This document shows positions 1 through 35,910 of a DNA stretch of 35,910 bases, piece by piece (the first letter of the stretch is position 1; every line of letters begins with the position of its first letter). The translations under genes were made by a program, and so were the position numbers. Source of the DNA: a virus; the IMG/VR virus record IMGVR_UViG_3300042309_000307, positions 1 through 35,910 of that record, one strand, 5' to 3'. The notes beneath the pieces are model-generated. The model was given only the letters and a program-made list of their open reading frames with translations, made no database searches and was not told the DNA's origin.

Positions 1-127
1 TCCATGCGAGCGATGACGTCGGCCGACGTGTTGGCCTTGACGCCGCAGCGCTGGAGACCCATCGCGACCGCGTTGCGCTGGCCGAACTTGCCGGGCTGGC
101 CCGGCGGCGTGTGGCCCTCGCGCAGCG
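1..127. repeat. Terminal direct repeat, left copy (circular assembly overlap)
   Basis: Bases 1-127 are identical to 35784-35910. An exact overlap of 127 bases is what a de Bruijn graph assembler with k=127 leaves at the ends of a circular contig. An open reading frame also continues in frame across the join. The repeat is therefore most likely an assembly overlap on a circular or circularly permuted genome, not a biological terminal repeat. Confidence 0.93.
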
Positions 128-188
128 CCTGCTCGATCGCCTCGATCCGGCGGGTGGCCTCGTCAGCAGACAGGCGTGGATATGGCAT
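1..188 (-). CDS. Metallophosphoesterase, N-terminal part (gene continues at 34766-35910)
   Basis: The gene starts at the ATG at 188-186 (MPYPRLSADEATRR...) and runs off the left end. It resumes from 35783 downward after the duplicated 127 bases are removed, giving a protein of about 401 aa. This N-terminal segment is helical and basic and carries the sequence GQPGKFGQRNAVAMGLQ; residues 1-70 look like a small helical, possibly DNA-binding, extension ahead of the phosphoesterase domain. The start overlaps the stop of the upstream signal-peptide gene as TGATG, which supports it through translational coupling. See the entry at 34766-35910 for the catalytic part. Confidence 0.85.
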   Translation of the reverse strand, partial: MPYPRLSADEATRRIEAIEQALREGHTPPGQPGKFGQRNAVAMGLQRCGVKANTSADVIARM

Positions 189-466
189 CAAGCACCCTTC
201 GACATCATCTTCAGCGCCACGCCCATCGCGCCGACGCAGGCAACGCCAGTCGGCGCAACGATCACCGCCGTCCAGCCGCTGCCATCCGGCGAGGCGAAGA
301 TCAGCATGATGTTCCCGCTGTCCATCAGCGCGCGGAGCAGCGGCGTTTCGTTGTGCTTCTTGAGCGCCGCCTCGAGCTCGTCGATCGGCATGCAGATCGG
401 AGGCGACTGCGCGGCTGCCGGCGCCGCGAGCGAGAGGAGCATGGCGGCGGTCAGCAGGCGCATCAT
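188..466 (-). CDS. Small secreted phage protein, unknown function
   Basis: This 92-aa protein has a clear Sec signal peptide: MMRLL, a hydrophobic core, then AAPAAAQ with likely cleavage before SPPIC. The mature part is about 72 aa with two cysteines (in PPICMP and GVACVG) that could form a disulfide in the periplasm. An AGGAG Shine-Dalgarno lies 7 nt before the first of two adjacent ATGs. It lies in the late operon between a coiled-coil/membrane protein and the metallophosphoesterase, close to the lysis genes in the circular map. A role at the cell envelope during lysis, or in superinfection, is possible but unproven. I recognise no spanin lipobox. Confidence 0.75.
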   Translation of the reverse strand: MMRLLTAAMLLSLAAPAAAQSPPICMPIDELEAALKKHNETPLLRALMDSGNIMLIFASPDGSGWTAVIVAPTGVACVGAMGVALKMMSKGA

Positions 467-476
467 GGCGGGGCTC

Positions 477-686
477 CTATTTGAGCGGCAGGAACTGAAC
501 GACCTTCACCAGCAGCGCCGACGCCGCTCCTGACATCGCGCCGACCGCGACCAGGACACGCCAGCCGCCGCCGGCGGCGTCCATCGCTGAACGCACCGCC
601 TTGAGGTCGGCCGCCATGTCCTCAACGCTCTTTGAAAGCGCTTTCACCTCAGCCTCGAGGCGGCCGAACTCGCGGGGGTCGATCAT
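477..686 (-). CDS. Coiled-coil plus membrane-anchor protein, XhlA/holin-like
   Basis: This 69-aa protein begins MIDPREFGRLEAEVKAL. Residues 5-36 are a heptad-rich amphipathic helix, followed by one hydrophobic segment (VLVAVGAMSGAASALLVKVV, about 42-61) and a short charged tail. This is the architecture of XhlA/DUF1515-type small holin-associated proteins. Its ATG (686-684) overlaps the stop of the DUF4376 gene as ATGA. A longer open frame extends upstream, but it is an arginine-rich shadow of the DUF4376 gene, so I chose this start. It would act in the cytoplasmic membrane; the holin-related role is inferred from architecture and context. Confidence 0.72.
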   Translation of the reverse strand: MIDPREFGRLEAEVKALSKSVEDMAADLKAVRSAMDAAGGGWRVLVAVGAMSGAASALLVKVVQFLPLK

Positions 687-1228
687 GCGGGCCACCCGCC
701 GGCGGCGTCGTAGTCGATGACCGCCTGCTGGTCCGTCAGGGCGTCGATAGCCGTGGCATGAGCCTTCTCTGCGGCGAAGCACGACCTGACGTGCGCGCCG
801 ACCGCATCGGCTGCGGCGACCAGCTCCGTGGCGCTCAGGGCCACGAACCCGTCCGCGAATTTCCAGTCCGTCGCGTAGGCAGGATCTTCCTTCGCCATGA
901 TCCTCGCGCCGATCAGAACGGTGCGCGTGCGCTCGTCGCTGGCAAACCGCTTGCCGCCAACCTCGACGCCGGCGTGCTCGCACTCCCAGCGCTTCGCCGA
1001 GATCTCAGATTTCTTCTGCTGCTTGAGCTGGTCGAGCGGATGCGGCGCGCCTGGCGCGCTGTAGTAGCGGCCATCGACAACCGGAGGCTCCGGCAGCTCG
1101 ACAGCGCCGAACTCCAGCCGCTCGCTCGGCGTCAGGAGACGCAGCCAGTTGTCTGGATACTGGATGCCAGCCATGTCGAACGGCTGGTCGATCATGACGG
1201 TCTGGCCGTCTGGTAGCGCGAAGCGCAT
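683..1228 (-). CDS. DUF4376-containing tail fibre-associated protein
   Basis: This 181-aa protein starts MRFALPDGQTVMIDQPFD, with GAGGAG shortly before the ATG. The C-terminal half matches the DUF4376 pattern as I know it: KRWECEHAGVEVGG, then a DERTRTVLIGA segment, then KFADGFVALSATELVAAADAVGAHVRSCFAAE. DUF4376 proteins are usually encoded just after tail fibre genes and are thought to be virion or fibre-assembly components. Here the gene directly follows the SPRY-containing tail fibre, which fits that role. The reading frame continues upstream past this start but only as antisense-like sequence overlapping the fibre gene. Confidence 0.8.
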   Translation of the reverse strand: MRFALPDGQTVMIDQPFDMAGIQYPDNWLRLLTPSERLEFGAVELPEPPVVDGRYYSAPGAPHPLDQLKQQKKSEISAKRWECEHAGVEVGGKRFASDERTRTVLIGARIMAKEDPAYATDWKFADGFVALSATELVAAADAVGAHVRSCFAAEKAHATAIDALTDQQAVIDYDAAGGWPA

Positions 1229-1238
1229 CAGATGCTCC

Positions 1239-2852
1239 TCAATTTGTCTGCGCGTTGTTGGGCTTCTTCGACTGCACGAAGCGCTTGCCTGCAGTGGCGG
1301 TCCAAGAGTTCGACCCGCTCGCGTTGTAGCTGGAGCTCGACGAGCGCAGCTTGAACCCGCCAGCGGTCTTGTCCGCATGGGTGCCGAAGGTCACGGCGTT
1401 TCCGTTGATCGTCAGCGTCGCGGGGTTGCCGTCGGTCCACACGAATGGCCCATCGGCCGCCGCGTTGCCGGTGAAGCTGCCGCTGGTAGCGACTGCGGTG
1501 CTGGTGATGTTGGCAGTCGAGAGCGCCTTGAAGCCGGTGGGCGGGGTGTATGCAAATGGGCGTTGACCGAAATTGAAATCAGCAACGCCGCCGCTCTCAG
1601 CAGAAGCAGCAAAACGATACGGGCCGGACAGCCCGGTGAACGCGGCATTCGTGCCAGCTACAGGATCACCGCTGTTCTGTACGGTTCCGTTCTTGCTGAA
1701 ATATAGCTTCCCGTTGTCGGCATCTAGAATGATCCCGATGATGTCTCCCGCCGTCCAAGAGTTTCCATATAGCGAGTACGAAGCGTTGTTCACTTTCCGC
1801 CCATCTGGATCGTAGCCGTAGGTGAAGCTGTCCTGCCCGAGATATCGGTTCGCAGCAGCATTTGCCGTGCCGGTGATAAGCCCCAACGAAAGGTTCGCAA
1901 CGTCCGCGCCTGCGGTCATCTCGCAGTACCACTTGCCGCTCGACATCTGTATCGAGCAGTAAGCCTGCGCGAACGACGCACCGCTTCGCGTGACCTGCAT
2001 ATTGGCCCATTGAAATGTCGCAGCCGTGCCGCTGAGATCCAGCGGGTTCATTACCGCATAGTTCAACGTCGGGGAATCCGTCATCTGGTCGAACGTCACG
2101 CCGCTCGTCACCGAGATGCCGCTGGTCGTGAAGTTGTTGCTGTTGCCAGAGGTGTCGTAGCCGATGGTCGTCGTGGAGGCGGCGTCCTTGAACTGGAGGA
2201 CGAAGCCATTGGTGCCATAGGTGCCGCTGTACGCCTTCGGCACCCACACGCCTGTGATGGCGTCGGTCTGGCCGAAGCTAGAAGGCGTCAGGGCTTGGCC
2301 GTCTATCATGTAGAAGTTGGCGATGTATCCGTCGAGATAGGTTCCGTTAACGGTGTCCGACATGATGCGATACGCGGTCGATGCGGCATTTAGGTAGGTA
2401 TTGGAATTCTGCGTCGGATACGAGCCAGAGACATACGTCATGGCTACGCCATTCCAGTACACCTTCACTCTGTCGGCTGCCGTTGCTTGCGTCGTGTCGA
2501 CGGCAATGACGAGATGACCCCAAGCCGATGGATCTCTGAACAGGCCAGCGAAATTGATGTCATTTGTTGCGTCGTTGCGAACGAAGATCCGACCGGCGCC
2601 GCTCGCCAAGTTCCAGCCGATGATTCCGTTGTTGGCGCTTGAACTGACGATGCCAACCTGAGTGCCTGAAAACAGCGAAGGCGCGGCCTTCATCCACGTC
2701 GAATAGGTGACCTTCTTCTGATCGGTCGGGGACGCGCCGCTGGTCCGCGACAGGTACGCGCTGTTGCTCGCGCGGAAGCGCAGCGAGTTGGCGATCTGGT
2801 AGCCAGCGCCCGACGCAAGCAACAGCGGGTTGGAGGAACCTGGAACGATCAT
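1239..2852 (-). CDS. Tail fibre/spike protein with LamG-like and SPRY domains
   Basis: This 537-aa protein has an N-terminal segment with LRFRASNSAYLSRTSG (about 24-39). A concanavalin/LamG-like jelly-roll follows at about 45-235 (YSTWMKAAPSLFSG, RVKVYWNGVAM, DGYIANFYMIDGQALTPSSF). A SPRY-type beta-sandwich lies at about 280-440 (SSGKWYCEMTAGAD, GDIIGIILDADNGKLYFSKNG, FNFGQRPFAY). These folds are common in receptor-binding fibres. The serine-rich C-terminus (KLRSSSSSYNASGSNSW) is probably the distal tip or a capping region. It follows the shorter fibre gene by 4 nt in the late operon. It is probably the host-recognition protein; the receptor cannot be read from sequence. Confidence 0.82.
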   Translation of the reverse strand: MIVPGSSNPLLLASGAGYQIANSLRFRASNSAYLSRTSGASPTDQKKVTYSTWMKAAPSLFSGTQVGIVSSSANNGIIGWNLASGAGRIFVRNDATNDINFAGLFRDPSAWGHLVIAVDTTQATAADRVKVYWNGVAMTYVSGSYPTQNSNTYLNAASTAYRIMSDTVNGTYLDGYIANFYMIDGQALTPSSFGQTDAITGVWVPKAYSGTYGTNGFVLQFKDAASTTTIGYDTSGNSNNFTTSGISVTSGVTFDQMTDSPTLNYAVMNPLDLSGTAATFQWANMQVTRSGASFAQAYCSIQMSSGKWYCEMTAGADVANLSLGLITGTANAAANRYLGQDSFTYGYDPDGRKVNNASYSLYGNSWTAGDIIGIILDADNGKLYFSKNGTVQNSGDPVAGTNAAFTGLSGPYRFAASAESGGVADFNFGQRPFAYTPPTGFKALSTANITSTAVATSGSFTGNAAADGPFVWTDGNPATLTINGNAVTFGTHADKTAGGFKLRSSSSSYNASGSNSWTATAGKRFVQSKKPNNAQTN

Positions 2853-2856
2853 GACG

Positions 2857-3708
2857 TCACTTCACGTCGTTGATGAGCGAGGCCGTGATCCGGCTGGCGC
2901 TCTCGACGTAGTAGACCAGGACGTCCACCGCGCTGGCGGTCGTGGTCAGCGTCGGCGCCGTGCCTCCGGCGAACTTCCAGTTCGATCCATACGCCAGCGT
3001 GCGCGAACCGGTGCTGTCCTGCGTGATGACGATGGCACCGCTCTGGCCGGCGGTCTGGTTGGTGGGATTGGCGAGCGTGCGGTTGCCGCCGATGGTCAGC
3101 GAGAAATTGTTCGCCACGGCGAAGTCCGGCGTGATCGTGGCAGCGTCGGTCAGGGCCGTGATTGCGCCGCGGTTGGCGGCGGTGAAGGAGTTCACGTCCG
3201 CGAGGCCCGGGACCGCGAGAGCCGTGCGAGCCGCCGAAGCCGTGGTGCTGCCGGTGCCGCCGTTGGCGATCGGGAGCGTGATCACTGCAGCGCCGGACGC
3301 ACGGCTGTAGAACTCGCACCGCCAATTCCCGCTGCCCAGCGACCGGAAGCCAGCGACGTCGCCCGCCGCCGTCGTGATCGAGGCGCCGCCAGGGAGGATC
3401 AGCGAGGTGGCGTTGTGCGTGAGCGTGAGGATGCCGTCGAACTTGAGCACCCGGTAGACCCCGGCCGCCACGGTATCGAAGGCGGTGATGGTCGTCGTGC
3501 CGGAGACCGCGAGGTACTCAGCGTTCGCCGCTCCGATGTTGACGGTCGCCGCCGACGCGATGGTCGAGCCGGCCTGCAGCTCGCGGATGTCGGCGAGCGC
3601 CTGACGGATGGCGTCGTTGATGTTCGACGGCGGGCACCCTTCGCCGATGTTGATCGACGAGATCGACGTGTTGGATGCGGCGGTCTGGGAGTAGTCACGA
3701 ATGGGCAT
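2857..3708 (-). CDS. Tail fibre-like structural protein
   Basis: This 283-aa protein begins MPIRDYSQTAASNTSISS, then IGEGCPPSNINDAIRQALADIREL. That N-terminus is a familiar podoviral fibre module that attaches to the tail. The rest is beta-rich with repeating AxTI/xLT patterns, including PIANGGTGSTTASAARTAL, a motif widespread in phage fibres, and ends ESASRITASLINDVK. No enzymatic domain is visible. It is probably the proximal, tail-attached fibre, with the next gene (1239-2852) supplying the distal receptor-binding domains. Whether the two proteins assemble together is inference from adjacency. Confidence 0.82.
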   Translation of the reverse strand: MPIRDYSQTAASNTSISSINIGEGCPPSNINDAIRQALADIRELQAGSTIASAATVNIGAANAEYLAVSGTTTITAFDTVAAGVYRVLKFDGILTLTHNATSLILPGGASITTAAGDVAGFRSLGSGNWRCEFYSRASGAAVITLPIANGGTGSTTASAARTALAVPGLADVNSFTAANRGAITALTDAATITPDFAVANNFSLTIGGNRTLANPTNQTAGQSGAIVITQDSTGSRTLAYGSNWKFAGGTAPTLTTTASAVDVLVYYVESASRITASLINDVK

Positions 3709-3711
3709 GGG

Positions 3712-5667
3712 TCACCTCTGTCTCTGAGGCATCGCCGACCTGACGGCTGCCTCGTACTGGTCGATTGCGTCCTTCAGCTGCGGCTCGATCGCAGCGACCG
3801 ACGACAGCCGGCCGAGATGCGCCGAAAGCGCCTCCTGGCCGCCGCCGATCTTCATGCCGGTCGCCAGCCACTTGGCGAACTCTGGCTTGGCGAGGAGCTT
3901 GGCGGCCAAGAACGAGCCTGAAAACCCAACCGCACCTGTAACGGCCGCCGTGACGGCTCCGTCGAGCCCCCCTGCGATAAAACCGCCGCCGCCTAGCAGG
4001 CCGTTGTAGAGCAAGGCTCTGCTGGTGTTCGAGCGGTTGAGCATCCTGCCGCTGTCCTCGAGCGCGCCGGCGATCTTCGCGATGTCGTCGAGAGACTGCC
4101 GCAGCTCGTTGTATCGCTGACCGCCAAACAGCGCGCCCTTCGCCTCGCTCGACATCTTCCCCCACTCGGTGGTGAAGCGAGCGGGCGAGAAACTGCCGGT
4201 GCTGGGATCGACCCCGGCGCGGTTGACCACCGACGCCACGACGTCGTCGAACTGGTCAGGCGTCAGGTTGTAGCGAAGCTTCCGCAGCAGCTGGCCGCCG
4301 TCCTTGCCGAGCTCGCCCTGCAACATCGACACGACCTTCTTGTCGACCTCCTGCGTGGCGAGGCTCTCGACCCAGTCCATCTGCTGGGTCATGTGCATGC
4401 GCGTGTATCGGTTCGCCTTCTCGTAGGCCTTCTGCGCCGCCTGGCCGGCGTTGTTCGCGATGCCGGAGTCGAGGTCGTCCGAAAGCGATGCATAGAGGCG
4501 CTTGAGCAGCGCGCGGCTTTCATCGCCGACGAGGACTGGGTTGCCGAGCTTCTCGCCGATGACGCTTCGGACCTTGCGCAAGACCTCGAACGGGAGCTCG
4601 CCACCCTTGGCGTCCGCATTGAAGCGACTGAGGGTGTCGGCAACGTCCTTGCCGTACTTGGCTCCGAGCTCCGGCGTCGAGGCGAAGACGGCCGCCTCGT
4701 CGTTGAGGAACTTGAACGTCGAGTCGGCCCGGACCGGCGTCTGCTTGGCGAAGAACTTGTAGACATCGTCGTAGAGCTGCTCCTGCCTTGCGCGGAAGCG
4801 CTTGCCTGCCTCCAGCAGCCCTTCACGCACGGTGCCAGCAATGCCTTGGCTTTCCATCGGCGTGCCGACGTTGGTGGCCGCACGGCGCGCGGCCTGCGTC
4901 ACCTCGTCGATCGTCTGCGTGTAGGCGTCCTTCATCACGCCGGCGCCGCCGAACGAGCCCGCCGCGGCCTCCGCAGACTGCACGACGCCGCTGCCAGAGA
5001 CCGCGCCTGCGCGCGGCGTGACGCCCTGGCGCTCGAAGGCTCCGAGGGCATCAAGCGCCTGCCCCCCGCCGCCACCGAGGACACGCTTGAGACCTTGCAC
5101 TGCCAGCTGCGGAACGTAGCTGCCAGCGGCGTTGACGCCGAACGTCGTGGCGGCGTCGGCCGCTTGACGCCCGCCGGAGCGCGTGTCCACGCGCCCCTCA
5201 ACCTGCGTCGCGTAGAGGTTCTCGAGCTCGCGGCCGATGGTGGCGCCAGTAGCCGCTGTAGCGGCGCTGGCCTTCGGCCCGCCGCGAGCTGCCAGAAGGC
5301 CTCCGATCACGCCACCTGCAATCTCGGCCGCCTCAGGGCGCAAGCTGAACAGGTCGCCGACGTCGAGCCCGCGCGGGTTGTAGATCGTCTGCTGACCGGT
5401 CTGCGGGTCGGTGAAGACGAAGTTGTCGTCGCCCAGCGGCCTGGCGTCGGGGTAGTAGGCCTGCAGCGTCGCGAGCCTGTCTGCCGCCGGCGCGCCGCCG
5501 ACCGCAGCCCTGACCGAGCCCGGCGCGCCACGCATGTCGATGTTCAGAGAGCGCCCTGCCGATCCGGCAGGAACGACTATCCTCGCGTCTCCGTAGTCGA
5601 TCTGGGGAGGCGTTGCGCGTCCTGCAGGAACGACAATCCGGCTGTCACCGTAGTCGATGTCGGGCAT
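3712..5667 (-). CDS. Large internal virion/DNA-ejection protein
   Basis: This 651-aa protein starts with a duplicated linear motif, IDYGDSRIVVPAG at residues 4-16 and IDYGDARIVVPAG at 23-35. Short IDY-type N-terminal motifs recur in podoviral ejection proteins. The middle is Ala/Gly-rich and helical, with a basic, coiled segment at about 260-440. The C-terminus has a hydrophobic Gly/Ala segment (LLYNGLLGGGGFIAGG through LAAKLLA, about 568-610) that could insert into membrane. Position between other internal proteins and the tail fibres, length and composition support an internal protein injected with the DNA. No peptidoglycan hydrolase motif is seen. Confidence 0.68.
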   Translation of the reverse strand: MPDIDYGDSRIVVPAGRATPPQIDYGDARIVVPAGSAGRSLNIDMRGAPGSVRAAVGGAPAADRLATLQAYYPDARPLGDDNFVFTDPQTGQQTIYNPRGLDVGDLFSLRPEAAEIAGGVIGGLLAARGGPKASAATAATGATIGRELENLYATQVEGRVDTRSGGRQAADAATTFGVNAAGSYVPQLAVQGLKRVLGGGGGQALDALGAFERQGVTPRAGAVSGSGVVQSAEAAAGSFGGAGVMKDAYTQTIDEVTQAARRAATNVGTPMESQGIAGTVREGLLEAGKRFRARQEQLYDDVYKFFAKQTPVRADSTFKFLNDEAAVFASTPELGAKYGKDVADTLSRFNADAKGGELPFEVLRKVRSVIGEKLGNPVLVGDESRALLKRLYASLSDDLDSGIANNAGQAAQKAYEKANRYTRMHMTQQMDWVESLATQEVDKKVVSMLQGELGKDGGQLLRKLRYNLTPDQFDDVVASVVNRAGVDPSTGSFSPARFTTEWGKMSSEAKGALFGGQRYNELRQSLDDIAKIAGALEDSGRMLNRSNTSRALLYNGLLGGGGFIAGGLDGAVTAAVTGAVGFSGSFLAAKLLAKPEFAKWLATGMKIGGGQEALSAHLGRLSSVAAIEPQLKDAIDQYEAAVRSAMPQRQR

Positions 5668-5674
5668 TGCGACC

Positions 5675-7054
5675 TCACTTCACGCGAATGTTGCCGAGGT
5701 GGTCGCGGAACATCTGGCCGCGGGGCAGCCGTTCGACGTCCTCTTGGGTGCGGGTGATCGGCAGGGTGATGGCGGGCGGCGCATCGACCACGTTGCCGAC
5801 CTTCAGCCCGCGATCGCGCGCGATGTTCTCGTACTGCGACCTGACCGCGTCGTGCTGGCGCTGCCACGCCAGCACGCGCGTGTTGAGCTCGTTCATCAGC
5901 GCCATGCGGATCTCAGGCGTCAGCCTCGCGCCGCCGTTGATCGACTCGACCATGCCCTTGAGGCGATCGAACACGCCGCCGGTCCGCGCGATCATCACCT
6001 GCTCGCCCTCGCGGACGACGGAGCCGGGGTCCATCGCCTTGGCGAAGGCGTAGACGAGATTGAGGTCGCCAGCGAGCGTGTTGCCCGCGGTCGTGGCGGA
6101 GTTGAACGCCGTCACGACCTCCTTGTAGCCGGTGACCTCCGGCATCTTGACGTAGTTCTGCCGAAGCGTGTCCTCCATCGACGCCGTCTTCTCGGCGTCT
6201 CGAGGCGCGCTGTAGAGGACGCTGGGAGCGCCAGGCTGGCCCGCAGGAGCGCCAGGCGCTACCGGAGCACCGGGAGCGCCGCCACCGGCCGGAGGCGCTC
6301 CTGCGCCCATCCTGGGCGCTCCTGGGGCCACTGGAGCGCCAGGCGCAGGGATCGACACGAAGCTGTCGCCGATGCGCTGCGGCGCCCCGTAGAAGCTGCC
6401 CGCCGCCTGCGCCGCGGAGGTGGCGCCGGCACGAGCGGCTCGGGCGGCGTCGGGAACCGCCCAGAACGATCCGGCCTCCCGGGCGCCCGCCTCGGCTCCG
6501 GCGCGCGCCGCGAGCTCCTGCGTGGAGACCGCGTCGAAGCGCCCGCGCTCGGAGGCGCCTGCGGTGGCGCCGGCGACCAGCGCCTTGAACTGTGGCGTCT
6601 CCCCAGCCAGCTGTGCGAACGCCGCATCGCGAACCAGTGGATCGGGATCGCTGAAGTACTTTCGATAGTCGTTGATCCGCTTGGTGAGTTCTGTAGGCCC
6701 TTGAAACGCGGCCTTCGCCAGCTGACCGGTCGCTCCCTCTGGGTTCGCCATGACCAGCGCGCGCTGCTGCGGCGTCATCCCGCGCGTCAGGTCGGTCAGC
6801 GCCTGCTGCTGGCGCATCTGCTGCAGCAGCTTCGTCGCGCCGACGTACTGCGACAGCGCGTTCTGCTGCGCGGCCTGGTAAGCGTTGAGGCCGGACATCA
6901 TGCCAGCCCCCAGCGCGCCACCGAGCGACCGCGGCTCGTAGGACGGGCCGCCGGCCGAGAGCAGGCCGGCGCTGGTGGCGAGCAGGCCCTGCGTCAGCGG
7001 ACCGCCGGGGATGCCGCCGAGGAGGCCGGCGAGGAGCTCGTCTTGCGTTGCCAT
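5675..7054 (-). CDS. Internal virion protein with Pro/Ala/Gly linker
   Basis: This 459-aa protein has a Gly/Leu-rich, partly hydrophobic N-terminus (DELLAGLLGGIPGG, then LLSAGGPSYEPRSLGGALGAGM), then a Gln/Ala-rich helical region (QNALSQYVGATKLLQQMRQQQALTDL). A disordered linker of GAPVAPGAP-type repeats occupies about 235-280. The C-terminal helical domain contains LVYAFAKAMDPGSVVREGE, a motif I associate with internal proteins of podophages, and ends near LPRGQMFRDHLGNIRVK. It lies 7 nt upstream of the 651-aa ejection protein. It probably travels inside the capsid or at the tail base; the exact role is unknown. Confidence 0.68.
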   Translation of the reverse strand: MATQDELLAGLLGGIPGGPLTQGLLATSAGLLSAGGPSYEPRSLGGALGAGMMSGLNAYQAAQQNALSQYVGATKLLQQMRQQQALTDLTRGMTPQQRALVMANPEGATGQLAKAAFQGPTELTKRINDYRKYFSDPDPLVRDAAFAQLAGETPQFKALVAGATAGASERGRFDAVSTQELAARAGAEAGAREAGSFWAVPDAARAARAGATSAAQAAGSFYGAPQRIGDSFVSIPAPGAPVAPGAPRMGAGAPPAGGGAPGAPVAPGAPAGQPGAPSVLYSAPRDAEKTASMEDTLRQNYVKMPEVTGYKEVVTAFNSATTAGNTLAGDLNLVYAFAKAMDPGSVVREGEQVMIARTGGVFDRLKGMVESINGGARLTPEIRMALMNELNTRVLAWQRQHDAVRSQYENIARDRGLKVGNVVDAPPAITLPITRTQEDVERLPRGQMFRDHLGNIRVK

Positions 7055-7066
7055 TCGCTCCTCCTC

Positions 7067-7903
7067 TCAGCCCATGCCGAAGATGTTGCCGTTGGCACCG
7101 CGCAGCAGGCCCGGCGCGGTGAGCCCGCCGCCCCTGCCGAACAGCATGTTCCCGAGCCCTGCGGCGCCGGTCGCCAGCCCGAGGCCTTCGGCCAGCGGGT
7201 TGGAGAACACCGGGCGCGTGTCGGTGCCGGTCGAGCCGAACTGGCCGCCGCCGACGAGCGCCATGTACTTGGCGAGCTTCTCGGCCGGCGTGTTCTGCTC
7301 GAAGTTCCAGCGGTTGACCTGGTCCTGCAGCTCCGCCTGCGACTGCTGCCGGCGAGCATCGCCGACGCCCGCGAGCGCGTTGAAGTCGGCGTAGTCCTGC
7401 GCGGCCATCGCCGGCGCCATGCCGAGCGCCTGCATCTGGCGCGTGCGCTCGTCGTTGTAGTTCGCGAAGGCCATGTTCTGGGCGATCTGCCCGACGTTGC
7501 GCGACAGCACATCCATGTTCGCCCCGCTGCCAAGGCGGCCGGCGGCGCTGAACTGGCTCTGCACGGCGTCGATCGTCGGCTGCGCCGCGTTCTGGATTGC
7601 CTGTTGCAGGTACGGGTTGCCGCCCGACAGGAACGACCCGCCGAGCGTGCTGGCGAGGTTCTGCTGCGCGGCGGCGGTCAGCGGCGAGCCCGCCAGCGCC
7701 CGCTGCTCGATGCCGCGCAGCGCCATCTCCTGCTGCGGCGCGAAGCCGACGACCGTGCTCTGCGGGTAATAGCTCGGCAGCTCGCTCTGGTAGAGCCGCT
7801 GCGCCTCGTTCGCTCCGTACTCGAGGAACGGCTTGATGAACGCCGCAGGCTCGGTCGTGCGATTGGACGTCACATACTCGGTCTTCGATCCGCCACCGCT
7901 CAT
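7067..7903 (-). CDS. Internal virion/tail-tip protein, podovirus type
   Basis: This 278-aa protein begins MSGGGSKTEYVTSNRTTEPAAF and has the typical helical pattern of a widespread podoviral structural protein: PFLEYGANEAQRLYQSE, FAPQQEMALRGIEQRALAG, LGSGANMDVLSRNVGQIAQNM, then a Gly-rich tail (GLGLATGAAGLGNMLFGRGGGL) that could be membrane-active. It lies directly upstream of the two larger internal proteins. In known podophages this position encodes an ejection or tail-needle-proximal component; the assignment is by pattern and synteny. Confidence 0.66.
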   Translation of the reverse strand: MSGGGSKTEYVTSNRTTEPAAFIKPFLEYGANEAQRLYQSELPSYYPQSTVVGFAPQQEMALRGIEQRALAGSPLTAAAQQNLASTLGGSFLSGGNPYLQQAIQNAAQPTIDAVQSQFSAAGRLGSGANMDVLSRNVGQIAQNMAFANYNDERTRQMQALGMAPAMAAQDYADFNALAGVGDARRQQSQAELQDQVNRWNFEQNTPAEKLAKYMALVGGGQFGSTGTDTRPVFSNPLAEGLGLATGAAGLGNMLFGRGGGLTAPGLLRGANGNIFGMG

Positions 7904-7904
7904 C

Positions 7905-8258
7905 TCATAGCCCTCTCGTCATCAGCACGCGCACGTCCGCGTGCCTGAGTTTCTTGAGCCAACCCTTGCGCCCGATGATCTCAAGCCGCGCGCAGCCGTT
8001 CTGCCGCGCCCAGCCCTCGACCTGCCGCTCGATCTCCTTGATGCCCTCGAGGTCTCCGGCGGCCAGCCACACCCGGCATGCACGCAGCAGCGGGTAGCTG
8101 ATGACCTCGGTGACCGCGGCGCTGTCGCCGTGCATCCAGAGCTGCGCCTGGCCTGCGACGATCGCGTCGAAGACGTCTCGTTCGCTGTGCGTGCCGCCGT
8201 GATCGATTGCCGGCGCGAGGATGCGTCGCGCCTTCTCCCAGCTAGCCGAGAACGACAT
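7905..8258 (-). CDS. Small GNAT-like internal/tail protein, unknown activity
   Basis: This 117-aa protein shows a degenerate GNAT-like pattern. The segment CRVWLAAGDLEGIKEIERQVEGWARQNGC is followed by ARLEIIGRKGWLKKL, which resembles the GC-x-RLEI-x-GR-x-GW strand/helix of small podoviral proteins located between the nozzle and ejection proteins. The canonical acetyl-CoA loop (R/Q-x-x-G-x-G/A) is not evident, so catalysis is doubtful. The start ATG overlaps the 3' end of the upstream gene by 17 nt. A structural or internal protein is most likely. Confidence 0.6.
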   Translation of the reverse strand: MSFSASWEKARRILAPAIDHGGTHSERDVFDAIVAGQAQLWMHGDSAAVTEVISYPLLRACRVWLAAGDLEGIKEIERQVEGWARQNGCARLEIIGRKGWLKKLRHADVRVLMTRGL

Positions 8259-8556
8259 AGCTGAAGGTGCGGTCCGTCTGGGCGTTGTTCGCGTGCGTGA
8301 GCGTGAACGTCTGCTTGCCGCGCGCGCTCACATAGAGGCCGCCGATCGCCGCGGCGGCATTGGCCGTGCGCGGCATGAACAGGATCACGCTGTCCTGCCC
8401 CGCCCGCAGGTCGGACACCGTGGTGGTCGCCGAGCTCGCCGTCAGCGTCACGCTGCCGGTCGAGTTGACCTTGCCATCCCGCAGGCTGTTGACGATCTCG
8501 TAGACGTCGCGCGCGCCATGCGCGAGAGGCAGCCCGCGGAACTGGTTGTCTGCCAT
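8242..8556 (-). CDS. Small beta-rich structural protein
   Basis: This 104-aa protein begins MADNQFRGLPLAHGARDVYEIVN. It is beta-rich with GKVNSTGSVTLTASSATTTVSDLRAGQD and ends RTFSYVVLG. The ATG shares a base with the stop of the tail nozzle gene (TGATG). The frame is open further upstream, but those codons overlap the nozzle gene and look like shadow sequence. This size and composition fit a tail accessory or decoration protein; I do not recognise a named family. Confidence 0.66.
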   Translation of the reverse strand: MADNQFRGLPLAHGARDVYEIVNSLRDGKVNSTGSVTLTASSATTTVSDLRAGQDSVILFMPRTANAAAAIGGLYVSARGKQTFTLTHANNAQTDRTFSYVVLG

Positions 8557-10001
8557 CAGCGCCTGCCGGTCCTGCTGGCCGCGAAGTCGACGCCATAGGC
8601 CTGCGTCCACTCACCCGTCAGGTTCAACCTGACGCGATGGAACTTGTTGGCCGAGCGCACTGGGCAGAAGCCGGCGGCGTTGAGCGACGACGCCGCGCCG
8701 TAGCTCACGCTGTCCTGCTGGCGCGCGCGCTCTCCGACCTGCACGGTCACCGTGCCGCCGGTCGTGTGCGGCGTCACCTGCGTGACCAGCGCGTGGCCGC
8801 CGTCGACCAGGTTCGCCTCGCCAGTCTCGATGGTCGCCTCGAGCGACGAGCCGGTGAACGTGCCGATCTTGCTGTCCACGCCACCGCCGAACACGAACTT
8901 GCCGAGCTTGAGCGACGAGCTGTCGAGCGACACGCCGAGCGCGTCGAGCGAACCGGAGATGCTGTCGAGATCGTCGAGCGTGTAGGACGCATTGAACAGC
9001 GCCCCGACGAAGTCGTTGGTGACCTCGGCGTAGCTCCATTTGTCGATGGCGTAGTTGTAGATGATCAGCCTGTCTGGCGTTCCGCCGCTCTGCGCGGAGG
9101 GAAACGACCAGGTCACGATCTGGTTGAGCGGATCGACGGCGGCGGTGATCCTGTCGCGGTAGGCCGCGTTCGAGTTCTCGAAGAACCAGCGGTTAACCCG
9201 CTCGCTGCCGATCGGCCGCGAGGCGTTGCCGTCGAAGGCATAGAACCCGTCGGACGCGATGTAGAAGCAGGTCGCGCCAAGCTGCACCACGCTGCCTGGG
9301 TACTCGCAGCCGCGCGCGGTCTCGACCCGGTCGAACTGGAAGACGAGCGGCGAGCCGACGTACTGCATCCGCACAATCGCGCGCTCGAGGAACACGACCC
9401 CGAACTCGCCACCGCACAGCCCCGTGACCGCGCCGGCATCGGCTATGTCCTGGTAGTCCGCCTGGTTGGTGCCGACCGTCCAGCTGGTGGCGTCGTTGAT
9501 CGCCGACCAGCGCACCCTGTATGGCGTGGTCGTGCCGCTCTCGGTCACGTTGGCGCTCACGACGAAGTCGCGCACCGTGGTGATGAACTTGGACGACAGT
9601 CCTGCGACGAGGTCGGCGAAGTTGCCGCCGCTGGTGATCGAGATCGACTGGATCGCGTCTGCGTTGTTGCAGGCGATGAGCCGGTCGCCGAAGGTCGTGA
9701 AGTAGAACCTGTCGGTCGAAGCCGTCGCGTAGCCGCCGCTCTTGCTCACGTCAGACAGCGCGCCGGTGCTCTTCGTGAACTTCCAGAGCTTCGACAGCCC
9801 GCCGGCGTAGATCGTGACGGTGCCGCCGGCGGTCTTCGTGGCGGCGATGTTGGTCAGGCGCTCGGTGGCCGCCTGCGACAGCGCCGACAGCGCCGGGAAC
9901 GGCTTGTATCCGCGGGCAGCCGGCTGTGCATTCTTCGCCACCGTCACACCCGGGCTGTTCAGCGCCGGCTGGTCAGGCAGCCATTGTCCGAGCTCGATCA
10001 T
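8556..10001 (-). CDS. Tail nozzle/packaged-DNA stabilisation protein
   Basis: This 481-aa protein starts MIELGQWLPDQPALNSPG. It is beta-rich throughout with propeller-like blades: TVTIYAGGLSKLWKF, RFYFTTFGDRLIACNNADAIQ, FGVVFLERAIVRMQYVG, TCFYIASDGFYAFDGNAS, PLNQIVTWSFPS. These are typical of the podoviral nozzle (T7 gp12-like/P22 gp10-like) that closes the tail after packaging and opens at ejection. The conserved YVGSPLVFQFDRVETARGCE region is characteristic. The ATG overlaps the stop of the upstream gene as ATGA; upstream in-frame codons are excluded because they lie within that gene. Confidence 0.83.
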   Translation of the reverse strand: MIELGQWLPDQPALNSPGVTVAKNAQPAARGYKPFPALSALSQAATERLTNIAATKTAGGTVTIYAGGLSKLWKFTKSTGALSDVSKSGGYATASTDRFYFTTFGDRLIACNNADAIQSISITSGGNFADLVAGLSSKFITTVRDFVVSANVTESGTTTPYRVRWSAINDATSWTVGTNQADYQDIADAGAVTGLCGGEFGVVFLERAIVRMQYVGSPLVFQFDRVETARGCEYPGSVVQLGATCFYIASDGFYAFDGNASRPIGSERVNRWFFENSNAAYRDRITAAVDPLNQIVTWSFPSAQSGGTPDRLIIYNYAIDKWSYAEVTNDFVGALFNASYTLDDLDSISGSLDALGVSLDSSSLKLGKFVFGGGVDSKIGTFTGSSLEATIETGEANLVDGGHALVTQVTPHTTGGTVTVQVGERARQQDSVSYGAASSLNAAGFCPVRSANKFHRVRLNLTGEWTQAYGVDFAASRTGRR

Positions 10002-10918
10002 GCCGCCTCTGCCCAGGTCTCGTTGCCGTTTGCCGCGTCGGTCCACGTCTCAGCGCCGGCTGCCTGCTCGGACCATGTCTCGCTGCCGGCCGCGGCCTGC
10101 GACCAGGCCTCCGCGCCGGCCGTCTGCTCGGACCATGTTTCGGCGCCGGCGACGCCGAGCCCCCAGCCGATACGCAGTGCGTCCGCGCCAGCAGATGCCG
10201 CGCCGCTCGACGCGGGCATCGTCAATGCGAACGACACCACCGACGCAGAAGCCGTTGCGCCCGCCTCGCACGATCCGGTGCCAGCGCGGAACAGATTGCC
10301 GGCCGCCGATGCCGTCGCCACGCCTGCCGCCGGCACGATGGCCGTCGCAAGCGTCGGCACGGCAAGCGCAGCCACGCTTGCAGATCCAGACGCGATGTCC
10401 GCGCTGGCCTGCAGGAACCTCGAGGCGAGCGCGCTGGCCGTCGCCGACCCGGCCGCGCTCGCCTGGACGCCAACCGTGGCGCCGCTCGCCGCCGCGCCGC
10501 TCGCGGCCGAGCTCGCCGCTGCGGATGTTGCGACGATGCGCGCGCTCGAGGCATTGCCAGCCGCAGCGCCAGCAGCCGACGGCGACACGGATGCGATGCC
10601 GCACGCAGTGGACGCCGCAGAAGCAGCTCCGGTAGCTGACGCTGCTGCACCTGCAATTCGTGCAGCCGACGCAGAAACTGTCGCCGCTCCCTTGATGAGC
10701 CCCAGGTCGTCGATCGATCCACTGAGGGCGTCGATCGACGTCGAGAAGCTGTCGATCGACGCCTGCGGGAACGCCGCGACCACGCGGCCGGATGCCGCGG
10801 CGCACGTCGCGACGCCATGCGGCAGGCCAATGGTGTCGAGCGTCTCGACGAGCTCGTCGATCGACGTGGTCAGGCTGTCGAGCGATATCTCCGGCGAGAC
10901 TGTGACGATCACAGCCAC
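9998..10918 (-). CDS. Ala/Ser-rich low-complexity protein with C-terminal decapeptide repeats
   Basis: This 306-aa protein starts at a GTG (MAVIVTVSPEISLDSLTTSID). Two related N-terminal modules (SLDSLTTSIDELVETLDTIG at 12-31 and SIDSFSTSIDALSGSIDDLG at about 54-73) are followed by roughly 150 residues of almost pure Ala/Ser/Gly/Val/Thr. The C-terminal 50 residues are five decapeptide units of the form AG-x-ETWSEQA, ending ETWAEAA at 10001. It sits between the 145-aa fibre-like protein and the tail nozzle and is coupled to the nozzle by an ATGA overlap, so a virion role is likely. I recognise no domain. The strict frame, repeat phasing and coupling argue that it is real despite its odd composition. 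Confidence 0.66.
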   Translation of the reverse strand: MAVIVTVSPEISLDSLTTSIDELVETLDTIGLPHGVATCAAASGRVVAAFPQASIDSFSTSIDALSGSIDDLGLIKGAATVSASAARIAGAAASATGAASAASTACGIASVSPSAAGAAAGNASSARIVATSAAASSAASGAAASGATVGVQASAAGSATASALASRFLQASADIASGSASVAALAVPTLATAIVPAAGVATASAAGNLFRAGTGSCEAGATASASVVSFALTMPASSGAASAGADALRIGWGLGVAGAETWSEQTAGAEAWSQAAAGSETWSEQAAGAETWTDAANGNETWAEAA

Positions 10919-10924
10919 GATGGA

Positions 10925-11362
10925 TCAGTCCTCGGTGACAATCGAGCCAGACTTGACGCGCGGGATGACGCCCGACGAGATGGCGACGGTCGGCGTGATG
11001 CTTCCCTTGTACAGGATCGATCCAGCGCCAGACGAGCTGGTGCCGATCGAGAAGTGCGTCGCGGTCTCGCTGCCGCCGGTCGCCTCGGGGAAGTCGACGT
11101 TCGCGGCGAGCGACGCGGTGTTGCCGCTAATCGTGAAGCCGGCCACCGACCTCGCGACCGCCTGGCGCGCGTAGCTCGTGTAGGCGCACTCGTTGGTCGT
11201 CTGCGAGCCAGCCTCTCCGGGATCGGACGTGTGCAGCGCGATGTAGAGGCTGCCAGCCGTGCTCGACCCGCGCAGGCCGGTCGCGTCGCCGACGTTCGCG
11301 ATGTTGCTGTTGTTGAACAGCAGCTCGAGCAGGCTCTGCTCGAAGGCATTGGACTTGGACAT
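10925..11362 (-). CDS. Phage tail fibre/virion protein of the MSKSN-NNSNIANVGDATGLRGS family
   Basis: This 145-aa protein carries the well-known pattern FEQSLLELLFNNSNIAN, VGDATGLRGSSTAGSLYIAL, then HTSDPGEAG, NECAYTSYARQAVAR, ANVDFPEA and GSETATHFSIGT, ending SGSIVTED. This family is widespread in phages and is usually annotated as a tail fibre or virion-associated protein. It is beta-rich with no catalytic motif. It lies between the head-tail adaptor and the Ala/Ser-rich protein in the tail module. Family membership is confident; the precise structural role is not. Confidence 0.8.
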   Translation of the reverse strand: MSKSNAFEQSLLELLFNNSNIANVGDATGLRGSSTAGSLYIALHTSDPGEAGSQTTNECAYTSYARQAVARSVAGFTISGNTASLAANVDFPEATGGSETATHFSIGTSSSGAGSILYKGSITPTVAISSGVIPRVKSGSIVTED

Positions 11363-11373
11363 GGCAGCTCCTG

Positions 11374-11988
11374 TCAGGCGAGGCGCATGACCAGCGACGA
11401 GCCGCCGAACTTGGCGCCATCCTCGCTGGTCGAGATTTCGGCGAGCGCGCGGCTGAACAGCTGCTCAAACTGAGGCACGCGCGGGTCGTCCATGAGGTAG
11501 ACGGCCGCCGCAGCCAGCGCGCCGTAGAGGTAGGCGTCGGGGTAGCGCGTCAGGAGCGTGCTCGTCGGCGACGCATCCGACAGCGCCGTGACGCCAGTGA
11601 TGTAGGCGATCTCGACGTCGTAGTCGTCGTCGGGCGCCGGCGCGAAGCGGATCTCGCTGCCGATCACCGTGTACGCCACCGGCTTGCCGTTGCCGGTCGA
11701 TGGGTAGTTCGTGTCGAGGCCATCTGGCGACAGGTAGTCGAGCGTCGAGACCGGAGAGGTCAGCAGTTTGACCGACCGAACCGAGCGCAGGTCGCTGGGC
11801 AGCAGGATGTAGGCGTCGCCGACCGTCATCGTCGAGGTCGCGCGCTTCTCCTGGGCGCGCGTCTCGAGCGCGCGCGACATGCGCGCCTCGGCCAGCGCGA
11901 TGAACTCTGGGATGCGATCGGTCAGGTCGCTGCGCGCGAGCCAGTTGGCGACCGCGGTCTTCAGCTCGCTGTAGGTCGTGATCGCCAT
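11374..11988 (-). CDS. Head-to-tail adaptor protein
   Basis: This 204-aa protein starts MAITTYSELKTAVANWLAR, followed by IPEFIALAEARMSRALETRAQE, both typical of the helical adaptor ring that docks on the portal (T7 gp11-like/HK97 gp6-like). The middle carries a beta segment (VGDAYILLPSDLRSVRSVKL, YTVIGSEIRFAPAPDDDYDVEIAY) and the end a helical LLTRYPDAYLYGALAAAAVYLMDDPR segment, the usual layout of podoviral adaptors. It is coupled to the upstream 104-aa gene by a TGATG overlap. Confidence 0.82.
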   Translation of the reverse strand: MAITTYSELKTAVANWLARSDLTDRIPEFIALAEARMSRALETRAQEKRATSTMTVGDAYILLPSDLRSVRSVKLLTSPVSTLDYLSPDGLDTNYPSTGNGKPVAYTVIGSEIRFAPAPDDDYDVEIAYITGVTALSDASPTSTLLTRYPDAYLYGALAAAAVYLMDDPRVPQFEQLFSRALAEISTSEDGAKFGGSSLVMRLA

Positions 11989-12302
11989 CAGATGGTCGCC
12001 CCGATCGTGCGGAAGTGGCGGTAGTCGCGATGGTTCACGAAGTCGCGCCAGGCCTGCGGGTTGTCACGCGGCCAGCCGAACTCCTTCACCTTCGCCCAGA
12101 AGATCGCGGCAGGGATCTCGGCGTATTTCTGCGGGCCGCCGTGGCGCATGAACGACCCCCTGCCGACGTCGTTCTGCGCGGCCTTGTTCGCGTCGACGAT
12201 GGCGTCGACGTTCTGCTCGAGCGCGAAGACTGGCGTGTCGCCGTCCCATTCGAGCCAGGTGCGCGTGCCGGTGGCCGGGTCGCTCTTGATGAGCTTCCGC
12301 AT
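11988..12302 (-). CDS. Small phage protein between capsid and adaptor genes
   Basis: This 104-aa protein begins MRKLIKSDPATGTRTWLEWDGD, with aromatic and charged residues (AAIFWAKVKEFGWPRDNPQAW, HRDYRHFRTI). I recognise no named domain, although proteins of this type often lie between major capsid and adaptor genes in podophages. There is no convincing Shine-Dalgarno before the ATG at 12302; the terminator-like hairpin at 12335-12362 lies just upstream, so expression may be set by read-through. Frame and amino acid composition support a real gene. Confidence 0.7.
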   Translation of the reverse strand: MRKLIKSDPATGTRTWLEWDGDTPVFALEQNVDAIVDANKAAQNDVGRGSFMRHGGPQKYAEIPAAIFWAKVKEFGWPRDNPQAWRDFVNHRDYRHFRTIGATI

Positions 12303-12327
12303 GAAAGGAACTCGCTGTTTTCTTGCA

Positions 12328-12362
12328 GAAGAAAGAGGGCGGCGAGTTGCCCCGCCGCCCTC
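12328..12362 (-). terminator. Rho-independent-type terminator after the major capsid gene
   Basis: A perfect 10-bp GC stem (GAGGGCGGCG at 12335-12344 pairing with 12353-12362) encloses an 8-nt loop. In the minus direction it is followed by the T-rich run TTTCTTCT. It sits 18 nt after the major capsid protein stop and before the next late gene. This fits an attenuating terminator that gives extra transcript for capsid protein relative to tail genes. Confidence 0.75.
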
Positions 12363-12379
12363 CGCAGTAGTCGCGCTGC

Positions 12380-13333
12380 TTACGCGCCGGTCAGGTCGAA
12401 GACCGCCGCGTGCGCCTTCGGCGCCAGCACCTTGAGCGACCACTCCGCGATGATCGCGAACTTGGTCGCATCGCCCGTCGGCGCCACGTCGCTGACCGTG
12501 AAGTTACGGCCCGGCAGCGTGGTGATCGAGGCGTAGTCGGTGTCGAGCAGGAACAGGCGGTCGTTGCCCATGAACCGATCGACGACGACGTTCAGCTCAC
12601 CGAAGTCGGAGCGGTACAGGGAGACGGCGCCGATGTAGGCCGCGTCCTTGTTCGCCGACGTGATGATCTGGTTCGTCGCCACCGAAGCCGACGACAGGTT
12701 CGAGAACACCTGCTTGTTCGTCGGGCTCATCGCGATGATCGACGGCTTGCCGCCGTCCTCGTAGGCCGCGAGCATCGCCGCGTCGATCTGCGTGATCGCC
12801 ATCGCGCGGTCGGTGCCGGTGAGCGACGGAACGTCCGAGCCGTCGCCGGTCGGGTTGGCCGACGCGGTGCCGGTCGAGGACAGCGACGTGTTGGTGATCC
12901 AGGTCGACAGCGAGCCGGCCTTGCGCGGATCGGACGAGCTCTTCGCCGTGTCGACGACGAGCGCCTTCTCGATGTCGCGACGCAGCTCGAGGCCCTTGAG
13001 CGTCTTGACGTAGGCCGTCTCGCGGTCGCGGCCGGCCTTGTCCACCGCGTCGAGCGTGCCAGAGACCGAGGCCGCCTTCACGCTGATCTGGTGGTAGTTG
13101 CCGAGGCGCGTGGTCGCCGAGGGGTTGACGTAGGAGTAGTCGGCGCCCTCGTTCTGGTAGTTGCTCGAGCTCGCCGCGGCCAGCTCCTGCACCTGCCACT
13201 CGGTGTAGACGGCGCGCGCACCCTCCTTCTTCAGCGCCGAGAAGATCGGCGTGTCGGTCGGGTCGATGCGGTAGATGACGTCCGCGAGCTCTTCGCGCTC
13301 GCCGACGGCGTCGGAGGTCTTGTAGGTCGCCAT
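12380..13333 (-). CDS. Major capsid protein, SU10/DUF5309 family
   Basis: This 317-aa protein begins MATYKTSDAVGEREELADVI, then YRIDPTDTPIFSALKKEGA, the hallmark of SU10-type major capsid proteins (DUF5309). Further family features are YHQISVKAASVSGTLDAVDKAG, RRDIEKALVVD, KPSIIAMSPTNKQVFSNL, YRSDFGELNVVVDRFMGNDRLFLLD and KFAIIAEWSLKVLAPKAHA near the end. The HK97 fold is expected. It follows the scaffold gene by 6 nt and is followed by a terminator-like hairpin, a usual arrangement for the most abundant virion protein. Confidence 0.92.
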   Translation of the reverse strand: MATYKTSDAVGEREELADVIYRIDPTDTPIFSALKKEGARAVYTEWQVQELAAASSSNYQNEGADYSYVNPSATTRLGNYHQISVKAASVSGTLDAVDKAGRDRETAYVKTLKGLELRRDIEKALVVDTAKSSSDPRKAGSLSTWITNTSLSSTGTASANPTGDGSDVPSLTGTDRAMAITQIDAAMLAAYEDGGKPSIIAMSPTNKQVFSNLSSASVATNQIITSANKDAAYIGAVSLYRSDFGELNVVVDRFMGNDRLFLLDTDYASITTLPGRNFTVSDVAPTGDATKFAIIAEWSLKVLAPKAHAAVFDLTGA

Positions 13334-13339
13334 GTTGAA

Positions 13340-14314
13340 TTACCTCGTCATCAGGAAGTCGATCGCATCATCGATGCGGCCGGACTTCGACAACCGGGAG
13401 AGAGCCTCCCGGCGGGCTTTCGAGGATGTGTCGCTCTTGCTCGGTGGCGTACCAGGCCGCGCCATCGCTGGCGCCGGCTTGGCCGGCTGCTTGTCGGCGA
13501 GGTTCTTCGACATCAGTTCGTCGAAGAGCATCGCCTTGCGCAGCACGTTCACCGCTCGGTGGTCGTATGACTGCGCGATCTCCGCATCGGAGAAGCCAGC
13601 CCGTTTCGCCCACGTCACGATCGCCTCGCGCTCCTTCGCCGCCTTCGTCTCGTCACGCCATTCGGGGATGGCCTCGACGAGCCGCTGCCGCTCGACCGCC
13701 AGGTGCTGCTCGAGCAGCGCTCGCTGCTCGGCCTGCTGGAGTTGAGCGAGGCGCGCCTGCTCCGCCTGGAGTGCCTGCGCCCGCTCCCGTCGATCACGCC
13801 AGGCGTCCTTCTGCCTGACATACTCGAGCGGGTCTTCGGCGTAGAGCTTGTTCCAGTCGGGCTCGGGCTGCGCCTGGTTCATTTGCGCTTCGAGCTGACG
13901 CATCGTCTCGGCGTAGCGCTGCCTCTCGGCACGGGCCGCGGCGAGTTCCGCCTCGGCCTGCTTGCGCTGCTCCGCGATCGCTTGCGTCTTGCGGGTGTAG
14001 TCGGCGGTCCGCTGGTATCCGTTCAGCAGCTCGTCGAGCGTGACCTTCTGTTCCTGGCCGTCCACGCGGACGGAGAACGTCGGTTGCTCGGGCTGCGTCG
14101 GCTGCGGTGCCGGCTCATCCGTTGCCTGCTGCTCACCGGCCGCGGCGTCCTCGAGTTCGCCGCTCGGCTGGGCAGCCGGCTGTGTGTCGTCGGTGGTGGC
14201 CGCCTCGGTCGGCTTGTCCTCCGCAGGAGGGGCGTCGCGCGACAGCAGGAGAGATGCAGCCTGGTCGAGGCTGATCGGTGCACTCCCCTCGCCGGGGTTG
14301 GTGCTGGTCGACAT
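13340..14314 (-). CDS. Capsid scaffolding protein
   Basis: This 324-aa protein is acidic and disordered at the N-terminus (Pro/Ala/Glu/Gln-rich to about 75). A short conserved module follows, FSVRVDGQEQKVTLDELLNGYQ then RTADYTRKTQAIAE (about 80-115), found in many podoviral scaffolds, and then a long Glu/Arg/Gln/Ala coiled coil (about 115-215). The basic C-terminus (SSKARREALSRLSKSGRIDDAIDFLM) is suited to bind the inner capsid surface. Position directly before the major capsid gene confirms the role. It is expected to leave the head or be removed before packaging. Confidence 0.88.
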   Translation of the reverse strand: MSTSTNPGEGSAPISLDQAASLLLSRDAPPAEDKPTEAATTDDTQPAAQPSGELEDAAAGEQQATDEPAPQPTQPEQPTFSVRVDGQEQKVTLDELLNGYQRTADYTRKTQAIAEQRKQAEAELAAARAERQRYAETMRQLEAQMNQAQPEPDWNKLYAEDPLEYVRQKDAWRDRRERAQALQAEQARLAQLQQAEQRALLEQHLAVERQRLVEAIPEWRDETKAAKEREAIVTWAKRAGFSDAEIAQSYDHRAVNVLRKAMLFDELMSKNLADKQPAKPAPAMARPGTPPSKSDTSSKARREALSRLSKSGRIDDAIDFLMTR

Positions 14315-14368
14315 GTGTGTGCTCGTGTGTAGTGGCGAGATCCCTTGCGGGTTGTCTCAGCCTCCCCT

Positions 14369-14653
14369 TCAGAAAACGCGGAAGCGCCGCGCCTTCAGCT
14401 CGTCGAGCTCGCGCACGGCGATCCTTCCGCCGGCGGCTACCTGCTCGATGTGCTTCTTCACCGCGCGCAGCGCGTGCTGCAGGCGGTAGATCTCTTCGCG
14501 CCTCGCGGCGTCAGACGGCGCCGTGGCCGCCCAGGCCTCGGCGTAGCCCGCGGCGAGCGCGTCGAACGTCTCGGACCACAGCGGGTCGCGCATGAGCGCG
14601 TCGGCCTTGGCGCCGCGCTCCGCCTCGAGGCGGACCTTGTCGACGCTCACCAT
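14369..14653 (-). CDS. Small helical protein of the portal-capsid region
   Basis: This 94-aa, mostly helical and charged protein begins MVSVDKVRLEAERGAKADALMRDPL, with DPLWSETFDALAAGYAEAW and ARREEIYRLQHALRAVKKHIEQV. Similar small proteins often lie between portal and scaffold genes in phages with this capsid type; their role is not known to me. It overlaps the 264-aa gene by 7 nt. The 54 nt between its stop and the scaffold start (14315-14368) contain no recognisable gene. Confidence 0.72.
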   Translation of the reverse strand: MVSVDKVRLEAERGAKADALMRDPLWSETFDALAAGYAEAWAATAPSDAARREEIYRLQHALRAVKKHIEQVAAGGRIAVRELDELKARRFRVF

Positions 14654-15441
14654 GCGCCGCTCGGATCTTGCTCGCCGGTGCCGGCGCTGAAGCCGCCGCC
14701 GGCCGGGGACGGCCCGCCGGTCATGTCGACGCTGGCCGGGCTCTCGCCCGGGCCGTAGCCGTAGCCGGTCCCGCCGAACATGCCGGCGAGGCCAGAGCCG
14801 ATCGGCGCGGCGTCGGCGATCGAGGTCGTGTTCATGCCGCGGTCAACGGCCGCTCCGAAAGCCGCCTGCGCCGTCTCGGGCGTGATGCCGAGGCCGCTGG
14901 CGTTGCCAATGCCGAGCGCGCCGAGCAGGCCACCGCCAAACAGGCCGCCGAGCTGCTGGCCGAACGACATCGTGGGCGCGCCGTAGAAGTCGCGCATGGC
15001 CTGGTTCGCGGCGATGTTGTTCGCGGCCATGCCGAGGCCAGCCATGCCGGCACCCCAGCCGATCGGCCCGCCGAGCATCGAGGCTGCAGTCAGACCGATG
15101 CCGACCCCGCGGCCGATCGGCGACGCGCCGAACGCATTGCCGGGGTTGCGACCGGCCGCGCCCATCGGGCCGCCCGGCATGCTGCCAGGACCGCCTGCTC
15201 CGCCTTGCGGCGCGAACGCCGATGGCGGCGGCGCAAGGCCGGCAGGCGCCGGGGGCGTGATCTGCGAGAACGGCCCAGGCGTGTATGGCCGCCCGGCGGG
15301 GTACTGCACCGGCTGCATCTGCGACAGCCACTGCCGCTCCATGCGGTCGTACTCGCGCAGGTACTGGTCGAGGAACTGGCTGTTGGTGGCCGCATTCGGG
15401 GTGACCGACGGCGGCGTCGACAGGAGGCCGTAGAATGCCAT
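14647..15441 (-). CDS. Gly/Pro/Ala-rich virion-operon protein, unknown function
   Basis: This 264-aa protein has a short helical N-terminus (QFLDQYLREYDRMERQWLSQM), a Pro-rich linker (about 45-80) and long Gly/Ala/Met hydrophobic stretches (GIGLTAASMLGGPIGWGAGMAG, FGQQLGGLFGGGLLGALGIG). The glycine-rich hydrophobic segments resemble those of internal virion or membrane-inserting proteins. It is coupled to the portal gene by TGATG, so it is probably made in proportion to the portal. No named family is recognised. Confidence 0.66.
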   Translation of the reverse strand: MAFYGLLSTPPSVTPNAATNSQFLDQYLREYDRMERQWLSQMQPVQYPAGRPYTPGPFSQITPPAPAGLAPPPSAFAPQGGAGGPGSMPGGPMGAAGRNPGNAFGASPIGRGVGIGLTAASMLGGPIGWGAGMAGLGMAANNIAANQAMRDFYGAPTMSFGQQLGGLFGGGLLGALGIGNASGLGITPETAQAAFGAAVDRGMNTTSIADAAPIGSGLAGMFGGTGYGYGPGESPASVDMTGGPSPAGGGFSAGTGEQDPSGAW

Positions 15442-17498
15442 CAGCTTGGCCTCGCGATGTTGGTCGAGGCGCGCGGGTTCATGTAGAGCTCGCGCTCCTT
15501 CAGCGCCATCTCAGCGGCGAGCTCGGCCTCGCGCAGCTTGATCTCCGCCGCGAGCTTCGCCTGCGCCATCTTGATGTCGTTCGCCGCCTTCGCCTGGTCG
15601 GCCTGCACCTTGGCCTGCACCTTCGCCATCTCAAGCTCGGCCGGCGACGGCGGCTTCTCGCCCTGCTGCTGCGCCATCGCCTGCATGTCGATCTGCGACG
15701 CGAAGAACTGGCCGCTGTCCTTGAAGCCGGCAAGCTGCACCAGCTGCTTGAGCGTGTTGAGGTACTGATTGGGCGACACGACCGGGTTCTGCAGGCCGAG
15801 CTGCTGCAGCAGCTGCTCCTGCTTGCCCAGAACCATCATCAGCGCCTGCATGCGCTCCTGCACCTGGCCGGTGCCCAGCCCGACATTCACGCTCACGTCG
15901 TACTCGGTCTTCCAGTTCCGCGGGTCCATCGGCACGAACTTGCCGCGCAGGCGGATGATCTTCGGCCGGTTCTCGTACTTGGTCGCCAGATGCAGCAGCC
16001 CCTTGAACAGCGCGCGCATACCGGTCTCGGCGAACACGCGCGCGATCATCTCGATCTTGCCCTGCGACGCCGACATCTGCGCCTGCACCGCGATCGCGGT
16101 GGTCGACTGCAGCTTGTCCGCGTCGAGGCCCATCGACGCCCGGTTGATGCCGGTGCGCTGCTCGCGCACGGCGTCGAGGTACTCGAGCATGCCGAACGCC
16201 TGCTGCCCGATCTGCGGCACCGACAGCGGCGACACCATGCCAGGCGCCGCCGACCTGACGATCCCCCCGGGGCGGTTGGTCAGCAAGTCGTCGAGGTTCA
16301 CCTGGCCGTCGACCACGACCACGCGCGAGTTGTTCGAGAGGTAGAGGTTGTCGAGCAGCTGGCGCAGCACCGTCGACTTGATCAGCTGCAGATCCATCAC
16401 GAGCTCGGCCAGCGAGCGGCCGACCAGCTTGTGCGGCATCAGGATCGGCGACACCACCGCGAAGGGGATGTGGTCGAACGGATCGTTCGCCGCGACCTCC
16501 ATGTCCTCGCCGAAGCACACGATGCGCCGCAGCTCGGCGATGCCGTCGCCGTCGTAGTCCACGCGCACGTAGCACTCGGTCACGAGCACGGTGCGCTGCG
16601 AGTCATCCGCCGGATCGTTCTTCGCGAGATCCGAGAAGCGTCGGCTGCGCTCGGCGTCGGTCTCGAGGTCGGACGTCGCGCCGGCCTTGCTCTCGACCAG
16701 GTCGCGGTCGTAGCCCATCGCGATGAGGTCCGACGCCGTCATCTCGACGCGATGCGCGACAAAGCGCGCGTCCTCGAGCGAGCGCGCACGCTTGTTGGCG
16801 AAGAACTCTTCCGGCGGCACGTTGTCGACCTTGATGCAGCCGTACTTGCGACGGCGGCGCACCGTCACCTCGTGCGACACGATCTGCGGCGACACCATCA
16901 CGCCGCTCATCGGATCGACGACCGCGGCCTGCAGCACCTTCTGCTCATGCTCGACGACCTCGACCGCCTGGTCGCTCACCAGCAGCGCGAACTCGGGATC
17001 GCTCAGGCCCTCGTATTCCTCGGTCGACGTCTCGACCTTCTCGTCCCACCAGAACTTGACCACACCCATCTTGTTGAGCAGCGCGTCCTTGAACCAGTTG
17101 TGCAGGATCGTGAAGCCGGCGTTCTCGTTGTTCAGAACCCAGTTGACGTACTCGCTCGCCTGCTCGGCCGCCTCGACATCCTCCGGCCCACGCGGCATGA
17201 ACCGCACCGCCTCGTCGGTCGACGCGAAGATCCGCATGAGCGACGGCATGACGTACTCGATAGTGTCGGCGACCTCGGTCGACACCACCGACGAGCGACC
17301 TTCCTGCTCGTTGCCGAACTTGGCGCCGAGGTAGTAGTCGCCAGCCTTCTGGCGCTCGTTGCCAAGCTGGTTGGTGTGGTAGTCGCGCGCGTCGTCGAAC
17401 TCTGCGCGCAGGACGGACTGCAGCTCGCCGTCGTCCATGAGCTCGGGAGCGGCCGTCTCGCCGGCCCCAGCCTCGCTGTACTCGGGTGGCAGGTTCAT
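15441..17498 (-). CDS. Portal protein (podovirus, P22/SU10-like)
   Basis: This 685-aa protein, full length for a podoviral portal, contains EFDDARDYHTNQLGNERQKAGDYYLG near the N-terminus, GRSSVVSTEVADTIEYVMPSLMRIF (68-92), and a central core with VDNVPPEEFFANKRARSLEDARFVAHR and DPFDHIPFAVVSPILMPHKLVGRSLAELVMD. The helical stretch LLDNLYLSNNSRVVVVDGQVN and the segment YLDAVREQRTGINRASMGLDADKLQSTTAIAV are strongly conserved in this family. The C-terminal about 90 residues are a charged coiled coil (VQADQAKAANDIKMAQAKLAAEIKL) expected to form the barrel. It forms the dodecameric DNA entry channel. Confidence 0.93.
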   Translation of the reverse strand: MNLPPEYSEAGAGETAAPELMDDGELQSVLRAEFDDARDYHTNQLGNERQKAGDYYLGAKFGNEQEGRSSVVSTEVADTIEYVMPSLMRIFASTDEAVRFMPRGPEDVEAAEQASEYVNWVLNNENAGFTILHNWFKDALLNKMGVVKFWWDEKVETSTEEYEGLSDPEFALLVSDQAVEVVEHEQKVLQAAVVDPMSGVMVSPQIVSHEVTVRRRRKYGCIKVDNVPPEEFFANKRARSLEDARFVAHRVEMTASDLIAMGYDRDLVESKAGATSDLETDAERSRRFSDLAKNDPADDSQRTVLVTECYVRVDYDGDGIAELRRIVCFGEDMEVAANDPFDHIPFAVVSPILMPHKLVGRSLAELVMDLQLIKSTVLRQLLDNLYLSNNSRVVVVDGQVNLDDLLTNRPGGIVRSAAPGMVSPLSVPQIGQQAFGMLEYLDAVREQRTGINRASMGLDADKLQSTTAIAVQAQMSASQGKIEMIARVFAETGMRALFKGLLHLATKYENRPKIIRLRGKFVPMDPRNWKTEYDVSVNVGLGTGQVQERMQALMMVLGKQEQLLQQLGLQNPVVSPNQYLNTLKQLVQLAGFKDSGQFFASQIDMQAMAQQQGEKPPSPAELEMAKVQAKVQADQAKAANDIKMAQAKLAAEIKLREAELAAEMALKERELYMNPRASTNIARPS

Positions 17499-17535
17499 GC
17501 TATCCGTGTCCGTTCAATCGGATGGGAGGCGCCGC

Positions 17536-17733
17536 GTGGGCGACGTCGTTTCGATTAGCGTTCACACCGCGCGCAAGATGGGCGACCCCTCGTACACCGA
17601 GGAAGAAGCGGCCGTTCAGCGCGGCATCGCCGCATGGAAGCGCCAGAACTGGAAGATGGTCGAGGCGCGGAACGAAGCTATTCGGACTGCGCGCCGAGCC
17701 CGACGGCAACAGGCGCAGAACTCAGAAGGCTGA
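17536..17733 (+). CDS. Small plus-strand protein inside the late operon, unknown function
   Basis: This 65-aa ORF lies on the strand opposite to all surrounding late genes. The proposed GTG start (17536) is preceded by GGATGGGAGG, a strong Shine-Dalgarno with 6-nt spacing; an internal ATG at 17578 is an alternative. The product is basic and helical (EEEAAVQRGIAAWKRQNWK, then EARNEAIRTARRARRQQAQ) with two tryptophans, and the codons favour G/C at position three. It fills the 179-nt gap between the portal start (17498) and the stop of the 521-aa gene (17678) and overlaps that gene tail to tail by 56 nt. A nucleic-acid-binding role would fit the charge, but nothing identifies it. Confidence 0.55.
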   Translation: MGDVVSISVHTARKMGDPSYTEEEAAVQRGIAAWKRQNWKMVEARNEAIRTARRARRQQAQNSEG

Positions 17734-19243
17734 TCGCTCCGGCGCGCAGCAACCGCACTACCTCGGCGGGGCTGGTTCCAAGCTGCGCCGCTTTCGCGTT
17801 GATCAAGTCGGACATGTGCGCCGGGTAGCCATAGCTCTCGGCCGGTATCGATCCGGCACGATATGGGACACCGTACAGGTCGCCGGTCGTCCGCGCGCGC
17901 TCGCGAGCGCCAGTCCAGCTCATCGAAGAGAAGCGGCCAGGCGTGTCACCCTGCGAACGTGCAATGTCTGAAATGGCCCCTTCGATCAGCCCATAGTTGC
18001 TGGCGTTTCCGATCACACCCTCTTGCGGTGCGACGTAGACGCCTCGCGCGGGATCTTCTGCAGTGCGGATGTGCCAGCGATCGACCACGACGGCATTCGG
18101 GTCGCCCATCAGCGCCGCGCCCTCGCGGTTCACCTTCTCGCGCGACAGCGCGTCGAGGTCGCCGCGGCTCGTGCGCTCGAGGTTCAGCCGGCGCGATTGC
18201 TCCAGCGGCATCTGCTTGCCAGGCGCAAGCGACAGAAGCCCCTCTGGAGCGCGCCAGTCCGGCTGCACAATCGGCTCTCCGACCAGCTGTCGGCGCATGT
18301 ATTCCGAGGCCTGCTGCATGTTGACACGCGGCGGCGTGTTGGGCGCCGTGGAGGCCGTGTAGCCAGAGATGTAGGGCAGGTTCTGCGTGCCGTAGACATC
18401 CTCCACGATGGTGCCACGCATCGGCCACCATTCCGGCGTCTGGCCCATGCGCCGCATGTAGTCGTAGCCCTGCTCGGCCAACTCAGTCTGCCTGCGCGCG
18501 AACTCTGGACCGCGCACGAAGTCCTCCAGGCGGCCGACTGGAAATGTCGCTCCAGCGCCGACGTTGTAGCCCGCGAGCTGTCCGGTTCTCTCTCCGAACT
18601 TGGTCGCCGCTCTGATGTCAGCCGGATCGAAACGCTGAGAGACGTCGAGATAGGTCTTGCCAGTTTCTGGGTCGCGCCAAGTGCCGAAGAAGTGATCCGG
18701 TCGATTGAGAACCCTCCTGTTAGCCAGAGCATGCTGCTCGATCGCGGCTCGCGTCAGTGGGCCTTCGACGACCATGTTGCGCGGGTCGTCGTTGGCATAC
18801 TTGCCCATCATCAACCCAGAGCTCGGCGTCTCGCCGCTCTGCAGGTTGACGCTATAGCCGCCATCCTTCCTGGTGGCGTTTTGTATTCTGCCCGGCGTGG
18901 TGCTCTTGAAGAGGCCGAGCAACTCGCTCGCCGCGCGCCGCGGCCCCGCCGCCGCCTCATTCGGATCAAGCGCCATCAGACCGGCGCCGACCGCCATCCT
19001 GCGCACGGGCGTCGCCAGAAGCCCTCCGACGCCGCCAGCAGCGGCACCCGCCGCCATCAAGCCGAGGTCGGTCATGTCCTGCGGGACCAGCATGCCGCCG
19101 ACGAACTTGCCGGCCTGCAGGGCGTCCTGCGCGATGTTCATCATGCCCGTGCGCGTGTCGGTCATCGGCGTCGGATAGACGCCATAGCGCAGGTAGAAGT
19201 CGTCGCGCAGGTTGCCGGTCGGCGAGACGTACGGCTGCACCAT
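17678..19243 (-). CDS. Large virion-operon protein with a DUF7178-like C-terminal region
   Basis: This 521-aa protein begins MVQPYVSPTGNLRDDFYLRYG. A Gly/Ala hydrophobic segment lies at about 55-85. The middle carries NMVVEGPLTRAAIEQHAL, HFFGTWRDPETGKTYLDVSQRF, a phage polyvalent-protein-like pattern. The C-terminal region has VNREGAALMGDPNAVVVDRWHIR, NYGLIEGAISDIARSQGDTP and MSWTGARERART, resembling the DRW...(N)Y...A...G.TP...W pattern of DUF7178-type phage proteins as I remember them. It lies between the DUF6321 gene and the portal. A virion or injected cargo role is plausible but unproven. The frame is open a further 56 codons upstream, but these overlap the DUF6321 gene and are arginine-rich shadow. 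Confidence 0.72.
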   Translation of the reverse strand: MVQPYVSPTGNLRDDFYLRYGVYPTPMTDTRTGMMNIAQDALQAGKFVGGMLVPQDMTDLGLMAAGAAAGGVGGLLATPVRRMAVGAGLMALDPNEAAAGPRRAASELLGLFKSTTPGRIQNATRKDGGYSVNLQSGETPSSGLMMGKYANDDPRNMVVEGPLTRAAIEQHALANRRVLNRPDHFFGTWRDPETGKTYLDVSQRFDPADIRAATKFGERTGQLAGYNVGAGATFPVGRLEDFVRGPEFARRQTELAEQGYDYMRRMGQTPEWWPMRGTIVEDVYGTQNLPYISGYTASTAPNTPPRVNMQQASEYMRRQLVGEPIVQPDWRAPEGLLSLAPGKQMPLEQSRRLNLERTSRGDLDALSREKVNREGAALMGDPNAVVVDRWHIRTAEDPARGVYVAPQEGVIGNASNYGLIEGAISDIARSQGDTPGRFSSMSWTGARERARTTGDLYGVPYRAGSIPAESYGYPAHMSDLINAKAAQLGTSPAEVVRLLRAGAISLLSSAPVAVGLGAQSE

Positions 19244-19244
19244 G

Positions 19245-19544
19245 CTACTTGCCCTTCGCGTTCCGCGCCGAGATCGCCCGCGCCTTCGCGCGAGCATCGG
19301 CCTTCGACGAGGCGCCCCAGGCCTGCAGCGACAGCAGCAGGCGGGTCGGGCGGCCCTGACCATCGCGCTCCGGCCCGGGCATCGCGCCCATGCGCGCCAG
19401 GAACGACGCACGCCTCGGGTTGTCGCCAGCCTTCACCGGCGGCCGGAGGGTGCCGCCGGTCTCGGCCTTGTAGCTGGCGCGGCCCTTCGCGTTGAGCCCG
19501 CCCTTCGCGTTCTGGCCCGCCTTGCGCGTCCATGCTGCAGACAT
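19245..19544 (-). CDS. DUF6321 phage protein
   Basis: This 99-aa, highly basic protein carries a strongly conserved pattern: AWTRKAGQNAKGGLNAKGRAS, then YKAETGGTLRPPVKAGDNPRR, SFLARMGAMPGPERD, GRPTRLLLSLQAWGASSK and DARAKARAISAR. This matches the DUF6321 family found next to terminase genes in many phages. I chose the ATG at 19544, 5-7 nt after GAGGGG; a TTG at 19559 is an alternative that would overlap the terminase stop. The function is unknown; the charge suggests DNA or head association. Confidence 0.85.
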   Translation of the reverse strand: MSAAWTRKAGQNAKGGLNAKGRASYKAETGGTLRPPVKAGDNPRRASFLARMGAMPGPERDGQGRPTRLLLSLQAWGASSKADARAKARAISARNAKGK

Positions 19545-19551
19545 CAGCCCC

Positions 19552-20985
19552 TCACACAATCCACGCGCCCGGCGCGTACTCGAGCTTCTTCTTCCACGTC
19601 CACGCGCCGCTCGAGCCCGTCGACAACGCGGCGCCGGGCGCCGCGAAGGTCAGGCAGACAGCGTCCGCGCGGTCCGGCGACTTGCCGCCGCGTTTCTTCA
19701 TTTCGTCCTTCGAGTCGACCTTCAGCTTGCCGGTCGACAGGATCTTGAACCGCGGCGTGCAGAGCTCGGCCGCCAGCTCGTCGTCCTTCGGCAGCGCGCA
19801 CGAGCGCGCCTCGAGCCACTCGCGCACCCGAAACCAGAGCTCGTCGCGCAGGCGCAGGTAGCGCTCGCCGACAGCCGGCGCCTCCGAGACATTCACGCCA
19901 CGCACCGGCAGCCCGAGCTCGCGCAGGCGGTCGAGCACGCCACTGCCCAGGCCGATCGAGTCGACGTAGATCGCCGCCGGCCGGGTCTTGAACGTGCAGA
20001 CCTGGTACTCGTTGTAGACGCGCCCCGCGGTCTCCATCAGATCCGCGCCCTGCCACGTCCGGACCTCGAGCAGCTTCTCGCCCTGGCGCTTCGCCAGCGC
20101 CGATCGGTCGTCGCCATACCTCGCCACGTCGAGGCCCCAGATGATCGGGGCGGTCGGCGACGGCTCGATGTCCCGGTCCATCGCAGAGGCGATCAGATGC
20201 GCCGGCACGACGCTGTCGTCGTCGGCCAGCGGGAACTCGCCCTCGACGCGCACCCGGTAGACGTTGGAGCCGGCGCCGTAGCGTTGGGCCATCTCCGCGA
20301 GGAAGTTCGCCGAGACCTGCGTGCTGTCAGCGCAGCCGACCCGCATGGTCTTCCAGCTGGCCGACATGCGGTGGAAGGCGTCGTAGAAGTACCCGCTGGT
20401 GCGCGTCGGGTTGCCCGTCATCACGGTCTTGGCGCCGGCGGTCGACATCGCGCCCTGCCCGACCTCGAAGACCAGGTCGTCGACGCCGGAGGCCTCGTCT
20501 ATGACGAACAGCATGTTGGTGCTGTGGAAGCCTTGCAGCGCCTCGGGCTGCTCGCGGCGGGCCGTGCGGGCCACCGCGAAGCTGTCGGGGACGCCGACCA
20601 CCTCGACCTTGTCGCTCTTCACCTCCAGCAGCCGCCGCAGCACCTCCGGCATCCGGCGGTGCCACTTGCCGATCTCGCTCCACAGGACGTCAGAGAGCTG
20701 ATGCGCCGTGTTCGCCGTCGCCGCGATCTTCGCGGGGTGGCGCGTCATCAAGAACCAGAGCACCAGCCACGCCAAGTAGGTGGTCTTGCCGACGCCGTGG
20801 CCGGAGCGGATCGCCACCTTGTCGTGGTCGCGCACCGCCTCGAGCGCCTCGGCCTGCCACGCCTCGGGCGTGGCGCCGAGCGCGGTCTTCACGAACAGGA
20901 CCGGGTCGTCCGCCCAGGCGGCGATGAGCTGCTTGAACTCCTCGGCCGACGGGGTCGCCTGCTTCGCGATTTTCGCGGGGGGCAT
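19552..20985 (-). CDS. terL: Terminase large subunit
   Basis: This 477-aa protein has an ATPase with Walker A RSGHGVGKTT (60-69), Walker B MLFVIDE (158-164) and a coupling motif TGNPTRTSG (190-198). The nuclease domain has acidic residues in GLDVARYGDD (D286), IYVDSIG (D342) and SPDRADA (D438/D441). It packages DNA into the prohead through the portal. The ATG at 20985 follows GGAG by 5 nt; the open frame upstream (to 21132) is proline/arginine-rich and excluded. Unusually, 436 nt separate it from the small subunit gene. Confidence 0.93.
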   Translation of the reverse strand: MPPAKIAKQATPSAEEFKQLIAAWADDPVLFVKTALGATPEAWQAEALEAVRDHDKVAIRSGHGVGKTTYLAWLVLWFLMTRHPAKIAATANTAHQLSDVLWSEIGKWHRRMPEVLRRLLEVKSDKVEVVGVPDSFAVARTARREQPEALQGFHSTNMLFVIDEASGVDDLVFEVGQGAMSTAGAKTVMTGNPTRTSGYFYDAFHRMSASWKTMRVGCADSTQVSANFLAEMAQRYGAGSNVYRVRVEGEFPLADDDSVVPAHLIASAMDRDIEPSPTAPIIWGLDVARYGDDRSALAKRQGEKLLEVRTWQGADLMETAGRVYNEYQVCTFKTRPAAIYVDSIGLGSGVLDRLRELGLPVRGVNVSEAPAVGERYLRLRDELWFRVREWLEARSCALPKDDELAAELCTPRFKILSTGKLKVDSKDEMKKRGGKSPDRADAVCLTFAAPGAALSTGSSGAWTWKKKLEYAPGAWIV

Positions 20986-21421
20986 GGGACTCCGGTCGGG
21001 GTTGATGGCCCCCGGTGGGGGGGGTGTACTGGGTGGGCCGCCGCAGCCGCCGCCCCCGCCACGGCCGGGAGGCCGGGGGGGGCTGGCCGGGTGCGGCCCG
21101 CGACCGGCCGGCGCTCGCCGACCGGAGCGCAATCGCGCCAGGATGACTCAGGAACGACGAAAGACCGTCGACCGCAGGCTGAATACAGCCGGCGCCCTGC
21201 AGCGCTCCTGCGCCATCCTGGCGCGTCGCCGAGCCGGTGCTCGTCGCCATCTCAGCGATCGGCGCCGAGCTCGAGGCCGCGGGCAGCATGGCGAAGGGGG
21301 CGCCAGCCACGCCGCGGTGCGATGTTCAGTAGGCCGAAGCGTGGCCCTTGTAAGTCTCTGATCTTACTGCGTTGGTGCATCGCACCATCGCATAATGTTG
21401 GTTATCGAAAATGCGAAACCC
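20986..21421. other. 436-nt gap between terminase genes: G-rich tracts and palindrome, candidate packaging/regulatory region
   Basis: No convincing gene is seen on either strand. Near terL the plus strand carries clustered G runs (21014-21037 and 21067-21082) compatible with G-quadruplex folding. Next to the small-subunit stop there is a 25-bp near-palindrome at 21368-21392 (TGCGTTGGTGC, 3-nt centre, GCACCATCGCA; one mismatch). Further TGCGA/TCGCA copies lie close by and the surrounding sequence becomes AT-richer. In other phages pac or cos sites lie near terS, so this is the best place to look for one here. A promoter for terL could also lie here, but I see no strong -35/-10 pair. Confidence 0.4.
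21368..21392. repeat. 25-bp near-perfect palindrome upstream of terL
   Basis: Arms of 11 bp (TGCGTTGGTGC and GCACCATCGCA) pair with one mismatch around a 3-nt centre. No T run follows on either strand, so it reads as a protein-binding site more than a terminator. Confidence 0.5.
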
Positions 21422-21826
21422 TTATTCGACGGGCTTTTCTGCGTGTTTTGCGTCCTCCGGATCGTGGTAAACAACCTCGGCGTGTTGTTGCACAGCACCA
21501 TCTTCGGGCGTCACGTCGACGATCGGAGGCCCGAGCTCGTCGCCCGCACGCCGGCGGCGTTCCTCGTTCACCGCCGCCAGGATGGCCGCGAACCCGGCCA
21601 GCAGCTGGCCGTCGCCCTCGATCACCTGCCGCGCCACCGCCTTGCCGTCTAGCCGGTCGCCGATCTCGCGCGCAGCGGCCATGTCGCCGGCCATCGCCGC
21701 CTCGACCACGACGTCGGCCAGCCGCTCGAGCCGCTTCGGGCTGCCTTCGCCCTTCATCCGCCGGTTGACCGCCCGCATCAGCGCGTGGCGCCACGGCGTC
21801 TCCGGCTTCATGCCGTAGCCGGGCAT
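21422..21826 (-). CDS. terS: Terminase small subunit-like protein
   Basis: This 134-aa protein has MKPETPWRHALMRAVNRRMKGEG (a basic, helical DNA-binding-type start), then RLERLADVVVEAAMAGDMAAAREIGDRLDGKAVAR. The LADVVVEAA..GDMAAAREIGDRLDGK pattern is common to small terminase-like proteins of phages. The acidic C-terminus (EDGAVQQHAEVVYHDPEDA) is suited to interact with the large subunit. AGGA lies 7 nt before the ATG at 21826. It would recognise the packaging site. The call rests on pattern plus position before terL. Confidence 0.75.
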   Translation of the reverse strand: MPGYGMKPETPWRHALMRAVNRRMKGEGSPKRLERLADVVVEAAMAGDMAAAREIGDRLDGKAVARQVIEGDGQLLAGFAAILAAVNEERRRRAGDELGPPIVDVTPEDGAVQQHAEVVYHDPEDAKHAEKPVE

Positions 21827-21871
21827 TCTTCGGTCCTAATTGGCTGCAGCGGTTGATGGTTCTGGCGATAC

Positions 21872-21893
21872 ACTATAACGCAACATTGTTGCG
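21872..21893 (-). promoter_or_regulatory. Candidate late promoter: palindromic operator plus TATAGT -10
   Basis: On the minus strand a perfect palindrome, CGCAACA-A-TGTTGCG (21893-21879), stands immediately upstream of TATAGT (21877-21872), with no good -35 hexamer. A palindrome occupying the -35 position with a good -10 is typical of an activator-dependent promoter. It lies 46 nt upstream of the terS start and just after the DUF6456 gene, so it could start the late operon. The assignment is inference. Confidence 0.4.
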
Positions 21894-21923
21894 CAGTTCG
21901 CCAGCGTGACGAAACTATATTGC

Positions 21924-22517
21924 TCATCGCCGCAGCCTGTCAAGCCCCAGATCATCTGCCGCCGCCTCCAGCGCCACCTTCAGCGCGCCCATGCCATGCT
22001 CGCGCGGCCACTGCATCTTCGCTGACCAGCTAACAACGCTCTCCCGATCACACACCACCGCCACGATCACCGCCGCCCCGATCTGCCCGCCGCACCTCGC
22101 CAGCACCCGCCGGAGCTCCATCCGCGCATGCGCCTGGCGCTCGCTGGCCGCCATCCCGACGTTGCCGAGCGCCGTCGCCTGCGTCGAGGCGTTCCAGTTC
22201 GCCGTCACCCGCGGCTCGAGCCCCGCGGCATGCCAGAGCGCCGCGATCTTCTCCGCCGCCTGCCACTGCCGCTGCGAGATCCATCCCTTCCTGACGTACC
22301 GGTCCACCGGCCGCTGCGTCACGACCCGCTGGCCGTAGGTGCGCTGCGTCCTGACCCGCCCTGCGTCGATCGAGAACAGCAGCCGCTCGCCCATCTCGAT
22401 GTCGTCGTGCTGGGCGCGCTCGGCCGGCGCCCGCATCATGTCGCCGAGCTCGATGACCTCGGCCTTCCGCTTCCGCTCGACCACGACACCCTCCATCCGA
22501 TCCCGTCGCCGTTTCAT
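21924..22517 (-). CDS. DUF6456 protein, possible late-gene regulator
   Basis: This 197-aa basic protein has an N-terminal MKRRRDRMEGVVVERKRKAE, a central DAGRVRTQRTYGQRVVTQRPVDRYVRKGWISQRQWQAAEKI, and the DUF6456 signature: LWHAAGLEPRVTANW, ASERQAHARMELRRVLAR, VIVAVVCD and ALKVALEAAADDLGL. Some DUF6456 proteins are associated with alphaproteobacterial DNA-binding regulators and phages. Here it is the last gene before the candidate late promoter, the place of antiterminators/late activators in lambdoid phages. That makes late-gene control an attractive, unproven role. The start overlaps the upstream stop as ATGA. Confidence 0.75.
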   Translation of the reverse strand: MKRRRDRMEGVVVERKRKAEVIELGDMMRAPAERAQHDDIEMGERLLFSIDAGRVRTQRTYGQRVVTQRPVDRYVRKGWISQRQWQAAEKIAALWHAAGLEPRVTANWNASTQATALGNVGMAASERQAHARMELRRVLARCGGQIGAAVIVAVVCDRESVVSWSAKMQWPREHGMGALKVALEAAADDLGLDRLRR

Positions 22518-23062
22518 CCCGCACCCGCCAGGTCAGGCGGCAGCTCGTCGCCCCGCTCCCAGTCGATGTCCGGCGCCGGCGACCTCATGGCGACCACCTC
22601 AGCCCCGGGGAACGCCTGCTTGACCGCCGAAATGGCCGCCCTGCCGGCCAGCGCCACGCGCACGAGCTCCTCGACCGTCCACACCTCGAGGTCGCGGCGG
22701 TCGCGAGCGACCACGCCGGCCTCGGCCGAGGTCCGGCAGACCGCCACCGCCCTGCCATCGTGCAGGACTTCCCAGACGTCCGGCCGGAGCGCCTCGTGGC
22801 CTGCGGCCCGGGCCGCCTGCTCGAGCACCCCGATCGCCCGCCTGACCGCCGCCCCCTGGGTCCGGATCGCCGCCAGGTCATAGGCCTCGCAGGCCCGGCA
22901 CCACGCCAGCCACTGCCTGTCCCACCTCGCCCTGAGGTCGTCCTCGACCAGCAGCCGGAGCCGGCCGACGCCCCAGGTCCGCTCGGACGCCGCCACCACC
23001 TCGTCGACGCCGTCGAGGATGGCTTTGGCTGTGGAGTAGTCGGAGGTCTTCATCGCCGCCAT
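22514..23062 (-). CDS. Helical phage protein of unknown function
   Basis: This 182-aa protein begins MAAMKTSDYSTAKAILDGVDEVV. It is helical and rich in Arg/Ala/Trp (LRARWDRQWLAWCRACEAYDLAAIR, RAIGVLEQAARAAGHE), with a C-terminal strand-rich part (VLHDGRAVAVCRTSAEAGVVAR, DLEVWTVEELVRVAL). I recognise no named family. The first ATG (23062) adjoins the large hairpin of the repeat cluster at 23065-23175; the second ATG (23053) is an alternative. Neither has a strong Shine-Dalgarno, so the hairpin may affect translation. It lies between the replication protein and the DUF6456 gene. Confidence 0.68.
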   Translation of the reverse strand: MAAMKTSDYSTAKAILDGVDEVVAASERTWGVGRLRLLVEDDLRARWDRQWLAWCRACEAYDLAAIRTQGAAVRRAIGVLEQAARAAGHEALRPDVWEVLHDGRAVAVCRTSAEAGVVARDRRDLEVWTVEELVRVALAGRAAISAVKQAFPGAEVVAMRSPAPDIDWERGDELPPDLAGAG

Positions 23063-23064
23063 CC

Positions 23065-23175
23065 AATCCGGACAGGACGGACACCCTTATAGGGTGTTGT
23101 CCGTCCGTGTCCGGATTTCTGGGTTTTGGACATTTGGACATTTTCGGATTTGTCCGAACTTGTCCGAGTTGTCCG
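23065..23175. repeat. TGTCC/GGACA repeat cluster with long hairpin, candidate replication origin
   Basis: Nine copies of the pentamer TGTCC or its complement GGACA occur here (starts at 23070, 23079, 23098, 23108, 23128, 23136, 23151, 23161, 23170). The last three are direct repeats of TTGTCCGA type at 9-10 bp spacing, iteron-like. The first four build a long imperfect inverted repeat, 23065-23087 against 23091-23117, around a TAT loop. The region is AT-richer than its surroundings and lies immediately downstream of the primase-helicase gene. A replication origin or autoregulatory site is the favoured reading. A terminator is less likely because the minus strand lacks a T run. Confidence 0.6.
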
Positions 23176-23189
23176 GACTTGCCGGCGGG

Positions 23190-25358
23190 TCAGCATAGCC
23201 ACACCCACTGGTCCCGTGACGCGGCGGCCTTGGCGTCGAAAGCCGCCTTTGCGTTCCGGTCAAAAGCGCGGCGTTTTGAGTCGCCCTCGCCGGTCGAGAT
23301 GTTCAGCCCGTAGGCTTCGGCGCGCCATTGGTCGAGGGTGACGGCGAGACGGGAGGATGTCACGCCGTCCTGCTGCACCCTGACGCCATGTTTTGCCACG
23401 GCGTTTTCAAGCGCCTGCAAAATGACAGTCAGCCCTTTCGCCCGACGACGCTCACGCGGTGCCGGTGCTGGCGCGTCCGCCGTGACCGCCACGCAGCTGG
23501 TCAGCGGCTTGCCCCGGCGGTTGGTCCCGAGGTCGATGACCTCGAGGCGGAACCCCATGTCGTCGCCGATCTCGAGCTCGCGCTGCTTGGTGACCTTGAC
23601 CAGCGAGACCTCGGCGCCCTCGCCGCGGCTGATCTCGACCTCGGTGTCGGTGGCGGCACGCAGGAGCGAGTGTCCGCGTGCGCCGCGCGCCTGGTCCTTG
23701 CCGCTGTGGTGGACGTAGCCGAGGTGCGCGCCGCAGGCCTGTCGGACCATGTCGGACGCCCGGACGAGCGCGCCCATGTCCTCGGGCGAGTTCTCGTTGC
23801 CTCCGGCCAGCGCGCGGCTGAGGGTGTCGATGACCACCAGCTTGACCGGCCTGCCGAGCTGCTCGGCGGCGACCTTGATCGCCTCGATCAACGCCGGGAC
23901 GTCCGCCTCGACGTCCAGCATGTTGATGGCGCTCGGCACGATCGCCAGCGGCAGGTCGCGGCGGTCGGCCGGCTTGACCCAGTGGTGCTTCATCCAGGCG
24001 CTGACGCGGTTGCGGATGCCCGCGACGCCCTCGAGCGCGCAGTAGACCACGCCGCCCTGGTCGACCTCCCGGCCGCGGTACGGGCGGCCGAGCGCGACGT
24101 GCATGGCGAGGTCGAGGACGCAGAACGTCTTGCCGACGTTGCTGTCTCCGTACCAGACAGACATGCCGCCCTCGACCAGCAGCCCCTCGACGAAGTCGAG
24201 CGCGGGCTCCGCGGCGGTGACCTCGTTGGCGTAGAGGAGTGGCAGGCTGGCGCGCCTTGCTCCTCCCTCCTGCCCTCCCACGCTCCCGTTCTCCTCCCCT
24301 GCCCCGTGCTGGGGCGAGGATGGCGCAGGGCGAGCGCTGGCCTGCTGGCGGGCCTCGTGGCTGGCGACCGCCTCTTCCTCGTTCCTGAGCCCCTTGATCC
24401 GGCCCTCGTGGAAGCGGCGGAGCGTGTACTCGACCTTCTGCCTGCACTCCTCCGGCCCGCGGCCCGGGCGTGAGCGCCAGTCGACCTTCCTGTCGTACTG
24501 CGGCCACACGGCCTCATAGAGCTCGTCGGCCGTCGGCGCGGCGCCGTGGGTGCCGATGAACTCGCGCAGGACCGCCGCGATCGTGGCGACCATGTAGGCC
24601 TCGCGGCCGTCGTCGAGCTGGGCCTCGAGGACGCCCAGCGAGCCGGTGCTGGCCGGCATGGCGACCGGCGGGGCCGGAGCCGCCACCGCCACCGCAGCCC
24701 GCGGCGCGGCGGCGCCGTATGGCACCGCCCTGGCGATCATGTCGGCGGTGTAGGTCGGGCCGCCCTCGGTCAGCGTGACCAGCTGCGCCACCCGGCCGGG
24801 CTTGGTAGGCCAGGCGATGCTGCCGGCCAGCCGCATGATGCGACCGGGGTTCACCACCTTGGCGTCGCCGCCGTAGGTGCCGGCGATCGCCTCGAGCTGC
24901 CCGCGCAGCGCCGCCATGTCGTCGATCGGCTCCTCGAGCCTCCACCACCAGTGCTGGCGGACATGCGGCACCGTGCCGGTGGTGACCTTGAGGGTCGGCG
25001 GCATGCGCCGCGCAAGCCGCTCCGCGCGCTCGACCGAGCCGGGCTCGTCGAGGTCGAGCCACACCGCCCAGGCGGCGATGGCGTCGCTGTCTGAGGTGCG
25101 CGCGAACGGCGCGGTGTCGGCGTGCTTGAGGGTGGCGCCGAGGTAGAGGTTGCGCCCCTCGAGGTTCCAGCCGGCGGCCTGCTCGGCGAGCTCGTCGACC
25201 TGGTCGAGGGTGAACAGCCGGGCGCCGGAGCCCTTGCCGGGCGAGATCCATGCGAGCTCGACGAGGCCGGAGGTGGCGGCGCCGAACAGCCCGAGGACGT
25301 GCCGGCGCATGGCGTCGGTGTCCGGCTGCATGTCGATCTTCATTGCCGGCGCGCTCAT
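23190..25358 (-). CDS. RepB-like primase / RepA-like helicase fusion, replication protein
   Basis: In this 722-aa protein, residues 1-215 form a RepB/archaeo-eukaryotic-type primase domain with catalytic-type AVWLDLDEPG (D102, D104) and HWWWRLEEP (136-144), then NPGRIMRLAGSIAWPTKPGR. A Pro/Ala linker and a helical middle follow. Residues 385-600 form a RecA-fold ATPase of the RepA/AAA_25 type: Walker A GDSNVGKTF (404-412), Walker B LVVIDTLSRA (507-516), HHSGKDQARGARGHSLLRAATD (550-571). The C-terminus (600-722) is helical and ends QWVWLC. One polypeptide supplies primer synthesis and unwinding. It overlaps the upstream gene as ATGA and ends next to the iteron-like cluster. Confidence 0.88.
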   Translation of the reverse strand: MSAPAMKIDMQPDTDAMRRHVLGLFGAATSGLVELAWISPGKGSGARLFTLDQVDELAEQAAGWNLEGRNLYLGATLKHADTAPFARTSDSDAIAAWAVWLDLDEPGSVERAERLARRMPPTLKVTTGTVPHVRQHWWWRLEEPIDDMAALRGQLEAIAGTYGGDAKVVNPGRIMRLAGSIAWPTKPGRVAQLVTLTEGGPTYTADMIARAVPYGAAAPRAAVAVAAPAPPVAMPASTGSLGVLEAQLDDGREAYMVATIAAVLREFIGTHGAAPTADELYEAVWPQYDRKVDWRSRPGRGPEECRQKVEYTLRRFHEGRIKGLRNEEEAVASHEARQQASARPAPSSPQHGAGEENGSVGGQEGGARRASLPLLYANEVTAAEPALDFVEGLLVEGGMSVWYGDSNVGKTFCVLDLAMHVALGRPYRGREVDQGGVVYCALEGVAGIRNRVSAWMKHHWVKPADRRDLPLAIVPSAINMLDVEADVPALIEAIKVAAEQLGRPVKLVVIDTLSRALAGGNENSPEDMGALVRASDMVRQACGAHLGYVHHSGKDQARGARGHSLLRAATDTEVEISRGEGAEVSLVKVTKQRELEIGDDMGFRLEVIDLGTNRRGKPLTSCVAVTADAPAPAPRERRRAKGLTVILQALENAVAKHGVRVQQDGVTSSRLAVTLDQWRAEAYGLNISTGEGDSKRRAFDRNAKAAFDAKAAASRDQWVWLC

Positions 25359-25744
25359 TGAATGTCCGCCAGCTTCGCCGTTCGCTCTGCTTCGTGTTTC
25401 TCGAAGAGCTCCTGCGCCTCGGCATGCGCGCGCTGCCAGACCACCGGCGACACCTGCCTGCGGAGAATGTCCAGCATGAACTGCCCGACATCCCGTTTCG
25501 GGTACGCCCCAAGCACCTTGTTGAGATGCTGGATCTGCGTCTGGAACACGAACTTCTGCCTGCCAAGATCTCGGCGGCTCTCTTCGTCAGGTGCCTCCTT
25601 GATCATCTGCTCGAGCCTCTGCACGCACGAACGCAAGACGTCGCGGCGTTGCTCTGGCGTGAGTTGCTCTTCAAGCGCCGGCATTTCCCTGAGCCAAATG
25701 CGATCGGCTCTTGCCTGGCCGAGCTTGTGCGCGCCCTTGTACAT
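25355..25744 (-). CDS. Helical phage protein upstream of the replication gene, unknown function
   Basis: This 129-aa protein begins MYKGAHKLGQARADRIWLREMP. It is almost wholly helical with EEQLTPEQRRDVLRSCVQRLEQMIKEAPDE and RRDLGRQKFVFQTQIQHLNKVLG, ending in a charged tail. GAGGGG precedes the ATG closely. It is coupled to the primase-helicase by an ATGA overlap, suggesting a replication accessory function such as a helicase loader or regulator. That is inference from position only. Confidence 0.68.
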   Translation of the reverse strand: MYKGAHKLGQARADRIWLREMPALEEQLTPEQRRDVLRSCVQRLEQMIKEAPDEESRRDLGRQKFVFQTQIQHLNKVLGAYPKRDVGQFMLDILRRQVSPVVWQRAHAEAQELFEKHEAERTAKLADIQ

Positions 25745-25868
25745 CGCCCCTCACCATTCAAATGAGTGCTGCGGATGCCGCCGCAGCTCGCTCACCACTC
25801 ACGCACCCAGCCGCCGGGGAGGAGAAGCGGGGGCGCTCGGCAGGTGACGCCGAGGTCGTCGATCGGCG
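25745..25868. other. 124-nt gap in the early operon with one possible 14-codon ORF
   Basis: Nothing certain is encoded here. On the minus strand a GTG at 25795-25793 opens a 14-codon frame (VSELRRHPQHSFEW) ending at 25751, just before the Shine-Dalgarno of the next gene. It could be a leader peptide or simply chance. Confidence 0.25.
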
Positions 25869-26507
25869 TCAGAACTCGGTGTCGCCGCTCGCGGACACCG
25901 GAGCGGCAGCCGCCGGCGGCGGCACCGTCCTCGAGCCCGTGGCGGGCGGCGCGACAGGCGCGGCGACGGGCTTTGGCGTCGGCGCGTCGGTCAGCGGGAG
26001 CTCGGCGGGACGCGCGACCCACGAGACGATCTGCAGGACCGGCTTGTAGTTGGTCGATTTGCCGGCGCCCGTGCTGATGGTGACCGCCTCGGTCGTCGGG
26101 CAGGCCACCACCGGCAGCTTGCCCTCGGCGGCCTCGGGCGCTGCGCTGTAGGCGTCGTGCAGCTGGTCGATCGCCTGCATCACGATCGCGGCCTGCGCGG
26201 TGATCTCGCGCACGTCGCCGCCGAGGCTCTTCGCGAGCTTGACGTGCAGCTTGACCGCGCGGCGGTGATCCTCGCTGGGCTTCGCGGGCATCGGCGCCGG
26301 GACGCGCGCGAAGCTGGTGTCGGGCGGCTGGCCGGCGGCGAACTTGGCCCAGCCGATCTCGATCTGCGCGAGGTCGAAGACCGCGGTGAAGCCGTTGGTG
26401 ACGTCGGTGACCTGGTCCTTGCCGTCGACGCGGAACCAGCGACCGGCGCGCGCGTCGAACTTGACGATGGGCGTGCGGTTGCCGCCCGTGGGGATGCCGA
26501 GTGCCAT
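25869..26507 (-). CDS. Recombination/replication-module protein, possibly ssDNA-binding
   Basis: This 212-aa protein begins MALGIPTGGNRTPIVKFDARAGRWF. The N-terminal 150 residues are globular (DVTNGFTAVFDLAQIEIGWAKFAAGQPPD, HRRAVKLHVKLAKSLGGDVREIT, SWVARPAELPL). The last about 50 residues are a disordered Pro/Ala tail ending SGDTEF, an acidic tip like that of SSB proteins that recruit partners. It stands directly downstream of the PD-(D/E)XK nuclease, where phages often encode a recombinase or ssDNA-binding partner. I cannot assign a family with certainty. Confidence 0.65.
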   Translation of the reverse strand: MALGIPTGGNRTPIVKFDARAGRWFRVDGKDQVTDVTNGFTAVFDLAQIEIGWAKFAAGQPPDTSFARVPAPMPAKPSEDHRRAVKLHVKLAKSLGGDVREITAQAAIVMQAIDQLHDAYSAAPEAAEGKLPVVACPTTEAVTISTGAGKSTNYKPVLQIVSWVARPAELPLTDAPTPKPVAAPVAPPATGSRTVPPPAAAAPVSASGDTEF

Positions 26508-26557
26508 TTGCGTGTGTCCTTTTCCGGTGTCTGGCCGGGAACCGCCGGCCGCGGTTC

Positions 26558-27298
26558 TCAGAAGCCGAAGACGCGCAGTCCGTTGGCGCGGGCCTGCGGC
26601 TCGTTCCAGTAGAAGCTGTCGTAGTTCGGGCAAAGGAGCCCGGCGAGCTCGTGCGGATCGCGCGAGAGCGCGAGGAAGCGCTCGAGGCGGCGAGCGATGT
26701 TCGCCAGCGCCGCGAGGTGGTCGCGCGCGTTCTCGAGCTCGTACACCGCCGACTTCTTCGGCGTGGCGTAGCAGAAGCGCATGCCGTAGTTGCCGAAGGC
26801 CGCGGCGTACACCGCGCCCTGGCGTGCGTGGCTGGCCTTGATCGCGCTCGGCAGCGTCGAGCTCGTCTTGAGGTCGACGATCACGCCGTGCGTGTGGAAC
26901 ACGAAGTCGGTGAAGCCGATGCACGGCACCGCCACGCCCTCGAGCGTGACCTCGACCCGGTGCTGGCGGCCATCCTCGGGGACGTCAGGCTTGCCGTATG
27001 CCGCGAGCTGCTTGAGCGCCTGCTCGAGCATGCCGGCGATCTTCAGCTTGGCGTCGGCGTCCTGGCAGAGCGCGTCGTACTTGGTGAGCGCGACCGGCAG
27101 CGCGTCGTGAAGCTTGTCGGGGTTGAGCAGCGCGTACTCGACGCCCGCCTCGACTGCCGTGCCGCAATGCGCGGCCGGGCCGACCGGCGAGCGCATCTTG
27201 AGCAGGCGCTCCATCACCCACATCGCGGGCTCGGACGCCCAGAGGTTCAGCGACGAGGCGCTGACATGCTCGATGCCGTGCTGCGCGAAGCCGCTCAT
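26558..27298 (-). CDS. PD-(D/E)XK nuclease (RecB/Cas4-like exonuclease)
   Basis: This 246-aa protein begins MSGFAQHGIEHVSASSLNLWASEPAMWV, matching the 'S.S.L' start of RecB-family nucleases. Further features are GPAAHCGTAVEAGVEYALLNP (a metal-binding G-x-x-x-E segment), GFTDFVFHTHGVIVDLKTSS (the D...D-x-K core of the PD-(D/E)XK fold) and HARQGAVYAAAFG (the Q-x-x-x-Y motif of RecB-like nucleases). It probably degrades or processes DNA ends for phage recombination together with the next gene. The start overlaps the DUF6378 gene stop as ATGA. Confidence 0.82.
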   Translation of the reverse strand: MSGFAQHGIEHVSASSLNLWASEPAMWVMERLLKMRSPVGPAAHCGTAVEAGVEYALLNPDKLHDALPVALTKYDALCQDADAKLKIAGMLEQALKQLAAYGKPDVPEDGRQHRVEVTLEGVAVPCIGFTDFVFHTHGVIVDLKTSSTLPSAIKASHARQGAVYAAAFGNYGMRFCYATPKKSAVYELENARDHLAALANIARRLERFLALSRDPHELAGLLCPNYDSFYWNEPQARANGLRVFGF

Positions 27299-27627
27299 CG
27301 GTACACCGGAGCCTCGGCAGCGCGACGCTCCAGCGTCTCCTGCTCGTGGTCCTCCTCGGCGACCTGGCCGGCCAGCGCGACGTATCCGAGCGCGTCGACC
27401 CAGTCGTCGCGGTTGAACTCGCCGTGGCGGGTGCGCGCGATCTTCAGCAGCGCCATCATGACGAGCACGTCGCAGTCGATGATGCGTACCGGCGACCCCT
27501 CGCAGGTCAGGTAGGCGTTCCACAATGCGGCGACCATCTCGTGAAGCGCGCGCACGTCGCCGTGCTGGCGGGCGCGGTCTCCACCGACCAGCCCGGCCGC
27601 GGCGTCGAGGTGTTCCTGTGCCTTCAT
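27295..27627 (-). CDS. DUF6378 protein
   Basis: This 110-aa protein has AAGLVGGDRARQHGDVRALHEM, WNAYLTCEG, VLVMMALLKIARTRHGEFNRDDWVDALGYVALA, the pattern of DUF6378. The helical family with conserved K-x-x-R and D...D-x-x-GY residues resembles small all-alpha nucleotide pyrophosphohydrolase-like phage proteins. Whether it hydrolyses nucleotides is not known to me. It is coupled to the nuclease gene and belongs to the early replication/recombination operon. Confidence 0.78.
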   Translation of the reverse strand: MKAQEHLDAAAGLVGGDRARQHGDVRALHEMVAALWNAYLTCEGSPVRIIDCDVLVMMALLKIARTRHGEFNRDDWVDALGYVALAGQVAEEDHEQETLERRAAEAPVYR

Positions 27628-27645
27628 GTCTCTCCCCTTCGGTGG

Positions 27646-28023
27646 TCAGTCTTCGATTTCGATGAGCGTGATCTCCGCGCGCGGACGCTCGCGGTCGATG
27701 TGATGAAAGAGGTGCATCTCGCGCACCGCGCGGTCGTTCGCGTAGACGCGGCCCTGCAAGGCATCGAGGATGAGGCTGGGGTCGAGGTCCGGCCGCTCGG
27801 TGGCGTAGAAGACATGCGCGGTCATCGCGATCGGCGCGCGCAGCTGCTTGTCCTCGGGCAGCGGCGCCACCTGGCGCGCAACGTCGGCGACGTAGCGGCG
27901 GGCCTTGAGCGACTTGATGACCCGCAGGCGCCCGCCGATCTTCACGATCTGCCGCGAGTTCGCCTTCGACGCTGGCTCCCCCTCGATGACGCCATGCCAG
28001 CGGCGCAGCTGCGGCTCGGTCAT
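27646..28023 (-). CDS. rusA: RusA-type Holliday junction resolvase
   Basis: This 125-aa protein begins MTEPQLRRWHGVIEGEPASKANSRQIV. It has the RusA features: the P-x-SK.N..... start, and the catalytic cluster ERPDLDPSLILDALQGRVYANDRAVREMHLF in place of KPDLDN..K...D.L.G..Y.DD. The aspartates in PDLDP, LDAL and ANDR are the expected metal ligands, and the usual lysine after DN is replaced (PSLIL). It would resolve branched DNA from replication or recombination before packaging. Start chosen at the ATG overlapping the upstream stop as ATGA. Confidence 0.8.
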   Translation of the reverse strand: MTEPQLRRWHGVIEGEPASKANSRQIVKIGGRLRVIKSLKARRYVADVARQVAPLPEDKQLRAPIAMTAHVFYATERPDLDPSLILDALQGRVYANDRAVREMHLFHHIDRERPRAEITLIEIED

Positions 28024-28583
28024 GGCGTGCCTCGACGCGCGGCCTGCAGCACGCGCTGGACGCTGGACTGCGCAACGCCCAGCGCGGTGGCGATCCGCCC
28101 CTGCGACATGCCAGCAGCCGCCATGCGGATGACCGCGTCGCGATCGAGCGGCTTGTATTTCTTCTGCTGGAAGTCGTGGAACTGAGGCTGCCGCTCGGCG
28201 CACATGCCAGCCGCGCTGCTCATGTACGACGACGCCGGCGGAGGCTGCCGGCGCCAGAGAGCGACCGGACGGATCATGTGCGCCGGGATGTCCTCGTACC
28301 GCGCAGCGCCGATATGCTTGGCGAAGCGCTGCTCAGCGTTTCGCAGCTCCACCTCGCGGTCGTAGCCTTCGAGGTCGTTGCGGCAGACCTTCTGCTGATG
28401 ACCTGTCGGGCTGCCATCGTGGTGATAGGCCCCGTCCTCGTAGCTCAGCCGGCGCTTGCGCCGCGCCTGCTGCAGCGCGCCGGCCAGGCGGCGCGGATCG
28501 AAGACCTCGCGCAGCTGCGCGAGCGTGGCGCGGCGGCCGGGCTGCTCGGCAACCCAAGTGCAGACCTCGTGCGTGAGGCTCAT
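28020..28583 (-). CDS. DNA-binding protein with C-terminal HTH
   Basis: This 187-aa protein begins MSLTHEVCTWVAEQPGRRATLAQLREVF, an N-terminal winged-helix-like region. A middle section has no recognised fold (HDGSPTGHQQKVCRNDLEGYDREVEL). The C-terminal helix-turn-helix is of resolvase/Hin type: DRDAVIRMAAAGMSQGRIATALGVAQSSVQRVLQAARR. As the second gene of the leftward early operon it is in the place of lambda cII or a replication initiator. It is coupled by ATGA overlaps to both neighbours. Role as regulator or initiator is unresolved. Confidence 0.72.
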   Translation of the reverse strand: MSLTHEVCTWVAEQPGRRATLAQLREVFDPRRLAGALQQARRKRRLSYEDGAYHHDGSPTGHQQKVCRNDLEGYDREVELRNAEQRFAKHIGAARYEDIPAHMIRPVALWRRQPPPASSYMSSAAGMCAERQPQFHDFQQKKYKPLDRDAVIRMAAAGMSQGRIATALGVAQSSVQRVLQAARRGTP

Positions 28584-28789
28584 TTGCGCCCCCGCCGGGG
28601 CTTGGCGATGAGGTCTTCGGCGGTCACCCGCAGCCCCATGCTTCTCGCGATGTCGAGGATCTGCCGCTGGCGGCGCGCGGGGACGATGCCCCGCTGCTTC
28701 CACCCGGCGACGGTGCTCTGAGAGCAGCCGCACAACCGCGCGAGGGCGATCTGGCTACCGAAGAGGCGGAACAGGTCGTCGATTGGCAT
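28580..28789 (-). CDS. Cro/YdaS-like repressor
   Basis: This 69-aa protein begins MPIDDLFRLFGSQIALARLCGCSQSTVAGWKQRG, a compact Cro/YdaS-type helix-turn-helix (recognition region CSQSTVAGWKQRGIVPARR). It then has a short helical, basic end (QILDIARSMGLRVTAEDLIAK). The I-P-x-x-R following the HTH is typical of YdaS/Cro-like antirepressors. It is the first gene of the leftward early operon and is divergent from the cI-like repressor, the classical place of cro. Longer upstream frames run into the operator region and are rejected. Confidence 0.85.
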   Translation of the reverse strand: MPIDDLFRLFGSQIALARLCGCSQSTVAGWKQRGIVPARRQRQILDIARSMGLRVTAEDLIAKPRRGRK

Positions 28790-28796
28790 GGTTAAC

Positions 28797-28825
28797 GAAG
28801 TATTACTTCTACCGTTCGCTGTCAA
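28797..28825 (-). promoter_or_regulatory. Leftward early promoter (PR-like)
   Basis: A consensus -35 TTGACA lies at 28825-28820 on the minus strand, followed after 16-17 bp by a weak -10 (ATACTT, 28803-28798). The cro-like ATG is at 28789. A 13-bp perfect palindrome, GAAGTA-T-TACTTC (28797-28809), covers the -10 and could be a separate operator, for example for the Cro-like protein. Operator O1 ends on the first base of the -35. Confidence 0.6.
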
Positions 28826-28839
28826 TCGCTTTTCCTGAT
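28825..28839. promoter_or_regulatory. Repressor operator O1
   Basis: ATCGCTTTTCCTGAT is an imperfect copy of the palindromic motif found at O2 and O3. Read on the minus strand its GCGAT end runs straight into the TTGACA -35 box of the leftward promoter. Confidence 0.6.
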
Positions 28840-28853
28840 TCGCTTTTCGCGAA
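28839..28853. promoter_or_regulatory. Repressor operator O2
   Basis: TTCGC-TTTTC-GCGAA is a perfect 5-bp inverted repeat with a 5-nt spacer. It lies 14 bp from O1 and 21 bp before the cI-like ATG, so occupancy could also govern the repressor's own promoter. Confidence 0.65.
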
Positions 28854-28874
28854 GCCGTGTGCTTACCTCCCCGC

Positions 28875-29546
28875 ATGTCGATTGGTGCCCGGATAGCCGA
28901 GGCGCGGCGAATTGCCGGCCTGTCTCAGAAGAAGCTCGCGGAGCTGCTCGGAACGGCGCAGAGCACCGTGTCCGCCTGGGAGAGCGACAAGAACCAGCCA
29001 AGCGTCGAGGGCTTTGAGCAGCTGGCGGCGCTGTTCAAGACCGATCCTGCCGCGCTGGCATTTGGCGATACGGCCAGGAACGTGCCTGCCGTCCCACTGA
29101 AGCGCCCCGCATCGATCCAGCTTGGCGACGACGAGTTCGTGCCTGTTCCGTCCTACGACATCCGAGCAGCGGCCGGACACGGCGCCGTCAATTTCGACGA
29201 GCAACCACAGCATTTTCTGCTGTACCGCCGCGAATGGCTTCGTTCCGTTTCGGCAACGTCAGTCGATGACCTGGCTGTCCTGCGCGTCAGCGGCGACTCG
29301 ATGCAACCCACCCTGCAGGACGGCGACACCGTATTGGTGGACAAGTCCATTCGGCGGGTGGGGCGCGATGGCCTCTACATCATCCGCAGCGGCGACGAGC
29401 TGCAGGTGAAGCGCGTGGCGGCGCACCCGCAGACCGGCACCCTGACCGTCAAGTCGGACAACCCGGCCTATCCCTCCTACGACGGCATCTCGCCAGATGC
29501 GATCGCAGTCCTGGCCCGCGTCATCTGGATGGCGCGGCGGGTCTAA
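28875..29546 (+). CDS. CI-like lysogenic repressor, HTH plus S24 peptidase
   Basis: This 223-aa protein has an N-terminal HTH_3 domain: IGARIAEARRIAGLSQKKLAELLG, then TAQSTVSAWESDKNQPS (about 3-60). The S24 peptidase domain has a cleavage-type Ala-Gly at RAAAGHGA (A100-G101), catalytic Ser142 in VSGDSMQPTLQDGD and Lys179 in ELQVKRVAA. Self-cleavage upon RecA activation would induce the prophage. The ATG at 28875 has no Shine-Dalgarno (CCTCC precedes it), so the transcript may be leaderless as for lambda PRM; a GTG at 28857 is an alternative. It is divergent from the Cro-like gene, and the same operator motif flanks both ends of this gene. Confidence 0.92.
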   Translation: MSIGARIAEARRIAGLSQKKLAELLGTAQSTVSAWESDKNQPSVEGFEQLAALFKTDPAALAFGDTARNVPAVPLKRPASIQLGDDEFVPVPSYDIRAAAGHGAVNFDEQPQHFLLYRREWLRSVSATSVDDLAVLRVSGDSMQPTLQDGDTVLVDKSIRRVGRDGLYIIRSGDELQVKRVAAHPQTGTLTVKSDNPAYPSYDGISPDAIAVLARVIWMARRV

Positions 29547-29550
29547 CGCT

Positions 29551-29565
29551 ATCGCTTTTCGCGAT
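29551..29565. promoter_or_regulatory. Repressor operator O3
   Basis: ATCGC-TTTTC-GCGAT is a perfect inverted repeat, 4 nt after the repressor stop codon. Its last base is the first base of the TTGACC -35 box of the next promoter, the same placement as O1 to the leftward promoter. Confidence 0.68.
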
Positions 29566-29593
29566 TGACCAAGTTCACTTAAACCGTTATCGT
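29565..29593 (+). promoter_or_regulatory. Rightward promoter of the accessory/xis/int operon
   Basis: TTGACC (29565-29570), a 17-bp spacer and TATCGT (29588-29593) make a sigma70-type promoter 40 nt upstream of the first small gene. O3 abuts its -35, so the CI-like repressor probably silences it in the lysogen. Confidence 0.6.
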
Positions 29594-29633
29594 CCCATCC
29601 GTTGCCGCCCCATTGGCGGCTCGGAGGAGGGAC

Positions 29634-29816
29634 ATGGACGACCAGCTTTCCCAGTTGCGGGAGCGCCTCGCTGACGTCGAGCGCTTCCTGCTGATCGAGG
29701 AGGCCGCCGACCGCGGCGCGGACCTTCAGAAGATCAGCCGGCTCCGCCAGCACCGCATCGCGCTGCACCTCGAGATCGACGCGCTCGTCGCGTCGAGGAT
29801 CGCGGGAGCGGCGTGA
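29634..29816 (+). CDS. Small helical accessory protein
   Basis: This 60-aa protein begins MDDQLSQLRERLADVERFLLIEE. It is one continuous charged helix, probably a coiled coil, with no recognised family. A strong GGAGGAGG Shine-Dalgarno ends 3 nt before the ATG at 29634. It is the first gene of the rightward operon, and its stop shares a base with the next start (TGATG). Confidence 0.7.
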   Translation: MDDQLSQLRERLADVERFLLIEEAADRGADLQKISRLRQHRIALHLEIDALVASRIAGAA

Positions 29817-30016
29817 TGATCGTGTCCATCAACATCTCCGAGCGCTCGGCCATGACGGCCAAGCTCCACAAGCGCGACGCGAGGATCGTGTCGATCGCCG
29901 CGGAAGACACCGCGACGAACTGGATACGCCTGGCGATGACTGCCGCGCAGGCCGAGCAGCTGATCGTGCGGCTCGGCGACGCGCTTGCCGGTCGATCCGA
30001 TGGAGCGGCGCAATGA
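29816..30016 (+). CDS. Small accessory protein, unknown function
   Basis: This 66-aa protein begins MIVSINISERSAMTAKLHKRDARIVS. An N-terminal beta segment and central TNWIRLAMTAAQAEQLIVRLGDAL helix give a mixed small fold. The ATG overlaps the upstream stop and the gene ends in an ATGA overlap with the next. No family recognised. Confidence 0.66.
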   Translation: MIVSINISERSAMTAKLHKRDARIVSIAAEDTATNWIRLAMTAAQAEQLIVRLGDALAGRSDGAAQ

Positions 30017-30096
30017 AGATGCCATCCGTCAGCGACTGGGCGGTCGGGATCATGGCCGCCGCGATGATCTACGGCCTGCTCGTGGTGACGCCATGA
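30013..30096 (+). CDS. 27-aa single-span membrane peptide
   Basis: The product is MKMPSVSDWAVGIMAAAMIYG followed by LLVVTP, one hydrophobic segment with a short basic N-terminus. It is linked by ATGA overlaps at both ends (30013-30016 and 30093-30096), which is the main evidence that it is translated. It would insert in the inner membrane; function unknown. Confidence 0.6.
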   Translation: MKMPSVSDWAVGIMAAAMIYGLLVVTP

Positions 30097-30281
30097 GCAA
30101 GCCCCTCGCCACAGCCTACCGCGCCGACCTGCCGGTGACGCCGGCGACCTTGCGCGGGCGCATCGCCATCCGCGCGGAGCTGCTTCGTGGCGTCGACGTC
30201 GAGAGCGTCCGCTACCTCAACCAGCAGCAGCAGATCGCCGCGCTGGAGCGCCAGCTCGCGGCGTTGGAGGGCGGGCGATGA
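30093..30281 (+). CDS. Small helical accessory protein
   Basis: This 62-aa protein begins MSKPLATAYRADLPVTPATLRGR and ends with a Gln-rich helix (YLNQQQQIAALERQLAALEGG) that probably forms a coiled coil. The frame ends in an ATGA overlap with the next gene. No recognised family. Confidence 0.65.
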   Translation: MSKPLATAYRADLPVTPATLRGRIAIRAELLRGVDVESVRYLNQQQQIAALERQLAALEGGR

Positions 30282-30481
30282 GCCGGTGCTGCTTTGCCAG
30301 CTTGATGCCGTCGACCGACGCGCTCGTGTCGGTCCGTTACCACGCCGGCGAGGTGGAGTTCGTCGCCATCAGCGTGGGCGACATCACGCTGCAGGTCTCC
30401 GTCAACCAGGCCGACCGCATCCGCGACGAGATCGCCGCGGCGTTCCGGCGCCCGCTTGAGCTCGAGGAGGTCAACCGATGA
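30278..30481 (+). CDS. Small accessory protein, unknown function
   Basis: This 67-aa protein begins MSRCCFASLMPSTDALVSV. A beta-rich core (VEFVAISVGDITLQVSV) precedes a helix (NQADRIRDEIAAAFRRPLELEE). Two adjacent cysteines stand at positions 4-5. It is coupled by ATGA to both neighbours and is similar in size to the 66-aa protein two genes upstream, but shows no clear sequence match. Confidence 0.65.
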   Translation: MSRCCFASLMPSTDALVSVRYHAGEVEFVAISVGDITLQVSVNQADRIRDEIAAAFRRPLELEEVNR

Positions 30482-30639
30482 CCGACGAGCAGGAGCGCCT
30501 CGTGCGCGCCAGCGGCGAGGCATGGGCTTGGATGGACGACGACCGCCGATCGCGCGGCACCGCTGCCTACTGGCTTGCCTTCGCAATGCTCGGCGTCGCG
30601 ACTGGTGCGGTGGTGATTGCGCTGGCGGGGTTGCGGTGA
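30478..30639 (+). CDS. Small membrane protein with charged N-terminus
   Basis: This 53-aa protein begins MTDEQERLVRASGEAWAWMDDD and has one membrane span near the C-terminus (AYWLAFAMLGVATGAVVIAL). The charged soluble N-terminal part is probably cytoplasmic. It is coupled to its neighbours by ATGA and GTGA overlaps. No family recognised. Confidence 0.65.
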   Translation: MTDEQERLVRASGEAWAWMDDDRRSRGTAAYWLAFAMLGVATGAVVIALAGLR

Positions 30640-30836
30640 CCACCGCAGAACGCATCGCCCGCGAACATTGGAACGCGGCGCTCTTCCTCGACGGTCGTCG
30701 GATCTTCCCGCAGGTCGCGGCTTGGGACGATCTGTCTCCCAACGCGCGCGACGAGGTGATCGCACAGGTCGAGGAAATACTTGACGCGATCAGCGCCGCC
30801 GGGATGGCGGTGGTGGAAATGGAGGACGGGCGATGA
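30636..30836 (+). CDS. Small accessory protein, GTG start
   Basis: This 66-aa protein reads VTTAERIAREHWNAALFLDG from a GTG that overlaps the previous stop (GTGA). An acidic helical C-terminal half follows (NARDEVIAQVEEILDAISAAG, VVEMEDGR). No recognised family. The GTG overlap is chosen over longer upstream frames because those run through the preceding membrane protein gene. Confidence 0.66.
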   Translation: MTTAERIAREHWNAALFLDGRRIFPQVAAWDDLSPNARDEVIAQVEEILDAISAAGMAVVEMEDGR

Positions 30837-31132
30837 GCGACATCGTGAACCGATTGAGGTTGGATTCGGAGCCGACCGAATCCGACATGGAGGAAGCCGC
30901 CGCCGAGATCGAGCGCCTCCGCGCAGAACGAGACGCTCTGAAGGCCGCCGCGCGCGAGTTCCTCACCACTCTTGGCGCTGCGATTAAGACTGGCGAGTTC
31001 CAAATGAAAGGCTCGGCGGACATGTGCCACTTCGTGCGTCAGGCCATGCAGAAGCTCGATGACCTCACGTTCGACCGCGAAGAGAAGCGCCCGGTCGGCC
31101 TAGAGCGCCTGCATGAGGAGGCCAAGCCATGA
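30833..31132 (+). CDS. Helical coiled-coil accessory protein
   Basis: This 99-aa protein begins MSDIVNRLRLDSEPTESDMEEAAAEIERLRAERDALK, a coiled-coil-like helix typical of small phage 'Lar-region' proteins. A less charged part follows (KGSADMCHFVRQAMQKL), ending LHEEAKP. The last codons and next start belong to the 19-bp junction repeat shared with two other gene boundaries. Confidence 0.7.
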   Translation: MSDIVNRLRLDSEPTESDMEEAAAEIERLRAERDALKAAAREFLTTLGAAIKTGEFQMKGSADMCHFVRQAMQKLDDLTFDREEKRPVGLERLHEEAKP

Positions 31133-31136
31133 GCGA
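31118..31136 (+). repeat. Gene-junction repeat, copy 1
   Basis: GAGGCCAAGCCATGAGCGA is the junction between the 99-aa gene and the DUF551 gene, comprising Shine-Dalgarno (GAGG), stop and start. It is identical over 19 bp to copy 2. Confidence 0.75.
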
Positions 31137-31395
31137 GCGCTGGCAACCTATAGAAACTGCGCCAAAAGACGGAAGAGCCGTCATCCTGTGCTGGGCTATC
31201 GACGCCGATGGCAACCCAATTGATTGGACATTCGACGCAATGACCGCTGGGGTTTTTGTCCAGGTGGCGTCATGGCGCGAAGCCATTGGCGAGTGGGCGG
31301 TCTACGCCGACATGATCAGCGACCCGATCCTGCATTTCCGCCCGACCCATTGGATGCCTCTGCCGCTGCCGCCCTGCAAGGAGGCCAAGCCATGA
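31129..31395 (+). CDS. DUF551-like protein
   Basis: This 88-aa protein begins MSERWQPIETAPKDGRAVILCW and ends FRPTHWMPLPLPPCKEAKP. The W-x-P-I-E-T-A-P-K-D-G start and HWMPLP-x-P-P end are the hallmarks of DUF551, a frequent early-region phage family of unknown function. It is coupled to both neighbours through the junction repeat. A protective or regulatory accessory role is often supposed but not shown. Confidence 0.85.
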   Translation: MSERWQPIETAPKDGRAVILCWAIDADGNPIDWTFDAMTAGVFVQVASWREAIGEWAVYADMISDPILHFRPTHWMPLPLPPCKEAKP

Positions 31396-31399
31396 GCGA
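31381..31399 (+). repeat. Gene-junction repeat, copy 2
   Basis: GAGGCCAAGCCATGAGCGA again, forming the DUF551 gene end and next gene start, identical to copy 1. Confidence 0.75.
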
Positions 31400-31607
31400 A
31401 GCCGTCTGGCTGGTTTTCATTCAGGGCAGTTTCAGCGAAGGGAGAAGCACAACGGATGTCTACAAGGTGTTTGGCAATCACCGAGCGGCGGAACTCTGTG
31501 AAAAATGGGTTCGCGCAAACAAGGACGGCAGGAAAATCGGCGGCATGTGGGTCGATGAGGTGTGGGTCTCCGACGAGTACCCCGTGCATGACGAGGCCAA
31601 GCCATGA
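31392..31607 (+). CDS. Small accessory protein, possibly DUF7336-like
   Basis: This 71-aa protein begins MSEAVWLVFIQGSFSEGRST, then DVYKVFGNHRAAELCEKWVRAN and MWVDEVWVSDEYPVHDEAKP. The pattern of a strand, 'VF..H..AE...' helix and a final strand resembles small phage proteins such as DUF7336 as I remember them; the match is weak. It lacks an enzymatic motif. It ends in the junction repeat. Confidence 0.68.
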   Translation: MSEAVWLVFIQGSFSEGRSTTDVYKVFGNHRAAELCEKWVRANKDGRKIGGMWVDEVWVSDEYPVHDEAKP

Positions 31608-31609
31608 GC
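31593..31609 (+). repeat. Gene-junction repeat, copy 3
   Basis: GAGGCCAAGCCATGAGC, identical over 17 bp to copies 1 and 2, at the junction into the 28-aa membrane peptide. Confidence 0.75.
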
Positions 31610-31690
31610 CTCCACACCATCGCCGCCGTCGTCGCGGTCGCGTCCTACGTCGTCCTGTGGGCCATCACACTGTGGATGGCGCAGAAATGA
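31604..31690 (+). CDS. 28-aa single-span membrane peptide
   Basis: The product begins MSLHTIAAVVAVASYVVLWA and ends ITLWMAQK, one hydrophobic segment. It uses the junction repeat for initiation and ends in an ATGA overlap with the excisionase-like gene (31687-31690). Function unknown. Confidence 0.6.
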   Translation: MSLHTIAAVVAVASYVVLWAITLWMAQK

Positions 31691-31920
31691 CGCCCCGCCT
31701 CCTCCGCCGCGCGCAGGTGCTCGAGCTGCTGCAGGTCGGCAGCAGCACGCTTGCGCGCTGGATCGAAAAGGGGATCATCCCGCCGCCGGTCGCCGGCACC
31801 GCTAGGTGGGACAGGCTGGCGATCGAACGGGCGCTTGACCGGGCCGCCGGCGTCGAGGAACCCTCGGCGCCCACGCTGGCGGAGAGGGCGGCACGATGGG
31901 AGAGGTCACGTTGCGCGTGA
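31687..31920 (+). CDS. Excisionase-like MerR-type HTH protein
   Basis: This 77-aa protein begins MTPRLLRRAQVLELLQVGSSTLAR, then WIEKGIIPPPV and ARWDRLAIERALDRAAG. This is the winged-helix pattern of AlpA/Xis-type DNA-binding proteins (helix-turn-helix, 'G.IP.P' wing, W-x-x-x-x-I-x-x-A/L). It directly precedes and overlaps the integrase gene by 25 nt, the usual place of the recombination directionality factor. Function as excisionase is likely by context. Confidence 0.8.
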   Translation: MTPRLLRRAQVLELLQVGSSTLARWIEKGIIPPPVAGTARWDRLAIERALDRAAGVEEPSAPTLAERAARWERSRCA

Positions 31921-32942
31921 AGCGCCTGCGACGGATCGCCGGCCGCTACTACTGGCGGCCGTCCGCCACGATCGTGCGCCTCGGCTACAAAGTGGTCGCG
32001 CTCGGCGCGGACCTCGTGGCGGCGATCGCGCGAGCCGAGCAGCTGAACGCAGAAGTCGAGGAGCGCCGCAGTGGCGCGGAGCGCGGGCCGCCGCCTGGGT
32101 CGATCGCTGCGCTGCTCGTCGCCTATGAGCGCGAGGAGCACTTCGCCAGCCTGGCCGCGAACACCCGCAAGCAGTACCTGTCGATCATGCGCGAGATCGC
32201 GCGCAACGCTGGCGACCTGCAGGTCGCCGGCATCAGCCGGCGCGACATGAAGGCGCTGTATCGCAGCCTCGTGCCACGCGGCGTGGCAACCGCGGCCGCG
32301 CACATGAGGTTCTGGCGCGTCCTGCTTGGATACGCCGTGGACGAGGGGCTGCGCCCCGACAACCCGGCGACGAAGATGCGGGTCACCGCCGGCAAGGCGC
32401 GGACGCAGACATGGGCGCCAGACGAGATCCGCGCCTTCTGCCGCGCCGCCGAGGCCGCAGGGCAGCCGAGCGTGGCGCTGGCGGTGCTGCTGGCCTACGA
32501 GACCGCCCAGCGCGTCTCCGACGTCCTGCGCGCATCCTGGCGCGATCTGGACGGCACGACGCTGCAGGTGGTGCAGAAGAAGACTGGCGCGAGGGTGGCG
32601 GTGCCGCTGTCTGCCGAGCTCCTCGCCATGCTCGAGGCCGGCGGTCGCCGTGGCCTGACGCTCGTGGCGCGCGAGGACGGGCGGCCTTGGCAGGACGTCA
32701 CCTTCCGCGCGGCGTTCAACCGGGTGCGAGCCGCCGCCGGGCTGCGCCACCTGCGCTTCCACGACCTGCGCCGCACCGCGCTGACCGAGGCGGGCAGTGG
32801 CGGCGCAACGATCATGGAACTACGCGCGCTCGGTGGTCACGCCGACGTTGCCAGCCTCCAGCGCTACGTCGTTCCTGACGTCGAGGCCGCGCGCGGAGCG
32901 CAGGACAAAAGGGCAACAGCAAGTGGCAAGGCCCGAAAGTAG
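31896..32942 (+). CDS. int: Tyrosine recombinase, phage integrase
   Basis: This 348-aa protein has an N-terminal arm-binding-type region (MGEVTLRVKRLRRIAGRYYW), a SAM-like core-binding domain at about 68-160 (LLVAYEREEHFASLAANTRKQYLSIM) and a catalytic domain at about 170-330. The active-site residues are visible: Arg206 (YETAQRVSDVL), Lys228/229 (QKKTG), His289 and Arg292 (HDLRRT), His315 (LGGHADV) and Tyr324 (LQRYVVPD). The start is 31896 after GGAGAGG. It integrates and, with the HTH protein, excises the genome. The repressor-controlled promoter upstream suggests it is silent in the lysogen. Confidence 0.93.
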   Translation: MGEVTLRVKRLRRIAGRYYWRPSATIVRLGYKVVALGADLVAAIARAEQLNAEVEERRSGAERGPPPGSIAALLVAYEREEHFASLAANTRKQYLSIMREIARNAGDLQVAGISRRDMKALYRSLVPRGVATAAAHMRFWRVLLGYAVDEGLRPDNPATKMRVTAGKARTQTWAPDEIRAFCRAAEAAGQPSVALAVLLAYETAQRVSDVLRASWRDLDGTTLQVVQKKTGARVAVPLSAELLAMLEAGGRRGLTLVAREDGRPWQDVTFRAAFNRVRAAAGLRHLRFHDLRRTALTEAGSGGATIMELRALGGHADVASLQRYVVPDVEAARGAQDKRATASGKARK

Positions 32943-33078
32943 TGGCAAGCGACTGAGCGATCACAATAGGTTGGCCGCTTCTGAGTCTGCTTCGAGATAA
33001 TCTAGAACCTATTGATAACGCTGGTGTTTCTGCCATTTCTGAGCCGAAACCCACTCGCGGAATCCTCGGCAAACAGCA
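32943..33078. other. attP: Convergent intergenic region, candidate attP
   Basis: This AT-richer gap separates integrase (+) and endolysin (-). CAATAGGTT (32964-32972) and AACCTATTG (33006-33014) are perfect 9-bp inverted repeats 33 nt apart. GTGGCAA occurs three times around them in the same orientation (32923, 32942 and 33083), like arm-type sites, and TTCTGAG twice. No rho-independent terminator is evident on either strand. Location beside int and the repeat pattern suggest attP; the core crossover sequence cannot be fixed without host junctions. Confidence 0.5.
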
Positions 33079-33594
33079 TCATGTGGCAAAGGATTTCGCC
33101 TCGCTCCGCACTGCCGCGACGCGCCGCTCCCACCCCCTCCCGAAGGTCGGCCAGATGGGCAGCGCGCGCAGGAACTCGAGGCGCAGGTCGCAGATCCGAT
33201 CGATCGTGGCGACGGGGTCTGCGGCGGTCGCCAGCGCCACGGTACGCGGCCCGATGGAGCCGTCGACCGCGGCGCCAACGGCCTGCTGCAGGAGCTTGCC
33301 GGCGCGTCCTGTGCCGCTGTTCACCGCCACATCGAACACCGCCAGGTCGACGCCTGGCGGCAGCTCGTCGGCGCGCACCGCGTTCCAGTACCGCTCGCGG
33401 TACAGTGGCGCCACGAGCTCGGGCGTCAGCGCCCGCATCGCCGCCTCGTCGGCCGGCTGGTTCGTCCAGCTCTCCCAGACGCGCTGGGTGACGCCGAGGT
33501 TGGTGCGGCCACCAGGATCGGCCGGATGGTTGACGTAGCCGCCCTCGTGCTTGAGGACGGCGGCCAGCGCCGTCGGCCAGGTCGCCGCGCTCAT
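33079..33594 (-). CDS. Endolysin, GH108 lysozyme
   Basis: This 171-aa protein has WPTALAAVLKHEGGYVNHPADPGGRTNLGVTQ with catalytic-type Glu17, then YRERYWNAVRADELPPGVDLAVFDVAVNSGTGRA, KLLQQAVGA and VDGSIGPRTVALA (a PG_binding_3-like region). It hydrolyses peptidoglycan to release progeny. No signal peptide or SAR segment is seen, so it depends on a holin. It is the last gene of the late operon, coupled to the 3TM holin by an ATGA overlap. Confidence 0.9.
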   Translation of the reverse strand: MSAATWPTALAAVLKHEGGYVNHPADPGGRTNLGVTQRVWESWTNQPADEAAMRALTPELVAPLYRERYWNAVRADELPPGVDLAVFDVAVNSGTGRAGKLLQQAVGAAVDGSIGPRTVALATAADPVATIDRICDLRLEFLRALPIWPTFGRGWERRVAAVRSEAKSFAT

Positions 33595-34112
33595 TTCTGC
33601 CCGCCGGCCAGCAGCTGCGTCTTCTGCTGGCTGCTCGAGGAGGAGCCGAAGTAGTAGGCGATCACCTGCTCGGCCTTGGCGCTGACGAACCCGATCAGCG
33701 TGCCGACGGTCGTCGCCATGAGCGGGTCTTTCATGCCGTCGACCAGCCCGAGCAGCACGAGGAACACCGTCGCCATGAAGCCGGCCACCACCACGAACGC
33801 CAGCACCCGCGGCATCCAGTCGCGGACCTGCGCCTCGCGGCGGCGGGCGCTATCACGGTCGCCGGCTGCGATCTTCTCGAGGTCGATGTCGAGCTCGCGC
33901 ATGCGCACGGCGAAGTCCTGGTCCGCCTGCTTGAGCTTGAGCAGCTGGTCCGGCGTCGCCGCCGCCATCGCCTTGGCGACGTCCTTCTCGCTGCTGTCGC
34001 CCGGCAGCCCGAGCACCTCGGCGACGACCTTCATCGCCATGCCGCCGAGCGGCCCGCCGATGGCAGTGGCGATGCTCGGCGCCACCGCGCCAACGATCTT
34101 GAGCAGGTCCAT
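33591..34112 (-). CDS. 3TM holin
   Basis: This 173-aa protein has an N-terminal hydrophobic segment (IVGAVAPSIATAIGGPLGG), an amphipathic middle with LLKLKQADQDFAVRMRELDIDLEKIAAGDRDSARRREA, and two hydrophobic segments (RVLAFVVVAGFMATVFLVLLG, about 102-122, and TTVGTLIGFVSAKAEQVIAYY). This is the architecture of Holin_3TM, first known from gene transfer agent release. It makes membrane lesions that admit the adjacent endolysin to the wall. Start overlaps the upstream stop (TGATG). Confidence 0.85.
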   Translation of the reverse strand: MDLLKIVGAVAPSIATAIGGPLGGMAMKVVAEVLGLPGDSSEKDVAKAMAAATPDQLLKLKQADQDFAVRMRELDIDLEKIAAGDRDSARRREAQVRDWMPRVLAFVVVAGFMATVFLVLLGLVDGMKDPLMATTVGTLIGFVSAKAEQVIAYYFGSSSSSQQKTQLLAGGQK

Positions 34113-34345
34113 CAGCGCTTCCTCATTTGCAGGATGACCGAGATCTTCTGGCGCAGCCGGATGAGGTCGTTATCAAGCATCCGGATGCGATCGATCAGCG
34201 CGATGAGCGTGGCGCTCGCCTCGCTCAGCACCGGCTTCACGATCGTCGTGGCCCATTGCCAGACATAGAAGACGAGGTACGCCATGCCGACGGCCGCCAC
34301 GATGGGGAAGCCGTACTGCGTCACGAATGTCGAGAGCTGCTGCAT
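34112..34345 (-). CDS. Small membrane/coiled-coil protein, holin-like (paralogue 1)
   Basis: This 77-aa protein has one membrane span (YGFPIVAAVGMAYLVFYVWQW, about 11-31) followed by a heptad-rich helix (SEASATLIALIDRIRMLDNDLIRL) and a basic tail. It matches the UviB/BhlA-like holin layout and resembles the product of the next upstream gene (GFPI at the span and IRMLDNDLIRL against VKTMNHDIVRI). It overlaps both neighbours by one base. A holin, antiholin or pinholin accessory role is inferred. Confidence 0.75.
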   Translation of the reverse strand: MQQLSTFVTQYGFPIVAAVGMAYLVFYVWQWATTIVKPVLSEASATLIALIDRIRMLDNDLIRLRQKISVILQMRKR

Positions 34346-34632
34346 CAGTCCTTCCTTGCGTCGTCTCTGTCGGATCTCGCCACGCGCTCGGTGTCAGGCT
34401 GCACGTTCAGCGCGGACGAGATCAGAAGATCGATCCGCACGATGTCGTGGTTCATCGTCTTCACGCGGCTATCGAGCGCGGAGATGATGGCGGTCAGGTT
34501 GCGGATGCTGCTGTCCACGCCGGCGAGGATGAACTTGAGCGTGAGGAATACGAACGCTCCGGCGCCCATCGCAGAAGCGATCGGGAAGCCGACGTCGCCG
34601 ATCAGCCGAAACGCCGCCTCTGCTTCCATCAT
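34345..34632 (-). CDS. Small membrane/coiled-coil protein, holin-like (paralogue 2)
   Basis: This 95-aa protein begins MMEAEAAFRLIGDVGFPIAS, with one membrane span (GFPIASAMGAGAFVFLTLKFI) and then a coiled coil (IRNLTAIISALDSRVKTMNHDIVRID). It is longer at both ends than the downstream paralogue. The start at 34632 overlaps the upstream stop as ATGA; a second ATG stands at 34629. Tandem duplication within the lysis module is the simplest origin. Confidence 0.75.
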   Translation of the reverse strand: MMEAEAAFRLIGDVGFPIASAMGAGAFVFLTLKFILAGVDSSIRNLTAIISALDSRVKTMNHDIVRIDLLISSALNVQPDTERVARSDRDDARKD

Positions 34633-34832
34633 CGCTTTGCCTTCTTGGCGCGGCGCCGCACGCGATACGCCGCCGGGTCGATGCAGAAGCCGAGCGGACC
34701 GCGCTTGGGCTCGAACGGGCGGCCTGGCGGATCAGCGCTGCGGAGCTCGCTGATCGAGCCCGCCATCATTTCGCCGGCGTGGTTCGCCGCTTCGCTCCAG
34801 TCGTCGTCGTCTTCCGCTCGACGCTTCGGCAT
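34629..34832 (-). CDS. Small basic protein of the lysis region, unknown function
   Basis: This 67-aa protein begins MPKRRAEDDDDWSEAANHAG and ends YRVRRRAKKAKR, with FEPKRGPLGFCIDPAAYR in between. GGGAGG stands 4 nt before the ATG at 34832. It overlaps the end of the metallophosphoesterase gene by 67 nt in another frame. The acidic start and strongly basic end have no match that I recognise. Confidence 0.66.
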   Translation of the reverse strand: MPKRRAEDDDDWSEAANHAGEMMAGSISELRSADPPGRPFEPKRGPLGFCIDPAAYRVRRRAKKAKR

Positions 34833-35910
34833 GTGGCCTCCCATCGCGCGCGCTTGAACTCGAGGATCTCGACCGCCTCGGCGAGGTCGGCGTAGCACTG
34901 GACCGCCGCCGGGCCGTCGCGGCCCGGGTCGATCACCGCCGCGATGGTCGCTCCGTGCTGCTGGCTGGCGTACTGGTGACGGTCGGCGTGCGGGTCGAGG
35001 TACTTGTACCCGCGCGCGCGGACCAGCCAGTGCGGACGAGTGGTCTTGTCCGCATCCTCGCCGGAGAAGATCTCCCAGTGGTGCTGATGGCCGGCGGCGA
35101 GGATGTCGGCGTCGCCAGGCGAGAAGCGCTGCGCGCGCATCGGGCCGTGCAACGGGTTGTAGAGCGAGCTGCCCTTGAAGTCGTGACTGGCCCAGACGCG
35201 CAGGCTGTGCTCGCCGGCGACGATCTCGATGCGGGCCTGCCAGTCCTCGAGCGCCGCCGATCCCCTGCTCATCCAGTCGAGCGGGTCGCCTTGGCCGTAG
35301 GACTGAGACCAGATGTCGTGGTTGCCCTTGACCAGCAGCAGCCACGGGACCGCCTGCCAGAACCATTCCGCCAGCTTCCACGCACGGTCGCGGCTCACGT
35401 CCTGGTGCGCGTAGAGCCGCTGCAGCTTGCCGCTCCAATTATTCGTGACGTCGCCGAGCATGACGCCGTGGACATGCGGCCGGCGCATGAGCTCGACGTC
35501 ACGCCGCAGCAGCGGCCAGTTGCAGCCGTTGTCATCGAGGTGAGGATCGCCGACGAAGGCCAGCAGGTACGGGCCTGCGTCCTTGAGCTCGAAGCGCATC
35601 CATTTCTTCGCCGCCGCATGCTCGGCCCGGCGCTCGAAGCGCTCGGACAGCTGCTCGATCAGCTGCTCGACGGGGACGTCGTCGGGCGGGATGAACGGCG
35701 GGTCGAAGCGCGGCGCCGGAGCGTCGAGCGCCACGCGCTGGCCGGGGTAGAGCGACCAGTCGATCTTGCGGCCGGCCGCCTCTTCCATGCGAGCGATGAC
35801 GTCGGCCGACGTGTTGGCCTTGACGCCGCAGCGCTGGAGACCCATCGCGACCGCGTTGCGCTGGCCGAACTTGCCGGGCTGGCCCGGCGGCGTGTGGCCC
35901 TCGCGCAGCG
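34766..35910 (-). CDS. Metallophosphoesterase, catalytic part (gene continues from 1-188)
   Basis: Full length is about 401 aa once the terminal repeat is removed. Calcineurin-type motifs, in full-length numbering, are VGDPHLDDN (D142, H144), GDVTNNW (D174), KGNHDIW (N217, H218), SHDFKGS (H263) and AGHQHHW (H296/H298 region). These residues bind two metals and hydrolyse phosphodiesters or phosphomonoesters. The N-terminal 70 residues are helical. Such genes occur between tail and lysis genes in several phages; the substrate, possibly a nucleotide signal or DNA, is unknown. The frame is open at the right end of the window. Confidence 0.85.
   Translation of the reverse strand, partial: LREGHTPPGQPGKFGQRNAVAMGLQRCGVKANTSADVIARMEEAAGRKIDWSLYPGQRVALDAPAPRFDPPFIPPDDVPVEQLIEQLSERFERRAEHAAAKKWMRFELKDAGPYLLAFVGDPHLDDNGCNWPLLRRDVELMRRPHVHGVMLGDVTNNWSGKLQRLYAHQDVSRDRAWKLAEWFWQAVPWLLLVKGNHDIWSQSYGQGDPLDWMSRGSAALEDWQARIEIVAGEHSLRVWASHDFKGSSLYNPLHGPMRAQRFSPGDADILAAGHQHHWEIFSGEDADKTTRPHWLVRARGYKYLDPHADRHQYASQQHGATIAAVIDPGRDGPAAVQCYADLAEAVEILEFKRARWEATCRSVERKTTTTGAKRRTTPAK
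35784..35910. repeat. Terminal direct repeat, right copy
   Basis: This is the second copy of the 127-base terminal repeat, identical to bases 1-127. Removing one copy gives a 35,783-bp circle. Confidence 0.93.

Follow-up and report, generated by a model that had tools for sequence, protein, structure and literature searches.

Short iterons placed directly downstream of the gene for an initiator-helicase, and read by the C-terminal domain of that helicase, make up the Rep origins of SaPI/PICI elements; in these origins, two iteron sets flank an AT-rich melting region, autonomous replication has been shown for SaPIs and for EcCICFT073, and cloned copies replicate plasmids (PMC7581432, PMC6092414). 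The pRN1 ORF904 origin is also found just downstream of its gene: it is a stem-loop, necessary for replication, with a conserved structure and a variable sequence (PMC4234260). The alpha protein of phage P4 has its primase and helicase parts in a single chain with a C-terminal domain that reads the origin, and it binds short iterons. A comparison involving P4 alpha is given in the article on pRN1 as well (PMC4234260). In RSF1010 the corresponding tasks are carried out by three separate proteins, the iterons (about 20 bp) being read by RepC, and RepA is not known to carry a winged helix.

We analysed a virus record of 35.9 kb (this whole stretch of DNA is called the window hereafter), which contains an SU10-type portal gene (E 4e-226), an integrase gene and other phage genes. 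An iteron array with a hairpin (23065..23175, minus strand) is located within the 127 bp gap which separates the stop codon of the primase-helicase gene from the start of the next gene. On the strength of comparison with relatives, and without any data on origin activity or binding, we hold it to be highly probable that this segment is the replication origin of the phage and that it is read by the C-terminal domain of the primase-helicase encoded upstream.

Such a locus has the general design of the SaPI/PICI Rep (Pri-Rep) and SCCmec Cch2 systems, i.e. iterons immediately 3′ of an initiator-helicase gene. Reading of the iterons by the C-terminal domain is known for SaPI/PICI; for the phage family it is supported by strong covariation and a winged-helix model, without binding data. 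The locus departs from those systems in the type of helicase and in the carrier. The SaPI/PICI and SCCmec Cch2 helicases are AAA+ (DUF927 or D5/Primase_Cterm type), while those of the phage family are of the AAA_25 / RecA-fold RepA type. The SaPI/PICI carriers are satellites or islands without virion genes of their own, whereas the carriers of the phage family are phages with structural genes. ORF904 of pRN1 joins an AEP primase to a helicase and a winged helix at the C-terminus, and its origin is downstream of the gene; the phage protein resembles it in placement and predicted fold, with only a weak primase match. The ORF904 helicase, however, belongs to SF3, the element is an archaeal plasmid and there are no iterons. 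P4 alpha, with ori/crr, differs by its Toprim primase, its SF3 helicase and its two separated iteron regions. As for the RSF1010 RepA/RepB/RepC system (oriV, ssiA, ssiB), RepA provides the nearest solved fold, and a primase and hairpin priming sites would be further points of likeness. By analogy, the phage module would work like the SaPI/PICI, P4 alpha and pRN1 origins, yet it is not a member of any of these groups because its helicase is of another type. The succession of rep gene and iterons was described as unique to phage-inducible islands; the phage family appears to be a counter-example, built on an unrelated helicase fold. A search of the open-access literature yielded no description of this array, nor of any RepA-type helicase whose C-terminal winged helix reads an origin; this absence is only weak evidence.

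The array and the adjacent primase-helicase

The initial annotation, made from sequence alone, reported nine TGTCC/GGACA copies and a long hairpin beside the primase-helicase gene. This was confirmed, all the copies being where it had placed them (at 23070, 23079, 23098, 23108, 23128, 23136, 23151, 23161 and 23170), and there is no second cluster in the window. It also judged nine pentamers to be far above chance. This holds at the background rate, which predicts 0.19 copies per 111 bp and thus a Poisson probability of 7e-13 for nine or more (over the whole window, 70 copies are observed for 63 ± 7 expected by chance). The claim has to be tempered, however: among first-order Markov genomes of matching composition, 4 out of 60 contained some pentamer present at least nine times in 111 bp. 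The pentamer statistic was consequently dropped as stand-alone evidence and, since the count is less extreme than it appears, the case for an origin rests on the comparison with relatives. With the extended unit CGGACA, seven copies are found in 300 bp and at most two in any other cluster.

Read along the coding strand, the array consists of three direct copies, two inverted, two direct, the palindrome CCCTATAAGGG and two inverted copies, the last two pairing with the two direct copies ahead of the palindrome. The three direct iterons (23151..23174, minus strand; GGACA at 23170-23174, 23161-23165 and 23151-23155, with CGGACAA as extended unit) are spaced by 9-10 bp; they form the block closest to the helicase stop codon and correspond to the '+++' block of relatives. 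Then come two inverted iterons 8 bp apart (23128..23140, plus strand, GGACA on the plus and TGTCC on the minus strand), which lack the preceding CG (TTTGGACA) and have a counterpart in the inverted block of many relatives. The large hairpin (23066..23118, minus strand; inverted repeats I5 and I7) carries four iterons, two per arm (23108-23112 and 23098-23102 on one side, 23079-23083 and 23070-23074 on the other), around the palindromic centre CCCTTATAGGG (23084..23094, not assigned to a strand). Folded as DNA, it reaches -22.9 kcal/mol (z = -8.1), a value equalled by none of 200 shuffles. The annotated arrangement, four pentamers in a large hairpin and three as direct repeats 9-10 bp apart, was therefore correct.

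The primase-helicase gene (23190..25358, minus strand) encodes 722 amino acids and matches AAA_25 (E 7.5e-38), phrog_906 (DNA polymerase/primase) and phrog_2850. Its description as a RepB/RepA fusion held in outline. The helicase core (residues 386-630; 23469..24203, minus strand) is of the RecA-fold hexameric, RSF1010 RepA type: in a Foldseek search RepA structures came at ranks 1, 4, 5 and 7, with 1nlf first and 1olo and 1g8y also among the hits. The N-terminal module (residues 1-385; 24204..25358, minus strand) is only tentatively primase-polymerase-like, the match to the PrimPol AEP domain 6zp9 being weak (E = 0.006) and the model of low confidence. The C-terminal domain (residues 641-722; 23193..23438, minus strand), our proposed iteron reader, is modelled with good confidence as a winged helix (pLDDT 89, pTM 0.77), built from one helix, a pair of strands, two further helices and a wing formed by a beta-hairpin. 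Structural matches of the model include the winged helices of ORC, Cdc6, MCM and CAP, with Z of 7-8.6; such values denote a shared fold and no kinship.

Conservation of the array among relatives

Comparison of the intergenic regions of relatives had been suggested as a check of the repeats. Relatives of the primase-helicase were drawn from IMG/VR and from bacterial genomes, 80 loci being sampled per scan, and an array was defined as at least six copies of one hexamer between 60 bp before and 240 bp after the stop codon. Sufficient downstream DNA was available for 172 distinct relatives; in 116 of them an array follows the stop codon of the RSF1010-RepA-type helicase gene, as against 1.35% of 4382 control windows from the same loci. 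The layout is conserved and the repeat word is variable; because of this conservation in relatives, the existence of the array is beyond doubt. In the common layout, a block of direct repeats precedes inverted copies, which are followed by repeats folding around a palindrome of the CCCTTTAGGG type. Within each array a single word is used throughout, and words differ between relatives: GGACA, CCGACA (GTCGG), CGTAAC, CATCAC, GAAACA, GAGACA, GCAACA, GTGACA, GTTCAA, CTACAA, GTATAA and others.

Arrays are present in cultured phages, namely Roseobacter phage CRP-811 (11 CTACAA), Rhizobium phage 16-3 (15 CGTGAC) and Idiomarinaceae phage 1N2-2 (11 GGTACA), the first and the last being complete phages. 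The fused primase module of relatives may belong to other families or be absent; the array is retained where it is of the Prim-Pol PF09250, Toprim or DnaG zinc-finger type, and also where the helicase is a separate gene without primase (L032, L047 and L057).

The centre of the palindrome in relatives is CCCTTTAGGG/CCCTATAGGG despite differing iterons, and iterons recur around it in similar orders, e.g. +++-+++|---. A palindrome of the form CCC(TTTA/TATA/TAAA)GGG is found in 76 of the 116 arrays versus 92 of 2471 control windows. In 8 out of 10 whole viral records of relatives, CCCTWWAGGG occurs exactly once per genome, at a site coinciding with the array. The A/T centre flanked by iterons measures merely 3-5 bp, and there is no long AT-rich stretch.

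No array could be detected in 56 of the 172 relatives, chiefly in a group of AT-rich marine viral contigs (L058-L082) and in distant homologues. In the marine group the helicase is 45-48% identical and the following gene begins within a few bases; given the missing array, these viruses would have to replicate from an origin at another site or of a different type. The search was extended to BFK20, Acadian and K1ind1, whose RepA-like helicases are more distant, and no array was found after the gene there either. The primase-helicase genes of BFK20 and K1ind1 (L242 and L246) are followed by gaps of 472 and 358 bp without a homogeneous hexamer array, the K1ind1 gap being apparently occupied by an unannotated small helix-turn-helix reading frame; the gene of Acadian (L243) is itself one of these more distant RepA-like primase-helicase genes.

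Co-inheritance of the repeat word and the C-terminal domain

The repeat word tracks only the last ~90 residues of the protein, i.e. the predicted winged helix. Absence of the repeats from close relatives had been put forward by the initial annotation as a result that would go against it, and such a case was indeed found: L003, whose helicase core is 98% identical to that of the window, has no TGTCC repeats. It has a different array in the same place, and a different C-terminal domain: the two proteins are nearly identical up to about residue 635 and unrelated beyond (26% identity in the C-terminus). Because array and domain both differ there, at the same position, this result strengthens the origin reading. 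The C-terminus of L003 is 46-50% identical to those of L009-L011, and the repeats of the latter are related to its own. Similarly, L005 and L010 have 99% identity in the core, 18% in the C-terminus and no array word in common.

In a dereplicated set of 82 members, a partial Mantel test controlling for core identity relates array similarity to C-terminal identity (r 0.56, 0 of 1000 permutations); controlling for the C-terminus instead leaves only a weak correlation with core identity (r 0.09, 51 of 1000 permutations). For near-sisters, defined by a core identity of 0.85 or more, the separation is complete: C-terminal identity is at least 0.60 in the 93 pairs with the same array and at most 0.57 in the 10 pairs with different arrays, without overlap, even though the latter have a mean core identity of 0.975 and N-termini 0.82-0.97 identical. 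These 10 pairs represent three independent exchanges (window/L003, L005/L009-L011 and L110-L121/L113-L131). A fourth one is provided by cultured Roseobacter phages, with cores 97-98% identical: CRP-811 and CRP-823 use CTACAA, CRP-821 and CRP-831 use GTATAA, and identity over the last 90 residues is 98-99% for phages of one array group but 71-72% across groups. The N-termini are not grouped by array (96% identity between CRP-823 and CRP-821), and aaccctttagggtt is retained in all four phages. Counting array changes on trees gave 13 on the C-terminal tree versus 17 on the core tree; this modest difference was set aside as too weak, the domain being short and one repeat class making up half of the rows.

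Comparison thus shows that C-terminal domain and iteron sequence are inherited together. Co-inheritance alone is no proof of contact, and linkage of adjacent segments might account for part of it, by transfer of one continuous stretch of DNA. Carried to its end, this argument would make the array a neutral or selfish repeat, or a transcription terminator, and the covariation a mere effect of recombination of one contiguous segment. In its favour, the C-terminus adjoins the array, so that one crossover swaps both, and the stems of terminators are resembled by GC-rich hairpins. We nevertheless regard this possibility as practically ruled out. A neutral repeat would hardly keep its layout and centre across wholly different iterons in elements ranging from alpha- to gammaproteobacterial ones, hitch-hiking cannot explain the constant C-terminal identity of 60% or more among same-array near-sisters, and a terminator scan of the region found none. 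A reader and its site are the natural explanation, because the association in near-sisters is absolute and the domain is predicted to have a winged-helix fold. Natural swaps between near-identical proteins would moreover provide data, already at hand, on the recognition code of winged helices, the sharpest case being that of the Roseobacter phages, with readers 71-72% identical and units CTACAA versus GTATAA.

Origin, operator or priming site

Three roles had been envisaged by the initial annotation: a replication origin, a single-strand initiation site for the primase or a regulator site for the next gene. The first is by far the best supported. According to the third, the primase-helicase or another phage regulator would bind the array to control the next gene or the replication operon, without any origin function. 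The array is indeed immediately upstream of the next gene (22514..23062, minus strand), which encodes a 182 aa protein of unknown function, for which Pfam, PHROGs and NCBIfam gave no hit; operators, too, typically have inverted and direct sites in clusters, and an initiator bound to iterons may also autoregulate, which is compatible with the origin reading. Against an operator, the array follows the helicase gene and not one particular downstream gene: the 182 aa gene also comes after it in close relatives (L003, L005, L009-L014 and L016), but in more distant ones it is other genes that do so. (Neighbours were annotated or directly read; clustering of the next ORF across relatives was discarded because of shadow ORFs in GC-rich DNA.) In addition, the domain with which the iteron word changes is fused to a replicative helicase, and no sigma-70-like promoter was found in the region, a result of limited weight since scans of this sort perform poorly on these GC-rich genomes. 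A purely regulatory role is therefore very improbable.

Around the gene pair, two further neighbours of the replication gene may be mentioned, a nucleotidyltransferase-like protein (25869-26924; phrog_9528, weak) and a DUF6456 protein (21924-22517).

If the segment is an origin, the following steps may be envisaged. Placement, layout and palindrome are shown by comparison to be conserved and the winged-helix fold is predicted by modelling, whereas binding, hexamer loading, melting, priming and origin activity itself are inferred. The C-terminal winged helix would bind the GGACA iterons that lie to each side of the palindrome, and subunits of the RSF1010-RepA-type helicase would thereby be assembled on the iterons flanking CCCTTATAGGG. 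Once the iterons are filled, the short A/T centre between its G/C arms may open or extrude, the helicase would be loaded onto the strands thus exposed, and synthesis would be begun at the opened palindrome by the N-terminal primase module. Since the palindrome is kept when the iterons change, an unchanged factor should act on it, and we infer that this could be the helicase core, the primase or a host protein.

This constancy leads to the second role: the hairpin could be mainly a priming site, like ssiA/ssiB of RSF1010, the true double-strand origin being elsewhere. Two facts speak for it: a single protein carries both a primase-like module and a helicase of the RepA type, and the hairpin centre stays constant when iterons change. 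However, it leaves unexplained both the additional direct iterons outside the hairpin and the joint exchange of iterons and C-terminal domain, and no other cluster of units of comparable density exists in the window, in CRP-811 or in 1N2-2. We see very little chance that it is correct as such, but single-strand initiation may describe the conserved hairpin centre as part of the origin.

GC skew, another suggested check, was not decisive. The window has its cumulative minimum at 25815, which puts it 2.7 kb away from the array; in 38 of 54 relatives, more G is found on the side that follows the array, but both sides follow gene direction; and CRP-811 shows no turning point. We consider skew uninformative as an origin test here, and weakly compatible with an origin at the array.

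Returning to the origin reading, a bolder version of it can be proposed, which in our opinion could go either way: these proteins would form a widespread family of initiators of phage replication. Their hexameric helicase, RecA-fold and RepA/DnaB-like, would load itself at its own origin by means of a C-terminal winged helix, needing neither a separate initiator nor a loader. Origin specificity would evolve by swapping the domain together with the complete set of iterons in one step, and the CCCTTTAGGG hairpin would be kept universally as the shared site for loading or priming. Self-loading of RecA-fold helicases, if true, would bear on the recruitment of DnaB-like helicases in the absence of a loader.

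Some individual loci deserve mention. L054 and L201 have TCCGCA arrays with C-terminal domains not clearly similar to the usual winged helix of the family. An island of Salmonella enterica houtenae (L245, 5027-5327) encodes a zinc-ribbon primase separately from a RepA-like helicase; six copies of GGGGGA come next, and the island could conceivably be a satellite with the same type of module. In Rhizobium phage 16-3 (L241, 3674-4030), the 15 CGTGAC copies occupy 357 bp after p101, together with a hairpin with a CTCCTTTAGGAG centre; this segment is a candidate for the origin of that classical phage.
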